Below, piece by piece: positions 1-64,000 of a stretch of 64,000 bases of DNA. The translations under genes were made by a program, and so were the position numbers. The first letter of the stretch is position 1. Each line of letters begins with the position of its first letter. Below the pieces are notes generated by a model. The model was given only the letters and a program-made list of their open reading frames with translations, made no database searches and was not told where the DNA came from. Origin of the DNA: Meghimatium bilineatum (lineage: Eukaryota > Mollusca > Gastropoda > Stylommatophora > Philomycidae); the NCBI GenBank assembly GCA_034231615.1, contig CM067317.1, positions 16,266,394 through 16,330,393 of the forward strand, given 5' to 3'.

Positions 1-167
1 TATTGATTGGAACAATACACAGAACACGTTTGCCCCCAGTGCAGCGCAAGAAAATGTCAATAAATGAGATCAGCTGAGGAATATAATAATATTAGAAATA
101 ATATTACAAACTAAACAAAAGTATTGGTCGATTGGCATCACAACCATTAGGTTCATCATCATCATCA

Positions 168-600
168 AGTGTCATCAATCAATAAACCCATAACACTTCA
201 GGGTCATAGGGGTACCACATTGGATGCCTCAGCACACAGAGTCTTCCAGCAAATTCTATCCTCAGCGATGTGGATGAGTGTGGAAATATCTTGCACTGTC
301 CATTCCTTGATGCTGTCTGTCCATGTCTTTATTTGTCCTCCTCTGCTTCTTCCACCCTCGACAGTTCCCTGCAGTATTGTTTTTGACAAGGAATCGTACC
401 TGCATACATGTCCGAACCATGCTAGTTTTCGTCGTTTCACTATTGAAATCAATGGCTCCTGGACACCTGCACACATCTCTACTTTATTTCTTACGTACAC
501 ATTGGTCTTATGTTCCCTATAGGAAATTCGTAGAATTCTTCTGTAGCATTTGTACTCGAAAGCCTGATATGTCATGCAGACTGATATAAGCAATCATGGA
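168..600 (-). mobile_element. Non-LTR retrotransposon, 3'-terminal fragment (RT C-terminal tail)
   Basis: Read on the minus strand, about 125 codons from 593 to 204 resemble the region after the reverse transcriptase palm in endonuclease-RT LINEs. Visible pieces are a RRILRIS block, a WFGHV block, a ...KTILQG...GGRSRGGQ... block and a final CAEASNVVP. The 3' end at about 168-190 carries ATTG-type repeats, as in the related copy at 31381-31733. It is 5'-truncated, lacks catalytic residues and lies in a RAD54L2 intron in the same orientation as that gene. Confidence 0.8.
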
Positions 601-1261
601 TCTCAAAAACTCTTTTATCTATTAGTATTTCTAATCTGGATTGTTATTTACTATTTGCAATGCGACAATGTCAAACTCTCTAATGTTTTCTCATGTTGTC
701 ATTTTGTCTTTATTTTTTTCACTCTTCATATTGTCATTATGTTCTCCAAACTTCAGTCTCATAAATTGGCAAAGGAAATAAAGACTTCCTCTTTCTGACA
801 TTAATAATAACAATAATAATTTTTTTTACTCTTTCCTCCGCAATAGTTATATTATCTGTCCATGCTTCTCTCTGCATTCCTCTATGGAATCACATCTCTG
901 ACATTTAATCTTTATTGATTATTTCTTGTCAAGACTCATATCTGTATGTTAGAATCTATGATATGTAGCACTAAATAACTCTCTTCTTCATCTCTCTCAC
1001 AACAGTGACATAACAACCAATATGTTTTTCACTGTTTGAAATGCAGAGCTTACCAGTCCTATACCATTTATTATCTCTGTTGAATATCTTCTAACTAATG
1101 TTATTATAACTACTCTTAAATTCTTGAAATGGTGGACCTATTATAGTACTAGTCATTAATTTTTTATCTTGCATAGTGCAAGATTTTATTTCTTACAAAT
1201 AGCTGTAATATTTTACTTCTTATTTAAGATAAAATCTGTATAGAAGCTCTTTACTTTCTAT

Positions 1262-1430
1262 CTATACGCTGTGTCCCTTGTTGCGTCAGGGGTGGAAGAG
1301 TTCTCTGGAAATGGCCTTCTTGTGCGCTGTTTGTAAGCTTGTTCCTGTGGCTTCTTTGATTTCTGTGATCCATCTTTTACATGGTCTGCCTATGGCTTTA
1401 TAACCGCTATGTCTAGATCTACAGTTTTTT
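1262..1430 (-). mobile_element. Short LINE C-terminal remnant
   Basis: The minus-strand translation shows GRPCKRWITEIKEATG followed by LQTA, the pattern of the arginine-rich C-terminal tail of non-LTR reverse transcriptases. It is short and decayed. A plus-strand scrap with [12 protein letters not shown] at about 1693-1770 belongs to the post-YADD region of another LINE, the family seen at 49.0-50.0 kb. Confidence 0.5.
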
Positions 1431-1958
1431 TTTTAATTCGCAGATGTTAATTGATCCAAATTTGATCGTTTTACATTTAGTCGTCTCCTGAGCACTATTC
1501 ATTTTCTATGAGCAGTGTGTTTTGTCGCTGTCAATTTGCTAGATCTGTCACAGCGTTGTTTCAGAGTTTCTAAATGGTTAAACCGTGTTCTAATCCCAAT
1601 TTACTTTCTGTAACCGTTATAAGAAAGTATGAGAATATGCCATAAAGTTGTCTGATATTTTTCTTAAATGTTGCTCTATAATATATAATAATTAAAGCCT
1701 CTGTGCTTCTTCCAAATGATACAAAGGGATTGGAACAGCTAATCAAAAACACAAAGAAATCTTGTCTCATGTATGACTTTAGTCGATCCATAGTTTCTGT
1801 TTGTTTTGTGTCACATGTTTGTTGTCATTTTTGTATTTTCCTTATCCGGTGTCTTTCGCCTCTTCCGGTCCAATCCATATTACTCATATCAATGTGATCG
1901 TTGATGTTATTACTGTTCGTATTCTGTTATATTTTAAAATTTTGTTTTAATTGTCTGT

Positions 1959-2060
1959 CTTGATAAAGGTCTTTTGGTCAAAACGTTGATTTGTGTGTGT
2001 CATTATGTGTGTTATCTAGTATTAGCAAAACTTTATTACCCTTTTCCTGGATCTACCTTT
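1959..2060 (+). mobile_element. Penelope-like element end with decayed hammerhead-like core
   Basis: The block CTTGATAAAGGTCTTTTGG followed by TCAAAACGTTGAT recurs in related form at 35399, 50653, 55999 and 60109. The layout (CTGATGA-like strand, short GACC/GGTC-type stem, GAAAC-like strand, then GTTGAT and an AT-rich tail with GCAAAACTTTATTA) resembles the hammerhead motif in Penelope-like retroelement ends. The core bases are substituted here (TTGATAA, CAAAA), so no ribozyme activity is claimed. Confidence 0.45.
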
Positions 2061-2139
2061 TTCAAGACAGCCTGCCATGATTCATTGAAACTAACGGGTG
2101 GAAATGGAAAATATCACTTTTGTCATACTGTTTACTCAC

Positions 2140-2256
2140 CTGTATTGTTTTACCAAGACCCATGCTATGTGCTAAAACACAACCAAACCCTGGAGTTGTT
2201 TTATACCTCTCAGTGGACTCTACCAAGTTGTCATACAGGAATCGAACACCTCCAAT
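2140..2256 (-). CDS. RAD54L2: RAD54L2 coding exon 5 (Walker A exon)
   Basis: This exon is 39 codons in phase 0 at both ends, with acceptor CTTTGCAG and donor CAG|GTGAGT on the minus strand. It encodes [14 protein letters not shown] and later [14 protein letters not shown]. The latter is SNF2 helicase motif I, with GLGKT at residues 498-502 of the assembled protein. The IGG[IV][10 protein letters not shown] block distinguishes RAD54L2/ARIP4 from ATRX and RAD54. It is the last exon of the gene inside the window. Confidence 0.93.
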
Positions 2257-5200
2257 CTGCAAAGACAACAAACATAATGGTTAATTCATTACTTCCACTA
2301 ATAAAATAATGACTACTCCAAATTTGAAGAAAAAAAACACAAATGTATAACTATTCCTGTAAAATAATGTTTTTTTCTAGAATGCATATTTCTAAATTAG
2401 ATTAAATCAAATGCTATTTCACATTGTATTATTATATACACAAAATATTTAGTCCGGTTCTGTGGCAGCGAGGTACAAAGTGTCTGTGATGGCCAAGGTA
2501 CAGGGTTCAAATCTCACCACAGGAGATTGTATTTCCGGACTGTTCAGAAAATTTTTTTCTCAGAAAGCAATAGCATAATATTTAACACATTTATATTGCC
2601 TAGAAAATCAATACAGTTAAAAAATGTTTTGTTGATGGCTACATCCTGAATCAATCTCACATCAATCTGAATGGGCACTTAAATCCATATTCTGGATGTT
2701 TTTAAGAAAAATGTGTCAATATTGCATACTAAAATGTTATAATAATTGTATTTAAAGTAGAAAAGCAGCAATTACAGTCAAAGAAATGATTACAACAACA
2801 TTAATATACAGGAACTTGAATGACAAACATTGGATTGGAACAAGACAGCTGAGGTTGGTATCAGGAGAGATAATTTTATTTTCTAGACATAAGACCCCTC
2901 AGTCTGCATGCAATGGAAGTGATGATGTTAACTGGAGTCTCACAAATTCCGCCTCTTTTTCTGCAGAAAAGGACATACAAATAAATGTTATATGGGTGTA
3001 TGCCCCATAAAAGATTCAGGGATTTTGCAAAAGATGCATTTTACAATAAGCTATAGGAAATTCTGGACCACTAGGAATACAGATATATAACAATCGTGAT
3101 GGGTGTATAAATACAAATATAGGTGAAATAAATATGGTGCATGAAAGGATAATGGAACAAAATTAAACTGGGTTTAATTAATCAAAATAAAGAAAACTGG
3201 CAGACCAGCGTATGATCAATGGGCAGTGGTTAGAGGTAGCATTTCCTTACAAAGCTATTCATAAAGCCACATGGGTATCTCTGGATCACAAAGAACCAGA
3301 TCATGTAAGTATCAGTAGAAGATTTAAAAGTGTACTGTCTTATGTCAAAAGTGAACAAAGGTACAAACACATCATCAGACCATATTTACTACACTCTTCA
3401 TCATATGATGGGAGGGATTGAGTATCCATGGGTTTGCCCAGAGTGCATCAATGTCAATTCAGAAAACTAAACTACTGATTGATAAGCTGAAATTTAAACT
3501 GAAGAGGCATCATAACAGTATCACAATATTGAAAAGAAAAAACATGTTTAAATGCCCAGAAACCTTTAAAGAATTCAAGATGAAATTAAGCAACTATTTC
3601 CAAATTCTGCAATAGTTGAGGGTGATCGACTAGAAGTTAACACTTTTAGGATCAGTGTTAAAGAAATGAATATTAAATTCTGTGAAGAGACAGCAAGATT
3701 CAGCAAACTATAGCATAAAGAATAGTTTACTCAATAGAAACTGATGGATATAAAGAGAGAAATGAAAGCAAATATAAATAATAGCCAAACAAGAGAAATG
3801 AAGGTATCTGCACTGGTAGAATACAATTTATCTACAAAGAAGTGAGGAAAAGTGAAAGAAGGATGAATTCAGGTAGAATGGTAAACACAATATGAGAAAC
3901 CTATATCCCCCAAAAGCTGTCAAATGGACAATGTAGGATAGCTAGAGAAAACAAATGTTGGTAGTATGCCCTAATCAGGTTGTAGATTCAAACCAGCATC
4001 TTTTGGCTGTAGTGGTTTTCTAGACCCTAATTTTGTACCATTAGGCGGTTTCTGATCCAGCGGTCTTTGGGCTCATGGCCCTTTGATTCAGTAGGTTGCA
4101 ACAGTCTGGACACATAATTGCCTGTGGTAGGAATTGAACCTTTTACCTTGGCTGACCAAGACACGCTCTGTACAATAGTTAAGTAAATCAAAAACAAGGA
4201 AGGTAGAATAATTGCATCAGAAGAGAACTAGATGAAAGATTTGGCAGAACATTTAAGTGAAATCTTAAATAGATCCATAGCTAAGGATGCATAAAACATG
4301 TCATCAGAAGAAACCTTGCTGAAATGTCAGTTAAACTTTCAAGCAAGGTTGAAATTGAACATGCCACTGACATCAGATAGCAAATAAAGGCACCATTTCT
4401 GGATAGAATCAGATCAGCTAGTCTTGTAAACATTACAATGACAATAGACCCATTAATTTTTCTATCCAATAAGATATAAATTTACTATGTAATAGTGAAA
4501 TAAACAAAGAACATAAGCAATAAAAGCTATTGTAACAGATTTGTTTGTGACTGACAGAATATGTTTGTAATAACTGAATTTACTTATATGCAATTATTAA
4601 CATGGGATATGTTTCAATCATTTATTAAAAAGTCATGTCCCTTGTGCAATCAAAGAACATAAGCAATAAAAGCTATTGTAACAGAGTTGTTTGTAACTGA
4701 CAGAATATGTTTGTAATAACTGAATTTACTTATATGCAATTATTAACATGGGATATGTTTCAATCATTTATTAAAAAGTCATGTCTCTTGTGCAATGTGT
4801 TAATGATGCAACCACTGAGTTTCGATAGTGAATTGTGAACCAGTTCCTTGTGGGATGGGGAAGGTGTTTAGGCATCTTTGACCTTCATTGTTGTTTTCAG
4901 TGAAATCTTCTACACCTTTTCTACCTTATTGATGGGAAAGAAGAATATTGTTTTGTCATCTGATTTTCCTTGTACATTTTAGGGAAGGGAAGTAGGGGTA
5001 TTATTTTGGTATTAGGATTTCAACTGTAGCTTCCTTTTAGTGATGGGAGGGGGTTATTGTTTTGTTATAGGCATTTGACTCAGAAATTACTCTGTGGTCA
5101 TTAACAAATATAAGACCTGGCTGCCAAGACAAAGCAACTAATGAAAATCACATAAAAGGTAAATGTATCAGTTCAAAAGAATAATTTCCAATAAGTCAGT

Positions 5201-8200
5201 GGGTCATATATATGTTGATGATGTTAATGGTAACTCAGAGTAGTACCAGAGGCCTGCTCTATCTACCCTCATCATTGAGAAGCATTTTCACTTTCAGATG
5301 CACTGAATCTAGTCCTTTGGCAATACAGTTCTGTGAACGGACCCTTCTAAATTGATACAATTTGACTGTCCCTGTGATTTTCATTGATCATGTGTTGACG
5401 GCCAATAAAAATAATGAGAAAAGTCAGATTGTGTCAATGATGACTCCCAATAAATCCACATGACTGTGGGGGGGGGGGGCTCAACTGAATGGGTAGTAAG
5501 TAGGGAATACCTTATTCTAAAGACATTCAATTAAAAACAATTTTGCCGTCAGAAACACATCACGCTACTCCACTATTTGCAGAGCTTGGGTCATGTCTTC
5601 TCTCCTACTTGTCCAACACATTAGAATATTGTAAACCATGACCTTCAACATACCTGTACTGAATAAGGATTTTGGTTCTTTCCCAGAGTAAGAGCCTACC
5701 TTTTTTATATAAAGTGAAATGAAATATAGGATAAAAAGGGAGACAAAAACCACACAATAATTTTTCCCTGATTATTTCCCTTGTCTATATGTAAGTTGGC
5801 TATTTTTATTTAAAAGGCAAGAAGGAGGGCATGTGCGTGAGATTTGTTTAGGAGGATTGTATGAGTTGGAAGAGACTGGGGTTAAAAGGGTGGTAACTGG
5901 GGTTAGGCAGATGGCCAGTATCTGCTCATTTCCTTCAGTACAGCGCAGAATGTGTTAATATCGGTCTGTAGCCTAGATCACCACAGCCATTTAGCTTTCC
6001 AAGTGGTGCTTCTTCTTGTCCCGCCACATGACACTTTCCCACATTCATTCATAGCATGTTCCTGTGTGCATATCTTTTCATTTGGGAGCATTCCTCGCAA
6101 CTGTAACATGTGTATTGTATCTCTGTCTGCAGAAGGAAAGTTCAGCATAGTTACCTCTGCCCTATATGCTGTATACGGCACGAAAGGAACAAACAAACTT
6201 TTTATATTCTTTTGCTTCTTTCATAAGCCTCCATTGCTGCCATATCACTTCGTATCTCAAGGGGTTCTACATTTGTATGTATTTCACATACAGCCAGCCG
6301 TTGGTGTAGATCTAATATCTTCACTAATAAGTCATAGGACATTGTTTTGCACTCTTGTGGGATATTCGTTAAGAACAGATTCTCTATAACAGGCTCCCAC
6401 TGTATACTTACATAATATTTTTTATGCCTTAATTACCCATACATTTTTATTTTTTTTTCAATTTTGGGATAATTAACCCCATTTCCCTGCTGCAAGAGTA
6501 CAAAAAATAAAATATACAACATACTTTATTAGAGTCCATATCAAATCACACACATTCATTATATTAGAAACAAAATGACACAAACCTGATGAGGTCTAAT
6601 GGCCTGTGCTATCTGAGGTGCTAAATAAATATCAGCTTCATCAGGTGGATGACCAACATTGACCTTCACCCTGCCATCAGAGTCCGGCAGGTTAAGTGTG
6701 TCATCTATATGGGCCCCACCATTATTGAGATCCTCTTGACTGTCATCCTCATCATCACCTTCATCACTAGGAACCATCACTACTTCATCTGAATCATCGT
6801 CAAAGTCATCTGAATCCTCAGAATCACTGCTCAGGGTTATCACATCTGTAATGTTCACAAAAACATGCTCTCAATTCAACTTGAAACATTTTAAAATCTC
6901 AAACTAAGTTGCCCCAGCCTAATAAAATTGATATCAGATCTTCTTGGAAAGTAAATTCAGCAGGCTTGATTCTAACCACTTCATCAGAAAAATATAGGCC
7001 TAACATTGTGTTCCCAATATGCCTCAATTGAGTGAAAAGGGGAAACATTTACATATATTATGCTAGACAAACCACCCATGCAACAGAAAACCATAGTAGA
7101 TGACATGTCGTTATATTGAGGTTATCTTCTTATAGAAGCTTCCTGGCAAGTCATCTATACAATTATGTTTCTCACGCTTTTATTTTGTTATATGCAATGT
7201 ATTTTCTGATTTTTATTTTTGTATATGTATGCACCCTCTGTGGTTGGGAGGGAGCCAGAGATGGACTGCATAGCACTGGGGAGGAGGAAACTGACAACAC
7301 TGTTTTTTGTTTTTTTGCTATGGCTGAGGCCCATCATATAGGTACAGTGACTCAGGATGTGACAATCCTTTTGACTTGAACATTTGGTTGCATGCCTGGA
7401 GCAATAGAGAGGTTCGGCATAACCAGTAGTCAATTGGTGGCGAGGAATGGCACAGTGAACGCTATCTTGGCTGCAGAGATTCAGAGCAGTGCATAGGATG
7501 AAACCTACCTTCCTGGTGGTGTGATAGTTATTCTCTGGCTCTGACCAGGGTGGGCAGAAAATCCACTTACCAGCAATATAATGCCATTTTAATAGCATTA
7601 GGTCAAAGGCAAAGGGCATGAGCTCATGGACTGCTGGATCAGCAACCAACCAACATATTATGGAAAAAGAATCTGGGTGTTTAACCTTCACCAAGCCTAT
7701 ATCAACCCTGGCCGCCGAAAAACAAAATGGCGGCACTAGCTGTTGGCGGCCCGTCCCACCCAACGAGAATATCGTGAGATTTACATGTACCACAGTCCGT
7801 GCACATAGCTGGGGACATGCGCAATTGAAGCCGGTACATCCCCCACTTCCGAAATGATCGTTTTTGAGAATGGCTAGCTATTCGTAAACGTTTAAGAGCA
7901 ATTAATCTGACCACATCTGCACATGGTACGATGCCATGATGGTTGATCGGTTTTATAGACCTTTATTTCATCGTATTTCGAATAAAATAACATTGAATCG
8001 TGGCTTGAATCATGAATTATTAGGTTATTTAGTTTCACAGCAGTGAATATACAGAATGCCATGTTGGTTTGGGGACTTGTACGTTTGATATCGAATATGT
8101 TGAAGTGGCAGAAAAAATAACTCTAGGCCTAAGCTCAAAGAACTATTTTACTGCAAATCTACATGTTTTATACAGTTCCCCCAGCTATATTTTGATAATT

Positions 8201-11200
8201 TCGCAGTGAAAGAACATAAATACAACAGATTTGCGTGATTTAGTTTACAGTGTTGCCAAGGAATTCGATATGTACGGTAAGTTATTTTTTTATACTTTTT
8301 TTCCCTCTTTATTTGTTATAAAATATATGTTTTTTGTGAAAAACGTCTTTACCACTTTCTCATACGTCTGGTATTACACACACACGTACATAAATTACAC
8401 CAATATATGCATAATTCAATTCTTTATTTATATGTGCAAATATTATTTAAATATCTCTAACAACCAAAAAATTATCACATTTTCAAAACAGTCACCATCA
8501 ATAACGCAAATTTTCAAAAAATAATTTGTGGCAGGGAGACGTTTCATATTTTTTAATCTGGCTTGCTAAAGGTTAATGGTTTTCCTTCTTCGCAAGAATG
8601 ATGAGCATGGCATAAAAAAAATCCATTAGGTTTGGTGCTTGTGAATCTTCTGATGGCTGAGAAGTTCAAAGAGGACTAGAAAAACGTGCTGCGATGTGAA
8701 CAGGAATGACGTTCTTTAGACAAGGGAAAGCTGTCTGATTTCATCTTATGTCTTATGTCTTGAGTGAATTGCCAGTAGCATTCCACTCTTTTCAAAGTTT
8801 TTTAATACCTGCAATGATCTGGCCATGTCAGGCTGATGGTCAAGAGCCATGGTTTACAAGAGATTTGGTCAATACAAATGTGAAGTCTGCATTGTTGTAT
8901 GGCTTCAGATCATGTGAAAACTGCAGACTTTATCTCTAAATGTTTTCTCCATTCATCAACTATATCAGAATGGCAGAAGGTAATATTAAACAATAAGTTG
9001 TGAAAATAAGACCAGCCCAGATTGAGATCAAATATTTCTTTTTAATATAGAAAATTAAAATTAATAGGACATACTATCAGAAAGAGAAACACTAAAAAAT
9101 AGGCATACATTTTGTGATCTACAAGAGAAAGAACCAAGTTGGAAGACAAAGATTATTTGATAAAGAACAACAGACAAGGAGATCTGATGAATCTGGGTCT
9201 CATGAGAGTTAAAAAAAAATACAGATGAACATAACAATTGTTGTAGAGCAGTTTCATCATATATTTGAAAGAGAAATGAAAGGAATAAATAGAATACTAT
9301 AGACTTTAAGGACAGAAAGTAGAGTCTTGGCAGGAATTTCCTCTTACAAAAATGGATATGATATGAATCTTCAGCCTCTCAAATGCAGATTATCTCAGTT
9401 TATGCTACTGCCTGCTCTGATAGTACACTTCTAGCATATGTCCTCTTCTGCACAAATATGTTCATAGCCATACCCTCTTGAGGTAACCCCAATTTCTGGA
9501 GAAAAGGGAGAGAACACTGAACCATGTTTCTCCTACTTTTCCTTCTAATCTACTTTTCTTTCTTTGTTTAACCTGTAGCAACCCGAAGTCTACAAATATC
9601 GACAAATGTAATCTAGCCATAGACACCAAATGTTGACAAATGTTTGCATTAAGGTAGCCATTTGTAGTCATGGACAACAATTGCCCATGTTAATTTCCCA
9701 TCGTGCTCTTATAGTATCTATGTCATCATCATCATGTGACATATTCTTTCCAGAAAGTAGTCTTCTTTATGGACCTTCTGAACACCACGCAATCTTGGAC
9801 AAGTTGACCTGTCTCCTCAAGCAACATGTTTAAACAGTCAGATATATTATTTGTCCACTTTACTAAGTCAGAAGTAATCAAAAAATGGCTGCATTCCAGA
9901 GGAAGTATGCATTTTTCTTTGAGTTACACCAGGTTAATCCAGACAGCTTACACCAAGGTTCCTGATATAGTTATGAGTAAACATCTCTAACTTGAGTGGA
10001 TCCAGGTCCTGCCTAATGTTCAGACTGTCTTGCAAGCTGACATTGCACCCATATATAAGTCAATCAAAATCAGGAAGAATCGAGAAACATTATGCTGGGA
10101 AAGATCGTCAAGACATAGTATGCAGAACATGAAGCCACAGCACACATTCAGCTACAGAATGAAGAACAAGGCCTGTTTTTAAGTGCTTGTAACTAGCAGG
10201 AAATGGATCACTGTGAACCACATTTGAACCCCCAAATGCAAAGTGATTCATGGAAACTTTTTGAAAACGAGTGACTAAAACCTAATTTCTCATGGATAAA
10301 TGCATATGCAAGGTATTCTTTGGGTAGAAGATGTATGCAGTACACAGTTAATAACCACAATGCCATTCAAAAGAATCAAATGTAGAATGTCATATATAGC
10401 AGTATGAAAATGATAGTCACTACCTTAACAAAAGAAGAAGAATGAATCTCTCACTTTCTCTCGTCTTTATACCCTTCCTGAGCCCCCCTCTACCCTATGC
10501 AACACGATCCATGACATCCCGCTACCATGATTTCTCATCAATATCTGTATCGTGCATAAAGTATTTGCATACATCTTTGTGCCGAAGTAGACATCAACCC
10601 CGAGATCTTTTCACATAAATTAGATCTTTTGGTATTTTGCCATTTTCCATCCTAACAGTCATTGCAGTCTCAGTATAGAAAAACTGTAATACTGTCTGTT
10701 CTTTCCAATACATCAGTACAATACATTGTCACCTAACCCCAAGAATTCTACATAGGAACAGCAGGCTGTGAAAGCTGTTTCGTGATCTCTTCTGTTGCAT
10801 AAAGGTTGCCCAAATTTCACTACCATGGAGGAGGATGCTGAAGACACAAATCAGGCAAACCAGGAGTTTCACTTTTATAGTTAATTTTCTGTTTCCCCAG
10901 ACCCTTTTTTGTTAGTTTGTTCAATGTTGTAAATGCCTTGCAAATTCTGATGTTTATTTCTTGATCCAGGGAAAATTTATAGCAATGACTAATGCTATGA
11001 CATACACATTACAACAAAATGATAAATAAACTGAACCAAAAGTACAGATCAAGCATCTAGACACAAATGTTGTGCTGGCTGCTTATTTGTTTTCGAACCC
11101 CAGGAATTACAAGCGATTAGCTTTTTCTTCCTATGTGTAATGGGGAGGTTTCTAGTGGCTATAAAACATTAACCATTTCATTTAAATAAAGAAGAGTTTA

Positions 11201-14200
11201 AAAGGATTAGAGAATTGACTTTATTGTACAGGGGCTATCCCATATGTACTCAATCCCTCTCAATGTACCCAGCACGATGCATGTCAATATTACAATAAAA
11301 CAATAATTCCTAAGGGATCTCAGAAAAATCCACTATGTATACAAGACATCACATGCAGGATTCTAACCCACAACCGCTTGATCACACGTTAGTTATTCGA
11401 TCATTGCCACTGCACTCTGGACAAGTCCATAGGTGCTCAGATATCTCCTTAAGTATATCCACCACTACACGTTAACTGAATGTCCCTGTACATCATTGAT
11501 TGACCATCATTCTTCCTCGCCCACAAAAACACACATTTCTAATGACACCACATTTCAAACCAAGCTCCCTTATTCTAATATAAATAATAAGAATACATAA
11601 AGTGAACAGTTTCATCACTATGCCCAGAGACTGAAATAAGAGTTCAGCAAAATGTTTACACATGGTTCAATGTATTCAAGTACATACTGTCAGTTTCTAG
11701 TCTGTCTTGTATTTGGATATAGGTGTGTGCTACATTCTAGAATATAGAATACAATTACAAGTTTTAAATATATGAACTCACCTGATGGTGGTGAAGTCTC
11801 TCTTGTCTCCTTTTTTATCTTCACGACCTCCTTGTCCAACTGTTTTCTTTCTTTGCTTTCAGCTTCATTCGCTTCATCCTCAGCAACTGAAATAAGTGAC
11901 TGCCTTGTTTTGAATATTATATGTCTTCCATCTTCATAAAAAATATTTGTATAGGAAATAATGAAAATGGTATACATGGCTTCCTTTACCCACCGATATT
12001 TTACATCTACCGTTAAATTCTGAATATAAACCCATCCGATTGTAGGCCGATAACCTAACTATCCCTTCCCAAAAGTGGAGAAAGTCGAAAGTCCGACTAT
12101 AGACCGACATCCCCAACTTAACAAAGCCGGCAATAATGAACTTCATCATCATAAGAAAGAACCGACATGCTAAATGGAAATTAACACAAACTTTTGCAAC
12201 TCTAAGAAAATAGCATTCCTTTCATTTGCTTCACTCATGTAACTTGAATGAATCAAGGAATGAAACCCTGGTGGCTACTGTATTCCGGAACAATATATCC
12301 GAAAATAATGAATACCCCGTAGGCTGACTTCCCTATCCATGACTATAGACAGTTTATGAGGTGGCAAGACTTTGGGGAACAAAGTTTTTCCTGAATGAAT
12401 TGTCTGTGTTGGGTGTCTGGGCCTTATGACGCGGAACAGCGCTAGTGAATAGTAATTACTATGTAACTATTATGTCACCAGCTGGCTTCTGACAGTGACA
12501 TTTAAGTGGGAAACGTTTAAGTGGGAAACGATGAAAGGATGAAAGGCAAGACAGCAAGATCACGTTTGTTTTTATAAGATACAGAAGAGTTTGAACTTTG
12601 TAACTGGTTATGTTTACGGTGTGGGGAGAATACGGTAATAAAATAAACATAACAGAGGATTGTGAAATTGATCTCATCTTCCACTAAATGTACAGTGGTT
12701 GGGGGAGGGAATCAATTACCGCACAATTTTACTACAAAATGCCTATGATGTGTTGTGATTTGGAACTGCGGCCTCAGTGGGCTGGACTAATTAACAGAAT
12801 ATACGGCTGACTTAGCTAGCCAAGAATACTGCACAAGTAGTTTAGCTTCCAGCTCATACATTTTTATTGTCATTGTGATTTTATTCCTGTAAGTGTAAGC
12901 GGGAAACGGGAAAGATGAATGGCCAGACAAAAACATGCCAGATCACGTTTGTTTTTAAAAGATACAGAAGAGTTTGAACTTTGTCTGACCTGTATGTTTA
13001 CCTTATACGGTAATATAAACTGAGGCACAGCTCAGACAGTTTCACTATTGATTTCTCTCCCATTCTCCTCCCTCCAACACTGCCTAAGCGGCAAAGTTTT
13101 GGATGTCAAAAATGTGTTTGTGCAAGACCGTAGTATGTAGAGTAAGACCTCTGCACAGAATTAATTAGGACATCATTCTATGTTTCTGATTATTGTCTTG
13201 GTCAATATTTATATTCTTGGAGTCCCATGTTCAAAATTGGCAAGACCAACCAGCGACAATGCACGGAAATACTCAAAATCTGCCTTTGAGGTGTTGTTTT
13301 AAATTTTCTGTACACAGGTATTATAGCCTAGTAGACGGTCAGTAACTGTTGTAACATTTGCTTTACCGCAACCAGAAAGTGTGTGACAGTGTTTAGATTA
13401 CTGGTAGTTAGTGTTTCCCTACACAAACAAGACTAGGCCTAAGCTACCAATCAGCTTAGGCTATGGTATTTCATTTGTTTTTTCCACAGACCATTACCGT
13501 ATTTTGGTCAATAAATAACATCAGATACTGGTATGCTTTTCTGACCAATTTCGATGATCAATTGAAACCTTTATGATATAAATATATGTACTATAAACGG
13601 TAAATAAAACCGGCAATACCCATTGCTAAAAATAGCGTTTCTGGGAAATTATTCTAAAAAAATGGCGTCGTCTCTGAAATAACGATATAGACCTAGTAAG
13701 TGAGTTTTTATCAAGAAATATCGGAGATTTTGAAGGAAATATTGTATGATATATAGAAATTAATGTAATTAGAGGCCTAGCATTATGGTAAGTACGCTCT
13801 AGATTGCTGGTGAGCCCTAGTCATTTTATCCTGGCTTAATATATCGGGACATGTGACTAATTTTTTTTAGTGTTTTTCTCCATTTTTACTGTGATTTGGA
13901 CGTAATTTTTTTTTAATTTGATCTTACTCTCGAAAATAAGCCTAGGAGTATGAAGTCATCTCTGTTTATTGTCCAAAAATTCTCGGGTTATACACGGAAT
14001 TTAACGGTATCTATGTTCTTTCAGCTCCGAATTTGGTGCACAGAGTTGAGATTCAAGCTTTCCAGGTTCAAGCAACTTGATATTTTACATATGAACCATG
14101 AAAATAGCTAGAATCATTAATGCACATTTTACAACAAAATGCTCTGTAATTATAATTCAAAGGGCAATTTTATTCAATTAATTGCTACATTCAATAATTG

Positions 14201-17200
14201 TTTACACGTATGACTTCATACACATATTGCCAGATTATGTGGTACAGAGAGTGTATGTGATGGCCAGGCAACCAGGTTCAATTGGTATTGTCTGCATTGA
14301 TTGGTCTGTGGTTCTGCATGTTTGGGTATTTCATGGTTCAATTTAGATGGAAGTTTATTAGGGAAGAAAATAGTGCTTTCTATACAACCACTAATAGTAT
14401 GACAATGGAGGTGAAGGCAGTGACGAAGGCAATGATATGGCTGGAGTCACAGAGTGCTATAGTGTTTTCTTACTGACTCTATGAGCATACTTCAAAAAAT
14501 TCAGTCAGGCTATCTACACCATCAGTGGATTGAGGTAAAGATAAAATTTGTGCCGAAGAAGAGTTACATTAAATTTTGTACCTGGACACAGAATGTCTAT
14601 CAAATCCATTTTATCTCTCAAGCAGAGAAATTTAACACCAATAAAACAATAAAATACAAAACATGTACCTTGCAAAAGAGATTTCAGCTGAGAATCTTTT
14701 TCCTTTGGTGTAGAAGTGCCAGTTGAAACTGAAGTCGTTTTTATTGTCACTATTGCAGGTGTAGTGACAACTGTTGAAACTGCTGGGGCTTTTACAGAAA
14801 CACCCGCAGCAGCATTTTCACGTATAAGAGATTTCTTTAACTCCAACAATCGTTTCTGACGTTCCAACTCTTCATTTTGGGCTGACAACATGTCTTTGTC
14901 CAGATCCTTTTCACTCTTAATTGATCTGCAGAACAAACCCACATAAATTTATAGTTTATTGTAGGTTATTTGATCATACAATATCAAGCTAAAACTGTTT
15001 TTATATTGAATATGTCAGTAATGGTGCTTAAAGTAATCCATGGGAGCAGTCGTCATGATTGTGGTCACTGCGCATGTTACAGCTAATGAAAACCATGTCA
15101 AGCTAGATGACAGGTATGCATAGAGGTTATGAAGCACATCCACAGCATGATGTGTTCCACCACCAATGTAACACTTTAGATGATTTATCTAAATCTGGAG
15201 GATTGTGTTTTCATCTCATTCCATGAAGTTCTCACTATTCTTCTATATAACTACATCACAAAGGCATCAATTATGTCTGCTAGCTGTTTGTTCATTATCC
15301 ACGATTCTGAGCCATACATTAATGTAGAATAGAATTAATGTAGCATTTTATAATTTTTATTCTTAGTTTATTTAGATGTTAATATTTCCTCATGCAATTG
15401 AAAGTACTTTTAGCCACTAATATTCTCATTTTAACTTCAAACTTCTCATAATAAAATAGCAAGATACTGTACCTGCAACTGAAGTCCTCACTAGAGCCAA
15501 CATTCCAAGCATTCATACAATGCTGAAGAAGGCCTGATTGAGATGGGCCAGACTTATTGTGCGTGTCTGATAAACACATCCAAAACAGCAGATGTATGGT
15601 GAGCTTCCCATGGAAAAATTATTGGCCGGTGGGCAGAATATTTTTCCTTCCATTATATTCTAAGTATCCTTCTGTAGCATTTCATCTCAAAGGCATTGAT
15701 CTTCTTTGCCGCTGTTTTACTAAGGTCTATGTTTCACAGCCGTATGTTGTAACCGGAAAAATAAAAGTTTGTAGCATTAGCAGTTTCGTTTCTATTTTGT
15801 TTCTTTTCCATATGTTTTTCAACCATGTTATTTTACAATATGCCATTGCCAATTTCTTCCTTATTTCTACCATGCAGTCTCTTGCACTGTTGATGTTTGC
15901 TCCTAAGTATTCAAATTTATCCACACACTATCTCAGTATTGTCTATTCTGATGTTTGGTTGTTTGTGTTGTTATATCTGTTGACATGATTTTTGTTTTTT
16001 GCGCATTTAAATATAATTTTGTGATTCGCTATATTTCTTTGTGTTTTTAATTAGTTGTTCCAACCCCTTTATATAATTTGAAAGAAGCATAATGCTGTCT
16101 GCGTAGCGTAGTTCAGGGATTTCAAAACCACCTATGTTTAAAGCATGATAGTCAGCATTGTGTATTTCTTCTCTCACATTCCTCATTATACTTTCTGTGT
16201 AGATGTTGAACAGGTATGGGGAGAGTGTGATCCCTGCCTTACACCACTATGTACCTCAAACCACTCTGAGAGATAGCCCTCTAACTTCACTGCAGCCTTT
16301 TGATCTTGGTAAAGGTCTTCTATTAGATGGATCAGGTGTCTTGGGAAACCCATGCTGTTCATTATCTCCCATTGTGTTTGGTGTTGGACGCAATCAAACA
16401 CTTTTTATTAATCTATGAAGCACATGTGCAGGCCAGTTGAGAATTCCCTACACTTTTCTATAATAAGCCTCATGTTAAAAAAGGAGATCTATTGTTCCTA
16501 TGCCTGTTCTTAAACCAGCCTGTGTTTCATTTATCTCCATCTCTAAATTTTGTTTGATTCTTTGCATTATGATGTTTAGCATTATTTTACTTGCTTGACT
16601 TATAAGGGCAATAGTTTGGTAATTTGAGCAAATCTGAAGGTCGCGTTTTTTGGGCAGGGATATATATAATAATTTTTCCATTCCTCTGGCCATGTGCCGC
16701 TTTCCCATATTTTGCAGTAGAGTTTATGGTAGATCTTGATTCCGGCCTCACCCCCTGCGTGTATCATTTCTGTTGTTAAACCATCATTGCCTGGGGCTTT
16801 TCCTTTCTTTAAATTTTCTATTGCGTATTTCACTTCTTCCTTTGTAGGTTCTGTTTCTTTTTTTCATACTCATTTATTGATATGTTTTACTTAGGTCATT
16901 GTACATCTCACTGCAGTATTCATTCCATCTATATAAGATATGCTTTCCTTCCATTAGTGTGTTACCTTGTTTATCTTTCAGCACTTTTAATGATGGTTGA
17001 AGTTTGTTGTCTCTTAGGTGTCGTACATTTTCGATCATCATTTTACTGTTACCTTGGTTATTCTGCCCTTCTATTTCAAGGCATATTTTGTTTATGTAGT
17101 TTTGCTTGTCTTGTCTAATTCTTCTTTGAATATCTTTAGACAGACTTCTATAATTTGCTCTATTTGTACTAGTTTTTTATTTGTCTTCTTTCTTGGATAA

Positions 17201-19234
17201 TGTTCATAGTTTCTTCTGATATATACTCTTTCTTCTTCTTGCTCTTTTTGTGTAGCTTGTTTTTTGCACAGTTATTGAAAATGTCACTTATTTTGTTTTC
17301 CAGTTCATTTGGAGTGTATTCTTCTTGTATTTCAAATAGTTTTTTAATTTGTTTTGAATTTCGATGCTGTATTCTTCCAGTATAGACATCATATCGTATC
17401 TAGGAATGATTGAATTTTTTGTTATCTTTTTTTATCTGTGTTTTGAACATTGCGATGAGTAATTCATGATCAGTGTCGCAGTCTGTGCCTGGTAGTGTCT
17501 TACATTGAAGGATGTTTGTTTTTCATCTTTGTTCTATTAGTATATAATCAATTTGGTTTCTTGTCTTTCCGTCCGGTGATGTACAGGTGTATAGTCTTCT
17601 AAGGTGATGTTTGAAGAATGTATTCATTTATTCATTACTGTCATGTTGTTTTCTGCACAGAAGTTTAACAAACGTTCTCCTCTATTCTTCCTACTGTTAA
17701 TGACGTATGTACCTTGGTTCAAGTCATGTAATCTCTGACCTGACCTACTTTTGCATTGAAGTCACCTAGAAATATTTTAATGTCTTGTTTGTGTATTTTG
17801 TCCAGCGCGAATTGAAGTTGACCATAAAAATCTCTGATTTCTTTTTCATCTGGTGCTGATGTTTGGACATAAATCTGTGTAATGGCAATATTTCTTTTTT
17901 CTACCTTTATTCTGATGGTGATACGATTTTTTATACGCTCATTTATGGGGTAATAACCCAATAAAGAAGATTTGATATTTTTTGGAGAGGTGAAATCTTT
18001 CTGATTCTGAGAAAATACACAATTCTCCATTTGTTAATGTGAAATGTCCTTTAATTATACCTAGTCCCCGCTGAAGACGGATGTGTTGGGCCATTGGCGC
18101 AAATAAAACGGCGACACAACGCATTTCCATTTTCTGGACTACATCCTACTGGAAATCTAGCAGGACCATGATCCAGCTAGATCCAGTTGGAGTTTGAGAA
18201 TGAACGCAGAAGAAGAAGAAATACCTAGTCCATATTCTTTACATGATTTATTGACTTTATTTATTAGTTTTTGTAACTCATGTTCACTTTCTGCTAAGAG
18301 GACTATGTCAATTGCATGTGGCAGATTGTTTATTATTAAAGAAAATTGCAGCATTAAAATTTAAATAAATTAAACAGTTACGAGAAACATCACACATAAC
18401 ATTAAACATTGCACTAACCTGATATTTTTACGTCTCATCAGACTTGTCCCTGCCATTGGTACTTTGTCATCAGCATCATCTTCATCATCATCATCATCAT
18501 CATCACTCATCTTTCTCTTTTTTCTTTTGCGTCGTCTCTTGGCAGACTTTGAGTCACCATCATCATCTGCCTTGCGTTTTTTCTTCAACCTTTTAGGTTT
18601 CAATAGAGGCTTTTTTTTCTTCAGTTTGTGAACATCTAATGAATTACTTGATGAGGATTCATCATAAAAAGAAACTTGCCCAAAAACTCCATCATCTTCT
18701 GTGTCATCATCTTTCTTTACATTTTTTTCACTGTCATTCCCCTCATCTTCAATATCATACTCATCATCATTATCATCATCTGAATATTCATTAGAATATG
18801 ATTCAGTATCATCACATGAAGACAACTCAGATTCAGATAAATCTTCATTCTCAAGGAAGTCCAGATCGTCATTATTCACTTCCATTTTTACATCAGACAC
18901 AAGAAAAGAAAGGGCTGGATCATCTTCAACCTCAGTTGTTTCTTTTGCCTCAGCTCCATCCAAAAAAGATAGATCAGCTGCTAAGTTTGTATCACTAACC
19001 ACATTGTCAATCATCTCATTTGCAACTTGATCAGTTAATGCAAGAATATCACCATCTATCATTTTCAATTCAGAACTCTTCTCTTTTTCTCCATCTAGAA
19101 ATGACTGTAATGATTCCGATGGACTTGATAAATCCTTAACAACAGAGTTTGAATCTTTCTCATGATCAAGTAATTCAGCAACCTTCTCCATTTTTTTCAG
19201 AGAAGATAGGTCAGAAATTGTGTATATTAGTTAT
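2140..19234 (-). CDS. RAD54L2: RAD54L2 (ARIP4) SNF2-family chromatin remodelling helicase, 5' part
   Basis: Joined exons 19191-18419, 14925-14669, 11886-11782, 6845-6586 and 2256-2140 give 1512 nt, or 504 codons, without a stop. Junction phases are 2, 1, 1 and 0, all with consensus splice sites. The N-terminus is acidic with K/R-rich nuclear-localisation-like stretches. It is followed by the MRR-NIR motif, an E/R/K coiled region, a SUMO-interaction-like [10 protein letters not shown] at about residues 380-389, the [13 protein letters not shown] block, and Walker A at 498-502. In vertebrates ARIP4 is a nuclear DNA-dependent ATPase and androgen-receptor co-regulator; that role here is inference. 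Helicase motifs Ia to VI lie beyond base 1. ATG at 19191 is preceded in frame by a TAA inside the same exon, whose 5' end is an acceptor at 19234. ATRX is the main alternative, but the LYDNLVES signature favours RAD54L2. Confidence 0.9.
2457..2720 (+). mobile_element. tRNA-derived SINE (family B)
   Basis: The head has a tRNA-like layout ending in a polymerase III B-box-like GGTTCAAATCTC at about 2508-2519. It is followed by a body shared with other copies (CACCACAGG, then CGGACTGTTCAGAAA, then TATATTGCCTAGAAAATCA). Related copies lie at 4010-4175 (minus), 48527-48710 and 53262-53395, with a head-only piece at 14235-14300. It is not a functional tRNA because no full cloverleaf is evident. Confidence 0.7.
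2780..4400 (+). mobile_element. LINE endonuclease-domain fragment, interrupted by a SINE
   Basis: Three broken plus-strand frames match the AP-endonuclease region and linker of the common endonuclease-RT type of LINE. Visible pieces are INVIWVYAP, then [16 protein letters not shown] with [10 protein letters not shown], then LKFKLKRH and [13 protein letters not shown]. After the SINE at 4010-4175 the element resumes with a decayed [11 protein letters not shown]-like linker at about 4236-4280. Several stops and frameshifts mark it as dead. It is antisense to RAD54L2. Confidence 0.75.
4010..4175 (-). mobile_element. tRNA-derived SINE (family B), inserted in a LINE
   Basis: On the minus strand the B-box-like GGTTCAATTCCTACCACAGG at about 4119-4138 is followed by a body related to 2457-2720. 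It separates two parts of the plus-strand LINE fragment 2780-4400, so it is younger than that LINE. Confidence 0.6.
4505..4796. repeat. 146-bp tandem duplication
   Basis: Two copies, 4505-4650 and 4651-4796, lie directly next to each other. They differ at only a few positions (for example GATTTGTTTGTGACTG against GAGTTGTTTGTAACTG). Both start CAAAGAACATAAGC and end CTTGTGCAAT. Confidence 0.95.
6586..6845 (-). CDS. RAD54L2: RAD54L2 coding exon 4 (SIM and pre-helicase exon)
   Basis: This exon is 260 nt, entered in phase 1 and left in phase 0. The acceptor is AACATTACAG and the donor CATCAG|GTTTGT on the minus strand. It encodes [14 protein letters not shown], a hydrophobic VITL core followed by serine and acid residues as in phospho-regulated SUMO-interaction motifs. 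An acidic run and the block leading to [13 protein letters not shown] follow, and that block continues directly into exon 5. Confidence 0.92.
6846..11781. other. RAD54L2 intron 3
   Basis: The intron carries a TTAA-flanked MITE at 7685-8570 and a tRNA-like SINE scrap (minus) near 11350-11430, whose B-box-like GTGGGTTAGAATCC precedes a decayed body. I see no convincing gene in 6846-7680 or 8571-11350. These stretches are AT-rich with short repeats. Confidence 0.65.
7685..8570. mobile_element. TTAA-flanked piggyBac-like MITE, copy 1
   Basis: The element is bounded by TTAA at 7681-7684 and TTAA at 8571-8574. The left end reads CCTTCACCAAGCC. The right end, reverse-complemented, reads CCTTTAGCAAGCC, which matches at 11 of 13 bases. 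About 886 bp long, it encodes no transposase. Its right subterminal 170 bp is recognisably related to the left subterminal part of the element at 62521-63398 (shared TGGTGA, TAAATAAAGAA, ATGCATATA). The left end is CpG-rich and contains AAAATGGCGGC. Confidence 0.75.
11782..11886 (-). CDS. RAD54L2: RAD54L2 coding exon 3
   Basis: This exon is 105 nt, with phase 1 in and phase 1 out. The acceptor is CTTATTTCAG and the donor CATCAG|GTGAGT. It encodes a hydrophilic E/K-rich segment beginning [16 protein letters not shown] and ending SPPSG, which is likely flexible. The family assignment comes from its neighbours rather than from this exon. Confidence 0.85.
12498..13027. repeat. Diverged direct repeat pair
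   Basis: Segments at about 12498-12650 and 12893-13020 share GTGGGAAACG-like words, then GATCACGTTTGTTTTTA, then AAGATACAGAAGAGTTTGAA with CTTTGT, then an ACGGTAATA motif. They are roughly 395 bp apart in the same direction. They may be ends or tandem copies of an old unidentified element. Confidence 0.6.
14330..14560 (+). mobile_element. RNase H remnant of a non-LTR retrotransposon
   Basis: Plus-strand frames give [20 protein letters not shown], then after a break [17 protein letters not shown]. This is the E-containing helix and the following strand of the RNase H domain of the LINE type present at 28.3-31.1 kb. It is only a scrap, broken by stops. Confidence 0.6.
14669..14925 (-). CDS. 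RAD54L2: RAD54L2 coding exon 2
   Basis: This exon is 257 nt, entered in phase 2 (completing an Arg codon) and left in phase 1. The acceptor is GTTCTGCAG and the donor CAAG|GTACAT. It encodes a charged helix with [18 protein letters not shown], the counterpart of the E/R/K segment that follows the MRRNIR motif in ARIP4. A Thr/Val/Ser-rich linker follows. Confidence 0.9.
15540..18056 (-). mobile_element. Endonuclease-RT LINE, decayed copy
   Basis: Reading the minus strand in element order: an endonuclease piece at 18030-17719 ([39 protein letters not shown]); an RT N-terminal piece at 16833-16600 ([16 protein letters not shown]); RT palm pieces at 16708-16475 and 16401-16186 ([11 protein letters not shown]); and a C-terminal piece at 15924-15727 ([18 protein letters not shown]). 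Frameshifts separate the pieces. A close relative lies at 49020-49960. It has the same orientation as RAD54L2, inside its intron. Confidence 0.82.
18068..18220 (+). mobile_element. GAA-tailed SINE (family A) with 11-bp target-site duplication
   Basis: The 153-bp element starts CCGCTGAAGACGGATGTG and ends GAATGAACGCAGAAGAAGAA. It is flanked by ATACCTAGTCC at 18057-18067 and again at 18221-18231, a perfect 11-bp target duplication. Longer copies of the family lie at 33600-33862, 47567-47808 and, on the minus strand, 50849-51120. Confidence 0.85.
18226..18354 (-). mobile_element. LINE RT scrap
   Basis: The minus strand encodes [18 protein letters not shown], the helix following the YADD motif in LINE reverse transcriptases (the Asp pair is degraded to ID). 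It runs into the endonuclease fragment on the far side of the SINE, so an older chimeric or nested insertion is likely. Confidence 0.55.
18419..19191 (-). CDS. RAD54L2: RAD54L2 coding exon 1 (start codon exon)
   Basis: This exon is 773 nt, from ATG at 19191 to donor ATCAG|GTTAGT, leaving in phase 2. It encodes about 257 residues: a moderately acidic start ([12 protein letters not shown]), two SFLDG repeats, a long D/E/S run (about residues 118-165), and basic clusters ([19 protein letters not shown] and [13 protein letters not shown]) that look like nuclear localisation signals. A seven-Asp run and the terminal MRRKNIR, shared with ARIP4, follow. The simple acidic repeats explain the low-complexity ORF on the opposite strand. 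Confidence 0.9.
19192..19234 (-). other. RAD54L2: RAD54L2 5' UTR part of the first coding exon
   Basis: On the minus strand a pyrimidine-rich acceptor (TTATGTTTCAG) precedes 43 nt of leader that contains an in-frame TAA upstream of ATG 19191. This supports the start and implies at least one upstream non-coding exon. Confidence 0.7.
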
Positions 19235-21487
19235 CTGAAACATAAACATGTAAATTATTATATAAACAATTAATTCAATATACATTATATTAAAAAACTG
19301 GCAGCAAATAAACAAACTTGCAAGTTATCAGGAATAGTACTTACATAAAACACAAGGTCGATCAGCGTTATAATGATTGCACAGACTATAGGGTACAGGT
19401 TAGGAAAAATTACAGATCAAAGTATATTGTTATTGAAACTCAATCTGCCTAGTATACTGTGATCTATAATTTTGTTTTTGTGTTTTACTTAAGTACTATT
19501 TATTAAGCAATTTTACAGCAGTCTCATATATTCTAGGTTATCAAGAAGCACTTTTAGCAGTAGTCAAATGGCATAACATTTATTTTGAATATGCAACGAG
19601 ACATGACTCACTTTCTAAATCTATTTTGTAAATGAGCTGTCGAGGGTGGAAGGAGAAGAGAATTACAAATAAATCCGGGATTGACAACATGAAGGAATGG
19701 CCTGGGCATGATTATTCTATACTTTTCCAAATGGCTAAGGAAAGAAATATTTGGAAGGTTTTTTTTATCTTGCATCCCTACAGCCGTGACGGGTTATAGG
19801 TTTTATTATTATATAAAAAAGGTAATGTTATAGAAACTTATTTACAACAAACATGGGTTGTGTGCAGAAATTAAACTTCACAATACTAAAATATGTTAGA
19901 TATGAACCATCACTGTTTAACAGAATAAACATTGCCAGCCATTGCAAGTCACTTATTTCAACAAATTGAGATAATATGGCATTGACTGACACATTTATGA
20001 CAAAGGTCAAACATTTACAATTAATGCAAATAAAAAAGGGATAATTGAGATAATCAAAGGCTCTCCCCAAACAACTATTGAAAGTGACATGCAATATAAT
20101 AATTTTAGAGCACAGGCCTACTGCTACTACTAATAAATCTACTACTCATGGTACTAGTGAGTTCTGCTAAAAATTTGTTAACTATTACTGCTGCTGTGAC
20201 ACTAGATGGAAATAAATAGAAAAAGGGCACACACTGAGGCAAATATTCCAAACAAACTTCAAAGCAGAAATGGAAGCCCATAAGAGGCAGCCAAAACTCT
20301 CATATGCTAAAAGACAAGTAGTCTTTCTAACTGATCCAAAATCAGTGTTGCAGGCAGTGAAAGATTTAAAGAACACAAGCATGAATGAATTCATGTCCTG
20401 CTTATACATCTCAGCACTAACAAAGAAAGAATACTGCAGTGAATTTCTGTTCACCATTGCATGATTGGAAATGAAAAGGCTGATTTTGCAAGAGAAGTAA
20501 GATCACTAGAACAAATAGAAAGTGACATTTCATGCAATGAATGTAAGAATAAAAGCAGAAAATGTTGAAGCAGATACATCCTATTATTGCAGAACCTAAT
20601 GATCCTTACCACAAAATACCATGCCAATTATGATTTTCGGATACCTAGTGGGAGCCCTAGGCTATAGCTTGTGTAGCTTATACATAAATCCTGCAGTGCA
20701 TATGGTTAACTTTAAATTATAAAATATTTGTAATGCTCCCTTCTGGCAGTGTCAACCTGCCCCTTTCACCTCCCTATATTATATTATATAGATTTGAATA
20801 TTAATAACAGAACACAGAAAAATGTAAAATGAAATTGATGTGGGATACAAATTAGGCTGCAGGTGAGCAATAAAGTAACAACAATGGAAAATATTGTTAA
20901 TGATATATTTTTATCATTTGGCACCAAACAAACCATGGCATGAATGAATACTATTTTAATAATTTTATGTTACAAACAATATATTAATGTTATTGTATAA
21001 TTTAGGCTTAACTAAAATTATTATTTTTAAAAATGATAGGAAATATTATTATGTAGCAAGAAATAGGCATATAGACCATGATTATAATAATTGTCTCACT
21101 TTACTTCTACGCATGCAGCTTAGTACTATATAATAATACTAATATAATACTTAAGACTGCCTAGGCTACGAATTATTAATAAATATTTATTAGCCTAATA
21201 TTTTTATTAATATTATTTTATGAACTTCAATCTTCATAATCAATGAAGTCTATTTCAGACAATTTCTTTCTCGTTTTATTATAGAAAATAACTGTTTAAA
21301 AGCAGGGACGTAATAAAGTGTCACATATAAAGCAAAACAAATTCGTGTAATTGTAAATCTATATTATTTTTTACTAGAAGCAGGCAGATGGGAATGGGAG
21401 TCAATCTCAAAATCAAATGAATGCGCTGCGGAGTATGGAGCCGGGCGCTATTGCTCATCGCATCCCCATTTACTAACTTTTACTTAC
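19235..21487. other. Probable RAD54L2 5' UTR intron
   Basis: If the candidate leader exon ending at 21488 is real, this is the first intron. It contains a LINE RNase H remnant (20270-20600). Otherwise it is AT-rich DNA without recognisable genes. Confidence 0.45.
20270..20600 (+). mobile_element. RNase H remnant of a LINE
   Basis: The plus-strand frame contains KRQVVFLTDPKSVLQAVKDL, matching the D-containing strand of the RNase H domain in the element at 56.4-60.0 kb (VVFLTDARSVLQAL). After a break comes a degraded GNEKAD-like segment. It is a single decayed fragment. Confidence 0.65.
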
Positions 21488-21560
21488 CTGCAATAATTTT
21501 CATGAAATCTGATATATCAGATCATCCCTACGAATCCTCAATATAATATATATATAAATA
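21488..21560 (-). other. Candidate non-coding exon 1 of RAD54L2 (3' end at 21488)
   Basis: The minus strand has a consensus donor ATTGCAG|GTAAGTAAA at 21488/21487, upstream of the first coding exon and with no coding potential. Splicing to 19234 would leave a tiny upstream ORF (ATGAAAATTATTGCAG, then a stop after splicing). The 5' boundary is unknown; 21560 is nominal. Confidence 0.3.
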
Positions 21561-22599
21561 TGGTTCTCACAAAACACAACATTAGAAGAAGAATTGCGTT
21601 TTTCACCCCATTGAGAAGAATTGAAAGGGAATCCCCTGGATCGTTCACTTCCTTCCATCGATAAATGGAATTCTGGGATACCCCCAGTGCCCAGAAGGAG
21701 TGAATGACCCAGATTATATGACAAATCAATACAATACACATGCTATCTAATTTAAATATAAAACATAGCCATATCAATTATTTATTATCTGCTTGCACTC
21801 TGTACAAACTTATATTTTTGTCTACTCTTAATAAAATTACACAGGAACGAAGTTATTGATTAACCGGAGTAAACAATGTAGCAAATACTGAATCGTTATT
21901 ATGTCCCTTTGAATCTTAGGAAGACGTCGGATTATCGGGTATAACTCAGTTATTAACTGAGATGGTAAAAAATTATGTTTGATAATAGACTTGAATAATA
22001 GATAACAGGGCATCACGTCTGTAAAGGTGTAACCTTAATGAAACATGTGCAAGAACGAACATCATACATTAATGTTTCACTATGTATATAAGCCTGGGCT
22101 ATTGACATTCATTATTTTTAGTTTCCCTCATTAGGCTGGAAATTGTAGGGATTATTTAATTTGTTGAGCCTGTTCTGAGAATTCACACTGACGGTAAAAC
22201 TAAAAGAATTTTTAAAAGGTAAACCCTATCTATCTTCCAACTTCTGCGTCAGGAAAACTTCATATTCGGTATACTTTATTTTTTATTCTTAAAACTATGT
22301 GGCAAAATAGTGTGCTATTGTCACTGTTGATATTCGTTAGCAATGTTTTTAAATATCATATATATATATAATATATGATCCTTACTTAGGTAAATATTAA
22401 ATTTTAAATAAAAGGCCTATTTAACAGGCTATGATATATAGCCTATATAGAAACTTAAAAAAGTAAATGACAATGTTGCAGTAGGTTTGTCACTCACTTT
22501 GTGATAAGAAAAATTAGATTAGTGTAACTTAAGTAATGTAACATAAATGTAAGTTGTGTGTGTGATTAGCAATCAATTAGTGTGTGTAGCGGACTGTAT

Positions 22600-22870
22600 C
22601 GAATTCGGAAGTCATTTTGTATCGAATGAGACACCTATGGGTCTATTTCGGAAGTCTTTTTTTTAATGACGTTTCTTGCCGGCCTACTAACAAACAAAAA
22701 GGAAACTATTGATTTTTAAGCAGAAGAATTGCGCGTTTGTGCAGGTTATGTTTTGTTTAGTCAACGTACATCGCATATGGAGTTTCGACCTAAATCGATC
22801 TTCCGAATTTCAAAAGCTTCACGTGTAACGTTACTCTAGCGACGACGAGGACATTGATTTCATTGAAATG
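22600..22870. promoter_or_regulatory. Candidate bidirectional promoter region
   Basis: CpG dinucleotides cluster here against an AT-rich, CpG-poor background. The stretch holds an E-box CACGTG at 22820-22825 and a TGACGTTT element near 22667. It lies between the leftward RAD54L2 and rightward transporter genes, just upstream of a candidate transporter leader exon. No TATA or initiator can be assigned with confidence. Confidence 0.35.
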
Positions 22871-22979
22871 CAATACAACAGTAGGAGTATTAAAAACAAC
22901 TCATTTCCTATGAACCATAGTTAGGCTTACTATTTATATCTGCAGTCTTCAATCCTGTTCAGTGTTTGTTATTGCATCT

Positions 22980-23024
22980 TTACTTTATTAGGCCTGTATT
23001 ACTTTCGAAGTATTAGCAGATGTG
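22980..23024 (+). other. Candidate non-coding exon 1 of the transporter gene (3' end at 23024)
   Basis: A strong donor AGATGTG|GTAAGTATT follows 23024, downstream of the CpG-rich segment and in the transporter's orientation. Splicing to the acceptor at 25391-25392 would place 21 nt of leader before the ATG. The start of this exon is not defined. Confidence 0.3.
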
Positions 23025-23269
23025 GTAAGTATTCAGAATACTATTCTGATCGTCTGCTAAGAATCATCTTATTTTAGTGTCACTCACAGAGTCACACTGT
23101 CACTATGATGTGTATATATACTATACTGATTATGCATGCTAGGAATAACAGTTGGAGATGAATTATAAATGTTATGGAAAGCCTAGATAAAAAAATGTAG
23201 AAGTCCTCAGAGATAATGGTGTAAAAAGACAAATTGTAGCAAAAATTAGAAGCAGACATTGATGTTTTA

Positions 23270-24920
23270 GTAAGTTTAGTTTAGTCTGTCCCTTTTGTGC
23301 TACAGGCGGCACATAGGGCAGAGGTTTTGATTCTCCATGTGTTGCGACCCACTGCCTTCAGTTTTAGTTCTTGTATGGTCTTGCAGCCTATTATTTCCCC
23401 TCCTTAAGTATGGTGTTTTTTAAGTTTGCTTTAGGCCTTCCTAGTTTTATTTTACCCTCAGGTTTCTACAAAAAGACCTGTTAGTTTATTCCTTTTTCAT
23501 CTAGTCTTAAAACGTGACCCAGGTATTTCTCTTCATTTTCTTGACACATATTCAGGGTGTGTTTTGTTTCATAAATCACTATTTGTGACAAAATCACTCC
23601 ATTTCATGTTCATCAGTTTCCAGAGACATTTGTTTTCGAAGTTGTTTCATTTTTGGTCTGTTGCTTGAGTTGATTTCCGGCTTTCACTTCGATACGTTAA
23701 TACTGAGACAATACAATCGTTGAGTAACTGTAGCTTGGTGTTTCTTCCTAGATCTTTTGATTTCAGATATTAGTTAGTTTAGTGAATGTGTAGTTGCAAC
23801 TGCTATGCATGTATTTATTTCTGTCATTGAGTCTCAGTCAACAAACATTCTGCTGTCCAAGTAGTTGAAGTTGGTAACTTTTTCAGGTACAATGCAAGAA
23901 TCAGTGGACAGGTTTCTATGGAACAAATAGCTAACATAATTAAACGGAACGAAATTCCGATAAAGACGCATATACCGACACATATACATGATCTGGAGGC
24001 CAAGTTGATTTGCGAGTGTGCATAATTTTTTGGTTATATCACGTTTGTTGATGAGTAGAATTTAAGATTGTGATGTCATTCACAAAAACAAGGTACGTTA
24101 AAATGGTTTTTTTAGAGCCATTGAATGCCTGCTTTTTTCATCTTGAATGATTTGATGCATGATTCAATAGATGGCTATTCCAAATAGCATTGACAATAAT
24201 ACATAGCCCTGTTTCACTCCTGTGTCGACATTGAACCATTCTAAATTTCTTGTTTCTGTTCTTACGCAACAGGTAGAGGGCTTTTATGATATTTATATAT
24301 TTTATTTGGAATCCATAGATCTTAAAGATTTCCCATAGTGCAGGTCGATGTATACTGTCAAATGTCTTTTGGAAGTCTATCAAGTAATTATTAAAGGAGT
24401 TTCAAACTCAATCAAATTTTCTATAGTATTTCTAAGAGTAAAGGCGTGCTCTACATACGAATGGTTAGGTCTAAAGCAGGCTTGTACTTCTCTAAGTCAT
24501 TGATCAACACCTTTTTTCATTCTTTCGATTATGATGCTATGAAACAGTTTTCCTGGAATTGATAGTAAAGTAATTCCATGCCAGTTATTGCAGTCTGACA
24601 TGTCTCCTTTTTTTAGTAGTTTGAAGATTACACCATCTTTTCAGTCTTTTGGAGGGGATTCTATGTGCCATACAGCATTTATTATAGCAAGTAGGTGACC
24701 TATAGAGCTGTCGTTTGCTGCTTTTATCATTTCACCCAAGATTTCATCATGTCCACAGGCCTCGTTTTTTAATTCCATGATGGCTTGTTTCATTTAATGA
24801 GATGTTGTCTCATGATTCAAAGAAGACATGATTTCTTCCATTTCAAAATTTGGCGATTTTGTTGGGGCTATTTAATAGCTTTTTGAAATGTTCTGCCCAT
24901 CTATCTGTCTAGTGTTGTTG
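23270..24920 (-). mobile_element. LINE reverse transcriptase fragment, decayed
   Basis: The minus strand carries a DFQKTFDSIHRPALW block near 24380, matching RT motif A. A RHRSETGL block (motif B-like) follows, then a degraded FVNDI in place of YADD and a C-terminal part towards 23270. Stops and frameshifts are frequent. It belongs to a LINE family different from the 15.5-18.1 kb copy. Confidence 0.65.
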
Positions 24921-24985
24921 AAAGAGTATAATTTCATTGATTTTGATTTTAAAGTAGGAAGCATGAGGATAAATTAAAATAATTC

Positions 24986-25195
24986 CTACAGCTGATGGGA
25001 ATTGAACCAGGTTCGTTCTAGTAGCACCGAATCACTTTGAAACTCACGTAAACAGGTTTTCATACTAGACAACCACATCCCCATGTGAAGTTGCGGATGC
25101 GGTTAGTCAAGTACAGAAAACCTGTTTCTGTTGTAGTGAGTTGCAAGGCGATTCGGTGCCACTAGAATGGACCTGGTTCAATTCACGTCAGCTTT
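24986..25195. repeat. Long imperfect inverted repeat (foldback element)
   Basis: Arms of about 95 bp (24986-25080 and 25095-25195) are roughly 80 percent complementary by eye around a loop of about 14 bp. One arm reads GAATTGAACCAGGTTCGTTC, the other GGACCTGGTTCAATTC in reverse. The GGTTCAATTC word is B-box-like, so the structure may be two head-to-head SINE pieces or a foldback MITE. It ends about 200 bp upstream of transporter exon 1. Confidence 0.75.
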
Positions 25196-25392
25196 AAGAT
25201 TTTTTAGGGCGTGTGATGAGAAAAGAAAATCTTGAATTTTAAAATAAATGTTTTGCAAACATTTGTGAAAAATAATGCATTTAATAAAAATAAAAATTTG
25301 AAAATAATTAATTTTCTTTGACATTTATCACAGGAACATACAAATTGTATTGAACTAATCACGTGAGACTGCAGACCTTTTGTTCTCCATAG

Positions 25393-25506
25393 CTTGCTTC
25401 ATCAATCATCAGAATGGCTTCCTTGAAATTTCATCAAATTTTAACATTCTCATTATGTTGGGTTGCTTATGCCTCAACGTATTTTCTGAGAAAACCATTA
25501 GGAGTG
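25393..25506 (+). CDS. Transporter exon 1 (start codon exon)
   Basis: The acceptor TTGTTCTCCATAG ends at 25392, with 21 nt of leader and ATG at 25414 in good context (CAGAATGG). It encodes 31 residues, MASLKFHQIL to RKPLGV, covering TM1 with R26. The donor is GTG|GTAAGT, phase 0. Confidence 0.88.
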
Positions 25507-28500
25507 GTAAGTATAATTACTTTACTCTGTAAATCTCAGATGTGCACCTCTTTACTGAGTGCCATCTCCTCTCAACTGCTATGACAAATCCTGTAAAGAC
25601 ACCTTTGGCACAAATTAACTCACTATATGAATTACTAAGATAACTTTAGAAAACCAGCATTGCAGTGCTGTTCCTTATTCATCATGTGTTAGACCCAATA
25701 TTGTTTTCTTGATAATAATCTTTTAGTTAAAACATAAATTTTTGTGTTATCCTGCATGTTTCCAGGAATAGCAAATCTTCATTTCACTGTTTTCAGTTTC
25801 ACTTAGAGAGGACTCAGTTGTAAGTCCTTATTTTGTCAACTGGATTGCTGCTGCCTTGTTTCAGAGACAACGGGTTCTTAAATGTGGCAGTTGGGCATCT
25901 GCACCAACAATCATAAGACTTAGACTTTCACAGGAGTCACAGCTGTCCCCAGTATTGTTTAATGTGTCTTATCTTATCTCAGTTACTTGTGTTGTGCAGC
26001 GTTGTGGGGAGCCGAAGTCTGTATGTTCTATTGCCAAGTGTGTATACAGTACAAATTACTGACAGATAGATAACAGAAACAGGTGGAACTATGCTGTATG
26101 CTGATAACATTCTGGTGTTCAAGCAGGTTAAAAATTGAGCGATGTATTGGTGAGTTACAGTGAGTTTTAGTCGACTTAAGGGACTGGTGCACGAATGCAA
26201 GTGCATTAGTGAATCCATCTAAAGCAGTTATAACCTGGTTTTCCCTCAATAACCATGTAGTAAGTACATCCATACCTTGTGTTACTTTTCATAGGAACAC
26301 CCTTGAAAAAGCCAGCACAATGACATGACTTAATTGGGAGTACTTTTTGACAGAGGTCTGAGTTCTAGTGGCAAGTTGACACATCATTTTAAAGGCAGGC
26401 AGATGTATTGCAGTGATATAAAATATTGAAATATCTTGCCATTTGTCTATGTATGATATTCCTTACTATATGTGGATATTGAAACAAATGAGTTCAGTAT
26501 TACTTAGAAGGCCATGATGGCTGCTTCTTGCATGTACAATTATTAGGCGCTGACCTTTGGTGCTTGGTACTAGTTGTTGCATCAGATGATTGCCATTCTT
26601 GTTCATTACTGTGTTGTTTTTTTTACAGACACTTTTTTCCTACTAAATTACACAACACTTAGGCCCAATATAGAAGCACTACTGATGGATAATTGAATGT
26701 TGAACCAGATGTAACCTTAAACAACATCTGTTTTCTGGTTGAGTGCACATTAGTGCAATTTCACAAATCATGCAGATTGTATGATAAACCAATCATGTGA
26801 TAATGAGGTCGTATAATTGACTGTAATCATATTAAAAATGTGCGTGAGATGTGTGTTGACAAATAGATTTTTGATATATATTGCAAATAAACGAAAATCT
26901 TCTAAACCAGTGGCTGAATTTGAATGAACAATGTAATTCATAAGGTCCATACCATTTCACATTCACACACAAAATTTCAATTATATTCATTTTGTATTTG
27001 CTGAGATAATATCATTTTGAAGTTGGACAAAGCTAGTGAAGTGTGCTATAATAAACCATCAACTGCCTCATGGTCTCCCCTCTGGATTAGCTTTACAGCT
27101 TTACTTCCTTGGCTACCATGCTAACCCTATAGGCAGTAGGAATTTTTTTTCTTTAGGGGAAAACAGATGGTATTAATAAGTCATATTAATGTATGGCTCT
27201 GAAATATGAACAATAAACAATTCAAAGACAGACAGAATTGATGCCTTTGAAATGTGGATACATATATATACCGTATATATATATAGTTTTATCCCAGTAT
27301 GTGGGTGCCAGTAATTTAACGAATTTAAGCCAACTTTTACGAAATGTGTAGTGAAATATAAGTCAAGGTAAAGGGAGAGAACTGGTACCGGGAAAACAGT
27401 TGTAGCAGACAATGATTATGACTAGATAGACCTAATGTTTACATTTTACTACAGGTACCTTAACCAGTTTTGTCATGTTTAACCACATATCCTATAAGAG
27501 TAGGGAGGACTTCATGGAAAGAAGAAAACCAACAATGACGATCAAACAATACTTCATATGAAGAAAGAATTATTAAAGGAAATAAAGATTAAAAAAATAA
27601 AATATTTTGAACATATTAAAAGACATGACATCGTGTTGGAGACTTTACTTAAGGGTAGACAAGCAAGAGGTAGGCAGAGATACAAGTGGGAGAGTAACAT
27701 CTTACATTCTAGCTGAGTGCACAAACAAGACAAGAGATGGGATGTTGGAGGTCTGTTGCAACCGACTTTCATTGCAGAGACGGCACTTGATGATCATTAA
27801 CACTGGCCTCTGACCTCACAAATATCAAGTCCCACGATATCTGAGCCAAACTATAAAATATAATGCTAAACAATAATGATGAACAAATTATTACATCAAA
27901 CCTTTCAAGTTACTATTTGAAAACAGTGTTTCCTGTAACCAACTTTTAATGTTTGACATTGGAGACATCAAATACATCATGCCTTTTAATATACAGATGA
28001 AGACATCAAACATATCAAGTCTTGTAATGTAGAGTTGGAGACATCAAATCTTGTAATGTAGAGATGAAAACATCAAACACATCAAGCCTTTTATTGTTGA
28101 GAAAGTTTTTGACAGTCAGTGACAACTGCTATGGCAAGCTGTAAAATTCCAAAGGCCTAAAAAACAGATTGTTGGCCCCATTCCACATGAAAAATGCTGA
28201 ATTTGCTCATCTCTGAGATAGACGTACAGATAGTTCCCATGACATGCATGCATAATATACTTCTCATTCTTCTCAAAGCTGCCCTGTCCTACTAAATGGA
28301 CCCTATTGCAATTTAGACTCATCATCTGTTGAGTTTCTACATCCAGCAGGTGTTCTCTATCTTCAGATCATCCACTATCACCCACAATCACAAAAGGGCA
28401 GAACTGTAGAAATAACAAGAGACAATATGCCTTTAAATATAAGTGCAATGAAGAGTCAGTCTTGAGCAAGTTGTGACAATTTGCATGGCAAAGAAATAAA

Positions 28501-31500
28501 GTGAGGCCAAACTTGCGACAACCCCCATAGTGGACTGAAGAGATAGAGTCTGCATGGGTAAAGAAAAGGCAAAGTGTCAGGGAGTGGCAACATAAGAGAT
28601 GACAGACACAAGTCACCATGGAAAGCAAAAAAGAGTCTATGAAGATTACCAGTACTATGAAGAAGATCACTGAAACCTTTCAACAATCGTAAAGGAAGCC
28701 AAGAAAGAATGCTGGGATAATTGCGCACAAGATGTTGTAGCCGACAATGCACTATACAGATTTTGGAAATTACACAAGGTAATGAATAAAAAACATACAA
28801 AATTAAATATGTGCTTGAAGGAAAAGTCAGGGCTTATACTAATCACAGATGAGCAGAAGGGCAGCGCTTTCTTCAGCAGATATCTTCAACAATCAGATCA
28901 GAACAATATTGAAGAATGTAAGACTATAGTGGCCACGTTAAGTTTGTTTCACTGTTAACAAACGATATCGCTGATGAGTAACTTGTCTCGTTGGAGGATG
29001 TAAAAGAGACCATAAAGAAAACATCAGATGGTGCACCAGGACCAGACAGATTACGCTACAGCCTCCTGAAAGATATTGCTGATGACCGGCTTAAAACAAT
29101 TGTTGATAATTTCAACACCAGTCTGAAAACAGGACGCATACCAGAAGAGTGGCTACACAGTTACCGTCTCCCCCTGGCAAAGCCAGGCAAAGACACCTCC
29201 GACATCAAGAGTTATTGTGTCATCAGCTTACAAAATGTCTACAGCAAGGTGCTGGAGAGGATAATCACTAGAAGACTGGCATTCGATTTGGAAAATAGAG
29301 ACCTACTTCTTGATACTCTTGGTGCATACAGACCGGGAAGAGACACGACCACAAATGCAGCAATCCTCACCTATGACATCTACAGGGGCTTTCAGGCAAA
29401 GGAGGAAACTGGTCGGCTCGGTCGACCTAGAAGATGCTTACAACAGAATCAGTTTTGGCCAGCTAATACATTTGCTGAGTGAACTCAGCATCAACTTTTG
29501 GATAATTCGATGGATAGCAATAGTGTTAATGTCTAGACCTGTTGCTCTGAGATTGGGATCCTGGACATCAGAGATCAGAACTATAGCACCGGGATTGCCA
29601 ATGGGATCGCCACTATTACCTGTACTCTTTAACATCTACACATACAAAATAGCACAGCTTCAGGAGGCTGGGCCTGGCAGGATACTAATATATTTTGATG
29701 ACCTCTTGCTGTACAAGCACGGCAGAAACAGAAGAGACATGATTGATGGCATCCAGAGTAATCTAGAACATTTGTCGCTCTGTTGTACTAACTACAAGGC
29801 AGGCATCCCACCAAGACAAACATCGTCTGGTTCTCACTGAACAACAGCATAGGCACAGACAAATTACTAGCAGCTAATCTGCATAAGCATCAACATTGAC
29901 AGGGAGCAGACTATGAAATATCTAGGCATCACTTTTGATAGAAGTCTATCTTTCACAAAACATGTGAACAATATCATTCAGAAAGTTGGGAAGTGTGTCA
30001 GTGCAGTCAAAATCATGACACCTGCAGAGATGCTGCAGCGAATCCTTTTTCAGATGATGCGGGCGGTGTATTATCTGTGTTGGACTATGGTTTAGGTTTA
30101 CTGACACTATCACAAACACAGGTGGATAGATTAGAGAGAGTTCAAAACGAGGCCATGAGAAATGTCTTAGGATGCAAAAGAGATACACCTATCATGGCCA
30201 TAAGGTTTCTCCTAGACCTACAGAGCATCAAATCAAGACATAAAATAGCTCAGGTTAAAGAATACTTCAAGGTCGCCAATAATGATCATCACCTCTTACA
30301 CCAATCTCTAGACAACACAAAGGAAAGTCATATCAAGAGAGGAAGATCCTGGATGGCAGAAGGAGAAGATACCCTACTCAGAGTTTGTGAGCTGGAGAAG
30401 TGGGAAGAGGTTGTGAATGGGTAACATTTGGCAAAGAGAGAAAGTTACTGACAACAGTTGTGATACAGATGAGAAGAGAGTGCAGCGACTGGACTGCAAA
30501 CAGAACAGAGGGAATGATCCAAAAATTCATACTGCAGCACTTGAAGCCACATGATACAATAATTTACACAGATGGCTCAGTAACACAAAAAACAAACAGG
30601 TGTAGTTGGGGTTTCGTGGCCTACCAAAATGGCAAGCAATTAGCTGAGAAGTCAGCTGCATACCCCACTACAACATTGAGTATGAGAATGGAAATGGAAG
30701 CGGTGACAGCAGCTCTCATTACATGGATCTACTGTCCTGGTCATGCTGGGGTCATGGGAAACGAAAGAGCTGATGTGTTGGCTGGTAAAGCCTTGGTAAA
30801 CAGCACCGAGATGATAAGAGACAGGATTGAATTGATTAAAGCAGTCATGGATACCCTACGAGAAGACAAGGAGGAAGTCAAACAAGACAATGTACATATT
30901 CAGAGAATGGTAGAAATGTGAGTGACTAGAGGTGATGGGAGAAAGTGCTCCCTCTCGGGAAAGATCAGAAGAACGCGTAATCAGCAACAGACTGGGACAT
31001 TGAGCTTATACACTTTTAGATGGCTGACAGAATGGCAAACAGAGTATATATGGGAATGCCCCCAGTGCTGTAATGCTTGTTCCTAATCAAGAGTCAAGAT
31101 CACCCACTATAATTTGTAAATATTTGTATGACATGCTAATAACCTAATGTTTAATAATATAATTGATAAAATATGATTAATTGTGTTGCTGAGTATTGCT
31201 GATATCATAAATTGTGAAGAGAATTATTGAGTATTGACTGTGCTTTAGATGTACAACTGTTATAACTTACTTTTTTTCAGATCAAGGCAGATCTACAAAA
31301 AGATATGAGCTTAACAACATCCCAACTGGGCTGGTTGGATACAGCTCTACTCCTTCCATATGCATTTATGCAGGTAAATAGGGAACATAAGACCAATATG
31401 TATGTAAGAAATAAAGTAGAGATGTATGCAGGTGTATAAGAACCATTGCTTTCAATAGTGAAATGATGAAAACTAGCATAGTTTGGACATGTGTGCAGAC

Positions 31501-31943
31501 ATGATTCCTTGTCAAAAACAATACTGCAGGGAGCTGTCGAAGGAGGAAGAAGCAGAGGAGGACAAATAAATGCATGGACAGACAACACCAGGGAATGGAC
31601 AGAACAAGATATTTCCACACTCTTCCTTATTGCTGAGGATACAGATCGCTTGAGGACTCTGTGTGCTGAAGCATCCAATGTGGTACCCCCACGACCCTGA
31701 AGTGATGTTACAGGTTTATTGATTGATTGATTGATGCAGGTAAATACCGGGGTGGTCACAATTTTGTGCGAGCTAAAACTAGAACTTGTTTGAGTGAATA
31801 TGTTCTTGTGCTTCCTTATTTGTTCTTTATTTTTGTGCATCCATCACAATCATGGATTGTAGATTATATTTCTTAAAGTATAACAATAATACAACCATCT
31901 GGAAAGACGGAAAAGTGCCCACTATATCTATCAATCTATCTCA

Positions 31944-31974
<31 letters not shown>

Positions 31975-34900
31975 CATTTGGCTATTTCTGTAGCTCTGTA
32001 CTTCTTTTGATGTTATGTATGGGTTCCTCGCAAACAGACAATAGACAATATTTGGTTCATTTGCTAGCCATGGCACTCGTAGAAATTCTTGAAAGTTCTC
32101 CTATGTTCCAACACAGCTAAACATTGATATGATTGGGTGACCTTTTTACCTATGGCGTAAGGGTCTGATGAATATAAACATTTCTAGATTTCTGCTAAGC
32201 CTACTGAGTAATAGAAATGAGTATTTTTTCGTTTTTTATCGGGGTTACTCTGTTTCAATCGAAGATTACGATGTATTAACATGCTAGTTATTGTGTCTAC
32301 TGTTCTGTTTTTTATTTTGGTAACTGAATTTATAACATGAACCATTTCGTTTTCACATCTGTCTTCCGAACGCTTAATGTGCACAATTAGAAATGCGTAT
32401 TTCGCACCTTTCATAAATACTCAATTGTGAGCACTAAAACATATGGTCTGGATAGTCATATCAGTAGTGTGTCGGACTCGTGTGCCGATAATCAGTGTTC
32501 ATTCTAGAGATTTTTATTACATTATAAGAAAAATATTTGCATCCATTCTATTGTTCTTTTTTTGTTATATTCTCGCCCGGGCAACGCTGTGCATTGCTTC
32601 TAGTAGCCTATATATTATGACTCGTCACATCTATTGTTTATCCCCATGTGAACGATGGTTGATCGTATTCATGCAGTTAAGCTTAGGGGTGGACGCTTCA
32701 GCTGTCGTATCAATGTCAGATGAGTTGCCTTGGTTGCATTAAGTCAATTTTTTTTCATGGCTATCTTGATGTTTCTATCCACCGTTTTTGTGGTCTACCT
32801 TTGGCCTTATATCCGAATATTCTTTTGTTATATGCTCTTATTGGTATTTGGTTTGGGTTCATTCTCATAAGGTGACCGAAAAAGTTTACTTGCTGTCTTT
32901 CGATATGCTCTATACATGATATTATACCAACTCTTTTCCTAATTTCTTCATTTATTATTTTATCTAGTTTAGTAACCATTGCAGCTTTTCTCAGACACTT
33001 CATTTCACATGTAACAATTTTCCTCTGCCCCGAGGCTGTTAAAGACCATGTTTGACATTGGTAGCAGAGTGTTGATATAAAAATTGTAGATACTTTCTGT
33101 CTTTTGATTTCCATCTTGATCTTTGGGTGAAGAAATAATAGTGAAAGTTGGTAGGTCACTGTGTTTGCTTTCTGGCACTTTGTTTTTATTTCTCTGTCTA
33201 GTCTTCCATTTTTGGAAAACATGCTGCCTAGATATTTAAATTCCTTGGCTTGTTTCACTTTGGGTTATCTATTGTTATATCCATTAGTATTGCAGACTTG
33301 CTAATTTTCATAACTTCTGTTTTTGTATGTTCCTTTTCATGTTGTACTTCTTACATCCTAATAGCAATGCATTGATGTGTTTTTGCAAATTTTCTTCATC
33401 TTTGTATATTAGACTTGGATCGTCTGCAAATAAAAGTTTGTTTATTTCATTATTAAGTTCCTCATCAGGTTTATTTAAAATGTTTTTGTCACATCAATAG
33501 CAGTATATTCATTTATATTGTATTAATGAATTGGACACCTACATTTTAATGAGAGTTAGAGAGTTGCTTCATTAATATATAGAATGAGTATTGCTATATA
33601 TTGAGGGGGCTTGAAAGGAGAGCAAAGAATGGAAACACTGATTTATCATGCATGTCTTTAAGAGATGATTAAGGAGGTCTGGGAGTGGCTTTGAATGTCT
33701 CATCCCCTAGGTCAGTGAACCAAAAACTATGCTGAAGTTAAATGTGTTGTTTGAAAGAAGCAGATATCACAGCAAAGCTGTAAACTATAACACATTACAG
33801 CACAATTCTTCTCAAGACCACACCCAACTAGCAGGAGTTTGAGAATAAATGCAGAAGAAGAATTCTTCTCCATGTGTGTTTAGGATTTTTGTTATCATTT
33901 TACGCTGTGAATTTTATGTCATTGATTATCTTGCATTGTTTTCCAAATGCGCTGCATCCAATCCATCTCATATTATTTTACTGGATTCGAACTTCCACCC
34001 TGATTCTCTTCATGTTCAAGTTTAATCATACTCTGCCACCTAATGTTTAGGATGTAGAGTATAGACCATTATTTACAAATACTTGTCTTTTAGATGTAAT
34101 AATGTTTTACTTCATTACATTGTCTCTCATCCATATAGCAACACTGTCTTCATATTTGTATTTAAGATCCTGACTCTGATGGCAAGTTTTATGTACTGTA
34201 TTCTCCATGTTTTTTTTAATAAACATAAATGCTATTTTAGCTTTGGTTACCTAGCTTTTACTTATTTTCTGTGTATAAACTCCAGTGGTATGGACACATG
34301 ATGAGGCTTTCCTTGATGACAAAAGATGTTCTATACGGTATGGTGGAGGGTGGAAGAACACATGGCTGGATAATATTGAGGGTTGAACTGGGTGTGAAGT
34401 TTTCACACTCATCACAGTGGTAGATAATAGAGATGCATGGAGATTTTTCTGCACCAAATGTTTCAATGACACCCCTACGATCCTGACGGGTTATGGGTTT
34501 TATTAGTATTATTACTAGCTTGTCATTTGTACTTAGGTCCTTGCTTTGATGGCAAGTTTTATGTAATGTATTTTCCATGTTTCTTTTTCATAAACACAAA
34601 TGCTTTTTTGGTTTTGGTTACCTATCTTTTATTTATTTTTCTGTATCTCCACTATTGTCAGTAACACTCTCTCCCTAGAGAAGTAATATTCTCCATTTTG
34701 ATCAGGTCAGCATCTATTTTGCTGTAGCTTTTGCAGTAAGTGTTACTTTGAGCACCATGGTGTAGGCATCTATGACAATGCTAATTGCAGTGAAAGACAG
34801 TGCAAATGGTCAAGCATGTGTGACCATGGTTCGCTTTGAGCTTGTTGACCAATGTGGAAGTGCATGAATGAGTTCTCTTGTACAGCTGGCTAATACAAGA

Positions 34901-37900
34901 AATATGGTTACAGGTATCCACCATTCAGTAAAAAACATTTGTTACTGCATGTTTTCCTGTGAAGGAAGGCTTTCTATGGGCTGTGGAAATAAAGACCGCT
35001 TTGCCATAGCAGATGCAGCGACATGTACAGGAATGATTTTGATTGTACCTCCGATAGAAAATATCCTGTCCCAACCGTGGATTGAACCTCAAGGGTCTGA
35101 GAATGATGTTCTAACAACACGGCCATGCGATCCACTCAGTGAAAGTGGTAAAACATCTGTTTGATATAATTGTAATATTTACCAATGCTGAAGTCTGATG
35201 TGTTCTGCCATTGGTGCAAATGAAAAAATGAAACTGTGACACAACACATTTCCATTCTATGAACTACATCCTACTGGAAATCTAGTATGTCCATTGTCCT
35301 GCTATTTTAGAGATCCTGTTGGAGTTTGAGGATGAACTCAAAAGAAAATCACTATGGTTCTTACCTGTAGTTTTCTGTTGTGTATGTATAATTTTTGTCT
35401 TGATAAAAGCATTTTGGTCGAAATATTGATTGTATGTGTTATCATGTGTGATTAGCAAAACTTTATTACTCTGTTCCTGGATTTATCTGTGCATTACTGT
35501 ATACTTTATACTTTACTGCACTGTTTACTATCGAAAATAGTATTTTATGCTTATGTACTAACTATACATAGTTATTAACCAGTGAACGATATGGTTAGGA
35601 GGCAGAATAAAACATATTTTGAAAAAGCCAGAGCAACAGTGAATCATGAACAAAATTCAAGAAAAGGAGCCTTAATTAAAAAAATTAGCATTTACCCGTA
35701 TGACAGTTAGAAACCACAGCTGTATGTTGTGAAGAGTTTTAAAGTTATCTTATTATCATTATTAAGGGCATTGCAATTACCCCAGAATTTTGTGGTTGTT
35801 GTGAATCTTTAGGTAATATTTAAATTCAGTATGTCATCATTACTATTTTAACAGTTCAGCTGCCAAACTGCTTGCAACTCATTTGAAATTCAATACATTT
35901 GGATTGGGTTGGTTGGTTGCTGATTTAGCGGTAGGCTCATGCCCTGTGATCCAATTTGTATTTGGAGACAACTACAGTTCTCAGAAAGACTAAAAACCCA
36001 ATCAAAGACAAAAGTAAAGATAAGTTTCCTAGACCAGTGTTTTGTAACTGCCTGGCCATAGCCTGGCACCAGCATCATGTGTACCGGGTTTCAGGAGGTT
36101 CCACAATTTTTTACTTTAATCCTTTTAAATTGAAAAAAAATTCCTGGACAAAAAATTATTGAGAATCATGCGAAAATCATATATAAAACAATCCTAATTG
36201 GCATAGGCTATGTGTAGGTAAAAGTAAAGTAAAATTAACTCATTGCACCATTAATGCGGTATTCAGTTATGGCTGGGGCGACCTGGAAACTGTTGCAATC
36301 TGAAAAACATTTCCGTCTCAGCTGGGGAATTAACCAACTAGCACTTAGATGCAAAGCCAGTACACTAACCACTGCACTACATGATAGCAATGTCAATGAC
36401 CAAGTCATGCTTTAAGTTTTTAAAAATTCAGGGATTTCAAAAAATGAAATGATGGTTTATCCTTTGTTCATGAAACAGAGAAATCTCTAATACAATGACA
36501 ACAAAGTCTGGGGTGTCCAGTGTTCTCGACACTGATTAAAATCTGTCATTTTCTCTAAATATGTGTTACCTGTCAACAATGACTAAGTTTATAGAAAAAT
36601 ATGTTTTTCCACTGACATTGGACCATTTAATTAAAATCAAGCCAGTATGTATTCAATTCTCAAATGTAGCATTATTGAAAAATATATCTTTATAAGTTGT
36701 GTATTCTATATATACAAATTTGTGCCTATCTTGGTGTAAATATTATGTAACTCTTAAATGGTATTTTTCATTAAGTCTGTCATTTTCTCTGACTGACACC
36801 TATTGTTCATTCATTTTTATTTTACTCATTTGGACACTGGTGAAAGTGTTTTTGCTGGATCACACATCTTGTAAAGGTGGTCACTAGTTTAAGTGTTTCA
36901 ATACTCTCTTGTGTTTGCTTAAAACAAGTAACATATTCTACCAACCTTTGCATACTTAAAAGATACAAATTCAGTAAAGCCTCACTGTTACTATCACTTG
37001 AAGCTAGAGGGGTTATGTGCTATGAATTATGGACCGATTTTCACATGAAGAAAAATCTCACTATATAGTATATCTACTCTCATGTGACATATTCTTATTA
37101 GAATGTGGACTCCATTAGGGATTCTCTGAACACTCTGTGATTCTGGGCAAGTTGACCTGCTACAGCTAGAGACATGTTTAAGCAATCTGATATATCACTG
37201 CACCATTGTTGTCTTGAGCGCCCTCTTTCTCTGTTAACTCTGCCTTCAGCTGTTAATCTTTTCATGCTCTTTATACATATCTACTAGAAGTGTAATATAA
37301 CATGATGGTTTGTCAGGTAGGCCAATGGTAAGATCTGCAGACTTTCCATGCATGAGTTTCATTTGGCAAATAACATGTTTCATATTTATGTGTGATGTGT
37401 GTTGATTCTTATTGTCTGTCATATACATTACATAATTCATTGCTATAACACTCAAGTGTAGCATCATCACAAGCAAGTATTACCCAACCCTTTGGACGAT
37501 TCAAGTTGTATGTTGAGGCCCTTTCTTGATCATGTACTTTTATAAAAGCCCATAGAAATACACCTTGATGTGCACCTCAATTTCAATATGCACCTCAATT
37601 TCAATATGCACCTCAATTTCAATATGCACCTCAATTTCAATATGCACCTCAATTTCAATATGCACCTCAATTTCAATATGCACCTCAATTTCAATATGCA
37701 CCTCAATTTCAATATGCACCTCAATTTCAATATGCACCTCAATTTCAATATGCACCTCAATTTCAATATGCACCTCAATTTCAATATGCACCTACAAATA
37801 AAACATTGCTTGGATAATTGAAAATTGAGTCTAGAAAGGTAATTTAATGGAAACTGTACAATACAACATAAAAGTCAGGTATCTCTCTCCCCCCACTTCC

Positions 37901-40900
37901 CTCCCAAATCCCTTATGATTTTTGTTAGGACTTTTACTTCACTGGGAATCATTTTTCAATGTGTTGATTGTAATTAATTTTAACTATTTTAACAAATTAT
38001 CAACAAAAAAAATTTCTGCATTAACTTTGTTAATTAAGAGGTAACTGAATGATAATAGGAAATTACTTTGGCATATCTTATTCAGATTATTTTAGGACCT
38101 GTAGGTGCTAAATTTGGAGCTCGCAAAACCTTTGGTACCTGCTTGATTCTTTCATCATTGTCTATGGTAAGTCAATGTCTTATTTATTAGAGTTTTAGTT
38201 AAAATTATATGATAATAGTTGGTACATTGAAACAAATGTTGATAATTAGCATGGAGACTATTGGTGTAGACTGATGAATACCTATCAACAATTTCAGAAA
38301 GAACACTAAACCAATATTGAACTGAAATCATCAGTGAATATACCTGAGAGATTTACCAAAGTGTAGATCTGATGATCTATTGACATTCCTGATATGGGAA
38401 GAAGAGAAGCAGCAAACCTAAACTTTAAAATGTGGTTTTCTTTTTAACTTTGATGTGAACAAGTCACAACAATTATTGTTTGACTTGTTCACATCTTGAC
38501 AGTTTTTGGTTTGTATTTCAGGTTTCATTTGGATATTTCTCTAGTTTTGGCTTTTGGTTTTTCCTGCTTTTCTTGAATGGATCAGCACAGGTACTGTACA
38601 TTTTATGTCATATTTTAAAAATTCTATGATTGGCCTTTGTAATACTTGTTACACAATTGTGATCTTGTTAGTTACCCACTTTCCTCAATATTCAATTTAA
38701 TCTCCCTCCAGTTCTCTCTATGCACAATACCTAATTCGCAAAATCTATGATCAAAATCAAACGGCACATGGTCTGCCAGCCAAAACTTTTTTTTATTGCA
38801 CTGAAAAGTACTATATGTACTAACCCCTATGATCAGGAAATATTAAATCATAAGCTGCCTGAGTCAAACTGTAAAGAAGAATCTAGAAGAAATTATAAAG
38901 AAGAATTTATAATTATTTTATTTTATTATATTATATTATGAGGAGGTAATAATTATATCAAGCCTTGATGTTATTAGTTGAAAACAATGTTGCCTATCAC
39001 CAACTCTTATGTTCAACATTGGATACTTCAAGTACAGCAAGTCTTGTAATAAGAAAACTTTTGCTGCATGGCAATAATTACTTCTTATTTGATGTCCTTT
39101 AGAATATCAAATGACTAAAAATTAAATTAATGTTGGCCCCCATCTGACGCAAAAAAAATGCAAAATCTGACTCACCTATCTAAATAGGCCACTTCTGATC
39201 AGATTCTAACAACAGTTTATACATGGCAGATTTCTTCCTCAACGGGTGGAACAACTAGTCTGACAGCATTTATTTATAGACTGTGATGGTGAGTACATAG
39301 AAAATAGTGAGTCTTCAAGAAGAAAAGGACATTCAAAACATTTAGAAACTGTACAGCCCATAGGTAATTCTTTCATACTATTAAAATTATCCCCTTAGAG
39401 TCAAAAAACTTTTTTAATCACTTCCTTCTATATATATTTATATATACACACACATTCATATACGAAATATTTATATTTCCAATTATTTTGCTTCCCAGGC
39501 TCAATGTTGGCCTAACTGTACTAAAGGTCTTCTATGCTGGTTTTCTGATGCTGTAAAAAATTCTATGTTTGGAATGTTTGGTACATGTGCCTTTGCTGGT
39601 GGTGTAATAGGAACAATGTTTGCAGTAAGTCTTATTACAAAAATGTTATTTCTTTGTAGTTATCTTTCCCAAATCACAGTCATTTTTAAGCATCATTGTA
39701 AATATATATATGTGTTTTTATTGCATTCAATATGGTATTCCTTCAATAATTACAAATTAGAAAAGTTGGCTCAAAATTATGTGTAAACAAAACAATATTT
39801 AAGAAACTGAACATATAATAATTGAAATTAATTGGTAGTTGTAGGTATTTTCCTATCTGTGCAATCAACACTTGGTCAAAACAGCTATATGATTAAAAAA
39901 ACTGGAAATTGATAAAAAAAACATTATAGTTTAACCTTCACTAGATTGTCAGCGACTACAATCACTTGTTGTTATGCATCTCTTTCAACAAGGAAATCTT
40001 TATTGTGAACTAAACATAATTCTTCTGGGTAACAGAGGAAATGAAAGAAGACATAATTAGCTGCCTGTCCCACTAGTGTCCAGCTCAATAGGACAAGATT
40101 TAGATAGGTAGTGACTGTTTTTTTAGCCGCTAGTATAATCCATCGAAATCATTTGAAATTACAGTCATTTTAAGGAATATATTTTAAACTCTGATTTCTA
40201 TCTGCATGTATGCAGATATGTTTCCTTTGTTTTCATGGATGATATTATATGAACACATTAGTGTGGTTATTAAATGACATCATAAATAGAATAGGCCTAT
40301 ATATTTTATCCTGCATTAAACATATCAAAGTTTACAGAAACATTAGTCCTAGCCAATAATGGGAATTAGATTAACATGCGTCGTTTGTTTTCACAGATGA
40401 TATTATGAGTACATTAGTTTGGTTATTAAATAACATCATAAGTAGAATAAGCATAGGCATTTAGCAGCATTTTACCTTGTATTTAATATATCTGACAAGA
40501 ATAGGTGAGTCACTCTTTATTTATTTTTTTTCAATTTTTCATCTTCACCATTTTATCACAAATACACCAATAAAACGTACATAATTAAATTCTGCAACAA
40601 TTCCTTTAATTATTTTTTTAAAATTTAACAAAAGCTCCAAAAACATATTGCTTTTTCTAATTACCCTCCATAAATACTGTGTACAGTCATAAAAGTATGC
40701 AGTGGCAGGGGAAATTATGCAGTTTTAATGCAGTGTGCTAAAAGTTTAATCCAGGATAAAATACTGCTCAATGCCTATGCCAATTATATTTATATAATTT
40801 CATAACCATTTCATAACACGTTCATGTCATCTTTGAAAAACAAATGAAATATGTCAATCTAACTAACATTATCAGCTAGTCCTAATGGACCTGCAAGTTC

Positions 40901-43900
40901 AGAATAGTTGCAATGCCAGAGATGATTGTAAACTGAATGGGTACTATCAACTATATGTGCACATCTTCCTTCCACAAATACACTCTACAAAGAACTACTG
41001 TCTCAATCCTTAGTTATCTGATCTAGAAAACAATATCTACATCAAGAAAATCAAGAAATTCTTCATCATTGGAACCAGAATAAAACAAACATTTATAAAA
41101 CATGGTTGCTATTTTGAATGATTTTCCCCATTGAGGCCAACTCCTTGAAGTTGAGATGGGGTGTAGTTCAGCCAACAGAGGCTGGAAACTAAGATTTGTC
41201 AGGCCATCCCCTGTATCGTGTTGGACCATAGTCCTGCACAAGCAAGCACAGGTGCTGAAGGTGGAGGTATACAAGCAACTATGGTATCATGCAACATGCT
41301 TAGATAATATTTCTTTGCAAAATAATCACTTGCTGTATAGAGACACGCTAAACTGCAAACGAGAAGAAGAACGACTTTGATGAATTGCAGAGATGGCTAA
41401 AAATATTCACTAGAAATCTAAAATGCCCTCCTGCTAAGAAAACCAATGGAAGAGGAAAGTAAAGTATATCTATTTCCATTTCCCTAGTTACCCAAGTGAA
41501 TTATGTTAGTTTATAATCTCGAATTCCTTGTTGAAAGAAGTGTATAGCAAGTGTCTTAAAACCGCATCTCATTGTATTTGAAAAAGAAGGCACAATAATA
41601 TAAGAATAAAGCTGTATTAAACTATTAAACTCTATTGGATCATGTGTGCTGTACTCCTGGCATGATGTGGTTATTTTGGATACTGGCGTACTGGAATGCC
41701 TCCCTTTGGAGACGAAACTTGTATCCACAAATCCTACCTTACATATTCATGCATTTAGACCTTATATCAGTCTGGGTGTCACCTCAGTTACACAAATGAG
41801 AAGCACCTGTGCTTTTGTCAGGAAGACTATGTGCTTTCAAGTGCTACCTGCTCACAGCTAAAGAGATTATTTTATCATCTTAGTCTAGGTGAATGACCTG
41901 AATGTAGAAGAGTGACTTCATTTGTTTTAAAGTCTATAATTGAGTGAATATTAGTTAATAAAGAAGAGGAATTGGTAGTATATCCTTTACAAGATGTAGA
42001 TATCAACCCAGTATTTTTGGCCTATAGTAACTGTCCAGACACTCTTTACACTCAGTAAGGTGCCACTAATTTCCTAACGATGTGTAAATGATTAATGTAA
42101 ATGATTAATGAGAATACAATGTGTAAATGATTAATGTAAATATTGTTTCGGACATGATATTTGACCGTACCACATTTCCGAATCAATAACTTCGTCTCCA
42201 ACTGTATTAGTTTTGTACATAATTCAGTTAGAAACACAAATATGTATAGTATATATGCATACTGTGTCAAAAATGTGTTATTTAGAACAAATTTCTACAT
42301 CGACCCATGAGACTAGGCCTAGATTGTTGGATGAAAATGATTTCTCTTACAAATAGCATAAATTTGCAATCACGATGCTAAATAGCAGTAACCAGTAATT
42401 GCCAGGTTGGATTCCAATAATAAATGTGACCAAAGAAAATAAAATAGTTATCATTTTACAAAAATAAGTACACTCGAAAATATATATACAGAATATAAGG
42501 AAAAATGACGTCACATACCTCATGTTCTAAATTTATCAATAACTTACAAAATTGATATCAATACACATCAAAATCATGCAAGAAGTAATGTGGACATATT
42601 ACACTTTTGATTGGAACCATTTTCATGTTGATATAAATACTGCAAAAGTGTAACATTCTGAATACTCAATGGAGTCACTTCAGATTGACGACCTAGTTGT
42701 TCCTGACTTGTTTGAGTCTTTCTGGTGGAATCAATTAAAGTAGATAAAGATTTGAGCACAGTCACAATCTTCTTATTGCATGTCTTACTACTAAAATGGG
42801 CCAAAAATTCAATAATGCAAGACTGTATCAGTTGTTCTTTTTTATTGTAATAGAGGACTATGTTTTGTTCCAGTTTCATCTCATGATTTAACTACCTGAT
42901 CACTGGTCCCTACTAATTGTTTATGTTTTTTTCCCTTAGGTTTATCTTCAGGCAAACTATGGATGGCGTTCTGTATACTTTTACCCTTCTATCATTGTGG
43001 TGAGTGTATATCAACATAGATGTAGAACTATGGCTCAACAAAAATATGCTAGAAAAAAAGGAAAGAACTGCTCAATGTCTCAGAGGCTCCTCCAACATGT
43101 GTTCGGAATGTGCAAGTTGGGCCTGAAAAGAGAGTAAAGAATAGTGACACTTTACTTGCAAAGCATTTTGTTATAGACAACTAAAGGGACACTTTACCTG
43201 CAAAGCATGTTGTTAAAGACAACTAAAGAAGTTTTGATTATAGAGTACCGTTAAGATCTGTGTATAAACTGAGAATTTTTGGACAAAAATCAGAGATGAC
43301 TTCATACTCCTCGTCTTATATATACTCCATACTTAAAACACATACACTCATAGCTATCAGCTTATTTTTCTATAAATTTGTATTTTTAACAATTTATTTC
43401 CGTATTTCAAATTTGTTTGTATTTAGCACCAAAAAGGCCAGTTTTTAAATTTGTATTTGTCCATCAATACATTTGTGTGAGATAAAAATGTCTTAATTTG
43501 TAATAATTACATAAATTTAACACCAAATGACTTTTTAAATAATAAAAAACCTTTTTGGGGGGCTTGAAATCTGTATCAATACAGAAAATCCGTACTAGTT
43601 GACACCTATGTACACTATATGTATAAACAAAAGTGTAGAATTATTTGAGTATTAGGGCAAGTGTAGCAGCTAATTATTACTGTAATTATGTTTCAGTTTG
43701 TAATGGGCTGTCTAGTATTGTTGTTATTCAATCAGCCTGAAGAAGTTAGCGTTGTTGTACCTGGAAGAGGTGAGTTTTAATGTCAGCTACATTATATAAT
43801 TTCATTGTCTATTTTCTGAGCAAGAACAGAACAGTATTTTTCTAACTACTAATATTAGGTGAAGCTTACTGTTGTATATTGCATAATTAGTGGCCATTGG

Positions 43901-46900
43901 ATGCATATGAAATGTCAAGTTAATAGTAACAGTATGCTTGAGAAGAGGTTATAATAAATTATATTACATTTTTGTTACATTTTGACTGTTATTATATTAA
44001 TAACTTTAATGCAATGTTTAACCATTTTTTAATAGCTTCTAAACAATTTGCTAATTTTGAATTTAGCATTAGATTAGATACTTGTAGAAACACACTTAGT
44101 CTAAACATTTTCATTTTATTAGTTGATTCATGTGGAATATGTTAAATAAAAGTAATTAAGACTGGAAAAGCATCACCACAAAATTAAATGCTTGGCAAGC
44201 TTGTCAATCCTTACTCCAACATGGCTCCCAGGCTCCAAAATACATCCTGCAGACATATCCACACTTTATCAACATAAAGGCTAAAACCTGATCTCAAAAG
44301 ATGAAATTGACAGACATTGTGGGGCAGCTACAAAGAAAACTACACAACATCTAGACAACTTACCAACTTGTAAGATTGCTGAACATAAGAATCTGATGGA
44401 TTAATACAAGGAAGAAATAAAATAATGAGTACTTCTATTTTATTTGTATTTGGGAAACTTCTAAATTAATCTATTCATTAATAACTAAATGGTTTTCTTA
44501 CATTTTTAGTTACCAGTACCAGTTGTATTTTCATCACATGTAAAATTATCACATTATGCACTATTTTTATACCTACAAGGCATTGACAAAACAAGAGATC
44601 CACAAGCTAGTTCCAGTGGAACATCATTGGAGAAACCAACTATGTTAGATTTGTGGAGATTGCCGTAAGTTTTTATTAATTCAGAATTATTTCTTTGATA
44701 TTATTGAAATGAGTCTACATAGGAAGTCAATTTCTTTAAATATATGTGGACATAGTAATTGCTTATTGACTTTAAGCCAATGTCATTGTATTCCTGACAA
44801 GACCCATTCAGTCACCTCCAGCTAATATTGAAATGTAAGTCATGTATACCTGTCATAGTAAAATGTTTACAAGACTACAATACAGAGGATATTGTATGGA
44901 GATAGCAACCATAAATGAAATTGCCACCACTACAAGAATATATAAATATTTCAGTTATCCATCTACAGTTTAACTACAGGGGTGGATTTACCCTGTGAAC
45001 ATATTGTTAAAAGAAGGGGAGTGATAATATTAATGATGTATCTATGTTGCAGGTCCTTTATACAGTTTTTTCCTCACTGCCACTCTGTAAGACACTCGGT
45101 TCTGTGCAAGCTGTCCAACCTCTTCCATTGACATGTTCAGAAGGTCTTCGATATCCCTTTTCTATTGTAGTCTTTGTCTGCCTGTTGTTCACTTGCCTGA
45201 AATTTTTCCTTTCGTGACTAATCTTTCTAAACAATTGTGTCTTTTTATATGCTAAAAATATGTTGGCTTTCGTTTTTTAATAGTATTGATGAGCTAGTCT
45301 TCATCTGTGTTGGTTTGCCTTTCTGTACATGATGTTTTAGGACCTTTCTATAACACTTCATTTCAATATCCAATATTTTCTTTTCCGTTGTGGATGTCAC
45401 TGACTATGTCTCTACCATATATTGCCACTGAAAAACATAGCTTTGTACCAATTATTACTTTATTTTTCTGTTTGCCATATAGTTTTCATCTGTAATTTTG
45501 TAGAGCTATTGCCAATCTCTTTCTGATCTCTGCTGAGCAATCTCCTGTGGTGTTGATGGTTGACTCAAAATATTCAAATTTACAGACATTTTCCAGTTTT
45601 CTTATCAATAACTATTGTATGTGTGAATTCATCTCTATTGTTATGCATTATGTTTTGTCTTCTTTGTAATGAGGAAAAGATTTTGTGCATCACTATGATA
45701 TTTGACATTATCGTGCATTCTACACCAGTGGGGTTTCTTGATAATAGGGGGATGTCATTTTCATACCTAAATGAATGATGTATGTTTTTTTTTATTATTT
45801 GCAGCATGATTCCAGAAATATCTACTGCAGTATTTTGTCTTAAAGTGGTCAGATACTGCATGTACATGTGGCTTCCTATGTACCTTCTTCAAGCCGTAAG
45901 TATCCTCTTGATTTTTATTTCTAATAAGCCTAGCAACCATCAATGGTATTTGTAATTATTATGTGTTGTATCATAATAATAATTAAAACATATTCTATAT
46001 TGGACATTGCTTTTCAATTACTCTTCACTTTTTAAGTACCACTTATGTGCTTCAGTTATATTTTTAAATGTTCATTCTCAAATTCCAGCTGGATCTCTCT
46101 TATAGCAGGTCATTCTATATTTCTATTTGGACTATTGGTAGTTAAAGCAATGCGACTGTCCCACTAACCTCTTCACCATGGAAGCGATTTGTTGTGTCAT
46201 TTATTTTCATGAAGATCTTGTTCTAATGTCAATTTTTCATTTATTGTCCTTCATACAACTGCTATACATGTGTTCTTTCAATCTATTACACTTTATAGCC
46301 AGTTATGCATACCAGCTGTTGTTAGAGACAAACACCAAATATTTTTATGGGTTCTAACTACTATTTATATGCCTTATACCAGAGCAAGATAACATTGACA
46401 AATTAAATAAAACAAACAAACAATGATATTTTGATAGAGAATAGGACACAATTCCCTAAAAACACACTTACACCAAATTCACATCAGCAACTAGTGTCCT
46501 GCATTTGTGGAGCAACAACACAAACACAAAAACATATGCTACATGACACTGTCAGAGCTTCTCTGCTCACAGAGTGACAGTCTGGCCCACAGGAGTGCCT
46601 CTGCAAACCTAATTTTGGAGAACCAACAGTGACCTAAGACAAATTGATCAGATGATCAGGTCATAGCGATTGATTACAAAAGACGAAGATTCATAACATA
46701 GATTGAACAAAGTTAATATGAACTGTAAAAGAATTGTAAAACAAATATTGAAAATAAATAGATACAGATTATATAGATAACAAAGACCTCCGCCCGCACA
46801 CTGTATGCACTTACATTGAGCATAGAAAATATTAACCAAACGTACAATAGATTTTTCTACAACTTTATGTTCTGTGCACATGTCCTCATCATGACTATTT

Positions 46901-49900
46901 ATTTCTACCTTTTTTCCCCTTATGCTTCTGTAATATATAATCTTTCTTTCACATAGGATTTTTTGGAACAAAGAATTGTACTGTTCCAACAATTGTCTTT
47001 TCATACATTGTCCTGTAATTTGTCAGTTGTTTCTTCTTCTTCTTCTTTCCTTCCTCTTTTACCCTTTATGGGTGTCGAGGGAGATACAATGATCTTGTTC
47101 TCGCTTTTCTGACAGCTTCATATGTTATTTGGTGTTCGTGTAATGTCTCTTTGATGTTGTACTCTAGGTCTACCCTTGGCTCTTCTTTCTGCTTCTCCTC
47201 TCTTCATATATTCTTTATAAACTAATGAATCACACAGCATTCTGTCCATGTGATTCATTAGTTTATAAAGCAGTTGTTTTCTCACTTTTAATTCTGTGTT
47301 CTATTTCTCCAAAATATATATTAATTATAGCAGTATTCTCTTCCCAGCTGAATTACTCTCAAAGTATGGCCGGTATCTTTTCCACTGTGTTTGAGATTGG
47401 TGGTGTTTCAGGTAGTGCCTTAATTGGATTTGCCTTGGACAGGTTGGTTTTTTGTATAAATATAAAATCATTATGCATAATATTTTCTATGTATAATTAA
47501 TGCACATATAAGATGATCAATATCAAATCCTGTGTTCAATATGTGTTTCATGCATGTATTGCCGGAACCCAAAAGGGAAACAAAGACTAGCAACACTGTG
47601 ACCTTCTGTCAAAGGAGACAACTAAAGAGGTTTATGGGTGGTTTGTCTCATCCTATAAAATGTTAATATGACCGAAAGCCATGCTGAAGTTGGATGTGGC
47701 AGACCAAAAGGTACAGATACAGCCAGGCTGTAAACCATAACACAGCGCATTCCATTCTCTGAACTACATGCTAACCAGCAGCAATTTGAAAATGAATGCA
47801 GACGAATATATTATTTATTTATACTTATATTAATATAACTACAGACCGTCATGTAAGATGTTTGAACTCATCATCAGAGGGTACAGAGCCTCCAAAACTG
47901 CCTGTATGTGGTCATGAAATAGAAGTTGTAAACAAATTTCACTCCCTTGGATCCATCATCACTGACAACCTCTTAGTGCACTAGGAGATACAAAGAAGGA
48001 TTGGTCTGACCTCAATGATCTTGATACGGCTATCACAAAGGGTGTGGAAAAACAACATGATCATCATCAATGCCTAAGTTACCATGTACAAAACTTGTGT
48101 GCTGAATACTCTGTTGTATATCAGTGAATCATAGACTCTATACGCATCACAGAAAAAGAAATAATTCCTATGTTTCACATGCACTGCTTGAGAGGAATCT
48201 CCTGGAGTGATATGGAACATAATGAGGTACTAGATTATGCAGAATTTCTCAGCCTGGTCATTTTCTTCCATCCAGCTGTCTGGACTATGTATGCCAAATG
48301 GAGAATGGGATACTCAAAATATATTTTTCATGAAGAATTGACCTCTGGAATAATAGCCATATGAAGACCATTTATTCATTATAAACATCTGCAAATGTGA
48401 TTTGAAGACACAAGACATGAAAACAACAAATTGAGGTGTTATCAAAGGCAAATCTAGCTGGATAATTCTGGAATTTTTATTAATAAAACTTTTTTAAAAT
48501 ATACCAATGAATACAATATCCTCCTCACCACAGGCAATTGTGCATCCGGACCGTTCAGAAAGCAATGGCAACCTACTGAACGTATTTATATTGCCTAGAA
48601 AATCACCACAGCTAACAAATGCTGGGTGGATAGCTACGTCCTGGATAGGATATGCTACCAATTTTTTTTCAACCAATCAAGTGCCATGCCAAATAGTGTA
48701 GGCAATCATGTTTCTCCATGACTCTCTGTCTCTTGTGTTGTCAATAAGCTCGGTTGGTGACCTTCTCCTGTGCCATAATACTAGCCCATCCAGCAATATC
48801 TTTCTTTGTCGTCCAATCTCCTCCCCTTGATCTTTCCAGTGGTTATTAAGTTTTCACGCTGTGCATGCCCTAGAAACCGTGACTGTCTGCCCCTAATGTT
48901 TGTTTTGATTTTCCTTTTTACGCCAGCATAATTGAGAACATCTGCATTAGTTTTCTTAGTTGTCCATGGTATTTAGAATATCATTGTATTAAATATATTG
49001 TGTCATGTGATGTATTCTCTCCAGAACGTTGTCTTCCCAATGAATTCTCTGAACCGTTCTCTGCTTTGGGCCATGCAGCTTGCATTTTCCAATGACGTAT
49101 TCATCTTATCTTTAATGTCGTCAGTCCATCATCTTCTTTGACTGTCTTTCCTCCTCCTCCCATGTGCTCTTCCCTCCATTATTTGTCTTTTTAAACAGTT
49201 GTCTCTTTATATGACCAAACAGGTGTAGTTTTGTTTTTACTTTTGTGTTTAGTAACCAACACTCTGGAATCTCCAATGTGTTTACAATATCTGAGTTTCT
49301 CTTTTTTCCTTCCATGATATTCTAAGTATCTTCATGTATCATTTTATCTCAAATGCGTTGATCTTCTTTGTTGCTGTTTTATTTAGGGTTCATGTTTCAC
49401 AGCCATATGTTGCTACCGGAAAAAAGTTTGGAAAAGTACATGAAACTTCGTACATTAGCAGTTTCATTTCTATTTTGTTGTTTTTCCATATGTTTTTCAA
49501 CCATGTTATTTTACAATATGACATTACCAATCTCTTCCTTATCTCAGTCATGCAGTCTCATGCACTGTTGATGTTTGCCCCTAAGTATTTGAATTTATCC
49601 ACACATTCTATCTTGGTATTGTCTATTCTGATTTTTGGTTGTTGTGTTGATATGATTTTTGTTTTTTTGTGCATTTAAATATAAGTTTTGTGATTTGTGA
49701 ACGTATTTCTTTGTGTTCTTGATTAGTTGTTCCAATCCCTTTATATGATTTGAAAGAAGCACAGTGTCATCTGCGTAGCGTAATTCATGGATTTCAAAAC
49801 TAGCAATGTTTAAAGCATGGTAGTCAGCATTGTGTATGTCTTCTCTCACATTCCTCATTATATTTTCTGCATAGATGCTAAACAGGTGTGGGGAGAGTGT

Positions 49901-52900
49901 GTATCCCTGCTTTACTCCACTCTGTACCTCAAACCACTCTGAGAGATCGGCCTTCAACTTTACTAATTAAATGTCACTTGAAATTATAATCAACTTCACT
50001 TATAAATTCAGAGCTGGTATTATTTAATTTTTTTCTTTTTAATGACTGTCTGATGTTGTCGTTTATTTTGTCCTTGTTCTCCTTCGGAGCCTGCATAATT
50101 GATTCTTGATCCTCTACACTTCTGACAATAGGTCTTCTCATTAATATTAAATTTTGACATTCCATCATTCTTCAGAGACATTGTAGTTAGCCTCTATTTT
50201 AAGAATTTGGCCAGAAACTGTTTCTGCTCCCATTTTTCCATCTAATGTTGGGCATCCATCACAATTTAATATTTTCAATTTTCACACTCCCTTGCATGAT
50301 TGCTTACAAAGACAACCATGACTGGGAAAAAATGAGCAAATATGCTCATATATGAAAACATATGGGAATGTCACCAGCATATAGGTGATGGTTCCTGATA
50401 TTAAATAAAGTGATTGGACTGTTTTTTATTGTTAATATACACATTTTAATACTTTTGTTTTTAATTTTGCATTTTCTTTGTTTGTACTACTGTACTTTCT
50501 CATTATGTAATCACATTTCTGTGGTTCTTTCCTCTCTTTATCTCTATCTGTTGATTTCTAGACCCGTATACTGAAAATTGTAACATTGCTTTAGTGTTGC
50601 ATGTAGTCTTCATTTGATTTTGTGGTTCCACTCTGCATTTGTTCGTCCCTTTCTTGATAAAGACCTTTTGCTCAAAAATTTGATCCTGTTCATCATAAAA
50701 CTGTTATTAACCCTTTCTATATATTTAATGTAAATTATATTATGAGTGTGTGGTGTTTTCTTTACCCCTGCTACCGGATTCTTTTTTGAAAATTTGTGTT
50801 ATTGTTGGTGGCACTGGATAACACGATAACACACCTAATTCTGTAGTATTTCTTCTTCTTCTGCGTTCGTTCTCAAACTCTTGTAAATTATCAGGATGTA
50901 GTCCGGAGAACGGAATGCATTATGTCATGGTTTACAGCATTGCTGCGATATCTGCGCCTTTCGACCTGACATATACGACTTCAGCATGGCTTTGAGTGTT
51001 TGACCATATATGGGATGGGACAGCCAACTCCATCCTATAACCTCCTTAGTCTTACAACATGCATGGAAGGTAAACAGTGTTGCTATTCTTTGCTCCCTTT
51101 TTTGGCCCTGGCAACACACGGGTATTTATGTTGTTTCATTGCAAAATTATCATAATATTGCTGGAGGAACTGAATAAAACATGTAGACTTGCCGTAAAAT
51201 CGTTCTTTGAGCTTCACCTAGTCATATTTTGAATTGCTTCAAAACATTACTTGTATGGCCTTTACATAACTAAACCATGTTGTTACTGCTATAAATATAC
51301 TTAGAAAACATACTAATTCCCAATAATTCAACATTATAATCACAATTCTAAAGGATTTTATGGAAAATCAAAGTCTATAAAAACCTGATTCACTTTCATC
51401 AAGCTGCTCTGGTTTGAAGATGTAGACAGATGTCGTGGATTCTGATATTACAGCGAGCTAGCCATCTTTCAGTAAATTGTTGGAAAGAAAGTCTAATAAA
51501 ACAAGAAAGCTATGATTCGACATTTCCAGTCGCGTAACCACTAATATCATATTGTTCCCGTAGAAAACTCATTGCATAGCAACCCTGATAATCCATTGTC
51601 AAATCTATTAGCCTGGAGGGAAGTAAAGGTTAACATTGACTCATTCTGCATGTCAACACACTAATTTCTATTCCTGTACTAATGTGTTGATTTTTTAAGA
51701 GAACTAGGAATATCAATCTGTGATGCAGATTTATGAAATATCATGGTTAAGCTAGTAATGTCATTGTGCAAAATAAGTTTTAATGATATAATCACTATAG
51801 GTGTACATAATGTTTTTCTCATATTTACATTTTACATCTTAATTACAGATTCTACAGTGGTCGGACATTGTATGGAATTGGAATATTTGTTCTTATTTCT
51901 ACTGTTTCTCTGGTCTTGTTCATCGTCACAAGCTCATGGGGTGTCTTCATCAATTCCTTATTCATGTTCATAGCTGGTGCATTTAATGCTGGTCCAGATA
52001 TATTGCTCTGTGAGTATTAGTTAAATTTTTAAATTTTATATTTTAAAGAATATTGAGGGGTTTCATTATACCCAAATAAGATACCCAAAAATTATAGAAG
52101 ACCAGTCTTCTAGAAAATATACAAAATATACAGAATTCAGAGAAATGGTAATATAAAGAAGCCTGAATTTTAAAAAAAAATAGAACGTGTTGTGTTCTAC
52201 GAAACCTTAATTTGCTTAAAATCTAAATATGGTCAATGTAGTTTCCAAGCATTTAACAAGGAATATTATATTTAACAAAAACAATTTTCTTTATTGTTAA
52301 TGGTGTATTAATACGTTTTAAAATTTATTTAATAAAATACGCAAATTTAACACTGAATTAAAGTTAATGTGACTTCTAAATTATCAATTGCAAAAAAATA
52401 AAGATATTATCTGTACAATGAGCGCAGAAGACGAGATATTGAATAGAAATGCAATTTGTTTGTAGCATTCCTTGCATAAATAACTCTTGAAAAATCAGGA
52501 ATTCAGAACTGGTTGCTTCCCTTGTTAGTCATTAACCTTGAAGCTTGATTTAAATGAAGAATATGATACATTGAATCTAGAATTTTGTGATATTGCTATA
52601 CATAAACCATTTTTCAGACTATTCATTGTTTCTCTCATCAGCTGCAGTAGAAAACATTCATTAAACAGATACAGTGGAATCCTGTTACAACAAATCCAGT
52701 TTCAACATATTTACCTCTTTAACAACACTTTTCAAAATCGCTGATTATTTTAACTCTTTGTATTAATTTAAGGATCACAGTGGCCTAGTTGGTGGTGAGC
52801 TTGCTTGCTATCACCGGCTTACATCGTGCCATGTTCGAAATCATGTCTTGACAAAAATTTTAAGAATCTGGGTTATGATTTCTTGCTTGACACGACCACT

Positions 52901-55900
52901 CCTCCAGTCGACTCAGCTGTAAATGAGTACCTGACACATGAGTTAGGGGAGGTAAAGATTGCAAGGAAGGGAACTGATGACCCCACCTAATAGTTACTGC
53001 GGATTAGTACATCAAGAATTATCTTCATCCCTGATAGCAGGTTGCCTTTATCTTTACCTTAATTTTTAAAAACTTTTTATAATGCATGCATTTAAACACA
53101 TATCCCTGTATAACAAAATATTTACAATTTGTTTTTGGGAAAAAGGTAGTCTCTGAGCATTTGATCGGTGCGCGTACGTTTTAAAAGGTGGACAAAAGAC
53201 TCCACCACCGTGTACCAGTGAGGCATTCACCCAGAAACAGCATGACACGTTTACTGGCAGTGCATTTGGAGAAAGCCCTATTCAGTACTGTACAGGTGCA
53301 TCCTGAAAAAAAACTACAGCCAAAAAAACAAAAAATGCTGTGTTGATGGTTACATTCTGAATAGGATTCGCTATCAATTTTTTGTTACAGGTATGCACAG
53401 GGTCATGTGTCGAATATAGTCTCACTGTTCTATCTGGCCCATCCTTTAAAGTGAGACATTTGACTATTCCTGTAATTTAATTGGTCACTTTATGTCAACA
53501 GCCAATGAAAGTCACAGGTAAAGTCAAATGTGTCAAGTTAGGATGATTTCTAATTTAGTCCAAAGGTCTTAAGAGTTGTGTTCAAATGAAACCTGGTTGT
53601 GATATTGTCAATGGTCATTTGGTTGCACACAACTAAGCGTGCTAAAATGTGGGGCAGTGTGTAGGCCTTTGCATGTAGGAAAACCTTGCATTCTATTCAA
53701 CTGAACTAAATACACAGTACTCACTTGGCTTGTTAAAACTTCAGCATCTGGAAAACACAATCTATTCTTATTTAAAAAAGGAAGAGGGTTTGCTGAAAGC
53801 CTATGCCATATTGATCTTAAATTAAGTCATGGCATGTTGAAAAATAAACATGAAATTATAGTGAAAGTAACTGGCAGCGATACTGAATCTGTTTCACAAG
53901 ATACAACCGGTAATGCTTACAGGAGAAATGAATAACAGAAAATTGATACACCATTCTTTTAGTTGATAGGCAGTGATTACTTCATGGAAAAACTATGCAC
54001 AAGGGAAATAATAATTAAAAGGGGCATAAAATTATGTTAATAATTGTTATAACTATATATAACAAATTTCAGTTATAATGCACATTATTCTGTCAGACCT
54101 GACCAATTCGTTATAATGGGATTCCACAGTACATAATCTAGGCTTATGGATGTAGGCTGTTGTCAACGCAGACCTGGCATGTTCATAGGTCCTAAGATAT
54201 GAGACAGAATCTGCTATGCTTTATTGCACTGAGGGAGTTTTTTCTGAGGATTTTCAAAAATGTGCATCATGGTCACTCACTAGACTACAAGAGGTTGGAA
54301 TGATGGTTATAACAGTACATAAAGAGAAGCATAATAGATATATCAAAAGACTGTTAAATCGACACCAAACTGCACTTATCAATTTACTGATATTGGGATC
54401 AGAACACCTATTTCTGGTGTGTAACTGATTAGTGTTAAGATCAATAAACGTCAAAGAGGGCTGGCTTCTCAACAACATCATAACAAGAAAGCTGAGTTTT
54501 TTGGTCATTTAAAAAGACATAAAAGCATGGAAAGATTAATAGCTGAAGACAGTAAATTATTGCTGAGTAATCAGAATACATAAAGAAGATTATGTTCTGG
54601 AAAGAATATGTCACATGATGATGAACTGATGGTAACATTAACTGATAGCTAATTATTATTGATTTCAGGTGGTACTGTACCAGCCGAGCTAGTAGAAAAG
54701 CAAAACAAGAATGCTGCCACTGCTACAATCGGACTTGTCAATGGTGAGTTCAGTTTTCTAATCAACCAAGATGAACTTAATCAAATGGTTCTTCAGGTGT
54801 TAATGACAATACTTGTATTTAAAAATAATAAAGAGCACGAGTAACCTGAGTCTCAATGGGGACTAATATGTTTTCTCTGTCGAGAACATACTCCAAAGCT
54901 AAGAAGAGCTTAGTTAGGACTATATATGACTTTTTTAAAAATTACTTTCTTTCCACTGACCTTTTTTAAAAATAAATAATTTTCCTTAGTCATAAAGGGA
55001 AACGGGAGGCGGGAGGGAGTCTTGTGGCATTTCTGTGTTTCCCCATAGTGTTCTTTATGATGTCTGCTTTAACTCATCAAACATTCCTCTTCCCCCCCCC
55101 CCCTCCAAATCCAGTGCATCTGTAACTAAAGGCCTGGACTTTAGACTTGATGACCAGCACAAAATATATAATAAATATCCTTGGTTCTGGGATTCTCCCC
55201 TCACAATTGGAGATTATGCTCAATGTATTCCATACAAGCTGATAGTTGATGTTGCCTGATTATGTCAGTTTTTGAAGACATTTACATAAGAATATGAGAG
55301 TTCCGAGAAAATTTAATAGGGAGCACAAACTTTCAAACATAGATGATACATGCCTCAGCAGCTCTTTACTCAGAGTATGTTTCAAAATGAAAATAATTCT
55401 GGGATGACAATCTATTCTTCTAGTCATGAGCAATCTTTAACATATGAGGTTATACTTCCTGTCTGAAAGTATCTCAGATCAAAGGGGTCGGCAACATATG
55501 AACGTAATGTCAGTCTTTGACATTCTATTTGTTCTTCTTAAGCGTTCTTTCCCAAACTCCCACTCGATCTCTCTTGTAGCAGGACCATGGTCCTACTAGA
55601 TTTCCAGCAGGATCTAGTCCAGAGAATCGAAATACATTGTGGCATCGCATTATTTGCGCCAATGGCCTAACATACCCATCTTCAGCAGTTGTTTGTTTGT
55701 TCATTCTTAAACTTTCACTTGATCTCTCTTGTAGTAGGAAAATGGTCCAGCTAGACTTTCAGCAGGGTGTACCCATGAAACGGAAATGTGTTGTGTTGCC
55801 AATTTATTTGCACAAATGACCTGACACATCTGATTTTGGCGTTGTAAATAATACATTCAGTATTTTTATCACTTTCATGAACAGTGGATGTCTAATCAGT

Positions 55901-58900
55901 ATTTCTAATCACTAGAAATACATCATATATATTATTTGGCTCTGTGATATGACCTTTTGCAGTGCCCCAACTTTACTCCTCATACACTGTGTTGTGTTCT
56001 TGATAGAGACCTTTTGGTCAAAATGTTGATGTATGTGTTTTCCAGTGATTCGCAAAACTTAATTAGCATGTTTTAAATTTTTGCCTGGGAAATATTGAGC
56101 AACCATAGATTTGTCCAGAGTCCTGTCCTGTTGGTTTTTAAGCAATGAGATGTACTGGATGAGACTAAACTAATTCCATAGATGGGGGAGGAGGTAACAA
56201 ATATATACACCTAACCCCACAAAATCAGAACATGACTTTTAGTACTAGGAACCTATCCCGAAAGGTTGATTAAACCTCTTTCTCTCCCCAGAAGCAATTT
56301 TTAACAAAAAAGACAATCAATTTCTTCATAAAATAGAGAAATTCACATGAAATTGCACAAATTACCTGAGGGTGTCAACAGTAAAAGAGATGGATACAGC
56401 AAAAAATTGGAACTTGAAAATGTCCTCAGTGAAGAACAAGTTAGTATATGCTGTATCCAAGAAACACACCTCAGCAGCGACATAGCCTTCAAAATCAGAG
56501 GCTACCAGTGCTACCGGTCTGACAGAAAGGACAGGCGAAAGGGTGGAATTCTGACACTTGTTAAAAACAATATCAGCGCATGTCAGCTGGAAGTATATAT
56601 GGAAGGGGCAGAATACCAGATGCTCCACCTAAAAACAGACAGTGCAGAATTCCATCTCCTGAACTACTACTGCCCAAATGATAAACCATTGGCACTAGAC
56701 ACAATTCCAGACAAAGAGAGACTTATGGTGTGTGGTGACTTCAACAGCCACTCTCAGAGCTGGGGCTACGATCATATCGACAAGAGAGGTGAGGAACTTG
56801 AGAGCTGGCAGGATGAAAATAATCTCATTCTTATTAACCAGCCAGCAGACTTGCCAACCTTCTACTCGAGAGCATGGCACACCACCTCTACACCAGATCT
56901 GGCATTCCACTCACCAGGCTTGGAATGGAACATCACACGTGTTGTTGGAAAGCAGCTTGGAGGTAGTGACCACAGACCAGTATTTCTGGAAATCCACAAT
57001 GAATTTACCAAGGACAGCAGCACGCTCACTAGGTGGAATTATAAAAGGGCAGACTGGAAAATGTACCAGCATTTAACCAGTGTTCTAGTTAAGGATATGA
57101 ACTTGGACAAAGACATCAATAGAGCAGTGAGTGAGTTTAATAGATGTATACTACATGCTGCTAGTAAAACCATACCCAGGGGGGCACGCAAAAACTACAA
57201 ACCCTACTGGAATGATGAACTGGAAAAGCTGCAAAATGAGATGGAAACATCTAGAAAGCAGGCTGAGAACAGACCTAGCCAAGAACATCACAACAAATAT
57301 CAGCAAACAAAGGCTAAATTTCAAAGAGCCAAGTTACAAGCCAGACGGAGCAGCTGGAAAGAAAAAACAGAGTCGCTGAACCTAGAAAGAGATACTAGGA
57401 AATTATGGAAACTTGTAAAACAACTAAATGATGAAGGTACAGGGAGAAATACCAGGATCACACTTTATAAAGATAGACATTTTAACAGGTAAACATGCAG
57501 CTGATTACTTTGCAGATTCCTTTGCAGAAGACAATAACGTCAAAGTCAGCCCAGACAAACAACAGGAGGTTCGAGAGAACCAGCAAAACATTGGACAAGG
57601 TGAACCTATACCTGAAGTCATGGAGGCACCAATCACAATGAGAGAACTGGAGCATGCAATATCCAAATTGAAAATGAAAAAGTCCCCTGGAGCTGATGGA
57701 GTGTCCAATGAAATGATTAGAAACCTGGGAATTGCAGCAAGAGCAAAGCTACTGCAGATCTTTAACACAAGCTGGTCCACAGGTAATGTACCACAGGCGT
57801 GGAGAGAAGCAATAATGATACCACTCCTCAAATCAGGAAAAGATGGCAACATAGTCTCCAACTACAGGCCCATCAGCCTCACAAGCTGTCTATGTAAAAC
57901 AATGGAACGCATTATCAATCTTAGGATGCAGTGGTACCTTGAAAGTGAAAACCTTCTGGTATCACAGCAAGCAGGTTTCAGACAGTGCTACTCTACTGAA
58001 GATCAGGCAACCTACCTCTCCCAAGAGATTGAGGATGCCTTCCAAGAAAAGAAACTGGTACTAGCAGCATGGATAGACCTCAGGAAAGCATTTGATAAGG
58101 TCTGGAAAGAAGGGCTCCTAAAGAAATTGCGAAATTGCAGGGTTAGCTCAAGAATGTACAAATGGGTAAAAGCATACCTGCATAATAGAAGAGCTAGGGT
58201 ACAATTAGATGGTCGCAAGAGCAAGAAAGTTCTACTGCGTCATGGAGTCCCCCAGGGAGGAGTCCTGTCACCCACACTTTTCTTGGTTTACATCAATGAC
58301 CTAGTTGCTGAACTACCACACGGGATCAAAGTGGCAATGTATGCTGACGACCTGGTGATCTGGTGCACGGAAGAACATGCAACAGTGGCCACTAAACAAA
58401 TACAAAGAGGTATCGATACCCTAACATTATGGGCAAATAGATGGTGCGTCAGCATTAACACAGATAAGTGCAGCACTACACTCTTTACCCTCTCACCAAA
58501 ACAAAAAGCTGGTCATATCAAGATAGATGGAGAGCTCTTGAAAGAAGACAAACAACCCACATACCTCGGAGTTACTTTTGATGATAAGCTGACATGGAAG
58601 CAGCACATAAACAAAGCAACAACAAAAGCCAGAAGGAAGTTAGCTATCCTGAGAAAACTAAGTGGAACCACATGGGGAGCCAGTGGAAATATACTCAGTA
58701 AAGTTTACCAGCAAGGCATAAGACCACACCTGGAATATGGTTCAGCTGCGTGGTGTCCTGCATCAAACACCACATTACAAGATCTAGATAAAGTGCAAAA
58801 CCAGGCACTTAGAATAATGTTGGGAGCAATGAAATCAACACCCATAGCAGAGATGCAGAAAATGGGAAGAATGCAAACACTTGGCGAACGAAGAGACACA

Positions 58901-60801
58901 AAAGTACTAATTCAAGCAGAAAAGTTTCAGTGTATGCCAAGTCATCCAATGAAGGAAAGATTCCAAAATCTAGCAATGGGGCGACTGAAAAGGAGCAGCT
59001 TTATCCATCAAGCTAAACGACTTCGCAGACAACTTACAGACCTACCTGATGTTGACAGCCCCTTAAGGTCTGTACCAGAACAAACCCCGTGGAGTGAAAG
59101 CCATGGAATGCCAATATACATTCAGACCCATGTGAAAGGAATACTAAGCGAGGACGAACAGAACAGTGTGCAGCGAAGGACAGTCACCCTCAGTTTCCTG
59201 GATGAGGAATATCCACAAGATATATGGGTCAGAGTGTACACAGATGGGTCAGCACAGAATGCTGTGAGGAATGGAGGTGCAGGTGTATATATAGAATATC
59301 CACACAAGCCTAGAGATACAATCAGAACACCAACAGGAAAATTCTGCAATAATTATGATGCAGAAATCCAGGCAATTAGTGTGGCAGCTAAAAAACTGCT
59401 GAACAACTCTGGCCTACAGCCTGTGGTATTCCTGACAGATGCAAGGTCAGTGCTTCAAGCTCTCCAGTCTGGAAAACTAACAGACTTAAAAAAACTACTT
59501 AGCGAATTGTCTTACCAGTATAGGATAACCATGCAGTGGATACCCTCTCACTGTGGAATACCAGGAAATGAAAAAGCAGACCAACTGGCTAAGGAAGGTG
59601 CTGCCGAAGACCAACCAGATATACCAATCACCTACCATCAGAAAAAACAGATGATCAAGTCAATAAGAAAGCCACAAACACCAACACAAGATGACTATCA
59701 CATTATGAACAGACCAGAACAAGTTATAATTCTACGTCTCAGAACAGGACACAACCGACTCCGCAGTCACATGTATACAAAGTTCAAGATTGGCAACACG
59801 GCCATGTGTACAGGCAGCACAGAGTGCCAAACATATACTTCAAGAGTGTTCTGAGCATGAAACGCTGAGGCAGACATATTGGCCAGAGGAAACAACACTG
59901 GAATCAAAGCTCTATGGGACACTGTATGAACTACAAAAGACAGTGAGTTTTATTAAGGAGACAGAATTACAGATATAGACATGTTTCAAGTGAACGAAAG
60001 AAGAAGAAGAAGAAGAAGAAAACTAGAAATACATCATATATATTATTTGGCTCTGTGATATGGCCTTTTGCAGTGCCCCACTTTACTCCTCATACACTGT
60101 GTTGTGTTCTTGATAGAGACCTTTTGGTCAAAATGTTGATGTATGTGTTTTCCAGTGATTCGCAAAACTTAATTAGCATGTTTTAAATTTTTGCCTGGGA
60201 AATATTGAGCAACCATAGATTTGTCCAGAGTCCTGTCCTGTTGGTTTTTAAGCAATGAGATGTACTGGATGAGACTAAACTAATTCCATAGATGGGGGAG
60301 GAGGTAACAAATATATACACCTAACCCCACAAAATCAGAACATGACTTTTAGTACTAGGAACCTATCCCGAAAGGTTGATTAAACCTCTTTCTCTCCCCA
60401 GAAGCAATTTTTAACAAAAAAGACAATCAATTTCTTCATAAAATAGAGAAATTCACATGAAATTGCACAAATTACCTTTTTTAAGCTTAAATCTCCTTCC
60501 CCCCCCCCCCCCCCCCCCCCATGAAAACATCTATGAACCTGGAACACATATGGATTTGCAACTGGTTATTTGCATATGATAATCAATTATATGTTGTGCT
60601 TTTTTTACTTCAGGCTTTGGAAGCATTGGCACCTGCATTGAAGGTCCCATTATTGGTCTTGTCACTATCTATACTGGATGGTCTGGCATGTTTTACCTCA
60701 TGATTGGCCTGTCAGCCCTTGGAACTTTAGCAACCTACAGAGCAGCTGTTCTAAATTCAAGGATTAATAAGTCAACAGCTGAGTTCATTGATGGTGTATA
60801 A
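25393..60801 (+). CDS. SLC37/GlpT-like sugar-phosphate (organophosphate:Pi) antiporter
   Basis: Thirteen exons join to 1290 nt of coding sequence (429 residues plus TAA) with every splice phase consistent: 25414-25506, 31281-31373, 38086-38166, 38522-38590, 39499-39624, 42940-42999, 43697-43769, 44580-44664, 45805-45895, 47348-47442, 51849-52009, 54669-54743 and 60614-60801. The product is a multi-pass, MFS-type membrane protein. YFLRKPLGV (R26) and VVRYCMYMWLP (R243) resemble the two phosphate-binding arginine contexts of bacterial GlpT (R45, R269). The CWPN motif (about residues 115-118) matches the GWP element of SLC37 proteins, and FGARK is the MFS loop 2-3 motif. By family it should exchange a phosphorylated three- to six-carbon metabolite for phosphate across an internal or plasma membrane. 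The exact substrate is not inferable. Length is near the roughly 430 residues of SLC37A4, shorter than SLC37A1-3. Confidence 0.93.
25850..26410 (+). mobile_element. LINE reverse transcriptase fragment
   Basis: Plus-strand frames show WASAPTIIRLRLSQESQLSP then VLFNV (RT motif B region), a YADN-like motif C in MLYADNILVFKQ, then LGVLFDRGLSSSGKLTHHFK. The order and wording match the RT-RNase H LINE at 28.3-31.1 kb. Frames are broken. Confidence 0.7.
27170..27830 (+). mobile_element. LINE C-terminal tail, split by AT-rich DNA
   Basis: A LMYGSEIWTIN-like block at about 27187-27225 and DAFEMW near 27240 are followed, after about 250 bp of AT-rich insertion, by KYFEHIKRHD and LLKGRQARGRQRYKWES near 27606-27690. 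This is the standard order in LINE RT tails. The element is dead. Confidence 0.65.
27895..28260. repeat. Interspersed repeat with internal degenerate tandem units
   Basis: Units of about 40-50 bp containing GACATCAAA-CATATCAAG-TCTTGTAATGTAGAG recur between 27958 and 28100. A related, shorter copy lies at 38950-39190, sharing GTTGGCCCC, AAAATGC and CTCAT words. The family is unidentified. Confidence 0.55.
28340..31110 (+). mobile_element. RT-RNase H non-LTR retrotransposon, decayed
   Basis: The order is: a decayed endonuclease C-terminus and linker (28340-28980); RT from 28991 (TSDGAPGPDRLRYSLLKDIA, YRPGRDTTTNAA); a frame change near 29400; palm with SVDLEDAYNRI and IYFDDLLLYK (FDD in place of YADD); then LGITFDRSLSFTKHV near 29920. 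RNase H follows at about 30557-30800 (YTDGSV, METEMEAV-like helix, CPGHAGVMGNERAD). The RNase H segment lacks the roughly 45 residues that normally carry the third acidic residue. At least four frame breaks show it is inactive. It shares the transporter's orientation. Confidence 0.85.
31281..31373 (+). CDS. Transporter exon 2
   Basis: The acceptor is ACTTTTTTTCAG. The exon is 31 codons in phase 0 at both ends (IKADLQKDMSLTTSQLGWLD to PYAFMQ), covering the loop and start of TM2. The donor is CAG|GTAAAT. The donor lies inside the 13-bp target duplication of the adjacent LINE. Confidence 0.92.
31381..31733 (+). mobile_element. 5'-truncated LINE 3' end, inserted at a splice donor
   Basis: The 353-bp insert carries the same RT C-terminal tail as 168-600 (ILQGAVEGGRSRGGQ, CAEASNVVP). 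It ends in an ATTG-type repeat. It is bounded by ATGCAGGTAAATA at 31368-31380 and 31734-31746, a perfect 13-bp target duplication that includes the CAG|GTAAAT splice donor of exon 2. Confidence 0.92.
32655..33480 (-). mobile_element. LINE RT C-terminal half, uninterrupted copy
   Basis: The minus strand has LLFADDPSLIY near 33440-33410, then a break, then 165 codons (33258-32761). These include FKYLGSMFSKNGRLDREI, CETW-like CQTWSLTASGQRK, NFFGHLMRMN and KGRPQKRW. The order is normal for a LINE from motif C to the C-terminus. Its relative at 62150-63690 is interrupted by a MITE. Confidence 0.85.
33600..33862 (+). mobile_element. GAA-tailed SINE (family A), long copy
   Basis: The copy starts near GAGAGCAAAGAATGGAAACA, contains GCTGAAGTTAAATGTG, and ends GAGTTTGAGAATAAATGCAGAAGAAGAA. 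The wording matches 47567-47808 and the reverse of 50849-51120. Confidence 0.75.
34235..34520 (+). mobile_element. Degraded LINE tail
   Basis: Plus-strand frames show YGHMMRLSLMTKD and GMVEGGRTHGW in the order of the LINE tails at 168-600 and 31381-31733. The end reads CCTACGATCCTGACGGGTTA then TGGGTTTTATTAG. It is heavily decayed. Confidence 0.55.
34880..35150 (-). mobile_element. tRNA-derived SINE, antisense
   Basis: The minus strand has an A-box-like GTGGATCGCATGGCCGTGTT and a B-box-like GAGGTTCAATCC (about 35083-35094 on the plus strand), followed by a decayed body. It is not a functional tRNA. Confidence 0.5.
35185..35345 (+). mobile_element. GAA-tailed SINE (family A), short copy
   Basis: It has the same layout as 18068-18220: GCTGAAGTCTGATGTGTTC, GAACTACATCCTACTGGAAA, then GTTGGAGTTTGAGGATGAAC, ending in a degraded A-rich tail. 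Confidence 0.7.
35399..35490 (+). mobile_element. Penelope-like end with hammerhead-like core
   Basis: The block CTTGATAAAAGCATTTTGG then TCGAAATATTGAT is followed by GCAAAACTTTATTACTCTG and TTCCTGGATTTATC. This copy keeps the GAAA strand of the hammerhead-type core better than the others. Confidence 0.45.
36250..36395 (-). mobile_element. tRNA-derived SINE, antisense
   Basis: On the minus strand, A-box-like TGCAGTGGTTAGTGTACTGG is followed after about 30 nt by B-box-like TTGGTTAATTCCCC. This is the spacing of a tRNA-type polymerase III promoter. A short decayed body follows. Confidence 0.6.
37569..37795. repeat. 18-bp minisatellite, about 12 copies
   Basis: The unit TGCACCTCAATTTCAATA is repeated almost without change for about 220 bp. 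Because 18 is divisible by 3 and no frame contains a stop, several frames on both strands are open (MHLNFN, CTSISI, HIEIEV-type repeats). It is intronic and not considered coding. Confidence 0.95.
38086..38166 (+). CDS. Transporter exon 3
   Basis: This exon is 27 codons in phase 0 at both ends. The acceptor is TATTCAG and the donor ATG|GTAAGT. It encodes IILGPVGAKFGARKTFGTCL, which holds the G-x-x-x-D/G-R-x-G/A-R/K-like loop between TM2 and TM3 typical of MFS proteins. Confidence 0.93.
38167..38521. other. Transporter intron 3
   Basis: This is a short 355-bp intron with no gene. It contains the hairpin 38452-38495 close to its 3' end. Confidence 0.85.
38452..38495. repeat. Perfect-arm hairpin upstream of exon 4
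   Basis: Arms GATGTGAACAAGTCA and TGACTTGTTCACATC are exact complements. The interior AACAATTATTGTT pairs further, leaving a single bulged C. The 3' arm ends 26 nt before exon 4. Confidence 0.9.
38522..38590 (+). CDS. Transporter exon 4
   Basis: This exon is 23 codons in phase 0. The acceptor is TTGTATTTCAG and the donor CAG|GTACTG. It encodes the hydrophobic VSFGYFSSFGFWFFLLFLNG, a transmembrane segment. Confidence 0.93.
38591..39498. other. Transporter intron 4
   Basis: The intron contains a diverged interspersed repeat at 38950-39190 (related to 27895-28260) and nothing else recognisable. Confidence 0.7.
39499..39624 (+). CDS. Transporter exon 5 (WPN motif)
   Basis: This exon is 42 codons in phase 0. 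The acceptor is GCTTCCCAG and the donor GCA|GTAAGT. It encodes AQCWPNCTKGLLCWF, the counterpart of the QxxGWPxxxxxxxxWF motif of SLC37 proteins. A glycine-rich helix GMFGTCAFAGGVIGT follows. Confidence 0.95.
39625..42939. other. Transporter intron 5
   Basis: The intron contains a probable third MITE copy with local repeats (39934-40750). In 40900-42939 I see no recognisable gene. Small imperfect repeats (AATGATTAATGTAAATG) occur near 42085-42140. Confidence 0.65.
39934..40750. mobile_element. Probable TTAA-type MITE, copy 3, with internal repeats
   Basis: The left edge reads TTTAACCTTCACTAGATTG, matching the CCTTCAC end of the MITEs at 7685-8570 and 62521-63398. The right edge reads GTGCTAAAAGTTTAA, like their CTAAAGG-TTAA end but with a changed terminus. 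Inside, a segment near 40215-40300 is repeated at 40390-40470 and again inverted at 40770-40890. Boundaries are uncertain. Confidence 0.45.
42940..42999 (+). CDS. Transporter exon 6
   Basis: This exon is 20 codons in phase 0. The acceptor is TTTTTTCCCTTAG and the donor GTG|GTGAGT. It encodes VYLQANYGWRSVYFYPSIIV. The GWRxxF/Y-like signature before the end of the N-terminal half is common in the organophosphate antiporter family. Confidence 0.94.
43000..43696. other. Transporter intron 6
   Basis: The intron holds the 5' half of a family-A SINE (about 43080-43240, plus strand). Otherwise it is AT-rich without genes. Confidence 0.65.
43697..43769 (+). CDS. Transporter exon 7
   Basis: This exon is 73 nt, phase 0 in and phase 1 out. 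The acceptor is TATGTTTCAG and the donor AGAG|GTGAGT. It encodes FVMGCLVLLLFNQPEEV, the TM6 end. The following cytosolic loop begins with a short hydrophilic stretch. Confidence 0.92.
43770..44579. other. Transporter intron 7
   Basis: The intron is AT-rich. A GC-richer patch at about 44170-44400 looks like an old insertion but matches nothing I recognise. Confidence 0.6.
44580..44664 (+). CDS. Transporter exon 8 (central loop)
   Basis: This exon is 85 nt, phase 1 in and phase 2 out. The acceptor is ACCTACAAG and the donor TGCC|GTAAGT. It encodes the hydrophilic central loop IDKTRDPQASSSGTSLEKP and LDLWRLP, as expected between the two six-helix halves. Confidence 0.9.
44665..45804. other. Transporter intron 8
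   Basis: The intron holds a minus-strand LINE fragment at 45040-45785 that ends about 20 bp from the exon 9 acceptor. The remainder is AT-rich. Confidence 0.75.
45040..45785 (-). mobile_element. LINE RT fragment next to exon 9
   Basis: The minus strand carries RYENDIPLLSRNPTGVE (degraded YADD region) near 45770-45720. FEYLESTINTTGDCSAEIRK follows, then a HIKRHNCLERLVTKGKISGK-like tail ending near 45050. Stops separate the parts. Confidence 0.7.
45805..45895 (+). CDS. Transporter exon 9 (second substrate arginine)
   Basis: This exon is 91 nt, phase 2 in and phase 0 out. The acceptor is TTTATTATTTGCAG and the donor GCC|GTAAGT. It encodes EISTAVFCLKVVRYCMYMWL then PMYLLQA. R243 sits in the position of the TM7 arginine that binds phosphate in GlpT. 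Confidence 0.94.
47035..47250 (-). mobile_element. LINE C-terminal tail
   Basis: Minus-strand frames read HMDRMLCDSLVYKEYMKRGE and RRAKGRPRV, the HV-RM-D ... GRP pattern of LINE RT tails. Its 5' end coincides with the hairpin 47213-47270. Confidence 0.6.
47213..47270. repeat. 22-bp perfect inverted repeat
   Basis: The 22-nt arm at 47213-47234 (start CTTTATAAACTAATG) is the exact reverse complement of 47249-47270, around a 14-nt loop. It lies at the 5' junction of a truncated LINE tail and 77 bp before exon 10. Confidence 0.95.
47348..47442 (+). CDS. Transporter exon 10
   Basis: This exon is 95 nt, phase 0 in and phase 2 out. The acceptor is TCTTCCCAG and the donor GACAG|GTTGGT. It encodes MAGIFSTVFEIGGVSGSALI ending in FALDR, the AGxxSTxFxxGGxxG helix and SDR-like loop found in SLC37 proteins. 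Confidence 0.95.
47567..47808 (+). mobile_element. GAA-tailed SINE (family A), long copy
   Basis: It contains AAACAAAGACTAGCAACACTG, GCCATGCTGAAGTTGGATGTG, GCTGTAAACCATAACACAGC and a terminal TTGAAAATGAATGCAGACGA. It matches the other long copies but its terminal GAA repeats are lost. Confidence 0.75.
47810..48450 (+). mobile_element. LINE RT C-terminal half
   Basis: Plus-strand pieces EVVNKFHSLGSIITDNL, IGLTSM...LSQRVWKNN, MHCLRGISW and MENG with CKCDLK-like words appear in the order of LINE RT tails. There are several frame breaks. Confidence 0.7.
48527..48710 (+). mobile_element. SINE family B body
   Basis: It shares CACCACAGG, CGGACCGTTCAGAAAGCAAT and TATATTGCCTAGAAAATCA with the copy at 2457-2720, but lacks the tRNA-like head. 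Confidence 0.65.
48700..49020 (-). mobile_element. LINE C-terminal tail, second family
   Basis: The minus strand shows KTNADVLNYAGVKRKIKTN, FLGHAQ, then LIDNTRDRESWRNMIA. This is the order of RT tails of a LINE different from the one at 49020-49960. Confidence 0.65.
49020..49960 (-). mobile_element. Endonuclease-RT LINE, RT palm and tail
   Basis: The minus strand from 49957 has LSEWFEVQSGVKQGYTLSP then HLF (motif B), HELRYADDTVLLSNH (intact YADD at about 49795-49784), [10 protein letters not shown], then HLFGHIKRQ in the tail near 49220. It is a close relative of the 15.5-18.1 kb copy. Confidence 0.82.
50653..50720 (+). mobile_element. Penelope-like end with hammerhead-like core
   Basis: The block CTTGATAAAGACCTTTTGC then TCAAAAATTTGAT has the same layout as the copies at 1959, 35399 and 55999, with a less conserved continuation. 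Confidence 0.4.
50849..51120 (-). mobile_element. GAA-tailed SINE (family A), longest copy
   Basis: Read on the minus strand it starts near GTTGCCAGGGCCAAAAAAGG. It runs through GATGGAGTTGGCTGTCCCAT and AGCCATGCTGAAGTCGTATA, and ends GAACGCAGAAGAAGAAGAAA. At about 270 bp it best represents the full-length family. Confidence 0.8.
51849..52009 (+). CDS. Transporter exon 11
   Basis: This exon is 161 nt, phase 2 in and phase 1 out. The acceptor is TTAATTACAG and the donor CTCT|GTGAGT. It encodes two hydrophobic segments (GIGIFVLISTVSLVLFIV and INSLFMFIAGAFNAGPDILL), TM9 and TM10. The GPDxLL sequence is shared with SLC37-type proteins. Confidence 0.95.
52770..53030 (+). mobile_element. tRNA-derived SINE (family C)
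   Basis: A-box-like GTGGCCTAGTTGGTGG and B-box-like ATGTTCGAAATCATG are spaced as in a tRNA promoter. A distinct body follows (GTCGACTCAGCTGTAAATGA, GGGGAGGTAAAGATTGCAAG, CCCCACCTAATAGTTACTGC) that looks like a conserved SINE central domain. Confidence 0.7.
53262..53395 (+). mobile_element. SINE family B body fragment
   Basis: It shares GCTG(TG)TTGATGGTTACATTC-TGAATAGGATTCGCTA with the distal parts of 2457-2720 and 48527-48710. Confidence 0.5.
54669..54743 (+). CDS. Transporter exon 12
   Basis: This exon is 75 nt, phase 1 in and phase 1 out. The acceptor is TGATTTCAG and the donor AATG|GTGAGT. It encodes GTVPAELVEKQNKNAATATI then GLVN, leading into the GFGSIG motif of exon 13. Confidence 0.95.
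55530..55845 (-). mobile_element. Two adjacent family-A SINE copies, antisense
   Basis: 55530-55680 and 55685-55845 each carry, on the minus strand, a GCTGAAGATGGG/GCCAAAATCAG-like start, GTTGCGCCAAT-type words and a GAGTTTGGGAAAGAACG or AGTTTAAGAATGAAC end. They lie in tandem, the same way round. Confidence 0.65.
55911..56367 (+). repeat. Left copy of a 457-bp direct repeat (probable LINE target duplication)
   Basis: It starts ACTAGAAATACATCAT and ends TTGCACAAATTACCT. Over its whole length it matches 60022-60477 except for one A/G substitution (GATATGACC versus GATATGGCC) and one missing A (GCCCCAACT versus GCCCCACT). It contains a Penelope-like end at 55999-56085. Confidence 0.97.
56347..57492 (+). 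CDS. LINE endonuclease ORF, 5'-truncated with host-derived start
   Basis: This AP-endonuclease domain of a non-LTR retrotransposon is normally used to nick the target DNA for reverse transcription. The 381 codons include CCIQETHL (catalytic Glu, about residue 38), GDFNSHSQSWGYD (about 131), TPDLAFHS and GSDHRPV (Asp-His, about 207). A lysine/arginine-rich linker follows. The first seven codons (MKLHKLP) lie in the duplicated flank 55911-56367, so the element proper starts at 56368 with its own N-terminus missing. The ORF ends at 57492 after a frameshift near 57470-57485. The continuation (ILTGKHAADYFADS) is in the next frame and belongs to the RT ORF. Confidence 0.88.
   Translation: MKLHKLPEGVNSKRDGYSKKLELENVLSEEQVSICCIQETHLSSDIAFKIRGYQCYRSDRKDRRKGGILTLVKNNISACQLEVYMEGAEYQMLHLKTDSAEFHLLNYYCPNDKPLALDTIPDKERLMVCGDFNSHSQSWGYDHIDKRGEELESWQDENNLILINQPADLPTFYSRAWHTTSTPDLAFHSPGLEWNITRVVGKQLGGSDHRPVFLEIHNEFTKDSSTLTRWNYKRADWKMYQHLTSVLVKDMNLDKDINRAVSEFNRCILHAASKTIPRGARKNYKPYWNDELEKLQNEMETSRKQAENRPSQEHHNKYQQTKAKFQRAKLQARRSSWKEKTESLNLERDTRKLWKLVKQLNDEGTGRNTRITLYKDRHFNR
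57428..59854 (+). CDS. LINE reverse transcriptase-RNase H ORF
   Basis: The ORF has 808 codons. RT blocks include KMKKSPGADGVSNEMI (about residue 90), NYRPISLTSCLCKTMERI, LVLAAWIDLRKAFDKVW (motif A Asp), RHGVPQGGVLSPTLF (motif B) and MYADDLVIW (about 304-312, catalytic DD). These are followed by PTYLGVTFDDKLTWKQHI. RNase H begins near residue 602 (VYTDGS) and has AEIQAI, FLTDARS and IPSHCGIPGNEKADQLA, so all four acidic positions are present. The natural C-terminus continues in another frame after about 59810 (AKHILQECSEHETLRQTYWP). The true upstream join is to the endonuclease frame, so the ATG at 57428 is probably not the native start. Confidence 0.9.
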   Translation: MMKVQGEIPGSHFIKIDILTGKHAADYFADSFAEDNNVKVSPDKQQEVRENQQNIGQGEPIPEVMEAPITMRELEHAISKLKMKKSPGADGVSNEMIRNLGIAARAKLLQIFNTSWSTGNVPQAWREAIMIPLLKSGKDGNIVSNYRPISLTSCLCKTMERIINLRMQWYLESENLLVSQQAGFRQCYSTEDQATYLSQEIEDAFQEKKLVLAAWIDLRKAFDKVWKEGLLKKLRNCRVSSRMYKWVKAYLHNRRARVQLDGRKSKKVLLRHGVPQGGVLSPTLFLVYINDLVAELPHGIKVAMYADDLVIWCTEEHATVATKQIQRGIDTLTLWANRWCVSINTDKCSTTLFTLSPKQKAGHIKIDGELLKEDKQPTYLGVTFDDKLTWKQHINKATTKARRKLAILRKLSGTTWGASGNILSKVYQQGIRPHLEYGSAAWCPASNTTLQDLDKVQNQALRIMLGAMKSTPIAEMQKMGRMQTLGERRDTKVLIQAEKFQCMPSHPMKERFQNLAMGRLKRSSFIHQAKRLRRQLTDLPDVDSPLRSVPEQTPWSESHGMPIYIQTHVKGILSEDEQNSVQRRTVTLSFLDEEYPQDIWVRVYTDGSAQNAVRNGGAGVYIEYPHKPRDTIRTPTGKFCNNYDAEIQAISVAAKKLLNNSGLQPVVFLTDARSVLQALQSGKLTDLKKLLSELSYQYRITMQWIPSHCGIPGNEKADQLAKEGAAEDQPDIPITYHQKKQMIKSIRKPQTPTQDDYHIMNRPEQVIILRLRTGHNRLRSHMYTKFKIGNTAMCTGSTECQTYTSRVF
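59790..59978 (+). pseudogene. Frameshifted C-terminus of the LINE ORF
   Basis: The ORF reads SAKHILQECSEHETLRQTYW, LYGTLYELQKTVSFIKETEL and a stop at 59978. This is the usual end of this LINE's protein, separated from the RNase H frame by a one-base-type shift near 59810. The Cys/His pattern CTG...HILQEC resembles the terminal zinc-knuckle-like motif of the family. Confidence 0.75.
60022..60477 (+). repeat. Right copy of the 457-bp direct repeat
   Basis: It follows the GAA-rich 3' tail of the LINE directly and ends TTGCACAAATTACCT before TTTTTTAAGC. It differs from 55911-56367 at two positions only. No TG...CA termini, primer-binding site or polypurine tract support an LTR reading. Confidence 0.97.
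60499..60520 (+). repeat. 22-base poly-C run
   Basis: This homopolymer of C lies about 90 bp upstream of the exon 13 acceptor. Its length may be unreliable in the assembly. Confidence 0.9.
60614..60801 (+). CDS. Transporter exon 13 (stop codon exon)
   Basis: This exon is 188 nt, entered in phase 1. The acceptor is TTTTTTTACTTCAG and TAA is at 60799-60801. It encodes GFGSIGTCIEGPIIGLV, GWSGMFYLMIGLSALGTL and a short hydrophilic tail NSRINKSTAEFIDGV, giving TM11 and TM12. Confidence 0.95.
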
Positions 60802-60815
60802 ACACAACTATCTGG

Positions 60816-60821
60816 AATAAA
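60816..60821 (+). terminator. Candidate polyadenylation signal AATAAA
   Basis: The AATAAA lies 15 nt after the stop codon and is followed by a TTGTTGTGT-type stretch. If used, the 3' UTR would be only about 40 nt. Later signals are also possible in the AT-rich downstream DNA. Confidence 0.4.
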
Positions 60822-62140
60822 TTGTTGTGTAAGATGCAATAGACTTTGTATATCAAAGTTTGTAAGAAAGGTGGTACACTAGCTTTCTCATGGGTCTGTT
60901 AATGTTATGTTTCTAGAATACCCATGTACTTGCTGTTGGAATTTGCATATGTTACTGTTTTATTGAAATATGTTTTGGGGTTTTCCAATGTGTTTATTGG
61001 GTTGTTTTATAGATGTGGTTTTATATCTAATATTTTTGTATTAGTTTTTCATGTTTGTATAAAAACTAATCAGTAGATAATATTTATATGAAAATGTATG
61101 TTCAATTTTTGTTGCCATTGTTGTCCATTCCATTTCACATCACATTTAATTCCCCAACATTAGCTATCTATATTTGCATTAAATCACTATGTATTTTCAA
61201 CAGCAGATCATTCAGTGTTTTCAGGTCCTATATGTGCATCAAAAAATATTATCTTTGTCCACATATTTTCATTTCTGGCATCTATAAAGGAACACATCAT
61301 CATCTACATCAAATATGAGCCTTATGAGACAGATTTAATTTTATTTTGTTTCAACCAGAATATTCTTTATTAGATCTAAATTTCTACAATGCTGGTTTAC
61401 CCACCTTAATGTCAGAAAAACCTAGTGACATCTTTAAAATTCACCTGAATGACAGCACATGTCCTGATTCACAGTGCCACCCACAAAGTAAATCTAACAC
61501 AAACAATGCCTTTTGTCCATTGGAAGTTGATTATCAATCATGTGCTTGTTTATCAGCAATCTGAATTTTGAAAGATTGCGTAAACTCAGTGTTTAGAAAT
61601 CTCTCAAATCACAAGCAGCATAGAAAAATAATTTATGCTAAGACCAAATAGCCAAATAATTTGTTCATGCTGAAGCCAAATCTTCAAAGTATTTGCTATT
61701 AACTCTGCTAATAGAACAGTTGTGAGGCTTTATATTTACACCATACATGTACCATCTTTTCATTTTCATTACTTAGTTGACTATAAATGTCCTATACAAC
61801 GATCATTGCTCATTTTTTTCATGACGTGCACATTTTATAGTATTGAAGAAGTTAAATTGTAATGTGGGTTTACAAGGTCATCAGTTGATTTCATTATGTT
61901 TTGTATTATTACTTGTTTATATTATGATAAGTATGGATGGCATGTTTGCTTATTCATTAATTTTCATGATGTGTGTGAGTACCTATTATTTATTGAGCAT
62001 TTTACCTGAGTATTCTGTGTTCAAAATATCAGAATACGTTAAAATAAATTTTAGTAAAAAGCAGAAAATTGTGATATATGGTTGTTTTCTGTCAAGAAAA
62101 CTTAACCTGAACCTATTGTCTATCCCCAGGTGGATGATGG
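60822..62140. other. Region downstream of the transporter gene
   Basis: The stretch is AT-rich with no recognised gene. A plus-strand open stretch at 61359-61567 behind a plausible acceptor (TTTTGTTTCAACCAG) could be an alternative 3' exon. The rest shows nothing. Confidence 0.5.
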
Positions 62141-62149
62141 TTGATGTTA

Positions 62150-63690
62150 TCCACATCTGCCGTTAAGCGTTGGGGTGGGAGTCTCAATTTTCATTTCAAG
62201 GCCACATGTGTTGCTTTGAGTCCATGTTTGTTCAAGGTTGCCTTGATGTTTTCTATCCACTTTTTTCTTGGTCTACTTTTGGCTCTATATCTGGATATTC
62301 TTATGTTATATTCTTTTATTTCTAGTTGGTTTGTGTTCAATCTCATAAGGTGACCAAACTATTTTACTTGCTGTCTATCAATATGTTCAATACATGATAC
62401 TATAACTGCTCTTTTCCTAATTTCTTAATTTCTTATTTTATCTAGTTTAGTGACCATTGCAGCTTTTGTCAGACACTTCATTTCATATGTAACGAATTTC
62501 CTTTGCTGCGAGACTAGTAACCTTTAGGACCCTGAATTACAATTACGCAATTTCTCCCCTGGGCTCAGCTTCTTTTTTGACAATGTGCATTATTTTTGGT
62601 GAGTATTTGGTAAATGCAATAACATATTTGTTGATATAGATTTTAAAATAATTTTTAACATGTAAATAAAGAAGTGAATAATGCATATAAGTGTGTTTTT
62701 GTTGTTTTATATTTTATATGAAAAGTATGAGTAAGTTGTGAAGTTGAAAATTGGGGAAAATCACAAAACTACAATTTAAAAATTGTGCAAAAATAATTTC
62801 TTGACGCACCTAATACTTGAACAATGTGTGACAACACTGATAAAACCCTCCTAAATACCTATGCCAGTTGTGTATATGTTGTTTCATAACCAAATTAATA
62901 AGATATGGACTGAAAAAACATAAAATATGAAGATGTCAGCAATTCTATAATTAGGTATAAGTCAACATATGACGTAATTGTATAGAAAGCAGAATCTGGC
63001 ACCTCTGATAAATTATCTAGACCTATTGTGTTTGTTATTTCATTATTAAACGTTCATTCTCTTAATATTTAAACATATGAAAGACTAGGACATACATAAA
63101 ACACATAGATATTACTTACTACGTGGATCCATTACGATGGCATATGGTTCAACATTCGACCTAAAGATATTTCCATTCAACAGTCCTAATTATATACACC
63201 ATTTTCTTAACAATTTAGCTGGTAAATTTGTGTGCTGGGCAGAAGTTACTTCTTTGTTCTGCTTGAATTATACGTCATGTCAGCCTAACTTCATGTAGTT
63301 CCCTACTGAGAAATTGTGGGCAGAGCAACCAGGTGCTTCAAGAAGCTGTTGGGCCCTCAGTAATGTATATTTGTCTGGAGTCTATGGGGTCGTGAAGGTT
63401 AAAGACTATGTTTGACATTGGTAGCAGAGTGTTGGTATACAAATTGTAGATATTATGTCATCTGATTTCCATCTTGATCATTGGGTGGAGAAGTAATGGT
63501 GAAAGTGTTAAATCACTGTTTGCTTTCTGACACCTTGTTTCTATTTCTCTGTCTACTCTTTCAATTTCAGAATATGATGTCTAGATATTTAAATTCTTAT
63601 TTCTCTTTGATGTTATCTTTAATAATACAGGACGGACCATGGAGGAAAAATATATTATTTGGCGACCAAGAATTATGTGATGAAGATCAA
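62150..63690 (-). mobile_element. LINE RT C-terminal half, interrupted by a MITE
   Basis: 62150-62520 and 63399-63690 match successive parts of the uninterrupted LINE copy at 32655-33240. On the plus strand this is visible as TTAAAGACTATGTTTGACAT at 63399, against TTAAAGACCATGTTTGACAT near 33038. The intervening 878 bp has no counterpart there. Confidence 0.85.
62521..63398. mobile_element. TTAA-flanked piggyBac-like MITE, copy 2
   Basis: The 878-bp element has ends CCTTTAGGACCCT and, reverse-complemented, CCTTCACGACCCC, matching at 10 of 13 positions. The right flank is TTAA (63399-63402) and the left flank GTAA (62517-62520), one substitution from TTAA. The uninterrupted paralogue has TTAA at the matching site. 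No transposase is encoded. It shares subterminal sequence with 7685-8570 in opposite orientation. Confidence 0.88.
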
Positions 63691-64000
63691 AAGTAGAACA
63701 TGATATTTGTATAATTATAAACTTCTAATTACATAGAATTTTAGTAGGATCATGGACAGTATCAGCACCGATATTAGAAATTGTGATGCTCTGTGCAAGC
63801 TACATGCCAAAAGTCACCCTTTACATAACTAAATTCATTCATTTTGTTTGTGGCACCCCTCTGCATTGCTTTTGGCACATCAGCTGGGATTTATTTACAG
63901 TATTTTCCTCTTCAACATAGTGTCTAGGTCACTTTTACCATCTATGGGATGGGACAGACAACTCCACCACCCAAAACTTCATTAGTCACTCTTACAGACA
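63691..64000. other. Right edge of the window
   Basis: No gene is seen. The final about 65 bp (63935-64000, ATGGGATGGGACAGACAACT onwards) is a minus-strand family-A SINE cut by the window edge. Confidence 0.6.

Follow-up and report, generated by a model that had tools for sequence, protein, structure and literature searches.

Structure of the locus

The window analysed in this study is a stretch of 64,000 nucleotides (C20:16266394-16330393) of the 1.61-Gb genome of Meghimatium bilineatum, which comprises 32 contigs; the window contains no N. Towards its end lies a non-LTR retrotransposon (LINE), in which Pfam searches identified endonuclease, reverse transcriptase (RT) and RNase H domains, set between two copies of a long direct repeat (Table 1).

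Table 1. Features of the insertion locus; positions are those of the window, and arrows mark the nick
Feature	Positions	Strand	Basis
Left copy of duplicated target segment, 457 bp	55911..56367	+	99.56% identity to 60022-60477; genome search
Right copy of duplicated target segment, 456 bp	60022..60477	+	Alignment; genome search
5'-truncated APE-type non-LTR retrotransposon	56368..60021	+	Starts at about position 398 of the 4,042-bp full-length reference sibling L022
Endonuclease domain, Exo_endo_phos_2 match	56656..56982	+	Pfam PF14529, E 1e-16
Reverse transcriptase domain, RVT_1 match	57845..58579	+	Pfam PF00078, E 1.9e-39; LINE-1 ORF2p among best PDB matches
RNase H domain	59228..59602	+	Pfam PF00075, E 1.4e-15
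3' tail, (GAA)7 plus A, adjoining right copy	60000..60021	+	Sequence
Putative first-strand nick, bottom strand, between 55910 and 55911	55905..55915	-	Top strand TAATC↓ACTAG; T[C/T]↓A sibling motif
5' junction; target end and element share 2 bp of microhomology (CT)	56366..56369	+	Siblings ...AATGCT/GAGGG, window copy ...TTACCT/GAGGG
T-rich DNA past the putative distal top-strand break, then 22-nt C run (60499-60520)	60478..60520	+	Sequence

The first-pass annotation had described a near-identical 457-bp direct repeat around the LINE, and this was confirmed by global alignment. Over 457 columns, the only differences between the copies are an A/G substitution at base 42 and a gap of a single base (CCCCAA/CCCCA), and their match within the window (E = 0.0) excludes chance. 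Both ends of the LINE adjoin the repeats, the 5' truncation point at the left copy and the (GAA)7 tail at the right copy; the left junction is ambiguous by 2 bp (the shared CT) and the right one by about 1 bp (an A common to the tail). A genome search with the repeat brought up 854 first-look candidates, and the 40 that were scored gave 41 matches. The complete unit was found at only two places, both at this locus, and the remaining 39 matches were pieces of approximately 37-150 bp, most of them overlapping positions 60-177 of the query. This restriction of the full repeat to one locus among the scored matches indicates that local target DNA, not element sequence, was duplicated with the insertion. 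No relatives were matched in viral contigs.

Downstream of the right copy, a + strand gene has its last exon at window positions 60613-60798, which match the MFS transporter family weakly (PF07690, E 0.0015, below the cut-off). The product resembles an SLC37-type sugar-phosphate exchanger, and the LINE would sit in the last intron of this gene in sense orientation. Elsewhere, the window holds an 18-bp tandem array at 37571-37793 (12.4 copies, 100% matches, open in frame on both strands) and, at 29265-30918, the remains of a further retroelement, matching RT and RNase H.

The LINE and its family

In addition to the endonuclease match in Table 1, PF03372 was matched with an E value of 1.8e-12, indicating the AP-like endonuclease of APE-type LINEs. 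The RT is of the LINE type, and the repeats flanking the element are absent from its siblings, as expected for an element without LTRs. The RNase H domain lies downstream of the RT, which places the element in the RNase-H-bearing LINE group, presumably the I-like group.

When the genome was searched with the LINE, 6,209 first-look candidates came up, of which 40 were scored; most were approximately 99% identical, and the family is young. The family unit comprises about 4,042 bp followed by (GAA)n, the reference copy L022 having 4,042 bp up to its tail. Sibling copies show the hallmarks of target-primed reverse transcription (TPRT), namely, (GAA)n tails at a common 3' end, truncations at many positions, target-site duplications (TSDs) of 9-14 bp and two 5'-inverted copies. 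Upstream of GAGGGTGTC, the siblings run on for another 397 bp, to a common 5' end, CCCCATCGAG, and the truncation of the window copy is therefore real. The earlier description of the element as 5'-truncated, GAA-tailed and ending exactly at the repeats was thus borne out. The protein had raised the suspicion of additional or filler nucleotides at the window copy's 5' junction, which was rejected, since the siblings show this sequence to belong to the element.

An open frame of 1,283 codons starting at position 170 was present in nine of the 15 full-length copies checked. The frame of the window copy is broken, with deletions of 2, 3 and 8 bp. The 8-bp deletion, near element position 3845, was shared by all 20 copies fetched from a second search (L068-L087), although the query of that search itself carried the deletion and biased the list towards it, so that no frequency can be read from this number. 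The 3-bp deletion was also found in L034, L036 and L038, and the 2-bp deletion in no other copy checked. Given this recurrence of the 8- and 3-bp deletions, we discarded the idea that the small deletions point to a poor assembly of the locus or to repair gone wrong. A frameshift close to the end of the open reading frame results from the 8-bp deletion, and copies that carry this deletion may therefore be mobilised in trans. We also considered the window copy as a mosaic of two subfamilies. In a subfamily comparison, 13 columns differed, five of them at the cut edge of the alignment and the rest constituting the 8-bp deletion; with this deletion as the only diagnostic difference, a switch was unsupported.

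Several siblings have unusual structures. L068 (G000:C16:23147205-23148903) is internally deleted and SINE-like, with element positions 1-186 fused to 3645-4042 and an 11-bp TSD. In L074, element positions of about 1-197 are reversed beside 2764-4042, and in L085, positions of about 4-190 are reversed beside 2966-4042; both 5' inversions are as expected from twin priming. L036 and L038 are inserted in tandem arrays (with a period of about 171 bp at L036), where simple matching reads the TSD length poorly.

Target-site duplications of sibling copies

The first-pass annotation had proposed that other copies of the LINE be sought and their flanking duplications measured. We carried out this comparison on copies from both searches. 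Among the 40 copies scored in the LINE genome search, 30 were full-length or nearly so, and 28 of these had TSDs of 9-14 bp. The duplication was exact in 25 copies, including one (L036) within a tandem array, and was recognized by eye in three more: L015, which adjoins a T run, L021, in which one base mismatches, and L055, inside a tandem array. The remaining two were unclear, L038 lying in a tandem array and L049 giving no match. A regular long TSD, as would follow from a fixed stagger like that of R9, was thus not the pattern of these full-length siblings.

The other ten copies of the first search were simply truncated. Seven of them (L031, L035, L041, L045, L047, L051 and L053) had TSDs of 11-13 bp, and the other three were the window copy, with 457 bp, L029, with 38 bp and seven extra nucleotides, and L037, with none. 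Pattern searches, described below, added the truncated copy L061, with a 12-bp TSD by eye; L063, from the same searches, sits in a minisatellite and was left out of the count. The second search, made with a 3'-end query, produced 1,130 first-look candidates and gave 40 places including the window copy; 20 of the 39 others were fetched, ten of which were simply truncated with a visible 5' junction. TSDs of 11-13 bp were found in eight of these ten (L069, L071, L072, L075, L079, L081 and L084, with L080 by eye); neither L076 nor L077 had a TSD of at least 6 bp, a 5-bp duplication with two extra bases being possible at L076. The count excluded L070, L073, L078, L083, L086 and L087, in which the 5' end was not reached, L082, which is complex, L068, with its internal deletion, and the 5'-inverted L074 and L085, with imperfect or short TSDs.

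Overall, ordinary TSDs of 9-14 bp were present in 16 of the 21 simply truncated copies, and five (including the window copy) were abnormal, compared with none of the 28 clear full-length copies (post hoc Fisher p 0.011); if the two unclear full-length copies are called abnormal (2/30 against 5/21), the post hoc p value becomes 0.11. A duplication of more than 38 bp outside tandem arrays was seen in the window copy only, that is, in one of 51 measured copies (30 full-length and 21 simply truncated), within left flanks of 1.0-1.5 kb for most copies of the first search (442 bp for L049 and 388 bp for L055) and of 78-1,084 bp for the counted copies of the second, so that longer duplications could escape. 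The window duplication is about forty times the length usual in the family and, being the only one among the 51, is not a family trait. Long flank matches at L015, L036, L038, L055 and L063 proved to be local tandem repeats and not long TSDs. A very long TSD at L037 was likewise rejected, since 7.5 kb of sequence to its left contained no convincing match to its right flank.

Three of the first ten truncated copies (the window copy, L029 and L037) begin at reference positions 393-398, all with odd target sites. A truncation hotspot at this position was unsupported by pattern searches with a control. The hotspot pattern gave four matches, namely, the window copy, L061, L063 and L065, the last of which is, to judge from its letters, a longer copy carrying a small deletion. 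A control pattern of this first type at position 600 gave three matches (one reading as a deletion) against the four at the test site. The complementary hotspot pattern gave 45 matches, including L029 and L037; judged from the match letters, most of the others extend further upstream and have a base altered.

Nick sites and 5' junction

A motif for the first nick was derived from 31 siblings with clear TSDs (24 full-length and seven truncated), the window copy not being among them. In the motif, T[C/T]↓A, position -2 was T at 26 of the 31 sites, position -1 was C or T at 29, and position +1 was A at 27. The window site scores 4.5 (siblings, -6.6 to 8.3), a score reached by 0.95% of window positions, and thus fits a first nick at an endonuclease site typical of the family. 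The second cut of the siblings showed no strong motif, the TSD ending in T in 18 of 31. At the window locus, the second cut scores like a random position, 35-54% of window positions being as high, depending on where the cut is placed within the CT overlap. Comparison with the siblings also showed that these 2 bp are common to the target end and the element at the left junction. The C run listed in Table 1 starts 21 bp past the putative distal break and may have promoted it.

Age of the insertion and of the duplication

Among 30 aligned copies, the window LINE had private substitutions at five of 3,632 sites (0.14%), in keeping with the 0.02-0.35% of the siblings, except L038 (1.76%). The one substitution between the 456-bp repeats corresponds to about 0.11% per copy. 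From these two values, the LINE and the duplication appear to be of similar, recent age, the agreement being rough because one substitution is a small number. The very recent event suggested earlier from the near identity of the repeats is roughly matched by the private substitutions of the LINE.

Origin of the duplication

An exceptionally long TSD, as first proposed, emerged as the best-supported reading of the locus, in view of the sibling norm of 9-14 bp, the typical first nick, the similar young age of the LINE and the duplication, and the recovery of the complete repeat at this locus only. The duplication was probably produced by TPRT of a young APE-type LINE that started normally, with the top strand broken about 457 nt away and microhomology closing the 5' end. 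We infer the following course of events, including where the distal break came from. The endonuclease would nick the bottom strand at the family-typical site, and the (GAA)n RNA tail would be copied from this nick, as the anatomy of the insertion suggests. Reverse transcription would halt about 397 nt before the 5' end of the RNA. The top strand, uncut at the usual 9-14 nt, would break about 457 nt downstream, probably at a nick, gap or fork break unrelated to the endonuclease. The cDNA end would then be joined to the left target end through the 2-bp microhomology, and fill-in of the single strands of about 457 nt would leave two copies of the target.

The same end product is expected from repair-coupled copying, in which TPRT starts normally and template switching or break-induced synthesis then re-copies 457 bp from the sister or homologue; break-induced copying would be indistinguishable in its product from a wide stagger. 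The microhomology at the 5' junction and the odd truncated copies elsewhere (L029 with its 38 bp and 7 nt; L037, L076 and L077 without a TSD of at least 6 bp) agree with such a route. However, neither junction shows a foreign patch or rearrangement, and a plain distal nick is simpler; we therefore consider repair-coupled copying doubtful, with a small share of the probability. The two differences between the repeats are also what two haplotypes might show, as if haplotypes or repeat copies had been mis-joined in the assembly to create the duplication. Such an artefact is quite unlikely, because chimeric junctions would need to hit both a family-typical nick motif and the exact ends of the LINE, in a window free of N, and siblings of about 99% identity were resolved with clean 9-14-bp TSDs.

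Tandem duplications occur elsewhere in the window, for example at 4505-4796, and the LINE might have been inserted exactly at the junction of a pre-existing 457-bp tandem duplication. This account was rejected as highly improbable: the LINE would have had to insert bluntly, leaving no TSD of the usual 9-14 bp, at the single junction between the copies, which must also be a nick motif, and the LINE and the duplication are of roughly equal age. We gave practically no credence to the repeats as the element's own terminal repeats. They do abut both element ends, but the complete unit occurs only twice among the scored genome matches despite many copies of the family, which contradicts this account, and the repeats are absent from the siblings that were read.

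Returning to TPRT with a distant second break, the unequal distribution of abnormal targets raises a tentative explanation for it. In this genome, when the 5' end of the RNA is not reached, breakage of the second strand is possibly no longer coupled to the LINE machinery. Truncated insertions, and not full-length ones, would then be left to host repair, leading in nature to radical alterations of the target (a duplication of 457 bp, one of 38 bp with filler, or none that is clear). The cutting and joining of the second strand by LINEs are described as still poorly understood (PMC6895275). At this locus, the two steps are cleanly separated in a natural insertion that has been dated: the first nick is canonical, the second break lies about 40-fold too far off, and the family has dozens of ordinary siblings in the same genome. 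The locus also indicates that a single LINE insertion can duplicate hundreds of host bases in the germ line, such events being a source of small segmental duplications.

Comparison with known long target-site duplications

Exceptionally long inferred TSDs can stem from homology-mediated rearrangements, according to a study in dogs (PMC12458276). The example given there lacks a typical cut site, whereas the window locus has one, which speaks against such a rearrangement here. In HeLa cells, radical target alterations are reported to go with 5'-truncated and not full-length L1, and the same paper urges in vivo study of shorter and longer TSDs (PMC2912911); its survey of primate copies took only TSDs of 5-30 bp, unlike the 457 bp found here. 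Nothing comparable in nature for a LINE that bears RNase H emerged from a search of open-licence PMC papers, a negative that speaks only weakly for absence.

The R9 element of bdelloid rotifers, also referenced in PMC2861651, has a TSD that likewise lies far above the usual for LINEs (PMC6895275). Its 126 bp are given in that paper as the stagger of R9, whereas the duplication described here is a one-off in a 9-14-bp family. For human L1 in cultured cells, TSDs are reported to reach 1.6 kb in complemented XPD+ cells and several kb in NER-deficient cells (PMC5223499, which cites Gilbert 2002/2005 and Symer 2002 on long TSDs). TSDs of more than 100 bp are given there as at most 10% of events in HeLa and the majority in NER-deficient cells, where the median was 1,495 bp and a distal, unrelated second nick was proposed to complete the insertion. 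These L1 events resemble the window locus in their APE endonuclease, in TPRT mostly at typical nick sites and in their long TSDs (hundreds to thousands of bp), but they concern an engineered element in human cells, whereas the present insertion is natural, involves a GAA-tailed LINE that bears RNase H, and has no known repair defect behind it. For ZfL2-2 in wild-type chicken DT40 cells, one of 25 insertions had a 1,228-bp TSD and the other 24 altered the target by at most 20 bp (PMC2666801). As at the window locus, a single long TSD stands among ordinary ones, though in another LINE and in a cell-culture assay. The kind of event is thus already known from L1 and ZfL2-2 in cultured cells, and the locus described here provides a natural example from a LINE that bears RNase H.
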